This document shows positions 1-64,000 of a stretch of DNA of 64,000 bases, in pieces; the first letter of the stretch is position 1, and every line of letters starts with the position of its first letter. This stretch comes from Cedecea neteri NBRC 105707 = ATCC 33855 (GTDB taxonomy: Bacteria > Pseudomonadota > Gammaproteobacteria > Enterobacterales > Enterobacteriaceae), in NCBI RefSeq assembly GCF_001571265.1, contig NZ_BCTL01000042.1, forward strand, positions 1 through 64,000. The letters are read 5' to 3'. Position numbers and translations under genes: made by a program. Below the pieces are notes generated by a model, which was not told the origin of the DNA, made no database searches, and saw only the letters and a list, made by a program, of their open reading frames with translations.

Positions 1-69
1 CACCACCCCTGCATAATCACCGGTATTTGTGATAACAAAGCATCACTCCGATAATAAGGCCAAACAAAC

Positions 70-1251
70 CTACTTCCTGAATGCCACCAGCGTCACGGCA
101 ATCCCCAACACGGCAGAAATCGCCCCCGCCATAAACACCGACGAATAGCCCATGGAAGTCGCCAGAATGCCCGTCAGCGGCCCGGTGATACCGTACGAAA
201 TATCCTGGAACGCCGCATAGCCGCCCAGGGCGGTGCCGCGAACCTGAGGTGGAACGCGCTTAACCACTTCCACACCTAATGCAGGGAAAATCAGCGAGCA
301 GCCGCAGCCGGTAAGCGCCGCCCCCAGCAACGCGGTCCACGCGCCCGGCGCATGCCACAGAAGCAGCAAGCCCACCGTTTCAACGGCCAGGGAGAACAGC
401 GCCACGCGCACGCCGCCGTAGCGGTCAGGCATCCAGCCAAACAGCACGCGCACCAGCACAAACGCACCGCCGAAAGCGGTTAAGGTGAAGCCCGCATGGG
501 CCCAGCCGTTTGCGGCAAAATAGAGCGAAACAAAGGTGCCAATAACGGCGAAACCGACGCCCTGAAGCGCCAGCCCAAGTCCCGGCTGCCAGATAAGCCC
601 GACAACCGCAAATAGCGAAGGACGTTCGCCTTTATGAGCCGGAACAGGTTTCACGGTGCCGTTAAATAACAGCCCAATCAGCGGCAGAGCAATAGTGGTC
701 ACGCCCAGCGCCACGAACCCCCACTGACTGTTAAGCATCAGACCAAGCGGCGCCCCGGCGGCCAGCGCGCCGTAAATCGCCATCCCATTCCAGGACATCA
801 CCTTGCCAGAACGGCCCGGGCCAACCAGCCCCAGCCCCCAGGTCAGGTTACCGGTCAGCAGCTGGCTTTCACCAAAGCCAAGAATCAGCCTGCCAACAAT
901 CAACAAACCAAACTTCACCGCAGGCTCTACCGGCAGCAGCGCGGCGAGCAAGTAGGCTACGCCCGCCAGCCCACAGGCAAACATCCCCTGCAGGACAGAG
1001 CGTTTAGCACCCATCTGGTCAGCCAGCCGTCCGGCATAGCCTCGAGTTAATACTGTGGCAAGAAACTGAATGCCCACCGCCACGCCAACCATCATGTTGC
1101 CGTAGCCAAGCTGCTGGTGCACAAAAAGCGGGATAACGGGCAGCGGCAGGCCAACCGTCATGTAGGTAAGAAATACCGCAAAGGTAATTCTGAATAGCGA
1201 TGTATTCGCCGACTTCGACGTTTTAAGGGTGGTCTCAGGTACCGCAGACAT
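70..1251 (-). CDS. yfcJ: MFS transporter, YfcJ family
   Basis: A 393-residue, strongly hydrophobic protein with the usual twelve-helix layout of major facilitator proteins. The loop after helix 2 carries a [11 protein letters not shown] segment, which is the conserved MFS signature. It matches what I recall of E. coli YfcJ (UPF0226 group, arabinose-exporter-like), and its position next to fabB is the same as in E. coli. Substrate is unknown. It acts in the inner membrane. The gene is alone on its strand downstream of fabB, separated from it by the fabB terminator, so it probably has its own promoter, near the 19-bp palindrome at 1354-1372. Confidence 0.85.
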
Positions 1252-1353
1252 ACTGCTTACTCCATAAATTCAGAGCAAGGCGCAACTCAACCCGCGCCCT
1301 TTCCTCTGAGTGTTCAGATTATAGGGTGCGTTGGTTAACGTTAAACGCTTACG

Positions 1354-1372
1354 CATTATCAAAATGATAATG
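1354..1372. promoter_or_regulatory. 19-bp perfect palindrome upstream of yfcJ
   Basis: CATTATCA and TGATAATG are perfect 8-bp inverted arms separated by AAA, about 100 bases before the yfcJ start. This is the form of an operator for a dimeric repressor. It uses hexamers like those in Fur boxes, but their order is reversed relative to the usual Fur consensus, so I do not assign a regulator. Confidence 0.45.
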
Positions 1373-1426
1373 GAGGGGAATGCATAGTGCCTGCCGGCTA
1401 ACCGGCTGTCAATGCAGTGGAATAGA

Positions 1427-1455
1427 CAAAAAAATAGGGCGCCCGCAGGCACCCC
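1427..1455 (-). terminator. Intrinsic terminator of fabB
   Basis: On the minus strand GGGTGCC and GGCGCCC pair as a 7-bp stem (one G-T wobble) around a short loop and are followed by TATTTTTTT. It lies about 20 bases after the fabB stop codon. Confidence 0.75.
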
Positions 1456-1476
1456 ATTCTGAAATATTTCTGGCGA

Positions 1477-2694
1477 TTAAGCCTTAAGCTTACGCATCAC
1501 CAGCGTGGCGTTAGTGCCGCCGAAGCCGAAGCTGTTGGACATCACGGTGGTCAGCGTCGCATCGGTAGGTTTGGTAACGATGTTCAGGCCAGCAGCCTGC
1601 TCGTCCAGCTCTTCGACGTTAATGCTTGGCGCGATGAAGCCGTGCTCCAGCATCAGCAGAGAATAGATGGCTTCCTGCACGCCCGCGGCACCCAAAGAGT
1701 GACCGGTCATGGCTTTGGTCGCAGAAATGGCCGGGCTATGGTCAGCGAACACTTCACGAATCGCACCCAGCTCTTTCACGTCGCCTACCGGAGTAGAAGT
1801 CCCGTGGGAGTTCAGGTAGTCGATTGGCGTATCAACGCCGTGCATCGCCATCTTCATGCAGCGCACCGCGCCTTCGCCGGATGGGGCAACCATGTCTGCG
1901 CCATCGGACGTTGCGCCGTAGCCAACGATCTCAGCATAGATGTGCGCGCCACGAGCCAGAGCGTGCTCCAGTTCTTCAACCACAACCATACCGCCGCCGC
2001 CAGCGATGACGAAGCCGTCACGGTGTGCGTCATAGGTACGGGAAGCTTTATCTGGAGTTTCGTTGTACTTGGTGGACAGTGCGCCCATCGCATCGAACTC
2101 ACAGGCCATTTCCCAGCCCAGTTCTTCGCCGCCGCCGGCAAAGACGATGTCTTGTTTACCCAGCTGAATCTGCTCTACTGCGTTACCGATGCAGTGGGCA
2201 GAAGTCGCACAGGCGGAGCTGATGGAGTAGTTCACACCGTGAATTTTGAATGGCGTTGCCAGGCAAGCGGAAACCGCGGAGCCCATTGCTTTAGTCACCA
2301 CGTAAGGACCCACGGCTTTCAGACCACGAGGGCTACGCATGGCGTCAGCACCAAAGACCTGCGCTTTAGAAGAGCCGCCGGAACCGGCAATCAGACCAAC
2401 GTGTGGGTTGTTCTGGTAAACCTCTTCGCTCAGGCCAGCATCCGCAATCGCTTCACGCATGGAAAGATAGGCATAGATAGAGGCATCGTTCATGAAACGA
2501 ACCACTTTACGGTCGATCAAACCGGTGGTATCCAGCTTGACGTTCCCCCAGATGTGGCTGCGCATTCCCGCGTCTTTAAACTCTTCCGAGAAAGTGATCC
2601 CGGAGCGTCCTTCTCGCAGAGATGCCAGGACTTCCTGCTGGTTATTACCAATGCTGGAAACAATGCCCAGGCCAGTAATCACTGCACGTTTCAT
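1477..2694 (-). CDS. fabB: 3-oxoacyl-ACP synthase I (KAS I)
   Basis: FabB condenses malonyl-ACP with acyl-ACP in the cytoplasm and is the elongation enzyme specifically needed for unsaturated fatty acids. The 405-residue protein is co-linear with E. coli FabB. The catalytic cysteine lies in SSACATSAH near residue 163. The two catalytic histidines lie in NSHGTSTP and TGHSLGAAG. The glycine-rich FGFGGTNA motif is near the C-terminus. The gene is single and divergent from mnmC. Upstream, sequences like FabR and FadR operators (2741-2775) agree with known fabB control: FadR activation and FabR repression. Nothing unusual is seen. Confidence 0.97.
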
Positions 2695-2740
2695 TCAAAT
2701 ACCTCGTTCACTGCACTATGTAGGATTTCGTGTCGCACAA

Positions 2741-2760
2741 TAGCGTACAGTTGTAAGCCG
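2741..2760 (-). promoter_or_regulatory. Probable FabR operator of fabB
   Basis: The plus strand reads TAGCGTACAGTTGTAAGC, an imperfect inverted repeat (GCGTAC/GTAAGC) that matches the FabR box known upstream of fabB and fabA in enteric bacteria. It lies 47-66 bases before the fabB start. Confidence 0.6.
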
Positions 2761-2762
2761 AA

Positions 2763-2775
2763 CAAGTCCGATCAG
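2763..2775 (-). promoter_or_regulatory. Probable FadR activator site of fabB
   Basis: On the minus strand the sequence is CTGATCGGACTTG, which I recall at the FadR site of E. coli fabB. It sits immediately upstream of the FabR-like box, the arrangement expected for FadR acting as activator. Confidence 0.55.
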
Positions 2776-2852
2776 CCAAATTGTGCGGAAATTTGCGCCG
2801 CTCCGCTCACACCGTTATGATCGAGCCACTGCCTGTCAGACGAGCAACTTAC

Positions 2853-4853
2853 GTGAAACATTCCCCTATACAATCCGCCAACCTCGGTTTTAACGAAGAA
2901 GGTACACCTGTATCCCGAGATTTTGACGACGTTTACTTCTCTAACGATAACGGACTGGAAGAGACGCGTTACGTATTCCTCGGCGGAAACCATCTCCCTG
3001 AACGCTTTGCAACCCACGAAAGACCGCTGTTTGTCGTGGCAGAAAGTGGATTTGGCACCGGCCTTAACTTTTTGACTTTATGGCAGGCGTTCGATGAATT
3101 TTGTGTGAAACGTGAGGATGCCTGCTTAAAACGGCTGCATTTTATCAGTTTTGAAAAATTCCCGCTGACCGCCGCCGATCTGACGCTCGCCCATCAGCAC
3201 TGGCCAGAGCTAAGTCGTTTCGCTACCGAGCTTCAGCAACAATGGCCGCTGCCGATTCCCGGCTGCCACCGCCTGCTGCTGGACAACGGCCGCATCACGC
3301 TGGACCTGTGGTTTGGCGATATTAACGAGCTGATATCTCAGTTAGATGACACCCTTAATCAGCAGGTCGATGCCTGGTTCCTGGATGGCTTCGCGCCCGC
3401 CAAAAACCCGGATATGTGGACGCCCCAGCTCTTCCAGGCCATGGTTCGCATGGCCCGCCCTAGCGGCACGCTGGCGACCTTTACCTCCGCAGGCTTTGTG
3501 CGCCGCGGCCTGATTGAAGCAGGCTTCACCGTGACGCGCAGTAAAGGGTTTGGCCGTAAACGCGAGATGCTCGTCGGGTCGTTGCAAGAACCGATTGAAA
3601 CCCCAGCTCGCGCACCGTGGTACGCCCGTCCCGGCACGCCCGAACGCGAAACCGCCATTATCGGCGGCGGTATTGCCAGCGCGCTGCTCGCCCTTGCACT
3701 ACTTCGCCGGGGCTGGCAGGTGACGCTGTATTGTGAAGACGAGGCACCGGCGCAGGGAGCTTCCGGCAACCGCCAGGGAGCACTTTACCCGCTGCTTACC
3801 GCACATGATGCGGCGTTAACCACCTTTTTCCCGGCTGCATTCACCTTTGCACGACGCCTGTATGACGCTCTTCCGGTAGCGTTTGACCATGACTGGTGTG
3901 GCGTAACCCAGCTCGCCTGGGATGAAAAAAGCGCCCATAAAATCGAACAGATGCTCGGCCTGGGTCTGCCAGACTTACTGGCGAAGGCCGTGGATGCTGA
4001 AACCATGGCGGAAACCTGCGGGGTGGCAACACAGTGCGGTGGCATTAGCTATCCGCTGGGCGGCTGGCTCTACCCGGCCCAGCTTACCGCCGGCGCGCTT
4101 GCGCTAGCCGAACAGCAAGGGTTGAATATTCATTACGGGCACAGAGTTATCGATTTAACGGCTGAAAATGGCGGCTGGAAGATAGAGTTTGCTCAGCAGG
4201 AAGCGGTTCAACACAGCTCGGTGGTGCTGGCCAACGGCCATCAAATCAGCCGGTTTACACAAACGCAAAACCTGCCGGTGTATTCCGTGGGCGGCCAGGT
4301 CAGCCATATTCCAACCACGCCAGGTTTAAGCCAGCTCCGCCAGGTACTGTGTTATGACGGCTATCTGACGCCGGTCAACCCGCAGAACCAGCAGCATTGT
4401 ATTGGCGCCAGCTATCACCGTGGCCGGGATGAAATGGCCTGGAACGAAGAGGATCAGCAGCATAATCGCCAGCGGCTGCTCGACTGCCTGCCGAACGCCG
4501 AATGGGCAAAAGAAGTGGACGTTACAGCCAACGAAGCCCGCTGCGGCGTGCGCTGTGCTTCACGCGACCATTTGCCGATGGTAGGCAGCGTTCCGGATTT
4601 TGAAGCCACGCTGGAGCAATATGCCGGGCTTGCTGAGGATCGTGAAAATGCGGCACCGTCTCCGGTGTACGGCAATCTTTATATGCTGGGAGCACTGGGC
4701 TCGCGCGGGCTGTGCAGCGCGCCGCTGGCCTCGGAGATTCTGGCGGCGCAGATGAGTGAAGAACCTATTCCGCTGGATGCCGTCACGCTCGCGGCGCTGA
4801 ACCCTAACCGGCTTTGGGTGAGGAAGTTATTGAAAGGCAAAGCGGTAAAATGA
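2853..4853 (+). CDS. mnmC: tRNA mnm5s2U biosynthesis bifunctional protein MnmC
   Basis: MnmC makes the last two steps of the mnm5(s2)U34 wobble modification. The C-terminal FAD oxidoreductase removes the carboxymethyl group, and the N-terminal SAM-dependent domain methylates the amine. The SAM-binding motif [10 protein letters not shown] is at about residues 64-73 and [14 protein letters not shown] follows later in the same domain. A second, FAD-binding dinucleotide motif ([12 protein letters not shown]) starts the C-terminal half. I start at a GTG at 2853 (666 residues) because the sequence from [10 protein letters not shown] onward aligns with the 668-residue E. coli protein. An in-frame ATG at 2817 has no family support. 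Both domains look intact. Confidence 0.95.
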
Positions 4854-4889
4854 TTATCCCCTAATCAGCGCTTCTGTGACGCTTTTATG

Positions 4890-4925
4890 CCCTCTCCCGC
4901 TTAGGGAGAGGGTTAGGGTGAGAGT
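4890..4925. repeat. REP-like intergenic inverted repeat
   Basis: CCCTCTCCC (4890-4898) and GGGAGAGGG (4904-4912) form a perfect 9-bp stem, followed by TTAGGGTGAGAG. This GGGAGAGGGTTAGGGTGAG form is a common dispersed intergenic element in enterobacteria. It sits between the convergent mnmC and yfcL genes and could also act as a transcription barrier. Confidence 0.6.
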
Positions 4926-4930
4926 CGGTC

Positions 4931-5209
4931 TTAAAATTTCGCCTTCTCGAAAAGCGTATCCCACATCCCCAGCACCAGCGCCTGATCGCGCGGCGACAGC
5001 TCACCGGCCTGAATCGCCTTTTGCAGGCTATCGCTCACCACCACATGCAGCGCGTCTGGCGTATGGTTTTCGCCGTTTTCCAGTTCGGCTACCGCCAGAG
5101 TCAGGTGCCCACGCAGATAACCGCTGGCAAACAGGTCGTCGTCACTGGCGTGCTCCACCATCTCATCAATCAACGCCAAAATACGTGACTCAAATTCCGC
5201 GATCATCAT
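4931..5209 (-). CDS. yfcL: YfcL family protein
   Basis: A 92-residue, acidic, mostly helical cytoplasmic protein that is close to E. coli YfcL over its whole length, for example in [13 protein letters not shown] and LSPRDQALV. Function is unknown. It is the last gene of the minus-strand run mepA-yfcA-epmC-yfcL. Two ATG codons in tandem begin the gene (5209 and 5206), preceded by GAGGA on the minus strand. No signal peptide or membrane segment is seen. Confidence 0.9.
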
Positions 5210-5233
5210 ACATCCTCTTCATACAGGTGATTT

Positions 5234-5797
5234 TTAGTTTAGGTCTTCTGGCCAGGCAAACTGCCCGGCATCCAGCGCAGGAGTACCATAATACGCCCTT
5301 AGCGCGTCAATCAGACGTGCCGGACGCTCTGGGATCCCTTCTTTCAGATAAGTCATAACCTGAGCATGAACCCGGCGCTGAAACGCAATGCGGTCGGGCT
5401 CAAAATCGCCGCTCAGGTTGTCGCAGCTGACGTTAAACGGGAAGCCCGCGGCGGTGCTGAGCATCCACTCCAGCGCCTGCGGCTTCACCTCCACATCTTC
5501 AAATTTGCCCTGGGTTTCCGCGTCTCGCCCGTCCGGGCAGTACCAATAGCCGAAGTCCACCAGCTTGCGGCGTTCTTTACCGGCCACGCACCAGTGAGAA
5601 ATTTCATGCATCCCGCTGGCGTAGTAGCCGTGCGCAAAGACGATGCGGTTATACGGCAGTTCGTCGTCCGCAGGCAGATAAATGGGTTCATCATCGCCCT
5701 TGATCAGGCGGGTATTAAACTCTGCCAGGAAGCAGCTATCGAACACGTCGATCAGCTCCTGATAATGGTGCTGTTTGCTCATTGTTACGTCATTCAT
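5234..5797 (-). CDS. epmC: Elongation factor P hydroxylase
   Basis: EpmC (YfcM) hydroxylates the beta-lysyl-lysine on elongation factor P, the last step of EF-P maturation. The 187-residue protein carries the metal-binding HEISHW motif and the nearby GYWYCPDGRD segment that are conserved in the family, and it is co-linear with the 182-residue E. coli protein. The start at 5797 is one base beyond the yfcA stop codon (TGAAATG), which suggests translational coupling. A second ATG at 5782 would give a product closer to the E. coli length. The other EF-P modification genes are not in this window. Confidence 0.92.
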   Translation of the reverse strand: MNDVTMSKQHHYQELIDVFDSCFLAEFNTRLIKGDDEPIYLPADDELPYNRIVFAHGYYASGMHEISHWCVAGKERRKLVDFGYWYCPDGRDAETQGKFEDVEVKPQALEWMLSTAAGFPFNVSCDNLSGDFEPDRIAFQRRVHAQVMTYLKEGIPERPARLIDALRAYYGTPALDAGQFAWPEDLN

Positions 5798-5798
5798 T

Positions 5799-6596
5799 TC
5801 AGGCTATCCCTAACCAATGGAGGATTTCCGGTCCGTGGCTGTCATACAGCAGCTTGGTGCTCATCACCGCCGAAACCACGACGATCATCGGGCGAATCAG
5901 CTGCTGCCCTTTGCTCAATACGAGACGCGACCCCACTCTCGCCCCTAAAAATTGCCCGGCCATCATCACGAAGCCGGTACCCCAAATCACTTTGCCGCCG
6001 ATAATAAACAGCAGCAGCCCACCGAGGTTTGACGTGGCGTTAAGCACTTTAGCGTGGGCGGTAGATTTGGCGAGATTGAAACCACAAAGCGTCACAAAAG
6101 CGAGTGCGTAAAACGACCCGGCACCGGGGCCAAAGAAGCCGTCATAAAACCCCACACAGCCGCCGGCCACTAACGCAAACGGCAGGCCATACAGGCGGCG
6201 CTGGCGATCTTCTTCGCCAAGCTTTGGCATCAGCAGAAAATAAAGCCCGATACCGATAATCAGCAGCGGCAGGATCTGACGCAAAATATCGGACTTCACG
6301 TGCTGCACCAGCAGCGCACCGCAGGTGGAGCCGATAAAAGTCATCAGAATATTGAGTTTCTGATCGGCAAGGCTGACCACTTTACGGCGAATGAAATAGA
6401 GCGAGGCTGAAACCGACCCGCCGCAGGCCTGAAGCTTGTTGGTCGCCAGCGCCTGCGCCGGGGACATCCCCGCAGCCAGCAAGGCCGGGACCGTCAGCAA
6501 CCCTCCGCCGCCGGCAAGCGCATCAATAAACCCGGCAAGCATGGCGACAAAAAACAGCGCCACCAGCAGCAGCGGGGAAACCATAAACCATTCCAT
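5799..6596 (-). CDS. yfcA: TauE/SafE family membrane permease YfcA
   Basis: A 265-residue inner-membrane protein with about eight hydrophobic segments and two glycine-rich halves, GFIDALAGGGGLLTVPALL near the N-terminus and GFYDGFFGPGAGSFYALA in the middle. These are the repeats of the TauE/SafE (DUF81) family, which exports or takes up sulfonates and other organic anions. The substrate of YfcA is unknown. Its start codon directly abuts the mepA stop (TAAATG), so the two are translated from one message. Confidence 0.9.
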   Translation of the reverse strand: MEWFMVSPLLLVALFFVAMLAGFIDALAGGGGLLTVPALLAAGMSPAQALATNKLQACGGSVSASLYFIRRKVVSLADQKLNILMTFIGSTCGALLVQHVKSDILRQILPLLIIGIGLYFLLMPKLGEEDRQRRLYGLPFALVAGGCVGFYDGFFGPGAGSFYALAFVTLCGFNLAKSTAHAKVLNATSNLGGLLLFIIGGKVIWGTGFVMMAGQFLGARVGSRLVLSKGQQLIRPMIVVVSAVMSTKLLYDSHGPEILHWLGIA

Positions 6597-7421
6597 TTAG
6601 AGAACGTGCTCATCCAGTAATGCCTGACAGGAGGCCGGTAGCGGCGGTGGCGTTGTCTTTTTCGGCGGCGTACTGCCCGGCGCAGGCGGCGCGAACCAGC
6701 TTTGCAGCTCGGCACCGCAGCCGTCTCCTGGCGGAGGCAGAGGCTGATCTTCACACTCAAGGCTGTTAGCCGGGCAGCGCAAGCGCACGTGCATATGGGC
6801 GCGGTGGGCAAACCACGGGCGCACCTTACGCAGCCAGTCCCGGTCAGCCCCGGCATCTTCACAAAGCCGCTGCTTGATGGCCGGGTTCACGAAGATACGC
6901 GTGACGTCATTATCTTTGGCCGCGAGCTTAATCAGGCTGTCGATTTCCGGCTTCCACAGTGACGGCACCACGCGCTTGCCGTCCGCGGCGACTAAGTCCA
7001 ACGCCTGCGGGCGCAGTAATTGCGCCGACGTCCAGCGAGCTTTTGGCAGTTGCAGGAAAATATCGACATCAAGCCCGGTCTGGTGGCTGGCGTGGCCGGA
7101 GCTAAAACGTCCGCCTGCCGCCATACCCATGTCACCAATTAATACCGTGCCGAGGCCAAGCTGATTGACCTGATTACTCAGACGCTGAATAAACATCACC
7201 AGATCGGGGTGACCAAAATAGCGACGCTGATCCGGGCGCATCACCTGATAGCGGGCGTCCTCAAGCGGCAACGCGTTAGCCCCCACGATACAGCCGTTGG
7301 AAAACGCGCCGATAGACTGCGCGCTACCGGCAATCGGATGGCCGATTTTTTGCCACGGCGTGGCCGCTAGAGCCTGAGCGCTGGCAGCCAGCGCCAGCAT
7401 CCCGATCAGGAGTTTTTTCAT
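6597..7421 (-). CDS. mepA: Penicillin-insensitive murein DD-endopeptidase MepA
   Basis: MepA is a periplasmic zinc metallopeptidase of the LAS group that cuts the D-Ala-meso-DAP cross-links of peptidoglycan. The 274-residue protein begins with a signal peptide ([18 protein letters not shown]). The metal site is seen in [16 protein letters not shown] (the HxxxxxxD motif) and in the later AHMHVRL. Several paired cysteines match the disulfides of the family. The proline-rich C-terminal stretch near residues 245-258 is a flexible linker. The gene follows aroC after four bases, in the same order as in E. coli. Confidence 0.95.
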
Positions 7422-7425
7422 CGTC

Positions 7426-8511
7426 TTACCAGCGAGGCAGCGGGGAAGAAACGTCAGCGTTCTGGGCGCGCTGGCGCAACAGATGATCCATCAGCACGAT
7501 GGCCAGCATGGCTTCAGCGATCGGCACGGCGCGGATCCCCACGCACGGATCGTGACGACCACGGGTGATCATTTCTACTTCTTCGCCTTCGCGATTAATC
7601 GTTTTGCCCGGCACGGTAATGCTGGACGTCGGCTTCAGGGCCATGTTTGCCACAATCTGCTGGCCGCTGCTGATGCCGCCCAGAATGCCGCCCGCATGGT
7701 TGCTCTGGAAACCCTGTTTAGTGATTTCGTCCCGGTTCTGGCTACCGCGCAGGTTCACCACGCCGAAGCCTTCGCCAATTTCTACGCCTTTCACCGCGTT
7801 GATGCTCATCAGCGCGTGGGCAATGTCCGCATCCAGGCGGTCAAAGACCGGCTCGCCGAGGCCAGGAGGCACGTTGTCAGCGACGACGGTAACTTTCGCG
7901 CCGATAGAGTCGCCCTCTTTTTTCAGGCCGCGCATCAGCTCGTCCAGCGCCTCGATTTTATCCGGGTCCGGGCAGAAGAACGGGTTCTGCTCAACCTGAT
8001 CCCAGTCTTTCATTTCCAGCGGAATATCGCCCATCTGCGTCAGACAACCGCGAATTTTAATGCCGAATTTCTGCTCAAGATATTTCTTTGCAATCGCGCC
8101 CGCTGCAACGCGCATAGCGGTTTCACGCGCAGAAGAACGGCCGCCACCGCGATAGTCGCGCAGGCCATATTTTTGTTCGTAGGTGTAATCCGCGTGCCCT
8201 GGACGGAACACGTCTTTGATGGCGCTGTAATCCTGGGAACGCTGATCGGTGTTTTCAATCAGCAGGCCGATGCTCGTGCCGGTCGTCACGCCTTCAAACA
8301 CGCCGGAGAGAATTTTTACCTGGTCAGGCTCACGGCGCTGGGTGGTGTAACGCGAGGTGCCAGGGCGGCGGCGATCGAGATCGTGCTGCAGGTCGGCTTC
8401 GGTCAGCGGGATGCCCGGCGGCACGCCGTCAACAATGCAGCCTAGCGCGATGCCGTGGGATTCACCAAATGTCGTTACGCGAAAAACCTGTCCAATACTG
8501 TTACCAGCCAT
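7426..8511 (-). CDS. aroC: Chorismate synthase
   Basis: AroC is the FMN-dependent enzyme that converts EPSP to chorismate, the last common step of aromatic amino acid, folate and quinone synthesis. The 361-residue protein has the family signatures GESHG near the N-terminus, [18 protein letters not shown] in the middle and the later HAGGILGG. I start at the ATG at 8511, since a GTG one codon earlier would add a residue not present in the E. coli protein. The gap from prmB is 86 bases and contains a terminator hairpin (8564-8590), so aroC probably has its own promoter. Confidence 0.97.
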
Positions 8512-8563
8512 CACGGCTCCTTACTTAATCACCGTTGTCGTTGTTGTGTTGTGCGCGGGAAGT

Positions 8564-8590
8564 AAAACGAGTCCGAAGACTCGTTTACGT
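8564..8590 (-). terminator. Terminator between prmB and aroC
   Basis: AAACGAGTC (8565-8573) and GACTCGTTT (8578-8586) form a perfect 9-bp stem. On the minus strand the loop is TTCG and the stem is followed by a T-rich run (TTTTACTT). It lies just after the prmB stop. Confidence 0.65.
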
Positions 8591-8597
8591 TCGGCAA

Positions 8598-9530
8598 TTA
8601 ATCTTTGTAGATGCTGAAGTGCTCGCGAGCTTCGATCAGCTGCGCTTTGGTCAGCATAAATACGCCGTCGCCGCCGTTGTCGAACTCAAGCCAGGTGAAC
8701 GGCACCTCAGGGTATTGATCCATCAGATGCACCATGCTGTTCCCTACTTCACAAATCAGGATCCCGCCGTCGGCCAGGTAGTCCGGCGCGCAGGCCAGGA
8801 TGCGGCGAGCCAGCTTCAGGCCATCGCTTCCGGCCGCCAGGCCCAGCTCTGGTTCGAAGTGATATTCACCCGGCAGGTCGGCCATATCTTCTTCATCAAC
8901 GTACGGCGGGTTTGTGACAATCACGTCGTACTGCACTTTAGGCAGGTCGCGGAAAAGGTCAGAACGAATCGGCGTGACGTTGTGGTCCATGCCGTGCTCG
9001 GAAATGTTCTGCTCGGCCACGGCGATAGCGTCAGGGGAAATATCAACGATATCCACTTCCGCATTCGGGAATTCATAGGCGCAGGCGATGCCGATACAGC
9101 CGCTGCCGGTGCACATATCCAGAATATGCTGCGGCTCGTGGTCAATCATCCCGGCAAAGCGGTTGTTAATCAGTTCACCAATCGGCGAACGCGGCACCAG
9201 CACGCGTTCGTCTACATAGAACTCATGGCCGCAGAACCAGGCTTTATTGGTCAGATAAGCAACCGGAATACGCTCGTTTACGCGGCGAATCACGCGCTCA
9301 ACGATACGGTGGCGCTCGCTTGGCGTCAGACGGGCGGTGCGCATGTCTTCAGGAATATCCAGCGGCAGGTACAGGCTAGGCAGAACCAGCTGAACGGCTT
9401 CATCCCATGGATTGTCGGTGCCGTGCCCATACCAGATGTTGGCGGCGCTAAAGCGGCTGACCGACCAGCGCAGCATGTCCTGAATGGTATGCAGCTCGTT
9501 TACTGCCTCATCGACGAAAATTTTATCCAC
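8598..9530 (-). CDS. prmB: Ribosomal protein uL3 (L3) N5-glutamine methyltransferase
   Basis: PrmB methylates a glutamine of ribosomal protein L3 with SAM. The 310-residue protein has the SAM-binding motif [14 protein letters not shown] at about 136-149 and the catalytic NPPY at 207-210, as in the HemK/PrmC group of glutamine methyltransferases. The N-terminal helical domain (1-110) aligns with E. coli PrmB. It is divergent from smrB, which encodes a ribosome-rescue nuclease, the same pairing as in E. coli. No oddities. Confidence 0.95.
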
Positions 9531-9703
9531 GTGCCCTCCGCAGGCGACTCACGCTAGTTCAATAATAATCGGCTAGTTTGCCATGAAGGAGGCGACAAAT
9601 CAGCACCCATCGACGCCGGGAGGCGGTGAAATTTGCGTTTTCTTTATTGCCGGCGGGGAAAGCGGGTAAACTGGCGGCAAAGCGAATGCGAGATGAGATA
9701 AAC

Positions 9704-10255
9704 ATGAAAAAGAAATCACCGCTCAGTTCCGAAGACGAGGCGCTTTTTCGCGGCCTGATGAGCGGCACCAAAAAACTGGCTCAGGACACGATTGTTCACC
9801 GCCCGGTGCGTAAAAAGATAACGGAAGTCCCGGTAAAACGTCTGCTGCAGGAGCAGGCCGATGCCAGCCACTATTTTTCCGATGAATTCCAGCCGCGCCT
9901 GGCGACCGAAGGGCCAATGCGCTATGTGCGAGAAGGCGTGAGCCATTTTGAGCTGAAAAAACTGCGTCGCGGTGATTATTCCCCGGAGCTGTTTCTTGAT
10001 TTACACGGACTTACCCAGCTACAGGCAAAACAGGAATTAGGCGCGCTGATTGCCGCCTGCCGTCGCGAGCATGTTTTCTGCGCCTGCGTGATGCACGGCC
10101 ACGGTAAACACGTCCTTAAGCAGCAAACGCCGCTGTGGCTGGCACAGCATCCGCATATCGTCGCGTTTCACCAGGCACCGAAAGAGTACGGCGGCGATGC
10201 CGCACTGCTGGTGTTAATAGAAATTGAAGAGTGGCAGCCGCCGGAGCTGCCGTAA
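9704..10255 (+). CDS. smrB: Ribosome rescue factor SmrB (Smr-domain endonuclease)
   Basis: SmrB binds collided ribosomes and cleaves the mRNA between them to trigger rescue. I start at the ATG at 9704 (183 residues, the same length as E. coli SmrB). An upstream in-frame start at 9626 adds residues with no family match. The C-terminal Smr domain shows [17 protein letters not shown] and the [14 protein letters not shown] motif, with the conserved DLHG and HGxG signatures. The N-terminal basic, charged arm (residues 1-60) is typical. It is divergent from prmB. Confidence 0.95.
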
Positions 10256-10270
10256 GTTCGTCGTGGAAGA

Positions 10271-10341
10271 TTCCCCTCACCCTGCCCCATTGGAAAAAAA
10301 CAACGCCGGACAATCCCCTCGCCCCTTTGGGGTGAGGGGAA
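10271..10341. repeat. Intergenic inverted repeat pair (REP-like)
   Basis: TTCCCCTCACC (10271-10281) is the exact inverse complement of GGTGAGGGGAA (10331-10341). The second arm is itself part of a local hairpin, TCCCCTCGCCCC-TTT-GGGGTGAGGGGA (10315-10340). This looks like a compound REP-type element between the convergent smrB and sixA genes. Confidence 0.5.
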
Positions 10342-10361
10342 ATCCTTAACACTTAAAAAGC

Positions 10362-10390
10362 AAAAAGAGCCGCTTTCGCGACTCTTTTTT
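10362..10390. terminator. Bidirectional terminator between smrB and sixA
   Basis: AAAAAGAG pairs with CTCTTTTT around an inner CGC/GCG stem and a TTTC loop (one C-A mismatch). The A-run and T-run on either side allow it to work for both convergent genes. Confidence 0.75.
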
Positions 10391-10405
10391 TCATGCTCAC
10401 AGCAA

Positions 10406-10894
10406 TCAGATAGCCTTCGCCACCTTGAAGTTGCAGGGGCTCATCTGCCAGTTAAATACGCCTTTACCCGATTCCGGATCCAGCGTGACGTTGGCAATTG
10501 CTGAAGTGGTGAACATCGGCGGAGCCTCTTCCGGGCAAAGCTCGGAAACCAGGTAACCAACCAGCGGCAGGTGGGAAACCACCAGCGCGGATTCAACGCC
10601 TTCGTTCGCCAGCGCCAGCAGGTAATCCCCCACCAGGCCCACATCACCGCAGGGCCGCAGCTCTGGCAGGATGTCTTCTTTTTCCGGGAGGTTCAGCGCT
10701 TCCCGCACCACGTCCAGGGTCTGTTCAGCTCGCAGGTAAGGGCTCACCAGAACACGTTCGATACTTGCCACTTGACCCGTTAACCAGGTCGCCATCAGAC
10801 GGGACTCATCACACCCACATTGGGTTAAGGGACGAACCGAGTCGCTGGCAGCATCGAGTGCTGCGTCGCCGTGACGCATGATAAAAACTTGCAT
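10406..10894 (-). CDS. sixA: Phosphohistidine phosphatase SixA
   Basis: SixA removes phosphate from phosphohistidine residues, in E. coli on the NPr protein of the nitrogen phosphotransferase system. The 162-residue protein starts with the RHG phosphatase motif MRHGDA (catalytic His at residue 8). It also has the downstream arginine in SPYLRAEQT and the second histidine in VVSHLPLVGYL, which are typical of the histidine phosphatase superfamily in its short SixA form. It lacks a signal peptide and acts in the cytoplasm. The gene is monocistronic and convergent with smrB. Confidence 0.95.
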   Translation of the reverse strand: MQVFIMRHGDAALDAASDSVRPLTQCGCDESRLMATWLTGQVASIERVLVSPYLRAEQTLDVVREALNLPEKEDILPELRPCGDVGLVGDYLLALANEGVESALVVSHLPLVGYLVSELCPEEAPPMFTTSAIANVTLDPESGKGVFNWQMSPCNFKVAKAI

Positions 10895-11073
10895 ATTGCA
10901 CCGCTTTTGTTAACCAGGAACGCCTGAACCCACACGCTGAAAAAGTGGGGTTCACGGCAGCCGGGCATTGTGCCTTATCCGTACATCGAATGAAACGCTG
11001 TCTTTTACCTCAATGCTGCAAGTATAGTCAATATCTGTTTACAAAATGACCTTGCGGCGTACATTTACAGGTT

Positions 11074-13239
11074 TTAGCTCAGCGCTTCGTCAAGCTCGGT
11101 CACCGATTGCGCCCTGGGCGCAGGCCAGAAACTAAGCTGTTGTTCAGCCATAATAATCAGCCTTTCACAGGGCTTGAAACGCTCCCCGTACTGGCCTGCT
11201 AAACGCTGCAATTTGGCCACCACATCGGCGGCTCCCAGGCTGTCCATATACCTGAACGGCCCGCCTAAAAACGGCGGAAAACCAATGCCGAAAACGCCAC
11301 CAATATCGCCATCACGCGCGCTTCTGACCACGCCTTCATCAAGGCAACGAGCCGCCTCGTTGAGCATCATCATGACGCAGCGCTCAGCTATCTGATCCGG
11401 GGTCTGACGCCCGTTCGGCGTCACGCCTAACAGCGTGTAAATCGCTGTATCAGGCTGTTTCTTGCTTTTACGCCCTTTTGCCGGATAAAGATAGAAACCG
11501 CGACCATTTTTTCTTCCTTTGCGATCGTCCTTCAAGATTGCATCGACGCTATCAGGCGCGGCGAAGCGATCGCCAAAGGCCTGCTGCAGAATTGGGATAA
11601 TCTTGGTGCCGACGTCTATCCCAACCTCATCCAGCAATTGTACTGGCCCAACCGGGAAACCGAACTTCACCAGCGCGTCGTCGATACGTTCGATCGGCTC
11701 ACCTTCCGTGAGGCAGCGCAGCGCTTCATTAACGTAAGGCGCAAGAATGCGGTTGACGTAAAATCCGGCGCTGTCTCCCACCACAATCGGCGTTTTACCC
11801 TGTTTTTTCGCCAGCTGAACGGTCGTGGAAATCGTTTCCGCGCTAGTGCCCGAGTGAGGAATCACTTCTACCAGCGGCATTTTGTCCACAGGGCTGAAGA
11901 AATGCAGGCCAATAACCTGCTGCGGACGAGCGGCCTGAGCGGCGATGTCGGCAATCGGCAGTGAAGAAGTATTCGAGGCAAAAACGGTGTGCGGCGCGGC
12001 ATGCTGCTCCACTTCGGCTACCATTTTTTGCTTCAGCGCCAAATCTTCAAACACGGCTTCTACCACAATATCTCGCTGGCTAAAGCCGTGGTAATCGGTT
12101 CCACCGGAGATGCGTGCCAGCTCGCGCTGGCGCTCGGCAGGCTTCATATGACGACGGCGAACTTTCTTATCCAGCAAATCCCAGCTGTATTTCAGCGCGT
12201 GGTTAATGCCTTCGTTATTGATGTCTTTAATACGCACCGGAAGCTTGCCTTTGGTGGCCGTCACATAGGCAATCCCGCCGCCCATCAACCCGCCCCCCAG
12301 CACACCGACCGAATTCAGCTTGCCGGGCTTCGCTTCGCCGCCGTACTCTTTTTTCAGCTCCGTGCTGGCGAAGAACAGACCGCGCAAGGCAGCAGATTGA
12401 GGGGACATTGCCAGCTCACCGAACGCTTTTGCCTCGGCCTCATAGCCGCTTTTACTCCCCTGCTCCAGCCCGGTACGGATAACCTCGATAATCCGGCCCG
12501 TTGCCGGGTAATTCCCCTGCGTCTTTTCTTCCGTCTTCTTGCTGACCAGCCTGAACAACAAAGAGCGCCCGAGCGGCCCGGCAAGCACGCGTTCCTTTAC
12601 CGGCAGCTCACGCGAAGGTTTTCGCCCTTTAAGCGCCAGCGCAACGGCAGCCTCAAGCAAAATAGATTCGGGCACCACGTCATCCACCAGGCCCAGCTTT
12701 AAGGCCTGACGCGGACGCAACTGCTTGCCGGTTAAAATCATGTCCAGCGCGTTGCTGACCCCTATCAGCCGAGGCAAACGCTGAGTGCCACCAGACCCCG
12801 GCAGCAGGCCCAGCTGCACCTCCGGCAGGCCAAGCAGCGTTTTAGGTGAGTCGGAGCAAATCCGGGCATGACAGGCAAGCGCCATTTCCAGACCGCCGCC
12901 CAGGCAGGCACCGTGAATCGCAGCCACCACCGGGATCGGCAGCGCAGCGATTTCCGCCATGATTTGCTGCCCCTGTCGCGCCAGCTCTCGCGCTTCTTCA
13001 GCCGTTTTGCAGCCGGCGATCATATTGATGTCGGCCCCGGCGATAAAGTTGTCCGGTTTGCCGGAGATAAACACCAGCCCCTGCACACTCGGGTTATCGC
13101 GCAGTTTTTTAATAATGCTGTGTACCTGTGCGCCAAACTCGGCCTTCAGGGTATTCATTTTTTCGCCTGGAACGTCGATGGTCACAACGGCGACGTTATC
13201 CAGCCGGATGTGTAAATCGAATGCGCCTTTTTGTTCCAT
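11074..13239 (-). CDS. fadJ: Fatty acid oxidation complex alpha subunit FadJ
   Basis: FadJ carries enoyl-CoA hydratase and 3-hydroxyacyl-CoA dehydrogenase activities for the FadR-controlled, anaerobically important beta-oxidation complex. The 721-residue protein has the N-terminal crotonase domain ([33 protein letters not shown], about 105-150) and the NAD-binding motif [14 protein letters not shown] at the start of the dehydrogenase domain. I begin at the ATG at 13239, whose A is the last base of the fadI stop (TGATG), preceded by GGAGG. Longer frames lack family support. It forms an operon with fadI. Confidence 0.96.
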
Positions 13240-14549
13240 CACTCCACCTCCAGAACCATTGCCGCCCCAAGTCCACCGGCCGCACACGCGGTGACAAGAC
13301 CAAAACCGCCGCCGCGACGACGCAGCTCATGCAGCGTTTGGGTAATCATCCTGGCGCCCGTCGCCGCAAACGGGTGCCCGTAGGCAATCGACCCGCCCAG
13401 CACGTTAAATTTTGCGTCATCGACTTCGCCGGTGGCGTGGGCCCGGCCCAGCACATTGCGGGCAAAGTTTTCACTGGAAAGCATTTTCAGGTTGGCTAAC
13501 GTCTGCGCGGCAAACGCTTCATGCATATCAAACAGGGTCAAATCGTTCAGCGTGATCCCGGCGCGTTCAAGCGCCAGCGGCGTCGCCCACGCCGGGCCAA
13601 GCAGCATGTCCTGCCAGACATCAATGGCGGTAAACGCGTAGCTGCGCAGGAAGCCGAGCGGCTTGAGGCCAAGCTCTTTTGCCCGGGATTCGGTCATCAG
13701 GATCACGGCCGCAGCGCCATCCGTCAGCGGCGTGCTGTTCGCCGCGGTAACGGTGCCGTGCTTGCGGTCAAACGCCGGACGCAGTTTTGCATAATCGGCG
13801 AGGCTTGAGCCTTTACGTACGTTGTTATCTTCGGCAAACGGCTGGCGATACGGAGGAATAAACGCCGTCATGACTTCATCGGCCAGCTTCCCTTCCTGCC
13901 AGGCCTGGGCAGCACGTTCGTGGGAACGATGAGCCAGCGCATCCTGCTGCTCGCGGGTGATGCCGTGGGTCTTCGCCATTTGCTCGGCGGTGTCGCCCAT
14001 CCGCAAACCGGTAGAATATTCAGCCACAGCAGGAGGAACCGGCAAAAGATCCCGAGGACGTAATTTGGAAAACAGTTTCAGGCGCTGCCCAAGCGTGCGC
14101 GCTTTGTTTACATCCACCAGCGTACGGCCCAGCTTTTTACTGACGCCAATAGGCAGCACGGAAGAGGAATCAGCCCCCCCGGCAATCCCGGCGCGAATAG
14201 TGCCGGCCATCAAGCTTTCGGCCACGTTCGCAACGGCCTGGAAACTGGTGGCGCAGGCACGGCTCACGCTATAGGCGTCGGTATGCACGCTCATACCGGT
14301 ACCAAGCACGATTTCGCGGGCAATGTTTGGGGCTTCTGGCATCTGTACAACCTGGCCGAAAACCAGCTGTTCGATAGCTTCGGGCGGCACTTCACTGCGG
14401 GCCATCAGCTCGCTCACCACCATATTGCCGAGATCGACGGCGGGAATACCATGGAAAGCCGTGGCCTGACGGGCAAACGGCGTACGTAAACCACTGACAA
14501 TGGCAATACGATCGCCCTGGCGGGTAATCAACGGCAGTGCCTGACTCAT
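13239..14549 (-). CDS. fadI: 3-ketoacyl-CoA thiolase FadI
   Basis: FadI is the beta subunit of the FadIJ complex and cleaves 3-ketoacyl-CoA to acetyl-CoA and a shortened acyl-CoA. The 436-residue protein is nearly identical in layout to E. coli FadI. The nucleophilic cysteine is in [15 protein letters not shown], the catalytic GHP motif in [16 protein letters not shown], and the second active-site cysteine in [14 protein letters not shown]. It overlaps fadJ by one base. A FadR operator lies upstream at 14587-14603, so expression should rise with long-chain acyl-CoA. Confidence 0.97.
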
Positions 14550-14586
14550 AACGCTCCCCTGCTAAAAAAAGTGAATACAGACAAAA

Positions 14587-14603
14587 AGTGGTCTGACCTG
14601 ATC
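14587..14603 (-). promoter_or_regulatory. FadR operator of fadIJ
   Basis: AAGTGGTCTGACCTGAT fits the FadR operator core TGGTCNGACC closely and lies 38-54 bases upstream of the fadI start. FadR would repress fadIJ until acyl-CoA is bound. Confidence 0.8.
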
Positions 14604-14692
14604 ACAGTCTTAACTAAAAATTCACATCCAGCCAACTAGCGGGCAAGAAAAATGGGAGAAGCGACACGAATTATTACACTACGAAATGAACT

Positions 14693-14711
14693 CCCCCGCT
14701 GTACACGGGGG
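14693..14711. terminator. Stem-loop downstream of yfcZ
   Basis: CCCCCG (14693-14698) and CGGGGG (14706-14711) pair around a 7-base loop, 18 bases after the yfcZ stop on the minus strand. There is no good T-run, so it may only be a weak terminator or a 3' stabiliser. Confidence 0.4.
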
Positions 14712-14728
14712 AATTAGAGACGGGGAAC

Positions 14729-15013
14729 TTAACGCAGACCGAGCTGGAAGATCATCGTTTCAGCCTGGCAGCTGAACTGGAAATCGATATCCAGTTGGAC
14801 GCCGTCGGCGACTTCGGTGTAGCGCGGCGTAATCTGGCAAGGTTCAGATTCAACTTCACGGGCCTTGGCCGTTAACGCAGCCAGAACGTCATCAGCCTCA
14901 GTTTTACTAGTAAATACACGGCTGTAGGAGGCGATGCAATCTGTGTTGTCGATAATGGAACCGACATCAATGCAGCAGCAAACCGGGGTTTCATCGGCGG
15001 TATTTTTACTCAT
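14729..15013 (-). CDS. yfcZ: YfcZ/YiiS family protein (DUF406)
   Basis: A 94-residue small cytoplasmic protein close to E. coli YfcZ over its full length. The cysteine-rich start (PVCCCIDVGSIID) and the end DFQFSCQAETMIFQLGLR are conserved. Function is unknown. I prefer the ATG at 15013 to a GTG one codon earlier. It lies between fadIJ and fadL, as in E. coli, and its promoter shares the 15014-15390 intergenic region with fadL. Confidence 0.9.
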   Translation of the reverse strand: MSKNTADETPVCCCIDVGSIIDNTDCIASYSRVFTSKTEADDVLAALTAKAREVESEPCQITPRYTEVADGVQLDIDFQFSCQAETMIFQLGLR

Positions 15014-15263
15014 CACGCTTTCCTCTGTAATGCGGCCTAAAAAAGGAGAATGGTTAAAATAATTGTGGCTATTTTACGCCCGCCGTTGCATCTGCTCCAG
15101 TTGATAATCCTCACAAAACCGACAAGTGACGGAAATCACACTTAAAAATGATCTAAAACAAATAACATCCCCCATATGGAGGGAAGTTCCCCCGGAATTT
15201 GCCAACCAGATCCCGTTTTCAAGATCAAACATGAAAAACTTTAGAAACAAACTTGCAACATCC

Positions 15264-15304
15264 TCGCTGGTCAGACCTATACTCTCGCCACTGGTCTGAT
15301 TTCT
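15264..15304 (+). promoter_or_regulatory. Two FadR sites in the fadL regulatory region
   Basis: TCGCTGGTCAGACCTAT (15264-15280) is a strong FadR match and CCACTGGTCTGATTTCT (15288-15304) is a weaker one. Their centres are 24 bases apart, upstream of fadL, where E. coli fadL is also repressed through two FadR sites. The rest of the 377-base intergenic region shows no coding potential that I can support. Confidence 0.75.
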
Positions 15305-15390
15305 CTGTTTCCGATCAGTCCCTACTATTCGCGCTCCTGTTACGGTATGTAACATTGTTTGCATAAAAATAAATCAATGAGGTTTTGGTC

Positions 15391-16755
15391 ATGAGCCAGA
15401 AAAACCTGTTTACAAAGTCAGCCCTCGCGGTTGCAGTGGCAATAGTCTCCTCTCAGGCGTACGCCGCCGGCTTTCAATTAAACGAGTTCTCTTCCTCTGG
15501 CCTTGGCCGAGCGTATTCAGGGGAAGGTGCAGTTGCGGATAATGCGGGTTCAGCAAGCCGCAACCCCGCTACCATCATGATGTTTGATCGCCCTTCTTTC
15601 TCCGCTGGTGCGATCTTCGTTGACCCGGACGTTGATATCTCCGGCAGGTCGCAGACGGGCAAAAGCCTTAATGCGAAAAACATCGCGCCAACCGCATGGG
15701 TCCCTAACCTGCACTTTGTTGCGCCGATTAACGAACAGTTTGGCTGGGGTGCTTCCGTCACCTCTAACTACGGCCTGGCCACCGAATATAATGACAGCTA
15801 CGCAGCAGGCTCGATGGGCGGTACCACCGACCTGACGACCCTGAACATGAACCTGAGCGGCGCCTACCGCCTGAGCAGCAACTGGAGCTTCGGGCTGGGC
15901 TTCAACGCGGTATACGCCAAGGCGAAGATTGAGCGTTATGCCGGTGACTTAGGGCAGCTGATGGCCGGAAAAATTTCCTCAAGCCCTCTTGGAGCAACGC
16001 CTCAGGGTCAGGCACTGGCTGCCTACGCGAACTCTATTGCGCCAGATACCCAGATTGCGCACCTGAAGGGTGACAAATGGGGCTTCGGCTGGAACGCCGG
16101 TATTCTTTATGAAATTGATAAAGATAACCGCTACGGCTTCACCTACCGTTCTGAAGTGAAAATTGACTTCGACGGCGACTATAAGAGCAGCCTGCCGCCT
16201 TCAAGCGCTCTGCCACCTGCGGCTGCGGGTCTGTTAGCGGCAAACAATATTCCGTCAGGCACGGGCGGCGCGACCATTCCAGGCTCTCTGAACCTGTATC
16301 TGCCAGAAATGTGGGAACTGTCCGGCTATAACAAAGTGGCGCCGAAATGGGCCATTCACTATAGCCTGACCTACACCAGCTGGAGCCAGTTCCAGGAGCT
16401 GAAAGCGAAAGGCAGCAACGGCCAGACGCTGTTCTATAAGGACGAAGGCTTCAAAGATGCTTACCGCATCGCGCTGGGTACCACCTACTACATGGACGAC
16501 AACTGGACGTTCCGTACCGGTATCGCGTTCGATGACAGCCCGGTTCCGGCTAACAAGCGTTCTATCTCCATTCCTGACCAGGACCGCCTGTGGCTGAGCG
16601 CCGGTACCACCTATGCGTTTAATAAGGACGCTTCTGTGGACGTAGGCGTTTCCTACATGCACGGTCAGAAAGTCAATATCGAAGAAGGCCCATACACCTT
16701 CAAATCTGAAGGTAAAGCCTGGCTGTACGGCGCGAACTTCAACTACGCGTTCTAA
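15391..16755 (+). CDS. fadL: Long-chain fatty acid outer membrane transporter FadL
   Basis: FadL is the 14-stranded outer-membrane barrel that lets long-chain fatty acids enter; it is also a phage T2 receptor in E. coli. I start at the ATG at 15391 (454 residues), with GAGG upstream. A TTG six bases earlier is also in frame. The signal peptide ends at SSQAYA, followed by the conserved [22 protein letters not shown] plug segment with its NPA motif. The C-terminus ends in phenylalanine, as expected for Bam-inserted barrels. Residues around 195-235 and 270-300 differ from E. coli, as is common in surface loops. Confidence 0.96.
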
Positions 16756-16773
16756 GTTACCGCCCCGAAAAGT

Positions 16774-16803
16774 AAAGCGCCTTCTGATGAAGGCGCTTTT
16801 TTT
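16774..16803. terminator. Bidirectional terminator between fadL and the SPFH/P-type ATPase operon
   Basis: AAAGCGCCTT (16774-16783) and AAGGCGCTTT (16790-16799) form a perfect 10-bp stem with a CTGATG loop, followed by further T residues. The last gene of the opposing operon ends at 16802, so the hairpin serves both directions. Confidence 0.9.
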
Positions 16804-18703
16804 ATTCCTGCTCGCTCAGCTTCTCTTCAAACCGCAATAACCTTCCCGCATTGCCGAGCACCAGCAGCGTACTAAGGTTATGCAGCAGCGCGGCGATAAC
16901 TGCGCCAGAAGCGCCAAGCCAGCCAAAAGCCGCCATCGCGACAATCGCCAGCGTCCAGCCGAGCCCGATAAATACGTTGACCTGCAAAGTCCGGCGGCAG
17001 CGGCGGCTCAGGCGCACGCAGGTGCCAAGACGGCGAAGATCGCTGCCAATCAGCACAATATCCGCCGAGGACATCGCAATATCGGATCCACCGGCCCCCA
17101 TTGCCACACCCACCACCCCCGCCTTCAAAGCCAGTGAATCGTTGATGCCATCGCCGATAACCATAGGCCGGTAGCCGCTGTCGATTTGCCGCTTCACTTG
17201 CTCCAGCTTATCCGCCGGGAGCGCTCCGGCCACGACGTCGGTGATACCTACCTGGTGCGCAATCCGATCGGCAACCGACTGACGATCGCCGGTCAGTAAA
17301 AGCTGTCGGTTTAGCCCAAGCTCGCGCAGCTCGGCCATCGCCGTTGCCGCCTCACTTCGCAGACTGTCGGCCAGCAGCAGCCAGCCAAGAAAACGGCCAT
17401 CCAGCGCCAGGCCGACAATCGGGCCGTCATGCTCCGGGGCTTCAGGTAAGTCGGTCAATGTGGCAGCCAACAGCTCACGCCTGCCAAGCACCGCTTCTCC
17501 CTGTGGAGTAGAGGCAGAAACGCCTAATCCCTGATGCTCACGCACGTTGTCGAGGGGCAACCAGGCTTCCCGCGAAACGATCTCGCTCACCGCACGGCTG
17601 ACCGGGTGATTGCTGGTCGCACCCAGGCTCGCCGCCAGGGTTTGCAGCAAATCGGGAACGGTATCGCCATAAGGTGCCACGGACTGCAGGTGCAGCCTGC
17701 CGTGGGTCAGCGTGCCGGTCTTGTCGACCACCACGGCGTTGATCTCCGCCAGTTCCTCAAGAAACGCCGCGCCGCGAATTAAAATACCGTGGCGAGCGGC
17801 CACCGTCAGCCCGGCAATAGATGACGCGGGGGCGGAGAGCACCAGCGCACAGGGACAGGCCGCCACCAAAACGGCCAGCATCGCCTGGGCGTCCTGCGTC
17901 AGGAACCAGGTGCTGGCGGCAATCATCAATACCAGCAACAGATAGCGTGCCGCGTGGCGTTCGAGCAGGCGAGTGATCGGCGGGCTTGCCTGCTCCGCGC
18001 TTTGCATCAGGGCGATTACGCGTCCCAGCGTTGAGGTTTCGCCGGTACGCGTGACCCGGATGCGCAGCAGGCCATCAAGGTTTATCGCCCCACCAAAAAC
18101 TTCGGCACCGGGCTCAACTTCCTGCGGCACGGACTCCCCGGTAATGGGGGCCGTGTCCAGGCTGGCTTTGCCTTCCAGCACCAGGCCGTCGGCGGGAATA
18201 TGATCCCCGGCACGCACCTCAACCACATCGCCTGGCTCGAGGTCGTGGTTGTCGATATCCTGCAGCTCACCGTCCGTACCTAAGCGCCTCGCCCGGCTTC
18301 GCGTAAGCTTGCTTAGCGCTTCAATAGCTTCCTGTGAGCCAATCACGCTGCGCTCTTCAAGAATATGTCCGACAATCATGATCAGCGGTAGCAGCGCGGC
18401 GGTCAGAAGATCCCCCGTCGCCCAGGCACCCAGCAATGCCAGCGCAATAAGCTGGTCGGTTAATCCGTGCAGGCTGGGGTAGCGCAGGCTATGCAACGCA
18501 TGGCGAAGCACCGGGACAGCAACGACCACCGAGGCAGCGCCCAAAAGTAAATCGCCGACGGCAACCTGCTGAGGTGCCAGCCACCGCCAAAGCAGCCCCA
18601 GAATCAGCGCCCCGCTAGCCACCAGCGCCAGCATCAACTGGCGGGTGATATACCGCTGTTCCTGGCGAGTCAGCGCCCCACCGGCTTGTACTGAAGAAGT
18701 CAT
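16802..18703 (-). CDS. P1B-type heavy-metal ATPase in an SPFH operon
   Basis: A 633-residue inner-membrane pump. Motifs seen: TGES (188-191) of the actuator domain, CPC (283-285) in the metal-binding helix, DKTGTLTHG with the phosphorylated Asp327, the P1B-specific His-Pro pair at 366-367, and GDGIND (517-522). There is no N-terminal heavy-metal-associated domain. The C-terminal helices lack the lysine and aspartate of ZntA-type zinc pumps: the equivalent places read GLGW (Trp583) and LLHNLST (608-612), the latter recalling the HEGST motif of cobalt-type pumps. It overlaps the preceding SPFH gene by 4 bases and is the last gene of the operon. A Zur box upstream points to zinc; transport direction is unknown. 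Confidence 0.85.
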   Translation of the reverse strand: MTSSVQAGGALTRQEQRYITRQLMLALVASGALILGLLWRWLAPQQVAVGDLLLGAASVVVAVPVLRHALHSLRYPSLHGLTDQLIALALLGAWATGDLLTAALLPLIMIVGHILEERSVIGSQEAIEALSKLTRSRARRLGTDGELQDIDNHDLEPGDVVEVRAGDHIPADGLVLEGKASLDTAPITGESVPQEVEPGAEVFGGAINLDGLLRIRVTRTGETSTLGRVIALMQSAEQASPPITRLLERHAARYLLLVLMIAASTWFLTQDAQAMLAVLVAACPCALVLSAPASSIAGLTVAARHGILIRGAAFLEELAEINAVVVDKTGTLTHGRLHLQSVAPYGDTVPDLLQTLAASLGATSNHPVSRAVSEIVSREAWLPLDNVREHQGLGVSASTPQGEAVLGRRELLAATLTDLPEAPEHDGPIVGLALDGRFLGWLLLADSLRSEAATAMAELRELGLNRQLLLTGDRQSVADRIAHQVGITDVVAGALPADKLEQVKRQIDSGYRPMVIGDGINDSLALKAGVVGVAMGAGGSDIAMSSADIVLIGSDLRRLGTCVRLSRRCRRTLQVNVFIGLGWTLAIVAMAAFGWLGASGAVIAALLHNLSTLLVLGNAGRLLRFEEKLSEQE

Positions 18704-19752
18704 GGTTTCATCGCCTCTTTTTGCGCTACACCCTGCAGGATCAAATGGGCATCATCCTGCGGCGACACGGTAATCACCGATCCGGCCTGGGACAGGATCC
18801 CGGCTATTCGCTGGCGATAAATACGTCCCAGTAAATCGGGGTCGTCGTGGTTGCTGGCCAGACGGGCAATCGTCGCCGTGTCCGACTGCGCCTTAGCCAC
18901 GCTTTCCTGCGCTTTTGCCTGCGCGGTTTGCAGCATCTGATCGGCCTGTTGCACCGCTTTCTGCCGCGTCAATGAGGCATCGCTTTGCGCCGTCGCAATC
19001 GCTTTGGAAGCCTGCTGGCTGGCGGTTAAGACCGCGTTGAAAGCCGTCACTGTCGTCAAAGGTAAAGCCGACTGCACGGTCACCCGCTCAAGGGTGATAC
19101 CCGCGTCGCTCCCGGACTGCTGAAGCCGCAGCAAATTTTGTTCGATATTTCGCTGCACATCGCTCCGCAGCTGTTCACGCTGCTGAGCAACGTTCATATC
19201 GTTGCCGGGCATTTCGGGCCGGGCAACCAGAATGGTATCCAGATCGCGGGAAGCGCAAACTGCGACCGCCGCACGCTCCACCAACCGGTCCAGCAGCGGC
19301 AGGACATGCTTGCCCTGCAACACATAAGAGGTCGGCGTTCTGACCCGATAAAATACGCTAATATCCAGCTGCACAACGCCTGCGTCGCCGGTCAGCAGGA
19401 AACCCGAGCCCGAAATGGCATCATTGCCGGGGCCACCGTTGATATCCAGACTTTGCGCTTCGGACGAACGCAGCAGCGCGGTCACTCGATGTTCAATTAC
19501 GCGATCCGGCCCCGGTACCATCACCACTTCATTAACTGGTGCGGGCCAAGCAAGCAGCAAGCCCGGGTCGGCCACCCGTTGCTCCGCGCCGAAACGCAGC
19601 ACCACAGCCCTGCTGCCCGGCGGAATTTGCCGGACATTCGACAACAGCCACGCCCCGGCGGCAAACAGCGTCAGCACAAAGATCGCGATAAACGCCAGCC
19701 GAATCGACTGCGTCCACGGCCCGCCGGGCTCCAGTTTTTGCCGTTCGGTCAT
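18700..19752 (-). CDS. HflK/HflC-like SPFH protein (second of two short paralogues)
   Basis: A 350-residue protein with one N-terminal membrane helix (about 17-39, LAFIAIFVLTLFAAGAWLL). An SPFH/band-7 domain follows (about 42-235, starting QIPPGSRAVVLRFG), then an alanine- and glutamine-rich coiled coil (about 235-295) that contains KAVQQADQMLQTAQAKAQES. This is the layout of HflK/HflC, which sit in the inner membrane and surround the FtsH protease. It is not the housekeeping hflK or hflC: those lie next to hflX in enteric genomes, and this protein is only distantly similar. It overlaps both neighbours by 4 bases (ATGA), so it is translationally coupled to the His-rich SPFH gene and to the P-type ATPase. 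Confidence 0.8.
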   Translation of the reverse strand: MTERQKLEPGGPWTQSIRLAFIAIFVLTLFAAGAWLLSNVRQIPPGSRAVVLRFGAEQRVADPGLLLAWPAPVNEVVMVPGPDRVIEHRVTALLRSSEAQSLDINGGPGNDAISGSGFLLTGDAGVVQLDISVFYRVRTPTSYVLQGKHVLPLLDRLVERAAVAVCASRDLDTILVARPEMPGNDMNVAQQREQLRSDVQRNIEQNLLRLQQSGSDAGITLERVTVQSALPLTTVTAFNAVLTASQQASKAIATAQSDASLTRQKAVQQADQMLQTAQAKAQESVAKAQSDTATIARLASNHDDPDLLGRIYRQRIAGILSQAGSVITVSPQDDAHLILQGVAQKEAMKP

Positions 19753-20762
19753 GGTTTTTTATCCGCCGCGTTATCCATTTTCGGCCCGTCAACCAGCAGG
19801 CTGAACGGTTTTGCATCGGTACGCAGCACCAGCCGGGTTTGCGCATTGACCATGCCACTGAGGGCATCAATCTGGCGCAGCAGGCTATAAAGCTGTGGTG
19901 CGCTGGCATAGGCTTTGCCGTAAATCGACGCAGTTTGCACCTGCGCCTGGGCTTCAATATCTGCCGCTTTTACCGAGGCCTGAGCTTCGGTGATTCGGGC
20001 ATCGCGGTCAGCAGCCGAGCGAATTTCTGCCGCCGCGCGCTTGCCTTCCGCCGTACGCTCAATCGCAATGGTTTCACGCTCCGCTCGCATACGATCAACC
20101 GTGGCGTTGAGCGTCACGGCAGGCAGCGTCAGGCGTTCGGTACCCATCTGTACCAGCCTGATGCCGTAACTTTGCAACAGCGGCTGGCTGATTTGCTGCT
20201 GAAGATGGGACTCAAACTGTGCCAACTGAACCCGTTTGCCGTCGGTATTCACCAGTTGAGAAAGCGTGAAGCCGCTGGCGGTAGTTTCCAGCGCCGAACC
20301 TAAATAAGTACGAATCTGCCGGGCCGCTTCATCCGGCTGGTTTTGCACCGCCCGCATAAAACGCTGAACGTGTTCAGGCGTGCTGTCCACTTCCCACACC
20401 GCGTAGGACTGAACGATGATCCGCAGGCCATCGCGCGTGCCAACATCCTGCAGCCCGCTGGACGTCGTCCGCAGTCGCAGATCCACCACCGTCGCCGTCT
20501 CAAAAGGCGCGGGCAAGCGCCACGCCAGTCCCGGCTCCAGCAGCACCCGAACGGGTTTGCCGAAACGGGTGATCACCAACGATTCGCCGGATCTCACCTG
20601 CACCAGACTCGCAGCCGCAAGCAGAATAATGACCAGCCCAACGGCGGCGATAATACGCTTCCAGGCTCCTTTTTTACCGCCCTCCGGGGTGGAAGAGTGA
20701 CCATGGCTACAACCGTGGCCGTGGTGATGATCATGATGTCCATGAGAGTGCGAATGGCTCAC
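19749..20762 (-). CDS. HflC-like SPFH protein with a His-rich N-terminal tail
   Basis: A 337-residue SPFH protein. Residues 1-23 hold eleven histidines and one cysteine (SHSHSHGHHDHHHGHG then CSHGHS), a probable metal-binding tail on the cytoplasmic side. One membrane helix follows (about 35-56), then the band-7 domain beginning VRSGESLVITRFGKPVRVL, and a charged coiled coil (about 200-275: RMRAERETIAIERTAEGKRAAAEI). The RAERE...EGKRAAAEIR pattern is the hallmark of the HflC coiled coil. It overlaps both neighbours by 4 bases. The tail is not found in the E. coli HflC that I know, and together with the adjacent P-type ATPase and Zur box it suggests a zinc-linked role. Confidence 0.82.
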   Translation of the reverse strand: MSHSHSHGHHDHHHGHGCSHGHSSTPEGGKKGAWKRIIAAVGLVIILLAAASLVQVRSGESLVITRFGKPVRVLLEPGLAWRLPAPFETATVVDLRLRTTSSGLQDVGTRDGLRIIVQSYAVWEVDSTPEHVQRFMRAVQNQPDEAARQIRTYLGSALETTASGFTLSQLVNTDGKRVQLAQFESHLQQQISQPLLQSYGIRLVQMGTERLTLPAVTLNATVDRMRAERETIAIERTAEGKRAAAEIRSAADRDARITEAQASVKAADIEAQAQVQTASIYGKAYASAPQLYSLLRQIDALSGMVNAQTRLVLRTDAKPFSLLVDGPKMDNAADKKP

Positions 20763-22723
20763 CGGGAAAGCTCCTGTGCGGGTTTGGCGGGCGCGTCACG
20801 CCGCGCCGCATCGGTAGAAGTAGGGAAATCACGTAGATCGAGCGTCGGCGGCGAACCGGCGCCAATCCGCTGGTCAATGACCAGCAGAGGACGGCCGCTG
20901 AGTGCCTGTTGCAGCTGTTTAAACCAAAGCTCGTCGATAAAGACCTGCCCGGCCTGCTGGTACGCATTTTTCTGCGCGGCAAAGCGGGTCGCCGTAGCCT
21001 GAGCCTCGCTTAACGCTTCTGTGGCATTAATTTGCGCCGCGTTCTCGCGCACTGCGGCATTGGTCGCGGCAAGCGCGGCTTTTTCTGCCGCACTTCCCTG
21101 CTCCCGCAGGATTAGCGACTGGGCGGCAATCTGCGCGGCCTGCACGCCGTGAAACGCATCGGCTGCCCCGGCAGGAGGGTGAATCGCCTCCACGACGGTA
21201 GAAAGAATTTCCACACCGCTGTGCAGGCTATCCAGCTGCTGCTGCACGGCCTGGTTAATCTGCCCGGCCAGGTCGTCACGCCGCTCGCTCAGGACATCGT
21301 CCAGCGTTAAAGATGAGAACTGATGGACCAGCACCTGATTTGCGGTGCTGCGCACCAGCTCCGGCAGGTTCACTGCCCGGTAGGTCGCCGCCAGCGCGGC
21401 TTTATCACTCAGCCCGATACGCCACATAAAGCGCACGTCGCTGTTAACAATTTGCAGGCTTTGCTGATCCCCACTCTGGCTGGCGATGATTTGTGCTTTG
21501 TCGAAGTTGTGGGTGGCGTCCCACAGCCTGTCAGCGCTGGCGGGCGCGGGGCCTTCAGCGTTGACGCGTAGTACAGGCGGCTGATTAGCCGGATCTTCCC
21601 CGGCAGCCAGCTCATGCACCTGACCATTTTCGGTTAACTGTACCCGACCAAAGGGCCAGGGCAGTCCCAGGTGTAAGCCCGGCTCAAGCACCGCCACGGA
21701 GCGGCCAAAGCGCTCATACACCCCACGTTCAGTGGCGGAGATTTGCTGCAGCCCGGTCAGCAACCAGCCGCAGATCAGCATCAGGGTCACCATTGGGATA
21801 AACGCGCGCTTCAGGACGGTGAAAGCCCAGACCTGGCGAAGATCGATGCCAAAGCGCTGGTGCAGCTCCTGCTGTAAAAAACCGAGCGGGCGCGGCGGCC
21901 AGGTTAGCTGAGCGGCCAGCTGGCTTTTGGGAATCAGGCCGGGTTCTGTCGTGCCGTCTCCGGGTGGCGCGAACAGAGAAAACAGCCCGCGCAGCATAAA
22001 CTCTGCGGCAACCAACAGTACCAGCACAGCGGGTAAGTTTATCGCCAGTGAACTGTTAAGCTGCGGCCAGACAAGCCCCGGTAAGCTCAGCAACTGTACC
22101 GCCATCACCAGACGAAGCAGTGGCGCTATCGACCCGGCTTCCGGTGAGGCTTCTTTCGACACCGCGCTGAGATGCCGTTCGGCCACCAGCAGAACAAAGA
22201 CGGCCCCCGCCAGGCAGGCCACGGCAATCCAGCGGTTATTATTGTCCAGAAGCGGGACGTAGCTGCTATTCCAGCCAGAAAGCGCAATATAGAACGCCAG
22301 CGCGGCAAGCGCCCCGGACCAGATGCCGTCCGCCTTAAACAAAGCTTCAGCCCGGGTAAAATTTAACGGCACCAGGCCCGTAAGCCAGCTTAAAAGAGGG
22401 TTCTTTGGCGCTTCTTCATGCTGAGCCGAAGGCTCAACCGGTGGGGAGAATTTAAGGCTTCGCCACAGGCAAATACGCTGCGTCGCGTGCAGCGAAACAA
22501 CCAATAACAACAGCGCTGCGGCATTGCTGCATAACAAAGCGACCCAGCGTGAAGTCGGCTCCAGAATACTGACCGTCAGCGCCAGAAGGAGCATCATAAA
22601 CAGCAAGAAGGTTAAGGCAAACACCGCTCGAGCGGCGAGTCGGGCCTGCACGGCGGCCAGCGAATAGCGAGCGGGCAGCGCCTGAGGCAGCAGTTCAGCT
22701 TCGGGTAACCGGGTAGGTGGCAT
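20759..22723 (-). CDS. Polytopic membrane protein fused to an SPFH (HflK-like) domain
   Basis: A 654-residue protein, first gene of the operon. The N-terminal half (about 30-330) has some seven hydrophobic segments, for example ALTFLLFMMLLLALTVSIL and NLPAVLVLLVAAEFML, and is not present in ordinary HflK. The C-terminal part (about 333-600) is a band-7 domain that opens QQISATERGVYERFGRSVAVL and contains WPFGRVQLTENGQVHEL, like HflK. It ends with an alanine-rich coiled coil (AAEKAALAATNAAVRENAA). The last 40 residues are charged. It overlaps the His-tailed SPFH gene by 4 bases. I do not know a named homologue; the function is inferred only from the SPFH domain and context. Confidence 0.75.
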   Translation of the reverse strand: MPPTRLPEAELLPQALPARYSLAAVQARLAARAVFALTFLLFMMLLLALTVSILEPTSRWVALLCSNAAALLLLVVSLHATQRICLWRSLKFSPPVEPSAQHEEAPKNPLLSWLTGLVPLNFTRAEALFKADGIWSGALAALAFYIALSGWNSSYVPLLDNNNRWIAVACLAGAVFVLLVAERHLSAVSKEASPEAGSIAPLLRLVMAVQLLSLPGLVWPQLNSSLAINLPAVLVLLVAAEFMLRGLFSLFAPPGDGTTEPGLIPKSQLAAQLTWPPRPLGFLQQELHQRFGIDLRQVWAFTVLKRAFIPMVTLMLICGWLLTGLQQISATERGVYERFGRSVAVLEPGLHLGLPWPFGRVQLTENGQVHELAAGEDPANQPPVLRVNAEGPAPASADRLWDATHNFDKAQIIASQSGDQQSLQIVNSDVRFMWRIGLSDKAALAATYRAVNLPELVRSTANQVLVHQFSSLTLDDVLSERRDDLAGQINQAVQQQLDSLHSGVEILSTVVEAIHPPAGAADAFHGVQAAQIAAQSLILREQGSAAEKAALAATNAAVRENAAQINATEALSEAQATATRFAAQKNAYQQAGQVFIDELWFKQLQQALSGRPLLVIDQRIGAGSPPTLDLRDFPTSTDAARRDAPAKPAQELSR

Positions 22724-22770
22724 GATGTTTTAAACGTGAGATGCGCAGGAAATGCGCAGTATTTTTAGAT

Positions 22771-22785
22771 TGTTATTTTATAACA
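22771..22785 (-). promoter_or_regulatory. Zur box of the SPFH/P-type ATPase operon
   Basis: TGTTATTTTATAACA is a perfect palindrome (6-bp arms, 3-bp centre) that matches the core of the gammaproteobacterial Zur operator TGTTATANTATAACA at 13 of 14 specified positions. It lies 48-62 bases before the first start codon of the operon. It falls between a possible -35 (TTGGTA) and a possible -10 (TAAAAA), the usual place for a repressor. A direct repeat of ATGCGCAG (22741-22748 and 22752-22759) lies between it and the gene. Zur would release the operon in zinc starvation. Confidence 0.7.
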
Positions 22786-22845
22786 TACCAACACAAAATG
22801 CTGGCGAGTAAAGATGTGTCATTTTATGTCAGTATGATGACAATA

Positions 22846-22873
22846 AAAAAGCGAACATAAATGTTCGCTTTTT
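22846..22873. terminator. Terminator of mlaA
   Basis: AAAAAGCGAACAT (22846-22858) and ATGTTCGCTTTTT (22861-22873) form a 13-bp stem with a 2-base AA gap at the tip. It lies 17 bases after the mlaA stop and separates it from the Zur-box promoter. Confidence 0.85.
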
Positions 22874-22889
22874 CACATCCGGGTATCGC

Positions 22890-23648
22890 TTACTGGGAGT
22901 CGATATCTTTCAGGTCATCCTGAATTGCCGCCGCGTTCGGGTTCGCTTCTGGCTTAAGCTGGCCACCGTTGGCCAGGAAGTCATGACGCTGGAAGTAGGC
23001 TTCACGCACCGTGATATAAGGATCGGAAGACTGGCGCAGCAGGCCGTCGGAATCCAGCAATTGGGCACGCGTTTCGACGCCTTCGACTGCCCATTTACCG
23101 ATGGACATCGGCCAGGTCAGCCAGGAGAGCACCGGATACAGTGTATCGGCAAAGTCACCGCCGTCTTCACGCAGCGTGAAGCTGCCGTAGCCCGGTAACA
23201 TCACATAAGGGCCGTAACCCACGTCGTAATGGCCCAGCGTGCTGCCGAAGCGGTGAGGCTCGACGCGCTGCAGTTTAGGGTTAGCCATACCGGCCACGTC
23301 GATGAGGCCGCCCATCCCGAGTAGGGTGTTCAGGAAGAAGCGCGTAAAGTGCACCATCCCCTGGTACGGGTCGCCCTGCACGAAGTAGTTCACCATGGTG
23401 GCCGGCTCTTCGAGGTTGCTGGTGAAGTTGCTCAGGCCGTTACGTGCCGGCACCGGCACATAGTCACGCCACGCTACAGCCACCGGACGCAGGACATACG
23501 GGTCCAGTACGTTGTAGTTGAAGTTGAACATTGAACGGTTGAAGCCTTCCAGCGGATCCGAACGTCCCTGAGGCTCCTGGCTGCCGGAACTGGCACATCC
23601 CACTAATACCGTTGTTGCCAGAGCAAGTCCGGTCAGGCGGAAATTCAT
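22890..23648 (-). CDS. mlaA: Outer-membrane lipid asymmetry lipoprotein MlaA (VacJ)
   Basis: MlaA sits in the inner leaflet of the outer membrane with OmpF/C and removes misplaced phospholipids for return by the Mla pathway. I start at the ATG at 23648 (251 residues, the E. coli length), because upstream in-frame codons add non-family sequence. The signal peptide ends in the lipobox LVGC. The core motif RSDPLEGFNRSMFNFNYNVLDPYVLRPVA and the later GYGPYVMLPGYGSFTLRE are intact. It lies 13 bases downstream of ccmH and may share that transcript. Confidence 0.95.
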   Translation of the reverse strand: MNFRLTGLALATTVLVGCASSGSQEPQGRSDPLEGFNRSMFNFNYNVLDPYVLRPVAVAWRDYVPVPARNGLSNFTSNLEEPATMVNYFVQGDPYQGMVHFTRFFLNTLLGMGGLIDVAGMANPKLQRVEPHRFGSTLGHYDVGYGPYVMLPGYGSFTLREDGGDFADTLYPVLSWLTWPMSIGKWAVEGVETRAQLLDSDGLLRQSSDPYITVREAYFQRHDFLANGGQLKPEANPNAAAIQDDLKDIDSQ

Positions 23649-23661
23649 TAGCGTCTCCCTC

Positions 23662-24738
23662 TTATTGTTTATCTGCGCTTTCAGTGGTGCCCGGTTCAGT
23701 TTGGGCCCTCGCCTGATCGATGCTGCGCTCAATGACGGCGCGGCGCTGGTCGTTAGCCGGTAAAACTTTCAGCATGATTTCCCACGCGCCAATCGCCTCA
23801 CGGTAGTTCTGCCGCTCAAAGGCATTGAACGCCAGCAGGCTGAGCACGCGAATATTCGTGTGGTCATCTTTTAGCATTTCGCGGAGCAGGAGGCCACCCA
23901 GCTGGTTGTCCTGCGCGTCGGCGGAGCGGGTCAATACTTCAGCATAGCCCAGCTTTGCCTCGCCGTTTGCGGGCGCAAGTTTATACGCATGAGCAAAAGC
24001 TTGTGTAGCCGTTGTGGCGTTATTCAGCACCATGCCGATGCGCCCAAGCATCATCCAGCCTTCAAGATTATCAGGCTGTTGCTGCAATCGCGTGCGTAAT
24101 CCTAACCCAAGACGCGCCATCTCTTCCATAGTCAGCGGCGCGGCCTGCGGGTCAAGAACACGTTTTAACAACGCCGGCGTCTCGGCCGTCGCCTGCCGCC
24201 AGGCCTGCACCTGGCCAAGTCCCGAGGTTTTCAGATAACTGCCAGCGCTGACCGCCACGAGGATCAGCGCCCCAGGTAAAAAGACCCACAGCGAGACTTT
24301 TCCCCTGGCTACCGAGCCAGACTGCGTCGAATTATCCTCCGCCAGAGAAATCTTTTGCCGCCTGCGGCTACGCAGCACGATGACGCCGATACCGCCGACC
24401 ACAAACAGCGCGGGCAGCGCCCAGAGGATAACTGTCGCAGGCGTCAACGGCGGCTCGTAGGTGACGAAATGCCCGTAGCGCTCCACCATATAATCGACGA
24501 TCTGCTGCTTGCTTTTGCCCTGCTGCATCAGCTCGTAAACTTTAAGCTTCATGTCAGAGGCAATCATCGCGTTGGAATCCGCAATGCTGTTGTTCTGGCA
24601 CTTCGGGCAACGCAGCTCTTCGGTCAACTGGCGGAACTGCTGCTCCTGCGCTTCATCTTTAAAGGTGAAGGTATCGATGGCCGCCGCCACGTGAAGGCTG
24701 AACAGCATGCCGATAAGCAAGAAAACTGCGCGCATCAT
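23662..24738 (-). CDS. ccmH: Cytochrome c maturation protein CcmH (CcmH-CcmI fusion)
   Basis: CcmH reduces and presents the apocytochrome c heme-binding cysteines to the heme lyase CcmF. The N-terminal domain has a signal peptide and the LRCPKC redox motif (Cys44 and Cys47). A membrane helix (about 103-122) follows, then a second helix and a TPR-like C-terminal domain (about 200-330), which is CcmI fused as in E. coli (358 residues here). The start at 24738 overlaps the ccmG stop (ATGA), with GGAGG upstream. It is the last gene of the ccm operon. Confidence 0.94.
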   Translation of the reverse strand: MMRAVFLLIGMLFSLHVAAAIDTFTFKDEAQEQQFRQLTEELRCPKCQNNSIADSNAMIASDMKLKVYELMQQGKSKQQIVDYMVERYGHFVTYEPPLTPATVILWALPALFVVGGIGVIVLRSRRRQKISLAEDNSTQSGSVARGKVSLWVFLPGALILVAVSAGSYLKTSGLGQVQAWRQATAETPALLKRVLDPQAAPLTMEEMARLGLGLRTRLQQQPDNLEGWMMLGRIGMVLNNATTATQAFAHAYKLAPANGEAKLGYAEVLTRSADAQDNQLGGLLLREMLKDDHTNIRVLSLLAFNAFERQNYREAIGAWEIMLKVLPANDQRRAVIERSIDQARAQTEPGTTESADKQ

Positions 24739-25292
24739 GATCCCGCCTCCTGGCTGTATTTCTCCCACAGCGGTTTTAACTCCTGCTGCCAGACGCGATC
24801 GTTGAGATCGCCCGCATGGCGATAGCGAATGATCCCTTTGCCGTCGATCAGGAAAGTTTCCGGCGCGCCGTACACGCCGAGATCCAGCCCCAGCATGCCG
24901 TTACCGTCAAAAAGGCTTAGCATGTACGGGTTCCCGAGATCGCGCAGCCAGTTAATCGCTTTGTGGCGATCGTCTTTATAGTTCATGCCCACTACGCGCA
25001 CGCCCTGCGCGGCCAGCCCGTTGAGAAACTTATGCTCGGCGCGGCAGGTTGGGCACCAGGTCGCCCAGACGTTCAGCAGCAGCGGTTTGCCGTCCGCCAG
25101 TACTTCGCGGCCCCACTCTTTGCCGGGCTCGTCGAGCGATTCCAGGCGAAACACCGGCACCGGTTTGCCAATCAGCGCCGACTCCAGATCGGTGGGCGCT
25201 TCGCCCTGCGCATTACGCGCCAGCTGCCAGAGCAGCAACGAGGCCAGCAGCAGAAACAGCGCCAGCGGAATAAACAGATAGCGGCGCTTCAT
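24735..25292 (-). CDS. ccmG: Thiol:disulfide interchange protein CcmG (DsbE)
   Basis: CcmG is a membrane-anchored, periplasmic thioredoxin-like protein that keeps apocytochrome c or CcmH reduced. The 185-residue protein has an N-terminal membrane helix (about 5-23), the active site WATWCPTC (Cys80, Cys83) and the cis-proline region GVYGAPETFLIDGKG, all of which are typical. It overlaps ccmF and ccmH by 4 bases each. Confidence 0.96.
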   Translation of the reverse strand: MKRRYLFIPLALFLLLASLLLWQLARNAQGEAPTDLESALIGKPVPVFRLESLDEPGKEWGREVLADGKPLLLNVWATWCPTCRAEHKFLNGLAAQGVRVVGMNYKDDRHKAINWLRDLGNPYMLSLFDGNGMLGLDLGVYGAPETFLIDGKGIIRYRHAGDLNDRVWQQELKPLWEKYSQEAGS

Positions 25293-27244
25293 GCGGCGGC
25301 CTCCGGCTTAACTTTACGGCTACGATAACGCGGGTCGCACAGGCAGAAGAGCCCGCCGAGCGCCATCAGCAGCCCGCCCGCCCAAATCCAGCGCACGAAA
25401 GGTTTGTAATACAGGCGCACCGCCCAGCTGCCGTCGTCCAGCTCCTCGCCCAACGCGGCATAGAGGTCACGGGTGAAACCGCCGTCGATGGCCGCCTCGG
25501 TCATCATCGCCCGGTTGCTGTTATAAAAACGTTTTTCAGCGTGCAGCGTGGCTTCCGGCCTGCCGTTACGGGTGACGTCGATAACGCCCACGCCGCCGCG
25601 ATAGTTAGGGCCGGTGATGTCCCGCACTTCGCGGAACACAAAGTGATACTGATGAATATCAATGCTGTCGCCGGACTTCATCCGCACGTCGCGTTCCACG
25701 CTGTAGCTCTGGCTAAAGGCGATGCCGACCACCGTCACCGCCAGGCCAAGATGCGCGGAAACCATGCCCCAGTGGCTGGCTGGAATTTTGCGTAATCCAT
25801 CCCAGAAACCGTGGCGGTGCGTGGCGCGCTGATAAACCTCCATCAGAGCCAGCACAAAGACCCAGATAGCCATCAGCAGGCCGACCACCGTCATCGCTTC
25901 AACGCGATCCTGCATCACCCACGGTAAGAGCAGCGACAGAACCAGCGTCACGACCACAGCCACCAGCAGATGCTTGCGCAGCTTGCCCGGCTCGTCGCGC
26001 CGCCAGCGAACCAGCGGCCCGATGCCGAGCATCAGCGCAAACGGCGCCATCAGCGCGGTAAACATCGTATTAAAGAACGGTTCGCCGATAGAAATGCTGC
26101 CCAGCCCAAGCTGCTTATGCACCAGCGGCAGCAGCGTGCCCAGCAGAACCACCAGCATGGCGGCAATCAGCAGGACGTTGTTGCCGAGCAGGAAAGACTC
26201 GCGCGACCAGAGATCGTTGCTCACGCGGGAGCGCACTTTGCTGCCTTTGACCGCATACAGCAGCAGCGAGCCGCCGATAACGACAACCAGGAAAGCCAGA
26301 ATAAACATGCCGCGCGCCGGGTCGGAGGCAAAAGAGTGCACCGACACCAGCACGCCGGAGCGCACCAGGAACGTGCCCAGCAGGCAAAGTGAGAAGGCGC
26401 TAATCGCCAGCAGCACGGTCCAGGCCTTAAAGCTGCCGCGCTTTTCGGTGACCGAAAGCGAGTGAATCAGCGCGGTGCCCGCCAGCCACGGCATAAACGA
26501 GGCGTTTTCTACCGGGTCCCAGAACCACCAGCCGCCCCAGCCCAGTTCGTAATAGGCCCACGCCGAGCCAAGCACGATCCCGACGGTTAAAAAGGCCCAT
26601 GCCGCCAGCGTCCACGGGCGAGTCCAGCGCGCCCAGGCGCTGTCCAGCCTGCCGCCCAGCAGGGCCGCAATCGAGAAAGCAAACGCCACGGAAAAGCCAA
26701 CGTAACCCATATACAGCAGCGGCGGATGCACAATCAGGCCTATGTCCTGCAGCAGCGGGTTTAAGTCGCGCCCTTCCAGCGGATAGTCCGGCAGCGTGCG
26801 GATAAACGGGTTGGAGGTGAAAATAATAAATAGCAGGAAGCCGAAGTTAATCATGCCCATGACCGCCAGCACGCGGGCGTGATCTTCTTTTGGCATGCTG
26901 CGCCCGGTGAGAGCCACGGCAAACGTCCAGCCGCTCATCATCAGCACCCACAGCATCAACGACCCTTCGTGCGCGCCCCAGGTGGCCGCCACGCGATACC
27001 AGACCGGCAGCTCGGTATTGGAGTTGTTGGCGACATACAGCACGCTGAAGTCGTTCACCACAAAGGCGTTAACCAGGATCAGGAATGACGCGCAAAGGGT
27101 AATAAACAGCGCCCAGCTAAACGGCCGCGCGGAGGCCATCAGCCGCTTATCGCCGCGCGCCACGCCCCAGAGCGGGTAAATGCTTAGCAGCAGGGACCAG
27201 CCGAGCGCCAGGCTTAGCAGAAAACCACCGATTTCCGGCATCAT
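25289..27244 (-). CDS. ccmF: Cytochrome c heme lyase subunit CcmF
   Basis: CcmF is the large integral-membrane heme lyase that joins heme from holo-CcmE to apocytochrome c. The 651-residue protein has some fifteen hydrophobic segments. The tryptophan-rich heme-handling WWD motif is seen in [19 protein letters not shown], and [13 protein letters not shown] and the histidines of the P-His type are conserved. Two ATGs in tandem begin the gene at 27244 and 27241; the ccmE stop overlaps them. Intact. Confidence 0.96.
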
Positions 27245-27720
27245 GAGGCGTTATCCTTATACACTTCCGGGGCCTGCTGGTGATTCTGCTCCATCGCCGC
27301 TTTCACTTCCGGCGGCGTGTAGTTTTCGTCATGCTTCGCCAGCACCTCTTTAGCGTGGATTAGCGTGGCACCTTCCATCACGCCCTGCGCCACCACGCCC
27401 TGCCCCTCGCGGAACAGATCCGGCAGAATGCCCTCGTAGGTCACGTCCACCACGCCGCGCGCGTCATACAGCTTGAAGCTGACCTTCAGGCTTTGGCTGT
27501 CTCGCTTCACGCTGCCCGGCATCACCATGCCGCCGATCCTCAGGCGCTGCCCGGTTTCTGGCATTAAATGGCTTTCGCCTTTGCCGTAGATAATTTCGCC
27601 GGGGGTATAAAACAGGTCGATATTGCTGCGCAGGGCATAAAGCACGAGCGTGATGGTCAGCCCAAGCCCCGCCAGTACCGCCCCGGCCAGATAAAGCCGG
27701 TTTTTACGACGCGGATTCAC
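27241..27720 (-). CDS. ccmE: Heme chaperone CcmE
   Basis: CcmE binds heme covalently in the periplasm and carries it from CcmC to CcmF. The 159-residue protein has a short cytoplasmic basic start, one membrane helix (about 9-29), an OB-fold and the heme-attachment histidine His130 in [13 protein letters not shown]. Tyr134 of the same motif, an axial ligand in E. coli, is also present. It directly abuts ccmD. Confidence 0.96.
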
Positions 27721-27933
27721 TTAAACTTCCTCCTGGCGCTGGCGAGCGACGCGGATACGCTGCTCTCTGGCCTGCTGGCGAGCTATCGCCCGCAGAATGG
27801 CACGATGCTGGTAGCGGGTATGGAAAATCAGCCCAAGCAGCGGCAGCAGCGTGAAGGCCACCGCCAGCCAGACGTAAAAGGCGTAGCCGCCCATGGCGAA
27901 GAACTCGCTCCAGTCAGTGAACGCCCACGTCAT
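27721..27933 (-). CDS. ccmD: Heme exporter protein CcmD
   Basis: CcmD is the small membrane protein that helps release holo-CcmE from the CcmABC complex. The 70-residue protein has the typical start with WSEFFAMGGYAFYVWLA, one membrane helix (about 17-37) and a basic, charged C-terminal tail. It overlaps ccmC by 4 bases. Confidence 0.94.
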   Translation of the reverse strand: MTWAFTDWSEFFAMGGYAFYVWLAVAFTLLPLLGLIFHTRYQHRAILRAIARQQAREQRIRVARQRQEEV

Positions 27934-28670
27934 GATTTTGCTCCTTTGCCGTTAGCAAGCGCTAACACCCACGGACGGCGGCTTTCCTGCAACAGCAGCA
28001 GATTGCGCAGGCGCATCAGGGTGAGCGTGATAAACAGCGCAAGGAAGCCGAAAATAGTCCAGCGCAGCGGCGTGCGCATCGAAGGGTCGATGGATTGCTG
28101 CATATTGGTAGAGCCCTGGTGCAGCGTGTTCCACCACTCCACTGAGAAATGAATAATCGGCAGGTTCACCACGCCGACCAGCACCAGAATCCCGGCGGCA
28201 CGGCCCGCAAGGCGGCGATCGTCAAACGCGCTATACAGCGCAATGGCGCCCACATAGAGGAACAGCAGCACCAGTTCGGAAGTCAGCCTTGCATCCCAAA
28301 TCCACCAGGTGCCCCACATCGGCTTGCCCCAGGCGGAGCCGGTGACCAGCGCAATAAAGGTAAACGCCGCGCCGACGGGTGCCATCGCCATCACCGCCAG
28401 ATCGGCAGTTTTTATCTGCCACACCAGGCCAATAAAGGCGGCAATCGCCATGCTGGCGTAGATGCCCATCGACCACATGGCGGCCGGGACGTGCAGGTAC
28501 ATGATCCGGTAGCTTTGCCCCTGCTGATAGTCTGCCGGGGCAATACCAAAGCCCCAGACGCAGCCAACCACCAGCAACACCGCGCTGAGGATAGCCAGCC
28601 AGGGCAGCAAACGGCCACAGAAGTGGTACAGCCGCTCCGGTTTAGCAAGCTGATGTAACGTTTTCCACAT
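27930..28670 (-). CDS. ccmC: Heme exporter/lyase subunit CcmC
   Basis: CcmC attaches heme to CcmE at the outer face of the inner membrane. The 246-residue protein has six hydrophobic segments and the WWD motif in WGTWWIWDARLTSEL, flanked by the conserved histidines in MYLHVPAAMW and IHFSVEWWNTLHQ. It follows ccmB after 29 bases. Confidence 0.96.
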   Translation of the reverse strand: MWKTLHQLAKPERLYHFCGRLLPWLAILSAVLLVVGCVWGFGIAPADYQQGQSYRIMYLHVPAAMWSMGIYASMAIAAFIGLVWQIKTADLAVMAMAPVGAAFTFIALVTGSAWGKPMWGTWWIWDARLTSELVLLFLYVGAIALYSAFDDRRLAGRAAGILVLVGVVNLPIIHFSVEWWNTLHQGSTNMQQSIDPSMRTPLRWTIFGFLALFITLTLMRLRNLLLLQESRRPWVLALANGKGAKS

Positions 28671-28699
28671 AGGTTTTGCTCACAAAACAAAAAATAAAG

Positions 28700-29359
28700 T
28701 TACGCAACGCTGACCCGCAGCGCCGCCGCCGTAGCGAACGGGCTTAGCGTGGCGCTGCCGGCCAGCAGCGCGCCAAGAATTGCCATATAGCCCTCCACCG
28801 GCAGATGCATCGAGGCGGCATCCATCGCGGCGGTGGCAAAAATTAATAGCGGGATGGTTAACGGCAGCACCAGCAGGCTGAGCAGCACCCCGCCCCGCTT
28901 CAGCCCGACCGTCAGCCCCACGCCGGGCGCGCCGAGGAAGCTCAGCGTCGGCGTCCCCAGCAGTAACGTGCCGGCCATCACCTGCCAGCCATAAAAATCC
29001 AGCCCCAGCAGCAAGGCTGCCAGCGGCGAAAGCAGCAGCAGCGGCAGCCCGGTGACCACCCAGTGAGCGGTCACTTTCGCCAGCACCACCAGCGGCAAAG
29101 GCACCGGCAACAGCATCAGCTGTTCCAGCGAACCGTCCTGAAAGTCGTCCCGGAACAGCCTGTCCATCGCCATCAGCGAAGCCAGCAGGGCCGCAACCCA
29201 GATAATTCCCGGCGCAATACGTGCCAGCAGCTGTGGCTCAGGGCCAATGCCGAGCGGGAAAAGCGTAATCACAATCAGGAAGAACCACAGCGGGTTAGCG
29301 ATTTCAGCCCCGCGACGAAACACCACCTGCAGCTCACGCCAGAAAATGCGCCTTATCAT
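28700..29359 (-). CDS. ccmB: Heme exporter membrane subunit CcmB
   Basis: CcmB is the permease of the CcmAB ABC transporter, whose ATP hydrolysis is needed for release of holo-CcmE. I start at the ATG at 29359 (219 residues; 220 in E. coli); the longer frame has no family support. Six hydrophobic segments and the segment [20 protein letters not shown] are conserved. The start overlaps the ccmA stop by 4 bases. Confidence 0.95.
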
Positions 29360-29961
29360 GAATGGGCTTCCTGCAGATGAATCTGGCGAACTGCACAACT
29401 CAGCGGCTGATGGCTGGTGAGGATAACCATTCCGCCCGCTTCGGCGTGGTGCTGCAAGCGCTGAGTTAAGCGTGCAATACCGGCGGTATCCAGCGCGGTA
29501 AACGGCTCATCGAGCAGCCACAGCTTTGCCGTAGAGAGCCACAGGCGAGCGAGCGCGGCACGGCGCTGCTGCCCGGCGGAAAGCTGATTGACGGGTAAAT
29601 CTTCGAAGCCGAGCAGACCGGTTTTCTCAAGCGCGGCCCACAGCTGCTCTTCAGCCACATCGGCATGAAAAAAAGTGAGATTTTCAAAAGGCGTGAGAAC
29701 TGTTTTGATGCCCGGCTGATGACCAATCCACAGCAGCTCGCCGTGGAAGTTATCGCGCTGGCGGCGCAAAGGCTGGTTTTGCCAGGAAACCTCGCCCTCA
29801 TCGGCCTGCGCCAGCCCCGCCAGAATGCGCAGCAGCGTGGTTTTCCCCGCGCCGTTTTTGCCCGCCAGCTGCACCATTTCTCCCGGCTCAACGCTAAACG
29901 ACAGCGCGTTGAACAGCGTGCGTTCATCACGCTGGCAGGTCAGTTGTCGGGCTTCTAGCAT
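29356..29961 (-). CDS. ccmA: Heme exporter ATP-binding subunit CcmA
   Basis: CcmA is the ATPase of the CcmAB transporter. I begin at the ATG at 29961 (201 residues). The Walker A motif GKNGAGKTT is at about 34-42, the signature LSAGQQRR in the second half, and Walker B in [12 protein letters not shown]. The reading frame extends 150 bases upstream, but the added sequence is not ABC-like and [17 protein letters not shown] matches the known start. First gene of ccmABCDEFGH. The preceding 203 bases should hold the promoter; I see no clear regulator site there. Confidence 0.95.
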
Positions 29962-30164
29962 CAGGAGGCGCTCCTTGTCTCGGGTGACGCTAAGCATATC
30001 ATACCGCCTCGTTTTCTTCAGGTTGCCCCCGGCGCCTTCGACTACTCCATTAGGGTTAATCCGCTTACTCAGATCAAAGCCGGGGCGATTATTCCCATTC
30101 GGCAAAAACATGGGATAAAAACCGCTACGCTTAAGTGAACGCTTTCTGACCTGGAACCACCCTG

Positions 30165-31106
30165 ATGGACAAGATAGAGCCCGACAAAATAGCCAAAACC
30201 GATGAACTGGAAGTCGACAGCGATGAGAAATCGAGCGGCAAGCAAATCGAGGTGGATGAAGACCGCCTGCCGTCCGGCGCGATGGCCATTCACGAGCACA
30301 TTCGCCAGGACGGGCAAAAAGAGCTGGAGCGCGACGGCATGGCGCTGCTCTGGTCAGCCGTGGCGGCGGGTTTATCGATGGGCGCCTCGCTGCTGGCGAA
30401 AGGCATTTTTCACGTTAACCTGGTCGGCGTCCCCGGCAATTTTCTGCTGGAAAATCTCGGCTACACCTTCGGCTTTATCATCGTCATCATGGCTCGCCAG
30501 CAGCTGTTTACCGAAAACACCGTTACCGCCGTGCTGCCGGTAATGCAGCATCCGACCATGAGCAACTTCGGGCTGCTGATGCGGCTGTGGGGCATTGTGC
30601 TGTTCGGGAATATCGTCGGCACCGCGCTGGCGGCGCTGGCCTTTGAATATATGCCGATATTTGACGAAGCCACCCGCCAGGCCTTCGACGACATCGGCAT
30701 GAAGGTGATGGCTAACCCGCCCGGCGAGATGTTTGCCAACGCCATTATCTCCGGCTGGATCATCGCCACTATGGTGTGGATGTTCCCCGCCGCAGGCTCG
30801 GCAAAAATCTTCGTTATCGTGCTAATGACCTGGCTGGTCGCGCTGGGTGATTTAACCCACATCGTGGTTGGCTCGGTTGAAATTCTCTATCTCGTATTCA
30901 ACGGCACGCTGCACTGGAGCGAGTTCTTCTGGCCGTTCGCCCTGCCCACCCTGGCCGGGAATATCTGCGGCGGAACGTTTATCTTCGCGCTGATCAGCCA
31001 CGCGCAGATCCGCAACGATATGAGCAACAAGAAGAAGGCCGAGGCTAAGCGAAAACAGGAAGAACAGAGCCGAAATTCAGCGAAGAGCGGAAAACATGAC
31101 GGGTAA
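30165..31106 (+). CDS. yfdC: FNT-family transporter YfdC
   Basis: A 313-residue inner-membrane protein of the formate/nitrite transporter family, co-linear with E. coli YfdC. The first 55 residues are a charged cytoplasmic tail ([19 protein letters not shown]). Six membrane segments follow, with the family signature around [19 protein letters not shown], and [10 protein letters not shown] later. The C-terminal tail is lysine-rich. Substrate is unknown. It lies directly upstream of the tRNA-Arg gene, as in E. coli. Confidence 0.95.
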
Positions 31107-31181
31107 ATTGTTCATGATTCAGGCAAACGGACCACCAACCCCTTAACCTGCCTCGAAAAGCGGGTATACTACGCCCGCCGC

Positions 31182-31256
31182 GTTCCCTTAGTTAAATGGA
31201 TATAACGAGCCCCTCCTAAGGGCTAGTTGCAGGTTCGATTCCTGCAGGGAACGCCA
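31182..31256 (+). tRNA. argW: tRNA-Arg (anticodon CCT)
   Basis: A 75-base tRNA with encoded CCA. The acceptor arms GTTCCCT and AGGGAAC pair perfectly. The anticodon loop reads CTCCTAA (anticodon CCT). The T arm is GCAGGTTCGATTCCTGC. It matches E. coli argW apart from compensatory acceptor-stem changes. TATACT at 31165-31170 is a good -10 hexamer. In E. coli this tRNA is a prophage attachment site, and here too foreign DNA begins right after it. Confidence 0.97.
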
Positions 31257-31656
31257 TTTATCAGTTCGCCACCATCCGCTGTTGTTCGCAAAAACCCCAT
31301 AATCACAGAGTTCACCAAATATAACTGTTCGTAATAGCTCGCCTTCGTTCGTTGACAACCACACTCTTTAGCGGGTAAAAAACGAGTAAAATAAATTTAC
31401 CCACCGGGTTTTACCCATGCTCGCGGTGAAGTAGCTAGAAGCTACGTATAGGCTGAGTTCGATTTAGATAATGCCTTATGGAAAACTCCTCAAGTACGAA
31501 TGAAAGAACACTATCCACCCTGTTCCGTTTATCTATTTAGGCAATCAGCACTTTGAAAAATCCACAAGTAATTAAAGATCATCATAGACTCGTTTTCCCT
31601 AGCCAAAAAATACAAAATGTGAATATCAACGATATCAGAAACCACATGAGAATAAA
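31257..31656. other. Non-coding stretch between tRNA-Arg and the HEPN gene
   Basis: Four hundred bases with no open frame that I can support. It holds a small palindrome, GTAGCT-AGA-AGCTAC, near 31427-31441. The stretch begins where an integrase gene would start in a tRNA-borne island, but no integrase is present. The base composition turns AT-rich from about 31,450 onward. Confidence 0.5.
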
Positions 31657-32610
31657 TTATAATAATTTTCTTTCAATGGTTTTTGAAATTGTCAAAATAT
31701 CATCAGGGATATTTCTTTTCCCCTCGATACGTACTGTGAACATAAAAAGAATAATAGCTGACTTCACAATTTTCATGAACTGCAGCAGATGTTGCTCAAA
31801 CTCTTCTTTTTCAACGAATTTTACGTCATCAAAGAAATCATAGGAATTATATAAATCCACAAGCATTCCTTTTTCATGAATTACTAATAACTTATGTTCT
31901 AAATCATTCCTCCACTCTCTAAAAAAAGCAAGTTCACCATTATTATCATTCAAATCCATTGCAATACTAAACAAACCGAACAATCCTTTATTATTTATTT
32001 TGTTTATTTTATTCTTTCTTTTTTCATCACGAACCTGCCAGAAGTTATGAAAATAGATATGACCTCTATCTGGTTTTAAGTCAAACAGTTTACATAGTGC
32101 AACTGCTATTTTATCCAAAACACCAAAGCACGCTCTAAATGAAATTCTTAATTTCTCAACATTTTCATATAAAATCTCACCATTATACAATTCAGAATAA
32201 CAAACCTCGGAATCATCGTCAAAAAACTCACCATCAATTTTATATTCAAAAAACATCTTTCTCGCAAGCGAGTACTCTGCTTTGAGTCTATTCAACACCA
32301 TTTCCATTGGTACAATAAAGTCCCCATAAACTCCCTTCTCGGTAGTTGCAATAACTATATTATCTTTAGATGACGCGTAGCAATTGCAATATAGAGAATG
32401 ATCAGACAGCATTAGATTATTATCTATGCAAAATTTCTGATAGTGTGATAACGATTCATACTCCTCAAGTGTGAGCCGTTCATCTGTACCAACATCATCA
32501 ATATTGTCTATACATGACTCTGCCAATAGCTCTTCGTTGTATTTTATTTTGCTTTGCTTTGATAAGTTGTAATCCATGAAGGGATACATTTTCCTGTATT
32601 TATTGCACAT
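31657..32610 (-). CDS. HEPN-domain protein, LA2681-like (probable RNase)
   Basis: A 317-residue protein. The key feature is REWRNDLEHK near residues 231-240, a textbook HEPN Rx4H motif (Arg234, His239) as in many toxin and defence RNases. The overall sequence resembles what I recall of the LA2681-like HEPN family, in which TPR repeats and the HEPN domain are normally in one protein. Here the TPR part is a separate frame that overlaps this one by 67 bases at -1 relative to it, across the A-rich sequence near 32544-32565. So this may be a two-gene system or one frameshifted gene. Codon use and composition are far more AT-rich than in the flanking core genes, a sign of transfer. No signal peptide. 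Confidence 0.7.
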   Translation of the reverse strand: MCNKYRKMYPFMDYNLSKQSKIKYNEELLAESCIDNIDDVGTDERLTLEEYESLSHYQKFCIDNNLMLSDHSLYCNCYASSKDNIVIATTEKGVYGDFIVPMEMVLNRLKAEYSLARKMFFEYKIDGEFFDDDSEVCYSELYNGEILYENVEKLRISFRACFGVLDKIAVALCKLFDLKPDRGHIYFHNFWQVRDEKRKNKINKINNKGLFGLFSIAMDLNDNNGELAFFREWRNDLEHKLLVIHEKGMLVDLYNSYDFFDDVKFVEKEEFEQHLLQFMKIVKSAIILFMFTVRIEGKRNIPDDILTISKTIERKLL

Positions 32611-33239
32611 TCATAACCCCGAATAACTTCTCTCACCATTTTAAATGTATATGTGGTAGATAAGTCATTAAGCAGCTCCAAAGCTTCAGACCGGTTGACC
32701 CACGCCTGTGGAATTGAACCATCAATAGCTATGGCTTGATCATAATAATCCATTGATTCAGATATACGATACTGTCTTTTTAATACATTACCTAAGTTAA
32801 TCATTAACTGAGGTTGAACATCACCTTCTTCTCTTGAGAACTTATATGATTTCCAGTAATTATTTTTAACCTCATTCAGCTTAATGAAAGTGTCAATATT
32901 TGCATCATCACAAGGGTTAAAATCAAGAACTGCACTCATACCATTTGCCAAGTTATAATAGTATGAAGAACCTGTTGTTATAGTTAAAATATCCTTCCTG
33001 TTATTTATAAATATTCTCAACCCTTCTTCTGCTATACTTTTTTTATTACTAAAGCTTCCAATATCAATAAGATTACCAGCTAGGTTAGATAATATTATTA
33101 TTTTATTTGAACTGATAGCATTTAAATAATCTAAAGCTTTCAATATTTTTTTCACATTTTTATAAGCAGAATCAAATGCCCCTGCGTTTATAAGATCATT
33201 AATATCTTTCATTTTAGAAACTACATAATTGATATCCAT
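32544..33239 (-). CDS. TPR-like protein upstream of the HEPN gene
   Basis: A 231-residue helical protein. The repeat QPQLMINLGNVLKRQYRISESMDYYDQAIAIDG then SIPQAWVNRSEAL fits tetratricopeptide repeats (about 145-195), and the N-terminal third looks like further helical hairpins. It starts at an ATG at 33239 with GAGGG just upstream. A -10-like TATAAT is at 33276-33281. It ends inside the next gene. Likely role, by family: sensor or scaffold half of an LA2681-type TPR-HEPN module. AT-rich like its partner. It could be the 5' part of a frameshifted single gene of about 520 codons. Confidence 0.65.
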   Translation of the reverse strand: MDINYVVSKMKDINDLINAGAFDSAYKNVKKILKALDYLNAISSNKIIILSNLAGNLIDIGSFSNKKSIAEEGLRIFINNRKDILTITTGSSYYYNLANGMSAVLDFNPCDDANIDTFIKLNEVKNNYWKSYKFSREEGDVQPQLMINLGNVLKRQYRISESMDYYDQAIAIDGSIPQAWVNRSEALELLNDLSTTYTFKMVREVIRGYECAINTGKCIPSWITTYQSKAK

Positions 33240-33389
33240 TCCAACCCTCTAAAAGCTAAGCCTGTGATGCTTAGTATTATATGAGTATAATCAATAGAAA
33301 ACATGTGCCTTCTAGCCAATATTTTCTATAGGAGGACCAAAATCGCACTACACCGAACCCACCTGCAGGTTCTATCCAAGAAAAAATTT

Positions 33390-33662
33390 TCAGTTCCATT
33401 TTTCTACAAATATCACTCCCAGTCCGGCCACCAGTGAGTTATTGAGGACAGGGATCAGCTGAAAAATGCAACGAACATAACTCTTTTCAACTTTCCTCGA
33501 AGTACCTCGCAATTCAACAAACCCACAAGACATGGTTATTGATCCAGTGGTTTGGGAGGAGGATAATTGCTTCACATCCACAAAATTGGATGTTCCGGAT
33601 TGGCGTTCGGATTGTAAAAGACGATAATAACCGCCCCTCAGAGATTCTGTTGGGATCAGCAC
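33390..33662 (-). CDS. Doubtful small ORF, possibly a phage Ash-type remnant
   Basis: A 90-codon frame with a GTG start and no visible ribosome binding site. SQTTGSITMSCGFVELRG vaguely recalls the repeats of phage Ash-family proteins, which are often encoded next to C4-type RNAs, and a structured RNA lies right beside it. The similarity is weak and rests on memory. It could equally be a chance frame in a decayed mobile element. Confidence 0.25.
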   Translation of the reverse strand: MLIPTESLRGGYYRLLQSERQSGTSNFVDVKQLSSSQTTGSITMSCGFVELRGTSRKVEKSYVRCIFQLIPVLNNSLVAGLGVIFVEKWN

Positions 33663-33667
33663 AACTC

Positions 33668-33764
33668 ATAATGGTGAGCTGATCGTGGAGTCCTTCGGGA
33701 CGCCGGGTTTCGTTCTTTACCGGTACGCCAATCTGCGATCAGTTCACCACCATTAGGTTGGCGT
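33668..33764. ncRNA. Structured RNA element, possibly C4-type antisense RNA
   Basis: Nested inverted repeats fill about 100 bases. ATAATGGTGAGCTGATCG (33668-33685) pairs imperfectly with CGATCAGTTCACCACCATTA (33736-33755). GTCC-TTC-GGGAC (33690-33701) is a local hairpin. CCGG (33703-33706) can pair with CCGG at 33720-33723. ACGCCAA (33725-33731) and TTGGCGT (33758-33764) offer an alternative pairing. Competing stems of this kind are typical of the C4 antisense RNA of P1/P4-like phages and satellites. Strand is uncertain: the 108-codon gene follows on the plus strand and a doubtful frame on the minus strand. Confidence 0.4.
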
Positions 33765-33810
33765 CTTATGGATGGTGGAAAAATCCCTCTTTAATAAGGA
33801 CATTTCTATC

Positions 33811-34137
33811 ATGGAAAATCACACATCCCAAACAACCGTTACTGCCGTTAACTCCCTTAGCGATCTGCTTGTTTCGCCTTCCACATTAGACGACCACGCC
33901 TCTACGCAGGCAATCTGGTGGCTGCGCAAACACATTGGTGGTTTGCTGTTTGGTTTAGAGTTTGTGGGTAACAGAGTGTTTGACTTGAGCGAAACTGAAG
34001 AGCATCCACTCACTCAGGAAGATGCCTTCAATGTCGGGCTGTTTGTTGAGAACACGGCTCAGGTGACTCAGGTACTGACCCAGTATCTATTCGAGATCTA
34101 CCTTAACAAATCGCTGGTAGCAGAAGAGAAACACTAA
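33811..34137 (+). CDS. Hypothetical small protein beside the structured RNA
   Basis: 108 residues from the ATG at 33811, which has AAGGA ten bases upstream; an earlier in-frame start at 33772 lacks such a site. The protein is acidic and probably helical, without signal peptide or membrane segment. I do not recognise the family. ASTQAIWWLRKHIGGLLFGLEFVGNRVFDL is its most distinctive part. It lies 47 bases after the structured RNA and ends before a strong hairpin (34146-34164), so it looks like a self-contained transcript, perhaps a satellite-phage gene. Confidence 0.55.
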   Translation: MENHTSQTTVTAVNSLSDLLVSPSTLDDHASTQAIWWLRKHIGGLLFGLEFVGNRVFDLSETEEHPLTQEDAFNVGLFVENTAQVTQVLTQYLFEIYLNKSLVAEEKH

Positions 34138-34145
34138 TGTCTTTC

Positions 34146-34164
34146 GGCGGGTGAATCACCCGCC
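34146..34164 (+). terminator. Hairpin after the 108-codon gene
   Basis: GGCGGGTG and CACCCGCC form a perfect 8-bp stem with an AAT loop, 9 bases after the stop. The following TCTCTATT is only moderately T-rich. Confidence 0.6.
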
Positions 34165-34292
34165 TCTCTATTGCAACCTAAGCGATTTTTGGTGCTTTTT
34201 AACCGCATCTAACCTTGCGACAGGTTACCTGGCACTGTTCAAGCGGTTAAGGATATAATCCCACCAACGATCCCTCAGCCGTCGAAAAGAAC

Positions 34293-34832
34293 ATGACAAA
34301 ACTTACGTTACAAGAGCAGATGCTCAAAGCTGGCCTCGTCAGCAGCAAAAAAGTGGCCAAAGTGCAGCGCACCGCGAAGAAATCACGCGTTCAGGCCCGC
34401 GAGGCAAGAGAAGCCGTTGAAGCCAACAAGCAGGCTCAGGTTGAGCGCGACAAAGAGCTAAGCGAACAGCAAAAGCAGGCCACTTTAGCCAAAGAATATA
34501 AAGCGCAGATCAAGCAGCTGATTGAAATGAACCGCATTGTTATTTCCAGAGGCGATATCGGCTATAACTTCACGGACAATAACTTAATCAAAAAAGTTTA
34601 CGTCGATAAAATCACTCAGGCTCAGCTGACTAACGGCCGCCTGGCCATTGCCCGCCTGATGTCGGATAAAAATCCTGAAGGGGAATATGCGATCATCCCG
34701 GCAGGCGTTGCCGACAAAATTAAACAGCGTGATGCCAGCTTCATTGTGTTGAGCAGCGAGCTTACCCAGGAAGCAAAAGACGAAGACGATCCGTATGCGG
34801 ACTTCGTGGTGCCTGATGATTTGATGTGGTAA
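34293..34832 (+). CDS. yaiL: YaiL family nucleoprotein (DUF2058)
   Basis: 179 residues, the same length as E. coli YaiL and highly similar throughout (LTLQEQMLKAGLVSSKKVAKVQ; the end DEDDPYADFVVPDDLMW). The N-terminal third is a lysine- and arginine-rich coiled coil; the family is thought to associate with nucleic acid, but no activity is established. A TATAAT at 34254-34259 may be its -10. In E. coli the gene is elsewhere in the chromosome, so its place here beside the tRNA-Arg island reflects rearrangement. A TTCG-loop terminator follows. Confidence 0.92.
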   Translation: MTKLTLQEQMLKAGLVSSKKVAKVQRTAKKSRVQAREAREAVEANKQAQVERDKELSEQQKQATLAKEYKAQIKQLIEMNRIVISRGDIGYNFTDNNLIKKVYVDKITQAQLTNGRLAIARLMSDKNPEGEYAIIPAGVADKIKQRDASFIVLSSELTQEAKDEDDPYADFVVPDDLMW

Positions 34833-34884
34833 GGATGTATTGAGTTCAGGCGGCCAGATATTACTGAACCGCCTGAGTTCTGGT

Positions 34885-34905
34885 ATGGGTTCGCCCATTT
34901 TTATT
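34885..34905 (+). terminator. Terminator of yaiL
   Basis: ATGGG (34885-34889) and CCCAT (34894-34898) pair around a TTCG tetraloop, followed by TTTTATT. It lies 50 bases after the yaiL stop, between convergent genes. A second inverted repeat, CAGGCGG/CCGCCTG, precedes it. Confidence 0.75.
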
Positions 34906-34909
34906 AGAA

Positions 34910-35620
34910 TCAGAAATATTCTGTTTCGTGGCTAGTCATCCATAACTGTGTTGCACCATGATAATCATCTTTAACGGAGGATATCATCGAGCATTTGTCT
35001 GCATTACCCTCATCGGTATAAGTACAGCTTTGCTTCACCCTGACTGTGAAGTATTGACTTTTTGATACTAGCTCCGAGTCCATGAATTGCGCGCTTCCTG
35101 ATGGATAAAAAAAGCGATCGTCTCTTGGTTCATTGAAATCTCTTATACGCTCAGGGAATTGGCTATTGCGATACTCATATAGCGTTGCAACTTTGCCCGT
35201 GTCTTTGTCCACCATTTTTTCAAGCAAACCGTGCACATTATAAGTGAGAGTATATTTTCCCTGATCATTCTCAAGATCAGTTATTTCGCAGCTCTTATTA
35301 ACCTTTCCAGTAATACTCTGACCTTCAAAAGAGCTTAGTACTCCATCTTTATTGACTACATGGAAAATTCGACCATTGACCATATCAACCATGTTGATAT
35401 TAGTGAAACACCCGCTGCGATCGTACTTAACCTCCGTCATCGCCAGAAGTTTTCCCTGCTCATCTTTAATCGACTGAACACTATGCTTTACGTTCCCGGT
35501 AGTTGGATTATGATCAAACAAAAGAGCAGCATTTAAAACAGCCGGTTTGAATTGAGTCAATGCAGCGGCATTAAATGACACTGCCAAAATTGATAAGATA
35601 AATAACGTTTTTGCCTTCAT
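34910..35620 (-). CDS. YnfC-like (UPF0257) exported protein without lipobox
   Basis: 236 residues, the same length as E. coli lipoprotein YnfC, and it shares its pattern: a leading FDHNPTTGNVKHSVQSIKDEQGK segment (compare FDPLRGPVKDFTQTLMDEQG in YnfC), VKQSCTYTDEGNADKCSMI and an end in TEYF. The N-terminus is a clear signal peptide (KAKTLFILSILAVSFNAAA) but has no cysteine, so it should be a soluble periplasmic protein rather than a lipoprotein. Function is unknown for the family. It is monocistronic and convergent with yaiL. Confidence 0.7.
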   Translation of the reverse strand: MKAKTLFILSILAVSFNAAALTQFKPAVLNAALLFDHNPTTGNVKHSVQSIKDEQGKLLAMTEVKYDRSGCFTNINMVDMVNGRIFHVVNKDGVLSSFEGQSITGKVNKSCEITDLENDQGKYTLTYNVHGLLEKMVDKDTGKVATLYEYRNSQFPERIRDFNEPRDDRFFYPSGSAQFMDSELVSKSQYFTVRVKQSCTYTDEGNADKCSMISSVKDDYHGATQLWMTSHETEYF

Positions 35621-35781
35621 TGGTCATTCCTTTCCTAATGGTATTGTACCCTGGGTGACGCGGTTCTCATTTAATTCCCATAAAGCTAATGTGCGCGAAG
35701 TAGTAATTTAAAAAAATAATAAACCTGGCATTGTTATATAAACGATTGTGCCTATTATGAGATGCTGGAAATGGCGCTAAA

Positions 35782-37200
35782 CTACCGCACTATCTTCACA
35801 TCACTATAGATAAACCGCTTCGCCTCGCCCTTCTCCTGATAACCAAAGCGAATAAACATGCGCAGGTCTTCAAAATAGGCGTAGTCACCGCTGGCTTCTT
35901 TACCGTCACCGAGATCCTGCTTACAGATTAACTCCAGATAGCGGCCAGGGAAGTTAGGATGAATATCGGCAGCATTTTGCCATTCTTTACCGGCCACGCA
36001 GACCTGACTCAGGGTTTCCTCTGTATCAGGCTTATCCTTGTTGCTAACCAGGCTGCGTGAGGAATAAGTTTTGCCCGGTTGCAGCGGGAGCGTGAAATTG
36101 CTCTCCAGATTTTTGCTAACCCACGGCGCTTCGGACATGGTTTCCCACTTTTTCACATCCACCATGTTAAACAAGCGCTGATACTGGGAATAAAAATCGG
36201 CATTGCCGATGCTCATCTTCGTCACGGTGAGCGTCGTGCCGTCCGGCTGAACGTCGACTTTTGCCCTAAGCGTAAGGCCGTCTCCTTCCGGGCTTCCCTG
36301 GGTAAAACTTATCGAGCGGAAAGCCGGTTTTTGCTGTGGATCGATAAATATCTTATCAATAGCCTTTGTCACCTCCCCCGGAAGGGCAAACCGCTGCAAT
36401 GCCGCCGGGGTGTTATTGTCTAAATCCGGCTTCGCCGGCGTGGTGTCAGCCACCTCTTTGTCACGCAGGACGAGCGTGCCTATGCCTTTGTAGCTCGAAA
36501 GATCGCTGGCGCCACAAAGCGTTTTTGCCACGCTCGTCGCTTCCGGCGTGAGAGCTTTGTTTTCCCCGGCTGAGGTGTCCGTTACCATGCCCTGGTTATC
36601 CAGCGAGAAAGTACGAGCCGTCATTCCTTCTGCTTTTTCGCAGTTGAACACCACATCCTCGATTTTGACCGAGTAAGGCGCGCCGTATTTTTCTTCGTGA
36701 TAGATTTTGTCGAAATCTGTCGCCAGCCGGGCTTTCAGCACCACCCCTTCACGCTGGCTATGAGAAACATCAACAAACTGCTTTTCACCGTTCTGAATTG
36801 TGGAAAGGACACCGGCCCACTTCGCTTCCGGCACATTCTGCTTACAGAGATCCAGCCCTGGCGTGGTCATAAACGGGCTGTCCGCATCCGGCTCAAATGC
36901 CGTGCCCGGCGTGTAGCGGCTGATGGAGCTCATCGCGTAGACGCGCAAACTTTTATTCGCCTGCGCATTAATAAACAGCAGCGTTTTATCGTCGGTCCGG
37001 CAGTCGGTGTACATCCAGACTTCGCTGCTCAGCCCAGCCATGGTCGTCACGCGATAGGCCGTATTGATCCCAGGCCCAAAGCGTACGGTCGTACCGGGCA
37101 CCACTTCGATGCTTTTAACTGGCGCGGGTTCGGGCATATTTATGGCGAGAGCGGGTGCGGTGAGCGTGAGTCCCAGAACTAGCGAGGCAGTCCGTTTCAT
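35782..37200 (-). CDS. Large exported protein of unknown function
   Basis: 472 residues from the ATG at 37200 (GGA seven bases upstream). An upstream in-frame ATG adds seven residues without a binding site. A signal peptide is clear (KRTASLVLGLTLTAPALA). The mature protein is beta-rich with scattered cysteines that could form disulfides (TDCRTDD, LDLCKQN, NCEKAE, TLCGAS, QVCVAG, LICKQD). VEVVPGTTVRFGPG-like text near the start recalls SH3-type periplasmic domains but is too short to assign. I do not recognise a family. It is the only gene on its strand here, divergent from the NUDIX gene. Confidence 0.6.
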   Translation of the reverse strand: MKRTASLVLGLTLTAPALAINMPEPAPVKSIEVVPGTTVRFGPGINTAYRVTTMAGLSSEVWMYTDCRTDDKTLLFINAQANKSLRVYAMSSISRYTPGTAFEPDADSPFMTTPGLDLCKQNVPEAKWAGVLSTIQNGEKQFVDVSHSQREGVVLKARLATDFDKIYHEEKYGAPYSVKIEDVVFNCEKAEGMTARTFSLDNQGMVTDTSAGENKALTPEATSVAKTLCGASDLSSYKGIGTLVLRDKEVADTTPAKPDLDNNTPAALQRFALPGEVTKAIDKIFIDPQQKPAFRSISFTQGSPEGDGLTLRAKVDVQPDGTTLTVTKMSIGNADFYSQYQRLFNMVDVKKWETMSEAPWVSKNLESNFTLPLQPGKTYSSRSLVSNKDKPDTEETLSQVCVAGKEWQNAADIHPNFPGRYLELICKQDLGDGKEASGDYAYFEDLRMFIRFGYQEKGEAKRFIYSDVKIVR

Positions 37201-37399
37201 GGTAAGTCCGTTATTCATCATTTTCCGAAAGTGGACTTAGAATAGCGTAAAGATTCACGGCAATATAATACCAGAAATGAGGGTGTTAGCCGGAAACCGT
37301 CTCGTTTACCCTGCCCTGCACGCATTTTAATCCATTGATTTTACTGCTACGGTTGTCTGCTGACTGAATGCTCCTTTCTGCATGACACTGGGGAAAACA

Positions 37400-38023
37400 A
37401 TGCCGGACGCCAGCAAAGATATCGATATCCACACCGTCGCTCAGAAACTCAATGCTATCGCCCAAACCGGGCTGACGTACGCCAAAGATGTGTTTGACAA
37501 AGAACGCTACGAAACCCTCCGCCAGATCGCCGAAGACCTACTCCGCTCCCGTTTTAACATTGATTCAGAAACCTTAAACCCAGTCTTTGAGACCGGGTAC
37601 GCCACGCCAAAAACCGACGTTCGCGCCTTTATTATTCGCGACGGCAAATTGCTGATGGTCAAAGAAGCGGAAGATGGCAAGTGGAGCTTACCCGGCGGCT
37701 GGGCCGATGTGGGCGATACCCCGTCCGCTGCCGTCTGCCGCGAGGTAGTGGAAGAAACGGGACTGGAAGTAAAGGTGACTAAACTATTGGGCGTGTGGGA
37801 CCGCAATCTGCACGGCCATCCTCCGCTGCCCTGGCACGTCTACAAGCTCATCTTCCTGTGTGAAGAAACCGGCGGCAGCCTTGCCCTCAGCCACGAATCA
37901 ACCGATATCAGCTTCTTCGACATTAACGACCTGCCGGAGCTGTCGTTGACGCGCATCGTGCCGGAAGAGCTGATTGTCAGCATGGAGATTGCCACCAGCG
38001 ATCGGCAACCCTGGTATGACTGA
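37400..38023 (+). CDS. NUDIX hydrolase with N-terminal NUDIX_N-type domain
   Basis: 207 residues from the ATG at 37400 (a TG-rich upstream start at 37382 is possible). A helical N-terminal domain (about 5-60) is followed by the NUDIX fold. The NUDIX box GWADVGDTPSAAVCREVVEE then TGL spans about 100-122 and is complete, so it should hydrolyse a nucleoside diphosphate linked to another group with Mg2+. Proteins with this two-domain layout are often ADP-ribose or CDP-choline pyrophosphatases, but the substrate cannot be told from sequence. Cytoplasmic. It stands alone. Confidence 0.82.
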   Translation: MPDASKDIDIHTVAQKLNAIAQTGLTYAKDVFDKERYETLRQIAEDLLRSRFNIDSETLNPVFETGYATPKTDVRAFIIRDGKLLMVKEAEDGKWSLPGGWADVGDTPSAAVCREVVEETGLEVKVTKLLGVWDRNLHGHPPLPWHVYKLIFLCEETGGSLALSHESTDISFFDINDLPELSLTRIVPEELIVSMEIATSDRQPWYD

Positions 38024-38088
38024 CAGGTTAACGAGCGGGTTCAGGCCCGCTATCGTTGTGAAAACCGGCCTATAAAAGCGGAGTAAGG

Positions 38089-38316
38089 CTATAAATTTGC
38101 GCCGCGCAGTGCGGTGCAAAAGGCGCAGTTACACCCGGCGATAGGGATAATTTTAGTGATATCGTAATTGGCTTCGGAAGGAATCGCATGCCCATTGGCG
38201 GCGTTATTGCCCACATTCGCAGTCTGCTCAGGGTGAACAGAAGAATTGGAAACAAATGCTGCGGCATGGAAGGATGTTGCCAACAGCGTTGCACCGACGA
38301 TACTTAATACTTTCAT
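38089..38316 (-). CDS. Small exported protein with a C-terminal CxCxxC cluster
   Basis: 75 residues from the ATG at 38316, which has AAGGTGGGTGA upstream. The signal peptide is KVLSIVGATLLATSFHAAA. The mature part is only about 55 residues and ends IIPIAGCNCAFCTALRGANL. The three closely spaced cysteines could bind metal or form a disulfide-linked dimer. I do not recognise the family. It is a free-standing gene with its own ribosome binding site. Confidence 0.55.
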   Translation of the reverse strand: MKVLSIVGATLLATSFHAAAFVSNSSVHPEQTANVGNNAANGHAIPSEANYDITKIIPIAGCNCAFCTALRGANL

Positions 38317-38477
38317 TTTGTCACCCACCTTTGAGAGCCAGAAAAGTAATCTAGCGTGAGTGGATTTTGAACACCAGATGTCTCAGCTGAAAAAGTGTGC
38401 ACATTTATGTCTAAGGGCAGAGAAATACAAAACAAACATCAGTCCAGATAAAATTAATAAATATCAAAAGGATAACC

Positions 38478-38843
38478 ATGTACTTTAGAGCCGCATTTTT
38501 ACTGGCAGGCGTTCTTAGCTTAACCGGCTGCGTGGTGGGGGATATGGATTCGTCTAACTATCACTACGTCCCCTGGATACAACTCTTTCAAAAGGTGGAT
38601 GCGACGGGGCAGACGAACATCCGCGAGCGAAAGGAAGCGCTCTACAGCTGCGGTGTCGATCGAAAAGAAAATCTTGATGATAAAAACTGGGGATTAAATG
38701 CGGCACAGGGAAATGAAACGCTGAAAGAAATTGTTCGCCGCAATGACAAGATTTATGCCTGCATGAAAAGCAAAGGTTATCAGGTTTATGGCTTTAGCGA
38801 GTGTGGGCCATTAAAAAAACCCAGCGGGTTGTGCCCTAACTAA
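38478..38843 (+). CDS. Small lipoprotein of unknown function
   Basis: 121 residues with a lipoprotein signal peptide ending in LSLTGC (lipidation on Cys18, then VVGD; Val at +2 suggests outer-membrane sorting). The mature part is charged, with four further cysteines (YSCGVD, YACMKSKGYQ, SECGPL, GLCPN) likely paired in the periplasm. YACMKSKGYQVYG near the C-terminus resembles small enterobacterial lipoproteins of unknown role. AAGGATAACC precedes the ATG. It is divergent from the small CxCxxC gene. Confidence 0.65.
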   Translation: MYFRAAFLLAGVLSLTGCVVGDMDSSNYHYVPWIQLFQKVDATGQTNIRERKEALYSCGVDRKENLDDKNWGLNAAQGNETLKEIVRRNDKIYACMKSKGYQVYGFSECGPLKKPSGLCPN

Positions 38844-38891
38844 CGCTACTCCAAATTCTTTAATGGGTAGCGGTAGTCAATGATGAAGCTG

Positions 38892-40082
38892 TCAGGCTGG
38901 ACAAGTACGTTCAGCCAGTTTCTTTTGAAGGATTATTACCACCATAGGAAATACAGAGGCGGCTAATGCACTAACAACCAATAGTCTGTTTATATTTTGC
39001 ACTGTGATGCCCTGCTCAGGAAGCAATAAGGCAGACAGGAAGAAGGCGAGTGTTGTTATCAAGGACATCATTGCAGCCTGTAGTGAAGAAAAGCCGGCTC
39101 GTTGGTCATCCTCAGGATACTGAACCACAACCGACGAAGCGGAAACAAGTCGGCTATAGGAGGCCCCAAGAAATAAGGTTATAAATAGAACTGCATTATG
39201 ATAGCCCGTCGCAGGAATAAGTAAGCTTGCTACAAAAAGCAGCGTTGAAATTGTTGCCAACGTCATTGCAGATAAACGCGATGTAAGAATACCTGTTATT
39301 TTTGTAGACAGATAACCAGCCACCCCTCCACTTAAGAACAATAAGGGTAATATATTTTGTTGTGCTCCCAGATGCTGTGTCATTAATGGAACCAGAATGG
39401 GAATAATCAGCATTGGGCTAAATTGTACTATTGCAGGGCAAGAGGCAAAAAATAAGGTTTGAGAATCAAGAGATAGCTTCCTCTTCGCGCCAGGTGAAAC
39501 CGTATCCTTAGGAATAATAAAGACTATCAGCGGTAAAGACAGCAGGCAAAGGGCACTGATTAACCATAATGCCGTGTGCCAGCCATAATGCGTGCACAAA
39601 AATAATACCGCTGGCATGCCGACGATACTCACCATCGAAAATGAGGCAATCACCGTTGCCAGCATTTTTCCACGCAAGTTAGCCGGGGCATAATTTATCA
39701 AAATACTTGTCCCCACCCCCATTGTCGTCCCCCCAACCAACCCTGCGCAAAATCGCAGTGCGAGTAGAGTGTCAAAATGACGAGTGAGCGTGATCAAAAA
39801 TGTGAATGCTCCCAGCAGCACCATATTCGTGACCAGAAATCGTTTTTTATTGAACCGGTCGATCATATAAAAAGCAGCAATTCCTGAGAGGACAGCTCCC
39901 AGCGTGTACATACCCGACACATAGCCAGAAAATGAGACCGGAACCGAAAACCCGTCGGCCATAAAAGCAAAAACAGGGGTTAACGCCATATACTCCAGCG
40001 CATTTGTGAACTGGATAAAAGCCATGACAATGGCTATCCGCATGAGAGATTGATAACTAAACGTCTTTGTGGCCCGTGGCAT
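38892..40082 (-). CDS. MFS transporter, drug-efflux type
   Basis: 396 residues from the ATG at 40082 (AGG twelve bases upstream); the longer frame would start inside the promoter. Twelve hydrophobic segments and the loop motif DRFNKKRF after helix 2 place it in the MFS, with ALRFCAGLVGGTTMGVGTSILINYAPANLRGKML-like text around helix 5, as in DHA1 exporters. Substrate is unknown. It is divergent from a LysR regulator 104 bases away, the classic arrangement of a regulator and its target. The GC content looks lower than in the neighbouring core genes, so it may be acquired. Confidence 0.78.
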   Translation of the reverse strand: MPRATKTFSYQSLMRIAIVMAFIQFTNALEYMALTPVFAFMADGFSVPVSFSGYVSGMYTLGAVLSGIAAFYMIDRFNKKRFLVTNMVLLGAFTFLITLTRHFDTLLALRFCAGLVGGTTMGVGTSILINYAPANLRGKMLATVIASFSMVSIVGMPAVLFLCTHYGWHTALWLISALCLLSLPLIVFIIPKDTVSPGAKRKLSLDSQTLFFASCPAIVQFSPMLIIPILVPLMTQHLGAQQNILPLLFLSGGVAGYLSTKITGILTSRLSAMTLATISTLLFVASLLIPATGYHNAVLFITLFLGASYSRLVSASSVVVQYPEDDQRAGFSSLQAAMMSLITTLAFFLSALLLPEQGITVQNINRLLVVSALAASVFPMVVIILQKKLAERTCPA

Positions 40083-40186
40083 AGCAAGCAACCTATGGAG
40101 ATAAGATGTCCTGAGTTTAACTGCTATCAACGGCATATATTATATGGTAGAAATGACATTCATTATTATCAAATATGGGATTATTG

Positions 40187-41095
40187 ATGCGTCCGGCTCT
40201 TGATTTTAATACCCTGAAAGTGTTCACCGCGGTGGTTGAAAGAGAAAGTTTTGTTGGGGCAGCGAAAGTCCTTGAGATGCCAGCCTCAAATGTGAGTCGT
40301 TGTATTTCTCAGCTAGAAGAAAAACTGAACCTTCAGCTCATTGAGCGCAGCACGCGGCACATGAAGCTCACCCAAGCGGGGCACCTGCTCTATACCCGAG
40401 CGAAGCCATTACTGGAGGCACTGGAGCAAACTGAGACAGAATTAACGCTACGGCAAATGCAGCTCAAGGGGCCATTACGCATCTGTATTCCCAATGAAAT
40501 AGGCCCTGCATTGTTGGGGTCTATTATTGCCGATTTCGCCTGTCTGTACCCGGCATTGGAGATCGGCTGTGTCACAAATTTGTCAGGCCTCGAATCCCTG
40601 CGCGACGACCTGGATTTAGCGGTGATTATTACCCGTGGTCAGATGGATAACGGTGACTATATAGCCCGTCATCTGATAACTATCCCTTGCACCATTGTTG
40701 CCGCCCCCTCCATCATTCAGCGTTATGGCACACCGACTCATATTCAGCAATTTGAAGCATTACCCTGCATTACAACGGTAAGTGCGCTGAAAGGTGCTCC
40801 CTGGCAGTTCGTAAATACCAAGGGGGAATTCGAGACAATTAAGGTTAATGGGCATTACCGGGTTAACAGCGGGGAGATGGCCGGGCGAGCGGCAATAGCA
40901 GGTGTCGGATTTGCCATTCTGGCGAAACAAGCCTGCCAACCCTATATCAGCGATGGGCGATTAATAGAAGTGAAGTTCGAACAATCGGCAGCCCCATTGC
41001 AAATGTTCGCCCTTTATTCAGACCGCCGTTATTTACCCGCTAAAACAAGAGCGCTCATCGATTTCATGCAGCAGAAATTGAGCAATATGCCCTGA
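40187..41095 (+). CDS. LysR-family transcriptional regulator
   Basis: 302 residues from the ATG at 40187; an alternative ATG lies 12 bases upstream. The N-terminal winged helix is clear (LDFNTLKVFTAVVERESFVGAAKVLEMPASNVSRCISQLEEKL, about 4-45), and a substrate-binding domain follows. It should control the divergent MFS gene through the AT-rich spacer. Its downstream end falls directly on a truncated oxidoreductase gene (41105-41213), which suggests that the MFS-LysR pair was inserted there. Confidence 0.88.
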   Translation: MRPALDFNTLKVFTAVVERESFVGAAKVLEMPASNVSRCISQLEEKLNLQLIERSTRHMKLTQAGHLLYTRAKPLLEALEQTETELTLRQMQLKGPLRICIPNEIGPALLGSIIADFACLYPALEIGCVTNLSGLESLRDDLDLAVIITRGQMDNGDYIARHLITIPCTIVAAPSIIQRYGTPTHIQQFEALPCITTVSALKGAPWQFVNTKGEFETIKVNGHYRVNSGEMAGRAAIAGVGFAILAKQACQPYISDGRLIEVKFEQSAAPLQMFALYSDRRYLPAKTRALIDFMQQKLSNMP

Positions 41096-41104
41096 GCAAC
41101 ATAG

Positions 41105-41213
41105 CGGGCTCATTTTTTTCAATAATGGTGACGTCAAATTCAAGCCGGGCAAGATGCCATGCGATTGAAACCCCGACGATCCCGGCCCCCACAACGACGA
41201 TCCTTTTTTTCAT
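41105..41213 (-). pseudogene. N-terminal remnant of a FAD-dependent oxidoreductase
   Basis: From the ATG at 41213 the frame reads KKRIVVVGAGIVGVSIAW then HLARLEFDVTIIEKNEP. It is a perfect dinucleotide-binding start of a D-amino-acid oxidase-type flavoprotein (GAGIVG, ending in the IIEK acidic residue). After about 38 codons the similarity ends at the 3' end of the LysR gene. The remaining several hundred codons are missing, so the gene is broken. Confidence 0.7.
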
Positions 41214-41286
41214 TCTTGCCACGCGGCCCTTCTCCTGTGTGTATTGCAAAATGCTTATCTGAGGGTCATTACTCTTCGAACACAGC

Positions 41287-42081
41287 TCATTTATCTCCGG
41301 CTTTTCGCTCCGCAAAATACTGGGCTGGCGTGCTGTTCATGGTCTTTTTGAACATGGTGATAAAGGCATTCACGGATTCATATCCCAACTGCGCCGCCAC
41401 GTTTTGCACGGCTACGCCGCTGGCCAGCTCCTTAAGCGCAATAATTAAATGGAGCTGTTGCCGCCAGCGCCCAAAAGTCAGCCCCGTCTCATGCACCATC
41501 AGCCGGGCCAGGGAGCGTTCGCTGAGCGCCAGCCGTTTTGCCCATGCTTTTAAGGTGCTTCGGTCCTCAGGCTGGCTAACCAGCGCGTCGGCCATTACAC
41601 GTATTTTGGGATTAGCCGAAACGGGCAGGCTGAAATTCTGCTGCGGCATGGTCGCTAATTCATCGAGCGTCACTCTTGCGAGCCGCGCCGCGTGGCTGTC
41701 GGGGGCATATTCCTCGCTCTCGCAGGTTAAGCGCCCAACCAGGGCTTTGATCAGCGGGGAAATCGCTAAAGTGCAGCATTTCGCCGGCAGAGCAACGGCT
41801 CCCGGCTCTATGAACAAATAATCCAGATGTGCGTTCCAGGTCGCCTTGGCGCTGTGGGGCACACCGGCAGGGATCCAGACCCCGCAATCGGGCGGCACTA
41901 TCCATATCTCATTTTCCGCCCGGCAAACCACCGCCCCATAAAGCGCAATAATGAGCTGCCCCTTCCGGTGGACGTGAACCGGCACCTCCTCTGCGTAATC
42001 AACAAAATCGAGGCGGCGCGCTATCGCCGGGCCTTGCGCGGCATCAGGATCGTACAGGCTCGTAGCGGGCAGTGGCTTCAT
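41287..42081 (-). CDS. AraC-family regulator with N-terminal cupin domain
   Basis: 264 residues from the ATG at 42081 (the next in-frame ATG lies five codons upstream). The N-terminal half is a cupin with the metal-type HVHRKGQLIIAL strand and PPDCGVWIPAGVPH (two His-containing motifs). The C-terminal half (about 165-255) has two helix-turn-helix motifs: LSERSLARLMVHETGLTFGRWRQQ and LGYESVNAFITMFKKTMNSTPAQY. It resembles the NimR/YeaM type. It is divergent from the FUSC efflux operon and probably regulates it. Confidence 0.88.
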   Translation of the reverse strand: MKPLPATSLYDPDAAQGPAIARRLDFVDYAEEVPVHVHRKGQLIIALYGAVVCRAENEIWIVPPDCGVWIPAGVPHSAKATWNAHLDYLFIEPGAVALPAKCCTLAISPLIKALVGRLTCESEEYAPDSHAARLARVTLDELATMPQQNFSLPVSANPKIRVMADALVSQPEDRSTLKAWAKRLALSERSLARLMVHETGLTFGRWRQQLHLIIALKELASGVAVQNVAAQLGYESVNAFITMFKKTMNSTPAQYFAERKAGDK

Positions 42082-42150
42082 GCTAATTGGCAACATTTAG
42101 GGATTTTTTGACAGAATAGGATATTTAGCGATAGCTGTAACGCGGCAATA

Positions 42151-44175
42151 ATGGCCGCCATGAACAAAATAAACGCCTGCCACCTTCCCCCTTTGTGGGG
42201 AAAGCATGTGGCCCCTAGTCTGCTGAATGACGCTAACGCCCTGCTTTATGCAGCCAAAAGCTTCGCGGCTGCCATGCTGGCGTATTACCTCGCTTTGTCT
42301 ATCGGGCTGGGGACACCTTCCTGGGCCATCGTCACCGTCTATATCGTTTCGCAAACAACGGTGGGTGCCTCGCTGAGCAAAGGGGTTTATCGCCTGGCGG
42401 GCACGGTGGTCGGTGCCTCGGCGACCGTTTTGATCGTGCCAGCGTTTGTGAATATGCCTGTTCTGTGCAGCGTAGTACTCAGCGGCTGGATCGCCCTGTG
42501 CCTTTATTTCTCACTGCTTGAGCGCACGCCCCGCGCCTACGCCTTTGTGCTGGCGGGCTACACGGCGAGCCTGATAGGCTTCCCTGCCCTGCACGATCCC
42601 GGTTCAATTTTCGATACAGCAATCACTCGCGTGCAGGAAATTTCGCTGGGAATACTCTGTGCGAGCCTCGTCCATCGCTATGTTTTGCCAAAGCGAATCG
42701 CCGGGCTGTTTAACGCCAAAGTCTCAGAAACGCTGCGTCTGGCGCGACAGTCCGTGGCAGCTTCGCTGGTCGATGGGCCATCTTCAGGCTCAAAACACCT
42801 GCATATGGCCCTGCCGCTTCAGCTTTTGCAGAACCTCAACCACCATGTTCCCTTTGATTTTGCTCTTTCTATTCCCGTCGGCCAGGCCAGAAAAAAACTG
42901 CACGATAGGCTTGCTCGCCTGTTAGTGGTGAACAGTGAACTGAGCGAACGCCGGCAGATGATAAACGCGCTGAATACTCAGTTGCTGCGGCTGGAGGATG
43001 ACGTCCGAAGCTGGCTAAACGGTGAGTCTGAAATCACGGGTGAAGCGCTGGAAAAACAAAGCTCGGCGTTAGCGAAAATGTTATCTGCAGCAGCGCTTCA
43101 GCCAGAGGACATGCTGCAGGCGAGTTTTGCCACCTACCTTTATGAAGCCATCACTCTTCTGCTGCAGTGCGAGAGGTTGTATCAGACGATCGCACAGCCA
43201 CCTCAGATGCTGGCAGACGAGCCGCCAGCCAAAGGCTATGTGTTTCATCGAGACGGCCCGGCAGCCGCAAAGACCGCACTGGGTGCTTTCACTCTGGTGT
43301 TAGCCGGGTGCCTGGTGTGGATTTATTCGGCCTGGCCGGACGGCGCGACCGCGGTGTCGGTCATCGGAGTCTGCTGCACGTTGTTTGGCAGCTTCGACAC
43401 GCCTGCGCCTCATCTCGTTAAATACATTCTTGGTTCTCTGTATGGCGTGGCGATAAGCCTGCTCTACAGCTTTGCCATTTTGCCGCAAATCACCACGTTC
43501 AGCGTGCTGGCCGCCGCGCTCTCACCTGTCTATTTGCTGGCGGGATCGCTGCAGGCCAGGCCTCCGACGACGTTTATGGCTATGGGCATCACGCTAACGC
43601 TCCCCATTTTATCCGGGCTGGGGCCCCACTACGGGGGTGACTTCGCCGTGGCGCTTAACACCGCCATCGCTTTATTCATTGCTATCGGCTTTGCCGTATT
43701 CGGCATGGGCCTGCTGCAAACCGTGCAGGCCGACGCGGCAATCAATCGCCTGCTTAAACTGTGCCGCCGTGATGTCAAACGCAGCGCAAAAGCCACTTTT
43801 ACCCCGGATGAAGTGTCCTGGACAAACCTGATGATCGACAGAACGGCCCTGCTGCTGCCGCGCCTACAGCGAAGCGAACAGTCCGCAGAGCAAATACTTA
43901 ACCAAATGCTGCACTACCTGCGCACGGGCCTAGCCGCGCTGCATCTGCGGCAGTTGCTGGCTCACCTCAACCGGGAAACCGCCGCACAAGTTCATGAGGT
44001 GCTTAACCTGTTGGCCAAAGAAACGGACGTCCGAAAAATACAAACGGATATTTTTTCGCTGATAAACGCTCATTCTCCGGCGACGGATGAGCTAACCCGG
44101 CGGCTTATTTACGGGCTAATAGATTTGCATTGTGCGTTGAATATCTCAGGTAAGGAGCGAGCCGATGATCGGTGA
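42151..44175 (+). CDS. FUSC-family aromatic-acid-type efflux protein (AaeB-like)
   Basis: 674 residues, two blocks of about six membrane helices separated by a large soluble region (about 190-360), the layout of the FUSC family (AaeB, MdtO, YdhK). AAKSFAAAMLAYYLALSIGLGTPSWAIVTVYIV opens the first block and AAAKTALGAFTLVLAGCLVWIYSAWPDGATAVSV the second. In E. coli AaeB exports hydroxylated aromatic acids with the fusion protein AaeA. The substrate here is unknown. Start uncertain: ATG at 42151 or 42160. It overlaps the DUF1656 gene by 11 bases. Confidence 0.85.
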   Translation: MAAMNKINACHLPPLWGKHVAPSLLNDANALLYAAKSFAAAMLAYYLALSIGLGTPSWAIVTVYIVSQTTVGASLSKGVYRLAGTVVGASATVLIVPAFVNMPVLCSVVLSGWIALCLYFSLLERTPRAYAFVLAGYTASLIGFPALHDPGSIFDTAITRVQEISLGILCASLVHRYVLPKRIAGLFNAKVSETLRLARQSVAASLVDGPSSGSKHLHMALPLQLLQNLNHHVPFDFALSIPVGQARKKLHDRLARLLVVNSELSERRQMINALNTQLLRLEDDVRSWLNGESEITGEALEKQSSALAKMLSAAALQPEDMLQASFATYLYEAITLLLQCERLYQTIAQPPQMLADEPPAKGYVFHRDGPAAAKTALGAFTLVLAGCLVWIYSAWPDGATAVSVIGVCCTLFGSFDTPAPHLVKYILGSLYGVAISLLYSFAILPQITTFSVLAAALSPVYLLAGSLQARPPTTFMAMGITLTLPILSGLGPHYGGDFAVALNTAIALFIAIGFAVFGMGLLQTVQADAAINRLLKLCRRDVKRSAKATFTPDEVSWTNLMIDRTALLLPRLQRSEQSAEQILNQMLHYLRTGLAALHLRQLLAHLNRETAAQVHEVLNLLAKETDVRKIQTDIFSLINAHSPATDELTRRLIYGLIDLHCALNISGKERADDR

Positions 44176-44380
44176 TGTGAATATTGGCGGCGTTTATTTC
44201 CCCGCCCTGCTGGTCATCGCGCTGGTCGCGTTACTCTGCACCCTTTTTCTGCTTTCGCTGCTGATGCTCAGCGGGGTTTACCGCCGACTTCCCTGTCGGC
44301 CACTGATTGATTTCGCCACTTATATTTTCACCGTATTCCTGCTGCTGCAGGGGCTTAACGCCCAGAGGTATATCGTATGA
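44165..44380 (+). CDS. DUF1656 small membrane protein (AaeX-like)
   Basis: 71 residues with two membrane helices (about 13-37 and 48-65) and the conserved start DVNIGGVYFPALL. This is the small membrane partner regularly found between FUSC and HlyD-type genes (AaeX in E. coli). Its role is unknown. It overlaps both neighbours, by 11 and 4 bases, so the three are translated together. Confidence 0.87.
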   Translation: MIGDVNIGGVYFPALLVIALVALLCTLFLLSLLMLSGVYRRLPCRPLIDFATYIFTVFLLLQGLNAQRYIV

Positions 44381-45240
44381 AATCGTTTTTTGCTCTGACA
44401 GGCCGCTACGCGCTGACGCTCATCGCGACCGCCGCGGCCCTGATTATCGCTTTTGCGATGTGGAAGCATGAATCACAAATCCCCTGGACGAGGGATGGCC
44501 GCGTTCGCGCCGACGTGGTGCAAATTGCGCCGGACGTTTCTGGCCCGGTCAGCAGCGTGGTCGTGAAAGACAATCAGTGGGTGAACCGCGGCGATATTCT
44601 CTATGTCATCGATCCGCGCTGGCTGAAGCTCGCCGTCAGTAGCGCCCAGTCTGAGGTTGAAGTAAAGCGTCACGAAATGCTGATGCGTCAGGATTCTGCC
44701 GCGCGGCGCACGCAGCTTCAGAGCGTGATTTCTAAGGAAGATTTACAGCAAACCCGCAGTGCGGCAAACGTGGCCGTCGCCAACTACCAGGGCGCGCTGG
44801 CCGCGCTGGAGCTGGCTCAGCTCAATTTGTCTCATGCCACCGTAAAATCACCGGTTGCGGGTTACGTGACGCATCTCAGGCTCAGCCCCGGCGACTACGC
44901 CACCGCAGGCGTGACAAAAGTCGCCATCATTGATGCAAAAAGCTTCTGGATTGTTGGTTATTTTGAGGAGACGAAGCTGCGGCATATTCGCGCGGGGAAC
45001 AGCGCGCAGATAGCGCTGATGGGCTTTGACACGGTGATACCCGGCCATGTCGAAAGCATCGGCCACGGCATCGGCGACAGCAATGATGAAACGGGCGACC
45101 TTGGCCTGCCGGACGTCAACCCCACCTTTAGCTGGGTGCGTCTGGCGCAGCGGGTGCCGGTACGTATTCGTATCGACAGGCTACCGGCAGGCGTTGAGTT
45201 AGTGGCAGGCTTATCCGCGAGTATTTCCGTTACGCCTTAA
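44377..45240 (+). CDS. HlyD-type membrane fusion protein (AaeA-like)
   Basis: 287 residues with one N-terminal membrane helix (about 11-29). The fusion-protein core follows, with the biotinyl-lipoyl-like [34 protein letters not shown] half and, after a coiled hairpin, its partner [26 protein letters not shown]. It should link the FUSC pump in the inner membrane to an outer-membrane channel; none is encoded here, so a shared TolC-like protein is expected. Confidence 0.88.
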
Positions 45241-45302
45241 CGCGCCGAATTCCGGGCAAAAATGCTATTATCGCGGCCAGGCTAACAAACCCAGAGATAA
45301 CC

Positions 45303-45548
45303 ATGAACAACGAAATCGACCTGAAATATTACGACATCGCAGACGAGTACTCGACGGAATCGGCAAAGCCGGTTGCTGAGGATGAGCGTGATGCCGTGGC
45401 GCGCTATTTCCAGCTGCTGGTCACTCGCCTAATGAACAACGAGGAAATCAGCGAGGAAGCGCAGGGCGAAATGGCCGTTGAGGCTGGCCTTGCCGAACAG
45501 CGTATTGACGAAATCGCCGAGTTCCTGAACCAGTGGGGCAACGAGTAA
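45303..45548 (+). CDS. ymjA: YmjA family protein (DUF2543)
   Basis: 81 residues, the same length as E. coli YmjA and close to it: [26 protein letters not shown] at the start and [14 protein letters not shown] at the end. It is acidic and helical, with no signal peptide. Function is unknown. It has its own start signals (GAGATAACC before ATG) and lies between the efflux operon and the convergent pseudouridine synthase. Confidence 0.92.
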
Positions 45549-45572
45549 TTTCTGCCGCGAAGCGTTTCCCCG

Positions 45573-46271
45573 TCAGAACGGGCTGTCGCAACGGGCAGCC
45601 ATCAGCTCACCGCTGACGGGGTGAACAAAATGCAGTTCGCTGGCATGCAGCATCAGCCGTGGCGCTCGTTCGGTGCCCGGCAACGCCAGCCCGCCATACA
45701 GATCGCAGCCCAGGATCGGGTGCCCCAGATATTGAGCGTGTATGCGTAATTGATGGGTGCGTCCGGTTTCAGGCGCAAGCTGCACCCTCGTTAACGGCTG
45801 CCGGGTGCCACTTTCCAGTTCCCGATAAAACCGCTCGATAACCCGGTAACGTGAACGAGCAGGTTTGCCACTTACGGCGCAAATCGACATCAGCGGAAAC
45901 AGCGCCGGATCTTTGGCAATCGCCGCGTCTATTATCCCTTCATCATTCTCCAGATGCCCGCAAAGCAGCGCGGTATACACCTTGGCAACCGAACGCTGGC
46001 TGAACTGCAGGCAGAGCAAAGCATTAATCGCCTTATTCAACGCAATCACCATCAGCCCGGACGTGCCGAAATCCAGGCGATGCACCAGCGTGCAGCCGGG
46101 GAATATTTTCACCAGCCGGTGATGTACCGAGTCGAGATTCTGCGGATTTTTTCCCGAAAGGCTCAGCAGCCCGCTGGGTTTATTGATTAACGCCAAATGC
46201 TCGTCCTGATAAAGAACGTCTATCTCATCAAAGCAAGGCGGGGCAATAAAAGTATCAATAATCGTAGACAT
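45573..46271 (-). CDS. RluA-family pseudouridine synthase
   Basis: 232 residues from the ATG at 46271; a longer frame from a TTG at 46331 has low-complexity extra residues. The catalytic aspartate lies in VHRLDFGTSGLMVIAL (HRLDxxTSG motif). The second conserved block is ALNKAINALLCLQFSQRSVAKVYTALL, and the end motif ETGRTHQLRIHAQYLGHPILG is complete. It isomerises uridine in tRNA or rRNA. It is similar to E. coli RluA but not close enough for me to assign the same target sites. It is convergent with ymjA. Confidence 0.85.
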   Translation of the reverse strand: MSTIIDTFIAPPCFDEIDVLYQDEHLALINKPSGLLSLSGKNPQNLDSVHHRLVKIFPGCTLVHRLDFGTSGLMVIALNKAINALLCLQFSQRSVAKVYTALLCGHLENDEGIIDAAIAKDPALFPLMSICAVSGKPARSRYRVIERFYRELESGTRQPLTRVQLAPETGRTHQLRIHAQYLGHPILGCDLYGGLALPGTERAPRLMLHASELHFVHPVSGELMAARCDSPF

Positions 46272-46434
46272 CAGGCTGCCCGGCTGGAGAGTGGAGGCGG
46301 ATGATAGCGAATTTACCGAGGCATTGCTCAATTATGACAGCCCATTCAGTCTAATAATTGCTCTACTCATTTGAGGAAGGGATAATTTTTTCACATTCTG
46401 AAAAACGTGAAGCCTGAGCATGGAGCGCTTACTT

Positions 46435-46677
46435 ATGCCTGTCATACTAAGAATTAAAGGGTATAGTTTCTTCTTCTATTCGAATGAAGGAAATCCCCTC
46501 GAGCCGGATCACATTCATGTCCGAAGCTCTGAGGCTGAAGCTAAATTCTGGTTACGCCCTTTCGTTACGCTTGCACGTAATGATGGTTTCAGTTCCAGAC
46601 AAATTACCGAGCTGGAAGGTTACGTTAAACAGCATCGCAAATTATTTACAGAGGCATGGCATGGCTATTTCAGCTAA
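46435..46677 (+). CDS. DUF4160 protein of a DUF4160/DUF2442 pair
   Basis: 80 residues from the ATG at 46435 (GGAG ten bases upstream). The core PVILRIKGYSFFFYSNEGNPLEPDHIHVRSSEAEAKFWL with its DHIHV motif is typical of DUF4160. The gene overlaps the DUF2442 gene by 17 bases. Such pairs recur in bacterial genomes and have been proposed as toxin-antitoxin-like modules, but I know of no established activity. Soluble and cytoplasmic. Confidence 0.8.
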   Translation: MPVILRIKGYSFFFYSNEGNPLEPDHIHVRSSEAEAKFWLRPFVTLARNDGFSSRQITELEGYVKQHRKLFTEAWHGYFS

Positions 46678-46909
46678 ACACCTGAGCTTTGATGATCAAA
46701 AAATGTGGGTTGAACTGAGCGATGGACGCACGTTGGGCGTGCCGCTGGAATGGTTTCCAAAGTTGCTCAATGCAAATCAGGCGCAGCGCGCCGACTATGA
46801 ATTAAGCGCCCGTGGTATTCACTGGGATGCTCTAAACGAAGATATCTCGATTGAAGGGCTGCTCGCAGGTCGCGGTGATGCAACCTTTCGCCCCCATGAC
46901 GCAGCCTGA
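46661..46909 (+). CDS. DUF2442 protein of a DUF4160/DUF2442 pair
   Basis: 82 residues from the ATG at 46661. The frame is open further upstream, but that part is the DUF4160 gene. FDDQKMWVELSDGRTLGVPLEWFPKLLNANQAQRADYEL and GIHWDALNEDISIEGLLAGRG are the DUF2442 core. It is translationally coupled to DUF4160. In the proposed toxin-antitoxin reading, DUF2442 would be the partner or antitoxin. An RNA hairpin is not evident downstream. Confidence 0.8.
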   Translation: MAISAKHLSFDDQKMWVELSDGRTLGVPLEWFPKLLNANQAQRADYELSARGIHWDALNEDISIEGLLAGRGDATFRPHDAA

Positions 46910-46985
46910 AAAGAAATAGAATTCAACTTCATCCGCCGCAAAACTGGGGCCATAAAGGCCCCTGTTTACGGCTTATCTGACGGCG

Positions 46986-48188
46986 CTATTTGCCCTCGCC
47001 GGTAATTTTCTTCACCTCAGCTTCGGTCGCCGCAGGCGCGCCGTTGCCCCAGGAACCACGCACGTAGTTCACCACATCGGTCATCTCTTTATCCGACAAC
47101 ACGCCTTTGTAGCCCGGCATCATGAACGGAATTGTGCCCTGGGTTTGCGGCGTATGCGCCCCGTCGGCGATCACGCGGATCAGCGACGACGGATCTTTTG
47201 CCATCACCGTCGAGTTGCCCACCAGCGAAGGAACGTTAAAGTCGGTGCCCTTCCCGTCCGGGCTGTGGCACGTTGAGCAATAGCGCATGTAGAGGGTTTT
47301 ACCCTCGGACGGCTGAGCAAGCACGGCAGCATTCACCGGCATGGCCACGGGTTTTTGCGGCTTGAAGTTGGCGATATACAGCGCGATAGCTTCCAGGTCT
47401 GCATCCGTCAGGTACTGGGTGCTTTGAGTCACCACTTCGCCCATCGGCCCGGCAATGGCGTGATGCTGGCTTCTGCCTTTGCTCAGCAGATCTTTCACTT
47501 CCTGCGTCGACATATTCATGCCGCGCAGAGAAGGCGCATACCAGCCGTCGATCATTGCCCCGCTCAGAAATTCCGGGCTGGAATCATCATAGCCCTTTTC
47601 CTGCATCGCCATACCGCGCGGCGTATGGCAAGCACCGCAGTGGCCCGGACCCTGTACCAGATAAGCACCGCGTTTGATTTTCTCGGCGTTATCCCCGCGG
47701 GCTTCAACCACCACCCCACCGGATTTTACGTCATCCACGAACAGGCCGTTCCACACGCGCAGAGGCCAGCGGGCAGACAGCAGTAGCGGAATGTCGTTCT
47801 CTTTATTGGCGGTCGCCGCCGGGGCGACGTCCTTCATAAAGTAGTCGTACAGCGCCTTCACGTCCTCATCGGTCATTTTGGCGTAGGAAGGATACGGCAT
47901 CGCCGGGTAAAGGGCGTGGCCATCTTTGGCAATGCCCTGGCGAACCGCCTTCTCGAAATCTTCGTAGCTGTAATCCCCGATACCGTGAGTTTTGTCCGGC
48001 GTGATGTTGGTGGAGTAGATATCCCCCACCGGCGTGGAAAACTTTTTGCCTCCGGCCATCGCCTGGCCGCCGTCTACGGTGTGGCAGGCGACACAGTCTG
48101 ACGCACGCGCCACGTACTCGCCGTGGGAAACGGCAGCATAGCCGCTGGCAGAAAAGAGGATTGAGATAGCCGCTAAAATACGTTTCAT
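46986..48188 (-). CDS. Triheme cytochrome c, electron acceptor of the adjacent dehydrogenase
   Basis: 400 residues from the ATG at 48188, with a signal peptide (KRILAAISILFSASGYAA). Three heme c attachment sites are seen: CVACH (32-36), CGACH (184-188) and CSTCH (304-308), each in a cytochrome c domain. This is the build of the cytochrome subunit of membrane-bound alcohol, gluconate and aldehyde dehydrogenases, which pass electrons to the quinone pool. It lies 7 bases after the flavoprotein gene. Export and the CxxCH sites make it a client of the Ccm system at 23.7-30 kb. Confidence 0.88.
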   Translation of the reverse strand: MKRILAAISILFSASGYAAVSHGEYVARASDCVACHTVDGGQAMAGGKKFSTPVGDIYSTNITPDKTHGIGDYSYEDFEKAVRQGIAKDGHALYPAMPYPSYAKMTDEDVKALYDYFMKDVAPAATANKENDIPLLLSARWPLRVWNGLFVDDVKSGGVVVEARGDNAEKIKRGAYLVQGPGHCGACHTPRGMAMQEKGYDDSSPEFLSGAMIDGWYAPSLRGMNMSTQEVKDLLSKGRSQHHAIAGPMGEVVTQSTQYLTDADLEAIALYIANFKPQKPVAMPVNAAVLAQPSEGKTLYMRYCSTCHSPDGKGTDFNVPSLVGNSTVMAKDPSSLIRVIADGAHTPQTQGTIPFMMPGYKGVLSDKEMTDVVNYVRGSWGNGAPAATEAEVKKITGEGK

Positions 48189-48195
48189 TTTTTGG

Positions 48196-50100
48196 TTACC
48201 CCATCGCCACAAGTTCGTTTACCGCACGCCATGCCTGGTCAATCGCCGCATGAGCATAAGCACTCCAGTCGGAGTCAGAGTTAGCAATCGTGATGCGGCC
48301 TATCGGCTGGCGGGCACGGTTGATAATCTCGGGCATCTTTTCCATATCATCGCTCAGGGAGTTAGCGTAATAGGCATAGCCGTGCGCCCAGCGGTTGACC
48401 GTAATCGCCGCGATATCGCGCTCGTGGTCAAAACCGGTGTGGCCCAGCATCTCCTGCAGCTGAGAGCGAATCATCTGCTCATGGGCTTCAAAAGTGGAGC
48501 CGAGCAGGAACGCACGCCCCCGGCGGAACTGCTCGCGCGGAGACATGTTGCTGCCCGGATAAGTCGGGACGTAAACCATGTGAATACACATCGGGTCATC
48601 CGGCGTCTGCGGGTGATGGTAATCGCCCATACTTACCGGATAGTCGAGCTTCACGCGGCTGTACGGCGCCGCCGGGGAATAGAATTCATGCACGCCGGTG
48701 TTTTTGAAAGCACGCCAGTTGTTGACCACCACGTTGGTGTAGACCAGCGGCGCTTTGACGTTGAGGCGCAGATCTTCTTTTTGCTGCTCCGGCGTCTCCG
48801 GCACGATATACGGGATCATCATGTTGTAGCCCGCCATGATAGCGTTGCGGCTCTTCACGCGGTGCAGCTTGCCGCTCTGGTTGTTGATGTAGCTCACCAC
48901 CACGGCGTTATCAGCATTGGCGGCATTAATCACGCTGCTGTTGAGGCGAATGCGGGTGCCGTTTTCCGGCCTGTCCAGCAGCTCATAGTGCAGCCTGGCG
49001 GTGACGGAATCTTCCATCGTGCTGCCCGGCAGCGCTTCAGGGATCAGCTTGCGAACCATCAGCCGCGTCAGCCCGGCGTTGCCGTCCGGGAAGTGATAGG
49101 TGTAAGGCTCTTCAAGGTCGGCCAGCGCCTCGCCATCCAGCGGCGGTAAACCCATCGCCTCCATGCCCGGCAGCGCACAGGCGCGTGCGTCGCTGCAGCT
49201 TACGCCTTCAATGCCGATGGCAAAGAAGTCGTTGGTGCGCTGCTGGAAGTACATCAGCGCCATTTTGCTTAAGCCGACTTTCTTCTCGAGGAATTCATGG
49301 TAGCTGTGATTATCCAGCCATTCGGTTTTCTGCTCGACCGTCATGCCTTGCAGGTAATCGGCGGGGTTGACGTGAAGATCCAGCAGCGCCTTGCGGTCTG
49401 CTTCACTCAGCGGGAAGTCGTTGATAAAGGCTTCGATGCTGCGGCCATTCAGCCTGTCCGGCGGAATGTCGTCCGACACCGCGCGGCCAGGATCTCCGCT
49501 GACGATTTTGGTTTCGCCGAAGTTCTTTTTGTCGAAGAACACGCCGCGGCTCAGGTTCTGGTTCGGGTAAAAGGTGGCGTCAAAGCTGCTCTTCATGCGC
49601 GTGATGCTAACGCCCAGGGAGTCCATCAGGCCGTGAACGACCGGGCTAAAGTTGCTGTTGGGCGACTGGAAAGACTCGCTGCCACCGTAGCCAAGCAGGG
49701 TTTTGCCGCCGACGTTAAACTGGTTGCGCTTGGCGTGCCCGCCGAAGTCGTCATGGTTATCGAGGATAAGGATTTTTGCCTCCTTCCCCATTTTTTCGCG
49801 CCAGAAGCAGGCTGCCGCCAGGCCGCTGATCCCGCCGCCGACAATCACCAGATCGTACTCTTCTTCTATTGGCAACTTACCGAAGTCGAATTTTTCGTGC
49901 TCACGGCCAAGGGCATGTGCCATTTCGAACGAGCCGGGGTGGTTGCCGCGCAGGCCTGTCAGGCTCGGCGGATAGTAATCTGCATTGATAACGGCGCTGC
50001 CGGGCGCTTTGCCGGTGGCCCTCACCAGTTCCAGAGGCGTTAAACCAGAGACAATTGCAATTGCCATCCCGTTAAGAAAGTCACGTCGGGTAATAGACAT
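48196..50100 (-). CDS. spdH: Spermidine dehydrogenase-like Tat-exported flavoprotein
   Basis: 634 residues. The N-terminus ITRRDFLNGMAIAIVSGL is a twin-arginine signal. VIVGGGISGLAAACFWREK (about 84-102) is the FAD-binding dinucleotide motif, and ILDNHDDFGGHAKRNQF follows with its acidic residue and GGHAKR. I believe this is the SpdH family (spermidine oxidised to 4-aminobutanal and 1,3-diaminopropane). The assignment is supported by the adjacent aminobutyraldehyde-type dehydrogenase and the cytochrome c acceptor. The large substrate domain (about 250-560) has ordinary length. Upstream is a 157-base gap with its own promoter possibilities. Confidence 0.75.
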   Translation of the reverse strand: MSITRRDFLNGMAIAIVSGLTPLELVRATGKAPGSAVINADYYPPSLTGLRGNHPGSFEMAHALGREHEKFDFGKLPIEEEYDLVIVGGGISGLAAACFWREKMGKEAKILILDNHDDFGGHAKRNQFNVGGKTLLGYGGSESFQSPNSNFSPVVHGLMDSLGVSITRMKSSFDATFYPNQNLSRGVFFDKKNFGETKIVSGDPGRAVSDDIPPDRLNGRSIEAFINDFPLSEADRKALLDLHVNPADYLQGMTVEQKTEWLDNHSYHEFLEKKVGLSKMALMYFQQRTNDFFAIGIEGVSCSDARACALPGMEAMGLPPLDGEALADLEEPYTYHFPDGNAGLTRLMVRKLIPEALPGSTMEDSVTARLHYELLDRPENGTRIRLNSSVINAANADNAVVVSYINNQSGKLHRVKSRNAIMAGYNMMIPYIVPETPEQQKEDLRLNVKAPLVYTNVVVNNWRAFKNTGVHEFYSPAAPYSRVKLDYPVSMGDYHHPQTPDDPMCIHMVYVPTYPGSNMSPREQFRRGRAFLLGSTFEAHEQMIRSQLQEMLGHTGFDHERDIAAITVNRWAHGYAYYANSLSDDMEKMPEIINRARQPIGRITIANSDSDWSAYAHAAIDQAWRAVNELVAMG

Positions 50101-50257
50101 AGATAACCTTTTTTATCAGTCTTTTAGACATATTATTCACCAAATGATAACAAACTCCCTGCCGCTTCGCTACGCGATAAGCCTGTTAACGCTGGTGTCA
50201 TTTCTGGTAACGGGGGGCCTGAACGCCGCAGGCCGACCGGCAGCGGCGCGCTGTCAG

Positions 50258-50731
50258 CTATTGGCGCGGCTTCAACTCTTCGTCGAGTTTCTTCGAGTCG
50301 TAGTAGTCGCCCTGCCAGCTGATTTTGCCGTGGCTGACTTTGATGAAGCTCACGCCTTCAAACTTGATCGGGTTGTTCGTCGCCGGGCTGCCGCTCCATT
50401 CACCGCTGTTGGTGCCGCTGAACGTCCAGCGGAAAGCGATAGTGTCTTTGTTGTAAACCGGCTCGCTGGTCATCTGCCAGTGCAGGTCCGGCACCGCTTT
50501 AATAAACGCGCCAATCACCTCTTTCTCGGCTTTTTCTTTCCCTTCAACCGGCGTGCCGACGGCAGCGTCGTAATACACCATGTCGCTGGCAAGGTATTCC
50601 GCCGCCTGCCCGGCTTTGTGGGCATTCCACGCGGCCATATAATTTTTCACGACAGAAAGCGGAGAGCTGTCCGCCAGCGCCAGCGTTGAGAACAGAACCA
50701 GAGACAGCGCAGCAGCATTGACTATTTTCAT
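50258..50731 (-). CDS. SnoaL-like (NTF2-fold) exported protein
   Basis: 157 residues with a signal peptide (KIVNAAALSLVLFSTLALA) and an NTF2-type cone fold: VVKNYMAAWNAHKAGQAAEYLASDMVYYDAAVGTP and later AFRWTFSGTNSGEW, which are SnoaL/polyketide cyclase features. The family includes steroid isomerases and many unknown proteins. Here it is encoded between the aldehyde dehydrogenase (11 bases) and the spermidine dehydrogenase. Its periplasmic location matches the flavoprotein, so a role with the aldehyde product or as a binding protein is an inference. Confidence 0.7.
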   Translation of the reverse strand: MKIVNAAALSLVLFSTLALADSSPLSVVKNYMAAWNAHKAGQAAEYLASDMVYYDAAVGTPVEGKEKAEKEVIGAFIKAVPDLHWQMTSEPVYNKDTIAFRWTFSGTNSGEWSGSPATNNPIKFEGVSFIKVSHGKISWQGDYYDSKKLDEELKPRQ

Positions 50732-50742
50732 CGCCGGGATCC

Positions 50743-52170
50743 TTATTCAGTGATATCGCACATGATGTGTTTGATACGGGTGTATTCGTCGAGCGAATAG
50801 GAGGAGAGATCTTTGCCGTAGCCGGATTTTTTAAAGCCGCCGTGGGGCATTTCCGCACACAGCGGGATGTGGTTGTTGATCCACACGGTGCCAAAATCGA
50901 GGCGGGTGCTGAAGCGCTGCGCCCGGCTGTGGCTGCTGGTCCAGACGCTTGCCGCCAGGCCATATTCCACATCATTGGCTCTGCTGAGCGCCTCTTCTTC
51001 GCTGCTGAAAGACTGGATGGTCATCACCGGGCCAAAGACCTCGTGTTGAATGGCCTCGTCGCGCTGCTTCAGGCCGGAAATAATCGTCGGCTCAAAGTAG
51101 AAGCCGGGGCCTGCGCCCTTTTTACCGCCCGTTTCGATTTTTGCATGAGCCGGAAGCCGCTCAATAAAGCCCGTCACCTGCTCCAGCTGGTTGCGGCTAT
51201 TCAGCGCGCCGTACAGGGCCTGGCTGTCATCCGGTTCGCCGAAGGTGATGGATTTGGTTTTCTGAATCAGCTTTTCGAGGAAGGCGTCATAGGCAGAGGC
51301 TTCCACGATAATGCGCGTGGCCGCGGTGCAGTCCTGCCCGGCATTCGAGAAGCCTGCGGCGGTAATCACCTCCACCGCTTTGTTCATGTCCGCATCGGCA
51401 AACACCACCACCGGCGCTTTGCCGCCTAATTCAAGGTGCGCTTTGGTCAGGTTGGCGGCAGCGGAGGCGGCAACCTGCAGCCCGGCGCGAACGGAGCCGG
51501 TAATCGATACCAGTGAAGCCTCCGGATTGGACACCACCAGCGAGCCGGTATTGGCCTTGCCCAGCACCACGTTGAATGCGCCCTGCGGGAATAAAGGCGC
51601 GGCGATTTCGGCGAGTATCAGGGTGCTGATGGGCGTGGTATCGCTCGGCTTAAGCACCACGGTATTGCCCGCCGCAAGCGCGGGGGCGATTTTCCACACC
51701 GCCATCATAAACGGGTAGTTCCACGGCGTGACCTGCCCGACGATCCCCAGCGGCTCACGGCGAATAGTGGAGGTAAACCCGGCCGCATATTCCCCGGAGG
51801 CTTTCCCTTCAAGGCAGCGAGCCGCGCCAGCGAAGAAGCGGATAGCGTCGCAGGAGGCGGCGATTTCATCGCGCTCGATAAAGTGTTTCAGCTGACCCGT
51901 TTCCTGGCTTTGCACCTCCACAATACGCGCAGCGTTACGTTCAATTTCGTCGGCAAGCTTGAGCAAGGCGCGCTGCCGCTCGGACGGCAGGGAATGTTTC
52001 CAAACGGCAAACGCCGCTTTTGCCGCCGCGTAAGCCTGATTAACTTCTTCCGCGCCGCCGTCAGGCGACTGAGCATAAACCTCGCCGTTGACCGGGCTGA
52101 CCAGATCAAACAGCGTGGCTGGCTGGCCCGCCACATATTGCCCGTTGATAAAATGCTTCAGGGTTTGCAT
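50743..52170 (-). CDS. Aldehyde dehydrogenase, aminobutyraldehyde type
   Basis: 475 residues, NAD(P)-dependent aldehyde dehydrogenase. Catalytic cysteine in NAGQDCTAATR, general-base glutamate in HLELGGKAPVVVF, cofactor loop in ITGSVRAGL, and the oxyanion Asn in VTPWNYPFMMAVWK. It is closely similar to E. coli PatD (gamma-aminobutyraldehyde dehydrogenase; compare RFFAGAARCLNGLAAGEY in PatD with RFFAGAARCLEGKASGEY here). This would turn 4-aminobutanal from spermidine into GABA. It is the first gene of the catabolic operon and divergent from the GntR regulator. Confidence 0.88.
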   Translation of the reverse strand: MQTLKHFINGQYVAGQPATLFDLVSPVNGEVYAQSPDGGAEEVNQAYAAAKAAFAVWKHSLPSERQRALLKLADEIERNAARIVEVQSQETGQLKHFIERDEIAASCDAIRFFAGAARCLEGKASGEYAAGFTSTIRREPLGIVGQVTPWNYPFMMAVWKIAPALAAGNTVVLKPSDTTPISTLILAEIAAPLFPQGAFNVVLGKANTGSLVVSNPEASLVSITGSVRAGLQVAASAAANLTKAHLELGGKAPVVVFADADMNKAVEVITAAGFSNAGQDCTAATRIIVEASAYDAFLEKLIQKTKSITFGEPDDSQALYGALNSRNQLEQVTGFIERLPAHAKIETGGKKGAGPGFYFEPTIISGLKQRDEAIQHEVFGPVMTIQSFSSEEEALSRANDVEYGLAASVWTSSHSRAQRFSTRLDFGTVWINNHIPLCAEMPHGGFKKSGYGKDLSSYSLDEYTRIKHIMCDITE

Positions 52171-52198
52171 CGCCTTCTCCTCAAATTAAACATAAACA

Positions 52199-52212
52199 AT
52201 ATTATGTAATAT
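52199..52212. promoter_or_regulatory. Palindrome between aldehyde dehydrogenase and GntR genes
   Basis: ATATTA-TG-TAATAT is a 14-bp palindrome, 29 bases upstream of the aldehyde dehydrogenase start and inside the divergent spacer. GntR-family dimers bind sites of this size. A looser related sequence, GATACAATGTTATC, occurs upstream of the APC permease (55499-55512). Linking both to the local GntR regulator is an inference. Confidence 0.4.
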
Positions 52213-52406
52213 CTTTTGATTGGCGACTTTTCAATCCGCGCTTGATAGCAACATGATCAACCCCACAATTTAACAATGTTTTTACATGACAACGCCGTGC
52301 AAGACGTGAAAACCGCCGTTTCTGGTAGTCCGTCGATGCCTTTCTTAAAGGCCCGGGCTGTGCTATCAATAACCGTTGATTCAGGGAATTTTAATCAGAG
52401 AGCACT

Positions 52407-53126
52407 ATGATTACTCACGCAGTAATATTCGCACCTATAGGACAGGCAAGTCGATCCGATCAAATTGTGCAGCGGCTTTCAAATGCAATTATTACTGGTT
52501 TGCTCGAGGCAAATGAACAGCTTCCTAATGAGGCCGACCTTGCCAAAATGATGGGCGTTTCCCACATAACAATACGCGAAGCCCTAAATACACTGCGGGC
52601 GAATAATTTAATCCACACCGTTCGTGGGCGAAATGGCGGCAGCTTTGTTTGCGAAAATAGCGGCGAATTTCAGACCCCGCTTTACCCTTTTAAGGCCATC
52701 AGCTCAGACTATATTTCAGACCTCGGCGAAATGCATTGCGCCATAATTAGCCACAGCGCAAAGCTTGCCTCCAGGCGCATGACCAGCGCGGATATCACCC
52801 GGCTGCGGGAGTTTGTTGAAGCGCTGAAATCTGCCAGCACGCCAGAGCTAAAAACCCAGGCGGATATGCGCTGCCTGCTGGCTCTTTCCGCCAGTTCGCA
52901 GTCAGCAAGGCTCGCCAACCAGGAGCTGTTGCTGCAGGCCGAGTGGGCTTCGCTGGTGGCCATTCTTTACCGTGATGAAGCGATTCATCGGGAAGTGATT
53001 GATGTTTATACCGAATTGATCGCCGCGCTGGAAACGCATCACGAGCAGGAGGCGGTGCGGCTTGCCACGCAGCTAATCGACACTTTCACCTTCTATCTCA
53101 TTGAAAGAAAATTAAAATATAAATAA
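52407..53126 (+). CDS. GntR/FadR-family transcriptional regulator of the polyamine cluster
   Basis: 239 residues. The N-terminal winged helix is typical (RSDQIVQRLSNAIITGLLEANEQLPNEADLAKMMGVSHITIREALNTLRANNLIHTVRGRNGGSFV, about 15-82). The C-terminal helical domain (about 105-230) is the FCD ligand domain in a divergent form: its metal-binding histidines are not obvious. It should control the divergent dehydrogenase operon. A 27-base gap separates it from the Cache gene, so they form one operon. Confidence 0.87.
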   Translation: MITHAVIFAPIGQASRSDQIVQRLSNAIITGLLEANEQLPNEADLAKMMGVSHITIREALNTLRANNLIHTVRGRNGGSFVCENSGEFQTPLYPFKAISSDYISDLGEMHCAIISHSAKLASRRMTSADITRLREFVEALKSASTPELKTQADMRCLLALSASSQSARLANQELLLQAEWASLVAILYRDEAIHREVIDVYTELIAALETHHEQEAVRLATQLIDTFTFYLIERKLKYK

Positions 53127-53153
53127 AACCGACACAACAACACGGGCATCGCC

Positions 53154-53861
53154 ATGAATGTACCTGCAAGCCTCATCCCTTTTACCCGTAAGATTGACGA
53201 CATTATTTCCACCACCATTAAGGCAACCGTAGCGCTGGCCGGGCAGGTTGAGTCCACGCTGGCGGCGTTTCACGGCGACGATCATAAGCTGCTGCTGGAT
53301 CCCGCGGTAAAACGCGCCATTCAGGAACAGATCAAAGAGACGCTGAACGAGACGCCTTACTGCTCAGGCTCTGGCTTTGCCAGCCACATTGCTGGCAGCA
53401 CGGAGGAAAAAGAGTACTGGTTGCTGGAATGGTGGTACAAAAAAGCCGACGGCGTGAAAAAGGTGAATCTCGACCTGGACCAGGCCACCCAACAGCGGCT
53501 GGATTTCAGGACCTTTGAGTGGTTTAAAGATGCTCAGGAAAACGGCCAGGCCTATATTCACGGCCCTTATGTCGACTACGTTTGTAATACGTCTTATACC
53601 TTAACGTCGGCAATGCCGGTTTATTTTCATCAGCGTTTCATCGGCGTGGCGGCAATTGATGTGCTGGTCAGCGAAGTTGAGGAAGAATTACTTCCGCTGT
53701 TCAATAACCACAAAGTTGTGCTGACTAATTTAGATAAGAGGATTATTTTCTCTTCTTATCCTAAATACCGCGTCGGTGAATTACTGAATACCGCCGAGGC
53801 GGTTGAAGTCTATAACACGGAATACTGCACGTTATATGAGCTGATTAAAAAAGGGGCATAA
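53154..53861 (+). CDS. Stand-alone Cache (PDC) sensor-domain protein
   Basis: 235 residues, a single Cache-type domain without transmembrane helices, signal peptide or output domain. The hallmark block is FRTFEWFKDAQENGQAYIHGPYVDYVCNTSYTLTSAMPVY then FIGVAAIDVLVSEVEEELL, which contains the Trp, Tyr and Asp pocket residues found in dCache amine/amino-acid sensors. It is co-transcribed with the GntR regulator, so it may sense or buffer the substrate and pass the signal by protein contact. No enzyme motif seen. Confidence 0.75.
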   Translation: MNVPASLIPFTRKIDDIISTTIKATVALAGQVESTLAAFHGDDHKLLLDPAVKRAIQEQIKETLNETPYCSGSGFASHIAGSTEEKEYWLLEWWYKKADGVKKVNLDLDQATQQRLDFRTFEWFKDAQENGQAYIHGPYVDYVCNTSYTLTSAMPVYFHQRFIGVAAIDVLVSEVEEELLPLFNNHKVVLTNLDKRIIFSSYPKYRVGELLNTAEAVEVYNTEYCTLYELIKKGA

Positions 53862-53895
53862 GCCCCTTAAATAATGTGGACAAAAGCATACAGAA

Positions 53896-53919
53896 AAAAA
53901 GGGCCATAAGGCCCTTTTT
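53896..53919. terminator. Bidirectional terminator between Cache and permease genes
   Basis: AAAAAGGGCC (53896-53905) and GGCCCTTTTT (53910-53919) form a 10-bp stem with an ATAA loop. It separates convergent genes and has A- and T-runs on either side. Confidence 0.85.
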
Positions 53920-53920
53920 A

Positions 53921-55402
53921 TTAATACTCGCGAGAAAGATTTAGCCGTTTGGCGTATTCAATGGCGTCATTTTCAGGCGCGTCAGAGTGACCGAACGGCC
54001 TGGCAATCGACATATAAACCAGCCCTGAGCCGATGACCAACGCCAGGCCAATCAACACCGTCCAGCGGTCAATAAAGGTTGCGCTATCGGCAGGCTGGGC
54101 CAGCAGCCAGATGCCGCCAATGCCGTAGGCCAGCGCCAACACGTTCACCAGCATACCCCACGCCCCCAGCGTCCATTCTCCCGCAGGCTTCCAGCCTTTG
54201 AGCCGCTGGCGCAGTGCGGCCAGAATTACCATCTGGAAGGAGACATAAATCCCTATCACGGCGAACGCGGTGATGCGGGCAAGGTTATCCGGCTGGAAGT
54301 ACACCCAGACGCAAATCACCATCGGCAGCAGGCAGCTTATCAGCATCGCGTTGTCCGGCACGCTGTGCTTCGAGATTTTCGCCATCCACTCGCTGCCCGG
54401 CAGCATTTTGTCGCGGGAGAACGAGAAGATCAGGCGGCTCAGCGCGGCCTGAAGAGACAGAATGCAGGAGAGCATCGCCACGATGGCAATCACGATAAAC
54501 ACGGTTGCGCCCTTCTCGCCCAGCGCATCATTTAAAATGGCCGGGATCGGATCGGCTATTTTACCGTTCACGATATTCATCAGATCCGGAGATGACAGCA
54601 GATAACCCAGGATAGAGATCACCGCAGAGATCGCCCCGAAGACAATGCTGAGGATCATCGCCACCGGGATCTTACGCCCTGGATTTTTGACCTCCTCCGC
54701 CACGTTGCCGCAGGCTTCAAAGCCGAAGAACATAAACAGGCCCATCAGCGACGCTGACATAAACGCCGTGCCGTAGCTGCCGTCTTTCGCCAGCGCACCC
54801 ATAGCGTCAAACACCACGGAGAATGGCTGATTGCGGTGGAAAATCAGCAGGTAAATACCGAGCGCAATCACGCTGATGATTTCGCACCAAAAGCCGAAGC
54901 GGGCGACCCTCGCCAGGTTTTTCGTCCCGGATATGTTCACGCCCATCATGATGGTGAGCAGCACCACAGAAGTCAGCAGCATCGCAAACGGCGTATCGCC
55001 GTAATGGAAGAGCGAAGCCACGAAGGTCGAGGTGTATTCAACGATAGACGTAATCGTCACCACCAGCGCCCAGAGGTAAATCCACGCGGCAATCCAGGCA
55101 TATTTTTTGCCCCACAGCCTTCTGGCCCACGGATAAAGCCCGCCGGTTATCGGGTATTGCGAAGCTACCTCGCCAAACACCAGGGCCACCAGCAGCTGCC
55201 CGCAGGCGGCAATCAGGATCCACCAAATAGCCGGTGGCCCGGCGAGCGTTATCGCCAGCGCAAACAGGGAATACACGGCGGTCAACGGCGAGAGGTAGGT
55301 AAAACCGAGTGCAAAATTGGACACCAGGCCGATGGAGCGGTTGAACTGCTGCCCCTTCTCCGGCTGGGAATCGGTACTTTTTGTAGCAGATGTCTGTTCC
55401 AT
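53921..55402 (-). CDS. APC-superfamily amino acid/amine permease
   Basis: 493 residues, twelve hydrophobic segments with charged termini. GLVSNFALGFTYLSPLTAVYSLFALAI opens the first helix, and FFGFEACGNVAEEVKNPGRKIPVAMILSI is the APC family signature around helix 6. Close to the GABA/choline-type ACT family permeases. It should bring in GABA, putrescine or a related amine for the neighbouring catabolic genes; that function is inferred from context. It is divergent from the Fic gene and has a 166-base AT-rich upstream region. Confidence 0.85.
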   Translation of the reverse strand: MEQTSATKSTDSQPEKGQQFNRSIGLVSNFALGFTYLSPLTAVYSLFALAITLAGPPAIWWILIAACGQLLVALVFGEVASQYPITGGLYPWARRLWGKKYAWIAAWIYLWALVVTITSIVEYTSTFVASLFHYGDTPFAMLLTSVVLLTIMMGVNISGTKNLARVARFGFWCEIISVIALGIYLLIFHRNQPFSVVFDAMGALAKDGSYGTAFMSASLMGLFMFFGFEACGNVAEEVKNPGRKIPVAMILSIVFGAISAVISILGYLLSSPDLMNIVNGKIADPIPAILNDALGEKGATVFIVIAIVAMLSCILSLQAALSRLIFSFSRDKMLPGSEWMAKISKHSVPDNAMLISCLLPMVICVWVYFQPDNLARITAFAVIGIYVSFQMVILAALRQRLKGWKPAGEWTLGAWGMLVNVLALAYGIGGIWLLAQPADSATFIDRWTVLIGLALVIGSGLVYMSIARPFGHSDAPENDAIEYAKRLNLSREY

Positions 55403-55568
55403 ATGTCTTTCTCTTTAGGGGGCATAGTTGCAGGCAATGGCTACATTTTATAAAACATATTAAGTTATATGTATATTGTGCTTTGTCACAATTTTGTTAG
55501 ATACAATGTTATCTTATTGTTAACCAGTTAGTGGTGGTGATGATGTCACATCCCTGAAAAATGTCGCT

Positions 55569-56555
55569 TCATTTTGCTCGCCAGTAGCCATTCCGTGCAG
55601 CGCCTATACGCTCCAGCCGCCCGTCTTGCTGAAGCGTTTTGAGATTACGCTCTATGGTGCGGCTGGTTAAGCCGGTGGCCTCCGCCAGTCGGGCTATGGT
55701 TATCGACGGTTCTTCCACAATTAGATTCAGGATTTGCCCGGCCGTTGCACTCAACCGTCTGGCAAAAAATGGGGCTGGCTCTTCCTCCAGTCGGCTATGG
55801 GCCACGCCTTCTTGCAGTGCAATCTTCAGCATATCCAGCATAAACTCCACAAAAGCCGTGCAGTCACTCCGGCGGTCACACTCTCTGAGCACCCGATAAT
55901 AGGCTTCCTGGCGGTCGTGAATTAGCGTCTCAACCGGTAGCCAGGCAAGCTCGGCTCGCCACTCACTCAGAATCAGCGTCTGCCAAAGCCGCCCCATTCG
56001 TCCGTTGCCGTCGCTGAAAGGATGGATAAACTCAAACTCATGATGGAAGACAGAACTGGCAACCAGCGGGTGGAGATCGGTGCCATGAAGCCAGTCACAC
56101 AGCTGATTCATCAGCCGGCCCACCTGGCTTGCCGGCGGGGCCATATGTATCAGCCTCCCCTCCCTGTAAACGCCTACATCGCCGCTGCGAAGTTGGCCAG
56201 GCATATCGACCAGACCCAGCATCAGCACCCGATGCGCTGACAATAGATTGTCAACATTGCCACTTTGCCAGCCGGAAAGCGCCTCATAGGCGAGAATGGC
56301 GTTGCGGACTTCCTGAATATCTTTTGCCGGAGCCAGGACCCGCTTGCCCTCCATAATCGCCGTCACCTGTTGGGCAGATAAGCTGTTGTGCTCTATTGCC
56401 AGAGAAGCCTGAATAGTGCGGATACGGTTTTCTTTGCGTAACAGCGGAGAGGTCCGTTGGGCATTCGATGACCACTGCCCCAGCAGCTCCCCAATTTCAA
56501 TGGTGCGGCTGAGAATAGAGGAAGTCAGAGAAAAGGGAGGACGGTAGGGCTTCAT
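55569..56555 (-). CDS. Fic-family AMP-transferase with C-terminal winged helix
   Basis: 328 residues from the ATG at 56555 (GGAG upstream); the longer frame translates tandem repeats. The Fic motif HPFSDGNGRMGR spans 178-189 with the catalytic His178, so it should transfer AMP from ATP to a target. An inhibitory helix is present in class II position: SLAIEHN (51-57), where Glu55 fits the SxxxE pattern but the next residue is His rather than the usual Gly or Asn. A winged helix lies at about 270-325 (ITIARLAEATGLTSRTIERNLKTLQQDGRLERIG), so the protein may also bind DNA, probably its own upstream repeats. Confidence 0.88.
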   Translation of the reverse strand: MKPYRPPFSLTSSILSRTIEIGELLGQWSSNAQRTSPLLRKENRIRTIQASLAIEHNSLSAQQVTAIMEGKRVLAPAKDIQEVRNAILAYEALSGWQSGNVDNLLSAHRVLMLGLVDMPGQLRSGDVGVYREGRLIHMAPPASQVGRLMNQLCDWLHGTDLHPLVASSVFHHEFEFIHPFSDGNGRMGRLWQTLILSEWRAELAWLPVETLIHDRQEAYYRVLRECDRRSDCTAFVEFMLDMLKIALQEGVAHSRLEEEPAPFFARRLSATAGQILNLIVEEPSITIARLAEATGLTSRTIERNLKTLQQDGRLERIGAARNGYWRAK

Positions 56556-56573
56556 CGGTTTGCTCCGGGAAAA

Positions 56574-56609
56574 GTTTCTCCGACATTTATACCGACACTT
56601 ACACCGACA
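56574..56609 (-). repeat. Three tandem 12-bp repeats upstream of the Fic gene
   Basis: On the minus strand TGTCGGTGTAAG, TGTCGGTATAAA and TGTCGGAGAAAC follow each other exactly 12 bases apart, ending 18 bases before the Fic start codon. The invariant part is TGTCGG. Such iterons near a gene encoding a winged-helix domain are candidate operators for autoregulation. Confidence 0.75.
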
Positions 56610-56620
56610 TACCAGTAGGA

Positions 56621-56645
56621 AAAAAGGCGAGCTCAAGCCCGCCTT
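56621..56645 (-). terminator. Terminator of the 5-oxoproline operon
   Basis: On the minus strand AAGGCG and CGCCTT pair around GGCTTGAGCT (which can itself extend the stem) and are followed by a T-run. It lies just after the biotin carboxylase stop and before the Fic repeats. Confidence 0.7.
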
Positions 56646-56650
56646 AGATT

Positions 56651-58381
56651 TTAGCCAATTTCACCGAGAGGCTGGCCGGCCGCAAGAGAAGCGCCTTTTT
56701 CGACGCCACGTTTGAGTCTGCCGCTGCGGTGCGCCACCACCTGAACCTCCATTTTCATGGCCTCCATTACGCCAATAATCTCTCCCTGCTCGACGGCCGC
56801 TTCGTCCTCTTTGAGCCAGCCGTGAAGCACGCCGGAAATCGGCGCTTCGATTGCTGCTTCATTGATGATTTGAGGTATCGTCTGCGGGGCATGGTCCGTA
56901 TTCGCCAACGCAAGGCCACCCAACAGGCTTGCTGGCAACCCCAGCTGCACGCGACGCCCGTCCAGCTCTATCCAGCTGCGGGTCAGAACCTCATCCGCAG
57001 CGGGAGTCTGGCGCGGAGCAAACGCAATACGCCCGGCAAAATCCGTTTCAATCCAGCGGGTGTGCACGGCAAAGTTTTCGGTGAAATCAGGATCGTCCAT
57101 CACGGCGCGATGGAACGGCAGCACGGAAGCCACGCCGTCAATCTCGAATTCACGCAGGGCCCGGCGGGCGCGGGCAATGGCCTGCTCGCGGGTGCTGCCG
57201 GTGACAATCAGTTTCGCCATCAAAGAGTCGTAGCTGCCGGGCACTGAAGACCCGGCCTCCACGCCGCTGTCGAGGCGAATACCTGCGCCGGACGGCGCGC
57301 GGAATACGCTAATCTTGCCCGGCGTAGGCAAATAGCCTTTGCCCGCATCTTCAGCATTAATGCGGAACTCAAACGAGTGACCGCGTGGCACCGGCGTGGC
57401 CTGAATGCTCAGCGGCAAACCTTCGGCAATGCGAAGTTGCTCCACGACGATATCAATCCCGGTTGTCTCTTCGGTAACCGGATGTTCTACCTGCAGGCGG
57501 GTGTTGACCTCAAGGAATGACAGTTTGCCGTCGCGACTAAGTAAGAACTCAACGGTGCCCGCGCCAACGTAGCCCGCGTGGGCACAGATATCGCGTGCGG
57601 CGCTATAGATTTCCTGTCTCTGCTCCTCGCTGATAAACGGCGCCGGAGCTTCTTCTACCAGCTTCTGGTTGCGGCGCTGCAGCGAACAGTCTCGGGTGCC
57701 GAGCACCACCACGTTGCCGTGTTTGTCGGCAATCACCTGCGCTTCAATGTGCCGTGGGCAGTCGAGATACTGCTCGACGTAGCACTCGCCCCTGCCAAAG
57801 GCGCTTAACGCCTCGCGCGTCGCCGACTGGTAAAGCTCTTCAACCTCGTCAAGCTGCCAGGCCACCTTCAGCCCTCGCCCACCGCCGCCAAATGCGGCCT
57901 TAATCGCTACCGGCAGGCCATACGTCGAGGCAAAATCGACAACTTCGGCACCGCTGCTTACCGGGTCAGCCGTGCCTTTTACCAACGGAGCACCAACCTG
58001 CAGGGCTATTTTGCGGGCCTGAACTTTGTCCCCCAGCTTTTCAATTGTCTCCGGCTCGGGGCCAATCCAGATAAGCCCGGCAGCCTGTACCGCCCGGGCA
58101 AACTCGGCCCTTTCCGAAAGGAAACCGTAGCCAGGGTGAACCATGGTGGCTCCGCTGCGGCGAGCAATATCCACCAGCAGCGGGATATTTAAATAGGTTT
58201 CGCTGGACTGAATACCGGGCAGCGCCCAGGCTTCATCGGCCATGCGAACGTGAAGCGCATCGGCGTCCGCATCAGAGTAAACCGCCACGGCCTCTACGCC
58301 GTAATCACGGCAGGCACGAATAATACGGACGGCAATTTCGCCCCGGTTGGCGATCAGAACTTTATGCGTCGCGGTGGTCAC
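56651..58381 (-). CDS. Biotin carboxylase fused to biotin carboxyl carrier protein
   Basis: 576 residues. Residues 1-450 are a biotin carboxylase of the ATP-grasp fold: KVLIANRGEIAVRIIRACRD at the start, the ATP loop in AFGGGGRGLKVA and EVNTRLQVEHPVTEETTGID (with the catalytic Glu-Asn-Arg set). Residues 505-576 are a BCCP domain with the biotinylation site VMEAMKMEV (Lys543). So both functions are in one chain, unlike E. coli AccB/AccC. It overlaps the fused pxpBC gene by 20 bases. No carboxyltransferase of the AccAD type is nearby, so the KipI/KipA-like subunits may take that role, as in urea carboxylase. Confidence 0.88.
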   Translation of the reverse strand: MTTATHKVLIANRGEIAVRIIRACRDYGVEAVAVYSDADADALHVRMADEAWALPGIQSSETYLNIPLLVDIARRSGATMVHPGYGFLSERAEFARAVQAAGLIWIGPEPETIEKLGDKVQARKIALQVGAPLVKGTADPVSSGAEVVDFASTYGLPVAIKAAFGGGGRGLKVAWQLDEVEELYQSATREALSAFGRGECYVEQYLDCPRHIEAQVIADKHGNVVVLGTRDCSLQRRNQKLVEEAPAPFISEEQRQEIYSAARDICAHAGYVGAGTVEFLLSRDGKLSFLEVNTRLQVEHPVTEETTGIDIVVEQLRIAEGLPLSIQATPVPRGHSFEFRINAEDAGKGYLPTPGKISVFRAPSGAGIRLDSGVEAGSSVPGSYDSLMAKLIVTGSTREQAIARARRALREFEIDGVASVLPFHRAVMDDPDFTENFAVHTRWIETDFAGRIAFAPRQTPAADEVLTRSWIELDGRRVQLGLPASLLGGLALANTDHAPQTIPQIINEAAIEAPISGVLHGWLKEDEAAVEQGEIIGVMEAMKMEVQVVAHRSGRLKRGVEKGASLAAGQPLGEIG

Positions 58382-59969
58382 TGGTTTTACTCCCTGCTAT
58401 TTCCAAAAAAGGTCGGATAACGTTGAAGCGAATCGAGGCGCCCGGTGGGATTTGCCCGGCCAGGTCGAGGTGATATTCAGCCACGGCGGCAATCACCGGA
58501 TACCCGCCGGTGAGCGGATGGTCGTGCAGAAAAAGAACGGGCTGCCCGCTGGCGGGAACCTGGATGGAGCCGCTGCAGGTGCCTTCGCTTGGCAGCTCCT
58601 GGTGCTGGCTGCGCGCCAGGGGCTGCTCTCCGACAAGGCGTAAGCCAATGCGGTTAGATTGCGGAGTCACCTGCCAGCACTGAGCCGTCAGCACTTCAAG
58701 CGCCTGAGCGGTAAACCAGTCGGTACGTGGCCCGAGCACAATATCCAGCGTAACGGTGTCTTCTGGCGTGGGTAACGGCAACGCCGGCAGCTCATTGAGC
58801 TGTACCGGGCCGGGATTTGAATGCGCCCCGGTCGCTAAAATATCGCCCACGCCCAGCGGTTCAGGGCCAACCTGCGCCAGGCTGTCGCGCGCTGCGCTGC
58901 CCAGGCTCTGCGGCACGATAAACCCGCCGCGAACGGCGAGGTAGCTGCGTAAACCTCGGGCTGGAGCTCCAACGTGAATCTCGTCCCCGGTCGCCAGATT
59001 TAGCGGCCGATAGCCGTCCACCGCATAACGCTCGCCCTGCGCCGTACGCAGCGTCAGTGGGCACAGAGCCCCGGTCACGCTGATGACCACATCGCCCGTC
59101 ACTCTGGCACGAAATCCACCCTGCGTAATTTCAAGGCACGGCGAGTTGGCCGGATTGCCCACAATACGGTTGGCCGCATGCAGCGCGGATTTATCCATCG
59201 CCCCTGATTCAGAAAGCCCCATACCAGCCCTTCCCGCCCGGCCATTGTCCTGCCACAGCGTTTGCAACCCGGTAGCCAGCACCGTCAACGTTGCGCCAGC
59301 ACCTTCGGGAAGACTTTGCGGGAGGACGCGCGCGGGCAGCGAGACAGTTTTGGTGCTTCTCGCCGCGTCGATAAAGTTAACCTGCGCGCCGGGCATCAGC
59401 AGTGCGGGCTGTTCGCGGGAGAGATCCCACATTTTCAGCTCGGTCTGGCCAATAAGCTGCCAGCCGCCTGGGCTGGCCTGCGGATAGATACCACTAAACT
59501 CACCGGCCAGCGCAACGGACCCCGCAGGAATACGGGTGCGTGGCGTGCTGCGGCGCGGCGTTTGCCAGCCCCCGGCGTCAGAAACCATGTAGGCGAAACC
59601 GGGCGCAAAACCGGTAAACGCGACGTTCCACACGAATTCCTGATGGCGGCGAATCAAAGCCTGCACCTCAATGCCCAACAGTTCAGCCACGACTGGCAAA
59701 TCTTCGCCATTGTAATGAACCGGGATCGTGACCTGCTGGCTGCCGCGCGCCGCGCGCTGGGTCAAAGAATGACACGCTATTTTTTCGGCCAGCGACGCCA
59801 GGCTGGTTTCTCGCGGGCAAAAGCGGACCAGCAAGGTGCGGGCGGCAGGAATAATCTCTTCGATGCCTTTTTCAGGTGCGGCGCTCAGGGAATCAAAAAG
59901 CGCCAGCGTTTCGTCGAGCGAGCTGAGTTCCACCAAAAAACTGCTTAGATTAACGGCTAAAAATCTCAC
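58362..59969 (-). CDS. 5-oxoprolinase subunits PxpB and PxpC fused
   Basis: 535 residues. The first part (about 1-215) is the PxpB/KipI domain: WNVAFTGFAPGFAYM, RTRIPAGSVALAGEFSGIYPQASPGGWQLIGQT. The second (about 225-535) is the PxpC/KipA domain: GRAGRAGMGLSESGAMDKSALHAANRIVGNP and LFLHDHPLTGGYPVIA. PxpABC hydrolyse 5-oxoproline to glutamate with ATP. In E. coli PxpB and PxpC are separate; here they are joined, an order also seen in other organisms. It lies 32 bases downstream of pxpA. The AHS1/AHS2 fold is shared with the carboxyltransferase of urea carboxylase. Confidence 0.9.
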   Translation of the reverse strand: MRFLAVNLSSFLVELSSLDETLALFDSLSAAPEKGIEEIIPAARTLLVRFCPRETSLASLAEKIACHSLTQRAARGSQQVTIPVHYNGEDLPVVAELLGIEVQALIRRHQEFVWNVAFTGFAPGFAYMVSDAGGWQTPRRSTPRTRIPAGSVALAGEFSGIYPQASPGGWQLIGQTELKMWDLSREQPALLMPGAQVNFIDAARSTKTVSLPARVLPQSLPEGAGATLTVLATGLQTLWQDNGRAGRAGMGLSESGAMDKSALHAANRIVGNPANSPCLEITQGGFRARVTGDVVISVTGALCPLTLRTAQGERYAVDGYRPLNLATGDEIHVGAPARGLRSYLAVRGGFIVPQSLGSAARDSLAQVGPEPLGVGDILATGAHSNPGPVQLNELPALPLPTPEDTVTLDIVLGPRTDWFTAQALEVLTAQCWQVTPQSNRIGLRLVGEQPLARSQHQELPSEGTCSGSIQVPASGQPVLFLHDHPLTGGYPVIAAVAEYHLDLAGQIPPGASIRFNVIRPFLEIAGSKTSDHRDA

Positions 59970-60001
59970 GTTATTTCCCCTGCCATCGACATAAACGCTC
60001 C

Positions 60002-60772
60002 TCAGGCCTGCGGGGCAAACGCACGAATGGCGATGCTCTGGGATTCAAGCAGCCTGCGGATCTCCGCCGCCATCGCAATAGCGCCAGGGCTATCGCCGTG
60101 GACGCAAATTGAATCAGCCTGTATTGGGGTAAATTTCCCTTCGATAGAGTCCACGCCGCCTTCGGTGATTAGCTGCAGCATACGCTGAGCGACCTGCCCG
60201 GCATCGTGCAGCACCGACCCAGCCTCACGACGTGAAACCAGCGAGCCATCTGCATGGTAGGCGCGGTCAGCAAAAGCTTCAGCAATGGTTTTCAGCCCTT
60301 TTTGCTGCGCCAGCGCCAGCACCGGGGAGCCAGCCAGCCCCACGAGCGGCAGCTGCGGGTCAACGGCCAGAATCGCGTCGATCACCGCCAGCGCCTGACG
60401 TTCATGGTGGGCGATGGTGTTGTACAGCGCGCCGTGCGGCTTCACGTATCGCACTTCCGTACCGGCCGCGCGGGCCAGCCCCTGCAGCGCGCCAATCTGG
60501 TAAATGACGTCGGCGGTGAGCTCATCGCTTGCCACGTCCATATTGCGGCGGCCAAAGCCCACAAGATCCGGGTACGCCACGTGCGCGCCAACCACCACAC
60601 TCTGGGCCTTAGCGGCTTTCAGCGTTGCTAAAATTCCGGCGGGAGACCCGGCGTGGAAGCCGCAGGCCACGTTGGCGCTGCTGACCAGCTTGAGAATGGC
60701 CGCATCGTCACCCATGCTCCACTGCCCAAAGCTCTCACCTAAATCACTGTTTAAATCGATTGTTTTCAACAT
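60002..60772 (-). CDS. pxpA: 5-oxoprolinase subunit A (LamB/YcsF family)
   Basis: 256 residues from the ATG at 60772, with AAGGA seven bases upstream; a longer TTG start would overlap the transporter. It is the TIM-barrel-like subunit of Pxp[17 protein letters not shown] at the start, [30 protein letters not shown] and VKPHGALYN, all conserved in the family. It works with the fused PxpBC encoded next. The gene starts 10 bases after the Nramp-type transporter gene. Confidence 0.94.
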
Positions 60773-60782
60773 CTTTTGTTCC

Positions 60783-62024
60783 TTAGACAATCTTCAGGAA
60801 GTCAAATATCGCGCCGACGGAGAGCGCCCCCATATACCAGGTAAGCGCGCAGGTGATTAGCCCCGTCCACAGCAGCCAGCGCGGATAGCGGTAACCCGTC
60901 ATCAAATCGGCCCGCTTCCAGCCCACGTAGATAAAGAGCGTCATGCCGATCGGTAAAATCAGGCCGTTAAAGCCGCCGGCAAAGACCAGCAGCGCCGCCG
61001 GAGCCGTGCCTAACATCAGGTAAATCACCAACGAGACGGCGATAAAAATCACCGTCGCGATGCTGCGCTGACGCTCGCCCATTTGCTTATTAAACACCGT
61101 CATAAAGGTCACGGAGGTGTAGGCCGCGCCAATCACGCTGGTAATTGCCGCAGCCCAGAAGATAAAGCCGAAGAGCTGCACGCCGAAGGAGCCGACCGCA
61201 TGCTGGAATGCCTGCAGCGCAGGGTTTGCCACCTGGCTGGAAATATCCAGCGTGACGCCGCTGGCAACCACGCCTAACACGGCGAGGAACAGGATATAAC
61301 GCATTAACCCAACGACCAGTATGCCTTTTGTCGCGCCGGAGGAGACAGCCTGAATATTCTCCACGCCGCCCATGCCTTTATCCAACAGTCGGTGCGCGCC
61401 GGCGTAGGAGATATAGCCGCCGACGGTACCGCCTACGATGGTGGTAATGGTGGCAAAGTTGATGTGATCCGGCAGGACGCTCTGGTACAGAGCCTCGCCC
61501 ACCGGCGGGCCGGAAACGAACGCCACGTACAGCGTGAGCGCAATCATCACCAGGCCAAGCACGATCATCAGGTGGTCAATGGCGGTGCTGGCGCGGCGGG
61601 AGGAGAAAATATAAATAGCCAGCAGCGCGCTGAGTAACCCGCCCCACTTTGGCGCCAGGCCAAACATGGCGTTCAGCCCCAGGCCGGCGCCGGCAATATT
61701 GCCGATGTTGAACACCAGCCCACCAAAAATCACCAGCACGGAGAGCAGGTAACCGCTGCCCGGCAGCGTTTCGTTGGCAAGATCGGAGGCGCGCATTTTC
61801 GTGACCGTGACCACGCGCCAGATGTTCTGCTGCACCACAAAGTCGATAACGATAGAAGCCATAATGCCGAAGGCAAAGGCCGAGCCCATCGTCGCGGTAA
61901 AGGTGGCCGTCTGGGTGATAAAGCCGGGCCCAATGGCCGAGGTTGCCATCAGGAATATCGCCGCGATCAGCGATGAACGTCGCTTCTGAACAAAGGATTG
62001 GTCTTCGGTTTCATGCGCTGCCAT
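60783..62024 (-). CDS. Nramp-fold transporter (YcsG-like), likely for 5-oxoproline
   Basis: 413 residues from the ATG at 62024 with about eleven hydrophobic segments. It belongs to the NRAMP family by overall sequence and by its place beside pxpA (like B. subtilis ycsG next to ycsF). However, the helix-1 metal site DPGN reads GPGFIT here ([18 protein letters not shown]), and I see no Met-Pro-His motif at the helix-6 place ([16 protein letters not shown]). The canonical metal ligands therefore seem absent, so the cargo is probably an organic acid such as 5-oxoproline. First gene of the operon, behind a sigma-54 promoter. Confidence 0.8.
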
Positions 62025-62064
62025 CTTACTCACTCCATTATTAGAATTATGACCTTTTCTGTTA

Positions 62065-62080
62065 AGCAATAAGCAGGCCA
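62065..62080 (-). promoter_or_regulatory. Sigma-54 promoter of the 5-oxoproline operon
   Basis: On the minus strand TGGCCTG-CTTA-TTGCT matches the sigma-54 consensus TGGCACG-N4-TTGCW at all but two positions, with the invariant GG and GC exactly 10 bases apart. Transcription would start near 62054, about 30 bases before the Nramp-type ATG. Confidence 0.75.
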
Positions 62081-62231
62081 TCGTTGGAGCAAATAGCCAG
62101 ATTGTTAATCAAATATAAATTTATTGTTGAACAATAAGCTAATGAGTGTTGATTAAACAGACAAACAGAATCGCAAAGTGGATGATAAAAAACCAACGCC
62201 GATCACTTTTTGGCATCTTTTAACAACTTAA

Positions 62232-62248
62232 CGCACCAAATTAGTGCA
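62232..62248 (-). promoter_or_regulatory. NtrC enhancer site 1
   Basis: CGCACCAAATTAGTGCA matches the NtrC site TGCACCANNNTGGTGCA at 12 of 14 specified positions. Its centre lies about 186 bases upstream of the predicted sigma-54 start. Confidence 0.65.
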
Positions 62249-62262
62249 TAAAAACACGATAA

Positions 62263-62279
62263 ATCACCAAAAAAGTGCA
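62263..62279 (-). promoter_or_regulatory. NtrC enhancer site 2
   Basis: ATCACCAAAAAAGTGCA matches the NtrC consensus at 10 of 14 specified positions. Its centre is 31 bases from that of site 1, three turns of the helix, the spacing seen in the glnA enhancer. It is about 217 bases upstream of the predicted start. Confidence 0.55.
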
Positions 62280-62381
62280 TAACATGTCGCTTATTCTGAA
62301 ATAATCCCGCTACGTCAACGTCTTGCTGCCCCCTGGCGAATATGTAAAGATTGCCGCTTACCGAATCACGCGCGGAAAATC

Positions 62382-63044
62382 ATGAAAAAAGAGCTGCCTG
62401 CCCAGATGCTGAGCGAGAAAATCGCCGAAACTGTTCGCCATAAAATCATCATTGGGGAGCTTGTGCCCGGCACGCGTCTGTCTGAGGCCGCGCTCAGCGA
62501 GCAGCTGGATATTTCACGCAATACGCTGCGTGAGGTGTTTCGGATGCTGACCCAGGAAGGATTGCTGCGCTATGAGCCCAATCGGGGCGTGTACGTGGCG
62601 GTGCCGGATATGGCAGACATCCTCGACATCTACCGTATTCGCCGCTTAATTGAGTGCGACGCGCTAGCCCACGCCTATCCGCTGCATCCCGCCGTCACAA
62701 AAATGGAGGCAGCCGTGGAAGAAGCGCGGCAGCATCGCCAGAGCAGCGACTGGCGCAGCGTGGGAACGGCCAACATGAAGTTTCATACCGCGATTGTCGA
62801 ACTTGCCGACAGCGAACGCCTGATTCGCCTCTACCGTAATATCTCCGCAGAGTTAAGGCTGGCGTTCGGCCACCTGAACGATCCGGAAATGCTTTACGCG
62901 CCTTATATCGAGAAAAATGCGCATATCCTCGCCCTGCTCAACGACGGTAATAATGCCCAGGCCGCCGCAACGCTCGCCGAATATCTGGAGCTTTCCGAGC
63001 GCACGGTGCTGGCGGCGTGGTCGCGGCATCAGCAGTCCCACTGA
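62382..63044 (+). CDS. GntR/FadR-family regulator of the 5-oxoproline operon
   Basis: 220 residues. The winged helix spans about 8-75 (KIAETVRHKIIIGELVPGTRLSEAALSEQLDISRNTLREVFRMLTQEGLLRYEPNRGVYV), and a FCD ligand domain follows, with MADILDIYRIRRLIECDAL and FHTAIVELADSERL typical of the group. It is divergent from the operon and shares the 357-base regulatory spacer with it, so substrate induction through this protein is likely on top of nitrogen control. Confidence 0.88.
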   Translation: MKKELPAQMLSEKIAETVRHKIIIGELVPGTRLSEAALSEQLDISRNTLREVFRMLTQEGLLRYEPNRGVYVAVPDMADILDIYRIRRLIECDALAHAYPLHPAVTKMEAAVEEARQHRQSSDWRSVGTANMKFHTAIVELADSERLIRLYRNISAELRLAFGHLNDPEMLYAPYIEKNAHILALLNDGNNAQAAATLAEYLELSERTVLAAWSRHQQSH

Positions 63045-63049
63045 TACCG

Positions 63050-64000
63050 CTATTTTCTTAGCGGCTCATTTTTCATAAACAGCGCCAGAACAAAGCCCAG
63101 CACCACAACGCCCGCCGAAATCATAAACACGGAATGAATCGCCGAACCAAAGGCCTGCAGATAATCGTTACGGATCGCCGCAGGCAGCTGGTGTACCGCC
63201 TGCGCACCAAGCTGGCGAGGCAGTTGAGTACCTTCGGGGATCAGCGTCTCAAGATTGCTGCGCAGCACGGAGGTGAACACCGCGCCGAACGCGGCCACGC
63301 CGATTGAGCCGCCGATGGAGCGAAACAACGTTGCACTTGAGGTCGCTACGCCAATAAGTTTTATTTCCACGCTGTTCTGCACGGCCAGCACCTGCATTAC
63401 CATTCCAAGTCCTAGCCCCAGAAGGCCAACGTACAGGTAAAGCGTGGTCAGCGGCGTATCCAGCTTTAGCGTCCCGAGCAGCGCCATGGCGATAAAACTC
63501 AGCAGCGTTCCGATAATCGGAAAAATACGGTAGCGGCCTATTTTACTGATGATGCGCCCGCTGATGATTGAGGTCAGGATAAGCCCGCCCATCAGCGGCA
63601 GCATTTGCATGCCCGCCTGGGACGGAGTAGAAAACTTTACCACCTGCAGGTAGAGCGGCAAAAAGGTCATCGAGCCAAACAGCGACATGCCGATGATGAA
63701 CCCGACCAGGCAGCTCAGTAAAAAGGTGCGGTTACGAAACAGATGCAGCGGGATCATCGGCTCAATGGCCAGCCGCTCTTCATAGATAAAACCGATGAGC
63801 GTCACGACAAAGAACGCAAAGATACACCACAGCTGTGGGTCAGACCACGCCATGACCGTGCCGCCTTCGCTAGTGAATAAAATCAGGCAGGTGAGTGAAA
63901 TTGTCAGGTAGCCCGCGCCAAGAAAATCAATCTGGTGGCGAATGCGCGCCGTCTGGGATTTCAACACCGCACCAATGACCAGCAGGGCAAAAATGCCCAG
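63050..64000 (-). CDS. DHA2-family MFS exporter, C-terminal part (runs off the window)
   Basis: 317 residues are visible; the frame stays open to the last base, so the N-terminal part of the gene lies beyond 64000. It has seven to eight hydrophobic segments. The sequence IEPMIPLHLFRNRTFLLSCLVGF and VGVATSSATLFRSIGGSIGVAAFGAVF are typical of the second half of 14-helix EmrB/QacA-type drug exporters. Substrate is unknown. It is convergent with the GntR gene, ending 5 bases from it. Confidence 0.82.
   Translation of the reverse strand: MGIFALLVIGAVLKSQTARIRHQIDFLGAGYLTISLTCLILFTSEGGTVMAWSDPQLWCIFAFFVVTLIGFIYEERLAIEPMIPLHLFRNRTFLLSCLVGFIIGMSLFGSMTFLPLYLQVVKFSTPSQAGMQMLPLMGGLILTSIISGRIISKIGRYRIFPIIGTLLSFIAMALLGTLKLDTPLTTLYLYVGLLGLGLGMVMQVLAVQNSVEIKLIGVATSSATLFRSIGGSIGVAAFGAVFTSVLRSNLETLIPEGTQLPRQLGAQAVHQLPAAIRNDYLQAFGSAIHSVFMISAGVVVLGFVLALFMKNEPLRK

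Follow-up and report, generated by a model that had tools for sequence, protein, structure and literature searches.

The 64,000-nt window that we analysed (positions 1 to 64,000 of contig NZ_BCTL01000042.1 from Cedecea neteri NBRC 105707 = ATCC 33855) contains four minus-strand genes with overlapping ends, coding for an HflK-like protein (SPFH654), an HflC-like protein, a second HflK/C-like protein (SPFH350) and a P1B-type metal ATPase (Table 1). The operon is situated between mlaA, upstream (Pfam), and a fadL-type gene, downstream, and includes no FtsH-like gene. SPFH654 shows several hydrophobic segments and a C-terminal SPFH domain in hydropathy and Pfam analyses. The nearest relatives are from Enterobacter sp. 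Ag1, Enterobacter sp. Cy-643, Enterobacteriaceae bacterium RIT693 and Cedecea davisae.

Table 1. Features of the SPFH-ATPase operon and its upstream region (coordinates refer to the window).
Feature	Coordinates	Strand	Evidence and remarks
Zur-box-like palindrome TGTTATAAAATAACA (putative)	22771..22785	minus	48-62 bp ahead of the SPFH654 start codon
SPFH654 (HflK-like), first operon gene	20759..22723	minus	Band_7 6e-23, residues 327-543; hydropathy
HflC-like SPFH protein, 337 aa	19749..20762	minus	Pfam Band_7 1e-29; hydropathy; low-confidence model
His-rich tail MSHSHSHGHHDHHHGHGCSHGHS	20694..20762	minus	First 23 residues of the HflC-like protein, with 11 His and 1 Cys
SPFH350, second HflK/C-like SPFH protein	18700..19752	minus	Band_7 2e-20
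P1B-type metal ATPase	16802..18703	minus	TIGR01525, 528.6 bits (cut-off 346.25); Pfam; CPC and HN motifs

The most conspicuous feature of the operon is the N-terminal end of the HflC-like protein, where the translated ORF, its start and its hydropathy profile bear out the eleven histidines and single cysteine that the initial annotation had placed ahead of the membrane helix. The gene starts with GTG, and this start is well supported because the upstream gene ends in a TGA that overlaps its GTGA, it is directly preceded by AGGAG, and three near relatives (L037-L039) have almost the same N-terminal stretch, with 10-11 His. A 19-residue hydrophobic window opens at residue 31, so that the tail lies ahead of the membrane helix, and the protein is therefore laid out as the tail, a single membrane helix (about residues 31-51) and the SPFH domain. 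The sequence KKGAWKR borders the hydrophobic segment on its N-terminal side; the positive-inside rule, together with the topology of HflC as an analogy, would make the tail cytosolic. A comparison of the 427 open stretches in the window that span 60 codons or more shows the tail to be the His-richest 23-residue segment, with 11 His against 7 for the runner-up; with an assumed His background of 2-3%, the binomial probability of finding at least 11 His in 23 residues is 2e-13 to 2e-11. The His codons are mixed (6 CAT and 5 CAC), as they are in all 101 tails with at least six His from other operons, which indicates that the tail is not one recent DNA repeat. On the basis of the binomial probability, the mixed codons and the comparison with the other open stretches, we reject the reading of the tail as a chance or repeat artefact.

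The HflC-like protein clearly belongs to the SPFH/Band 7 superfamily (104.2 bits, for a gathering score of 23.6), Band_7 being its only Pfam domain at E ≤ 0.001, and matches E. coli HflC in a phmmer search (1.3e-17). It shares with E. coli HflK and HflC (PDB 7vhp, 7wi3) both the family and one N-terminal membrane helix. Nevertheless, it is not the HflC of the cell: its scores stay below the NCBIfam cut-offs for HflC (91.0 vs 134.4 for TIGR01932, and 84.3 vs 427 for NF008259) and, whereas three of the six Band_7 matches in the genome fall within the operon, two others are on contig 11, in an HflK/HflC-type pair that we take as the ordinary HflK/HflC. HflK/C, prohibitin and stomatin are the PDB entries that best match the AlphaFold model of the protein, in agreement with the sequence search, but were given no weight because the model is poor (mean pLDDT of 51). 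Canonical HflK and HflC also differ in being encoded in another operon, in having FtsH and not a metal ATPase as their partner, and in lacking a His tail in the N-termini read. The annotation had been correct on this last point: no His was found in the first 45 residues of any of the nine canonical proteins that were readable among 20 loci tried, four of the HflK type (L003, L020, L021, L023) and five of the HflC type (L027, L028, L030, L033, L036); the remaining loci comprised a repeat of L003 and ten with a different or an incomplete ORF.

The last gene codes for a P1B heavy-metal ATPase, with a TIGR01525 score above the cut-off, a CPC motif at residues 283-285 and DKTGT from residue 327. 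Its sequence is related to that of ZntA (PDB 4umv; phmmer 6e-76), with which it shares the CPC motif, but several differences argue against an ordinary ZntA exporter: its score with the ZntA model (297.7) is far from the cut-off of 1240, no HMA domain was found by Pfam, in contrast to ZntA, and T and H, the latter followed by N, occupy the places of the ZntA residues that we take to be K693 and D714. The CPC motif, the T and the HN pair were each present in all 92 readable rows of an orthologue alignment, another 19 rows being unreadable. The combination of CPC with HN in a late membrane helix corresponds to the P1B6-like type as defined in the available portion of PMC9374683, and occurs in 92/92 readable rows. 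From the gene order in Pseudomonas loci, we infer that the ATPase is of the HmtA type.

Homologs of the HflC-like protein, counted at strong similarity, are scattered. They occur in 13 of 294 genomes from the family of the window, its own included; in 28 of 198 genomes from the family of a hand-picked Pseudomonas genome, this centre genome included; in 11 of 398 genomes of a phylum sample; and in one of the 369 genomes of a class sample, which is that of the window itself. Additionally, they were found in 10 of 72,556 plasmid records (seven from Rhizobium and one each from Klebsiella, Paraburkholderia and Burkholderia), and a search with the ATPase matched exactly these 10 plasmids. A genome search in E. 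coli with the tail-less relative gave no match. This patchy spread suggests horizontal transfer, as has likewise been proposed for the P. aeruginosa operon in the part of PMC13086221 that was available.

The His tail is largely maintained across these samples. It contains at least 10 His, within the 38 residues ahead of the membrane helix, in all 28 Pseudomonadaceae loci and in all eight new loci of the phylum sample, although seven of the latter repeat places of the Pseudomonadaceae set; the eighth (L132) has 10 His and resembles the Rhizobium plasmid copies. The tail is also kept in eight of the nine distinct plasmid loci, while the 12 usable loci from the family of the window comprise eight with at least six His, one with four and three with none. 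A larger set of 120 distinct loci, in which identical HflC cores were merged, includes loci from a contig search that were selected in part with a His-rich peptide pattern; in this biased set, 112 of 119 usable loci have at least six His in a fixed stretch of 45 residues, which may extend before the true start, L041 being left out because its frame is split by a stop. Our frequencies thus rest on the family, Pseudomonas-family, phylum and plasmid samples and not on the pattern-selected set. The composition of the tail is kept, whereas its sequence and length drift, with motifs such as HDHDHD, HHHHHH and HGCSSGCHH.

The ATPase of the window has no His tail, but those of its relatives often bear one at their N-terminus. 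Using thresholds of six His for the HflC-like protein and three for the ATPase, which were chosen after the data were seen, 76 of 108 operons have only the HflC tail, 26 have both, six have only the ATPase tail and none lacks both; the lowest sum of His in the two tails is four (L161). The remaining 12 of the 120 loci were L041, L163 (with a tail-less HflC-like protein on a contig ending ahead of its ATPase gene), L211 (broken frame) and nine with an unplaced ATPase start; five of these nine (L133, L136, L137, L139 and L142) coincide with L169 and L171-L174, in which the ATPase has 7-11 His in its most His-rich stretch of 30 residues. On a tree of 67 of the 108 rows, thinned only for the Pseudomonas loci from the contig search, the state of the HflC tail switches twice, and the six tail-less operons form two enterobacterial lineages. 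In one of them (L117, L161 and L162), the ATPase carries MSHQCSHGHIHP and similar sequences, a short segment with 3-5 His and 1-2 Cys; in the other (L165, L212 and L213), the ATPase segment contains 10-21 His by the counting rule that we applied, the ATPase start of L212 being unplaced. Conversely, the ATPase segment holds 0-1 His, as in the window, in the 15 other enterobacterial rows with an HflC tail, with the exception of the broken-frame locus L211, which has five His despite its HflC tail. The expectation of the initial annotation that the tail would be kept in orthologues from the same operon is consequently borne out in most of them and fails in 6/108, in two lineages whose ATPase carries the histidines. 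A tree-based pair test is unable to reach significance with two losses, and so the exchange is suggestive of, though not significant evidence for, two interchangeable zinc-binding elements that might belong to one complex. The N-terminus of P1B ATPases is cytosolic and, because of this, the exchange suits a cytosolic location of the HflC tail.

A Zur-box-like palindrome precedes the first gene of the operon. The pattern TGTTATNNNATAAC matches the genome 73 times on both strands with up to one mismatch, versus 45 times for a backward control, and is therefore weak when taken alone. Without mismatches, it occurs at seven places in the genome, the operon site among them. We examined the neighbours of nine Zur-like loci, two of which (L190 and L206) had one mismatch and were picked by eye: six genes at five of these sites were named by NCBIfam above the cut-off (ZnuA, ZnuC, ZinT, ZigA, FolE2 and the type-B L31 protein, rpmE2), two further sites adjoin genes for a TonB receptor and a metal-ABC-type ATPase, neither of which reaches a cut-off, one adjoins cysS, and the ninth is that of the window. 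Among 105 loci scanned ahead of the operon, amounting to 104 distinct upstream stretches, mostly from Pseudomonas, a fixed consensus beat shuffled sequences at the 0.05 level in 57, and a palindrome, whose definition was set after the fixed-consensus scan of these same loci, was present in 93. Equal stretches within the first gene gave 0/105, which is a soft control because it consists of coding DNA, and simulated sequences with like dinucleotides gave a mean of 0.18 and a maximum of 2 out of 105 in 50 rounds. The palindrome, as defined, was absent from 12 loci, including those from Rhizobium and Burkholderiaceae. These results suggest that the operon looks Zur-controlled, through a putative site recognised by sequence.

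The same gene order (HflK-like, HflC-like, HflC/K-like and P1B ATPase) is found in the hmtA cluster of P. aeruginosa (PA2439-PA2434), for which Zur control and a response to zinc starvation are described, in parallel with the Zur-box-like site of Cedecea. According to the portions available of the papers cited, a znuA mutant shows a 5.6-14.4 fold increase of the listed PA2434-PA2439 genes, whose Zur site is weak (PMC4542158), and Zur shifts the PA2439 promoter in the presence of zinc, while hmtA mRNA is low and unchanged (PMC8531726); a review excepts hmtA from Zur binding (PMC10393844, in part). At the protein level, zinc depletion increases PA2435, PA2438 and PA2439, though not significantly in every case, and PA2437 does not change significantly (PMC11761036, excerpt). 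HmtA, the counterpart of the ATPase, is described as an importer in the sections available of PMC10393844 and PMC8456098, and the former reports, from second-hand transport data, that its overexpression raises cell zinc and copper. The three SPFH proteins PA2437, PA2438 and PA2439 correspond to PA14_33110, PA14_33080 and PA14_33070 (PMC9431628), the locus tags carried by PaFlo5-7 in PMC13086221, where, in the part available, deletion of the P. aeruginosa SPFH genes gave slight phenotypes at most. The window contains no equivalent of PA2436. Four Pseudomonadaceae loci (L169, L171, L172 and L174) differ in having His tails on both proteins and an extra small ORF ahead of the ATPase; this ORF, between the SPFH350 and ATPase genes and thus at the place of PA2436, codes for a small protein whose N-terminus is signal-like and which contains a motif resembling LPSGMLVGVVDSASFPVITLKRPKPNLLKQ.

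Functionally, the mycobacterial pair PacL1-CtpC comes closest to an SPFH protein that bears a His/Asp tail. As described in the accessible part of PMC9374683, CtpC is a zinc exporter with CPC and HN, named P1B6-like; ATPases of this kind are encoded with DUF1490- or DUF6110-type membrane proteins, and PacL1, clustered with CtpC, carries a DLHDHDH motif. Common to both systems are thus a membrane partner, a flexible cytosolic His/Asp motif and the association with a CPC + HN ATPase. They differ, from the same source, in that PacL is a DUF1490 and not an SPFH protein, in that CtpC confers resistance to excess zinc, and in the C-terminal position of the motif; no DUF1490 domain was found by Pfam in the HflC-like protein.

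Taken together, we favour, with a probability of around 60%, that the tail is a disordered cytosolic segment that binds Zn(II) and buffers it, lies at the mouth of a scaffold of SPFH proteins with an HmtA-type ATPase at its centre, and probably receives imported zinc; here we infer zinc binding, the cytosolic side, the complex and the direction of transport. The three HflK/C-type proteins would form an inner-membrane scaffold holding the ATPase, itself devoid of an HMA domain. When zinc is scarce, Zur would release the operon, which would then be expressed; zinc moved by the ATPase could be caught and buffered by the His tails at the cytosolic face, and the zinc held there might be passed on or feed back on the pump. 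Some lineages carry histidines on the N-terminus of the ATPase, additionally or instead. Points against this reading are the two losses on which the tail exchange rests, with a short ATPase segment in one of these lineages, the slight phenotypes of the SPFH deletions, the review that excepts hmtA from Zur binding, and the 12 loci devoid of the palindrome. The zinc link of the tail is supported by regulation and context: the initial proposal of a link with zinc and with the neighbouring ATPase gains from the Zur-box-like site, the co-occurrence on 10 plasmids and the His swap. The idea that the tail hands metal to the ATPase fares worse, since the pump is not clearly an exporter, and an operon that looks Zur-controlled and whose P. 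aeruginosa counterpart reportedly imports metal fits better with a tail that receives or buffers imported zinc. More tentatively, and with considerable doubt on our part, the SPFH proteins may build an HflK/C-like cage enclosing the zinc ATPase, with a cytosolic rim in which many tails would bring together some hundred His and that would serve as a membrane-bound zinc sponge and gate; such a rim would act by local concentration, and therefore histidines borne by the cage or by the pump would be nearly equivalent and the tail could move.

Other explanations share part of this evidence. The HflC-like ring could work with FtsH as a zinc-sensing proteolysis switch, in which the loaded tail would let FtsH degrade the ATPase or uptake proteins. 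Membership in the SPFH family and the modulation of FtsH by HflK/C (PMC13086221 and PMC12048511, in the portions available) are in keeping with it, and an excerpt of PMC9431628 reads PA2437-PA2439 as FtsH modulators. The lack of an FtsH-like gene in the operon and the ATPase being the partner kept with these genes make this switch unlikely, however, and it would have no need for the histidines that two lineages carry on the ATPase instead. Somewhat harder to sustain is a tail that loads metal onto the ATPase for efflux, as proposed for PacL1 and CtpC, a reading that resembles the initial proposal. Most P1B ATPases export (PMC10393844, in part), and the CPC + HN exporter CtpC has a membrane partner with a DLHDHDH motif; but the Zur-box-like site and the induction by zinc starvation fit uptake, and so does the rise in cell zinc and copper upon overexpression of HmtA.

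We consider it very improbable that the tail is a functionless, drifting low-complexity sequence kept by repeat slippage and weak selection. Its sequence and length do vary widely, L211 contains a His-Asp repeat, and some lineages have lost it, as would be expected under drift. On the contrary, tails rich in His recur from Enterobacteriaceae to Rhizobium and Burkholderiaceae, 101/101 tails use a mixture of the two His codons, and not one of 108 operons is devoid of both tails.

The operon is already known, whereas descriptions of the tail, of how it is distributed and of its exchange with the ATPase appear to be lacking in the literature that we searched, where no mention of the tail was found; subscription papers, the original HmtA paper among them, were outside its scope. 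In PMC13086221, the terms "hmta" and "P-type ATPase" appear 0 times, and the two hits to "histidine" are kinase titles in the references. HmtA is unusual among P1B ATPases in that import is ascribed to it, and the literature searched offers no explanation for the role of its three SPFH neighbours. If the preferred reading of a zinc-buffering tail on an SPFH scaffold is true, dedicated transporter housings would join protease modulators and raft markers among the bacterial SPFH scaffolds.

Several loci showed additional features. The tail-less form of the operon in L117 is on a Klebsiella aerogenes plasmid, pYD-K10_1, typed as conjugative, and a Tn3-family transposase gene starts about 2.4 kb past its ATPase gene. 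In L041 (Buttiauxella agrestis) and L010, a stop interrupts the HflC-like frame, while long open frames are retained in the matches to the rest of the operon. Elsewhere in the window, the minus strand at 31657-33239 codes for an LA2681-like HEPN protein (Pfam 1.5e-37) plus an overlapping ORF of 231 residues; this stretch has 33-40% GC, versus 50-64% over the preceding 17 kb, and is possibly a foreign, perhaps defence-type, insert.
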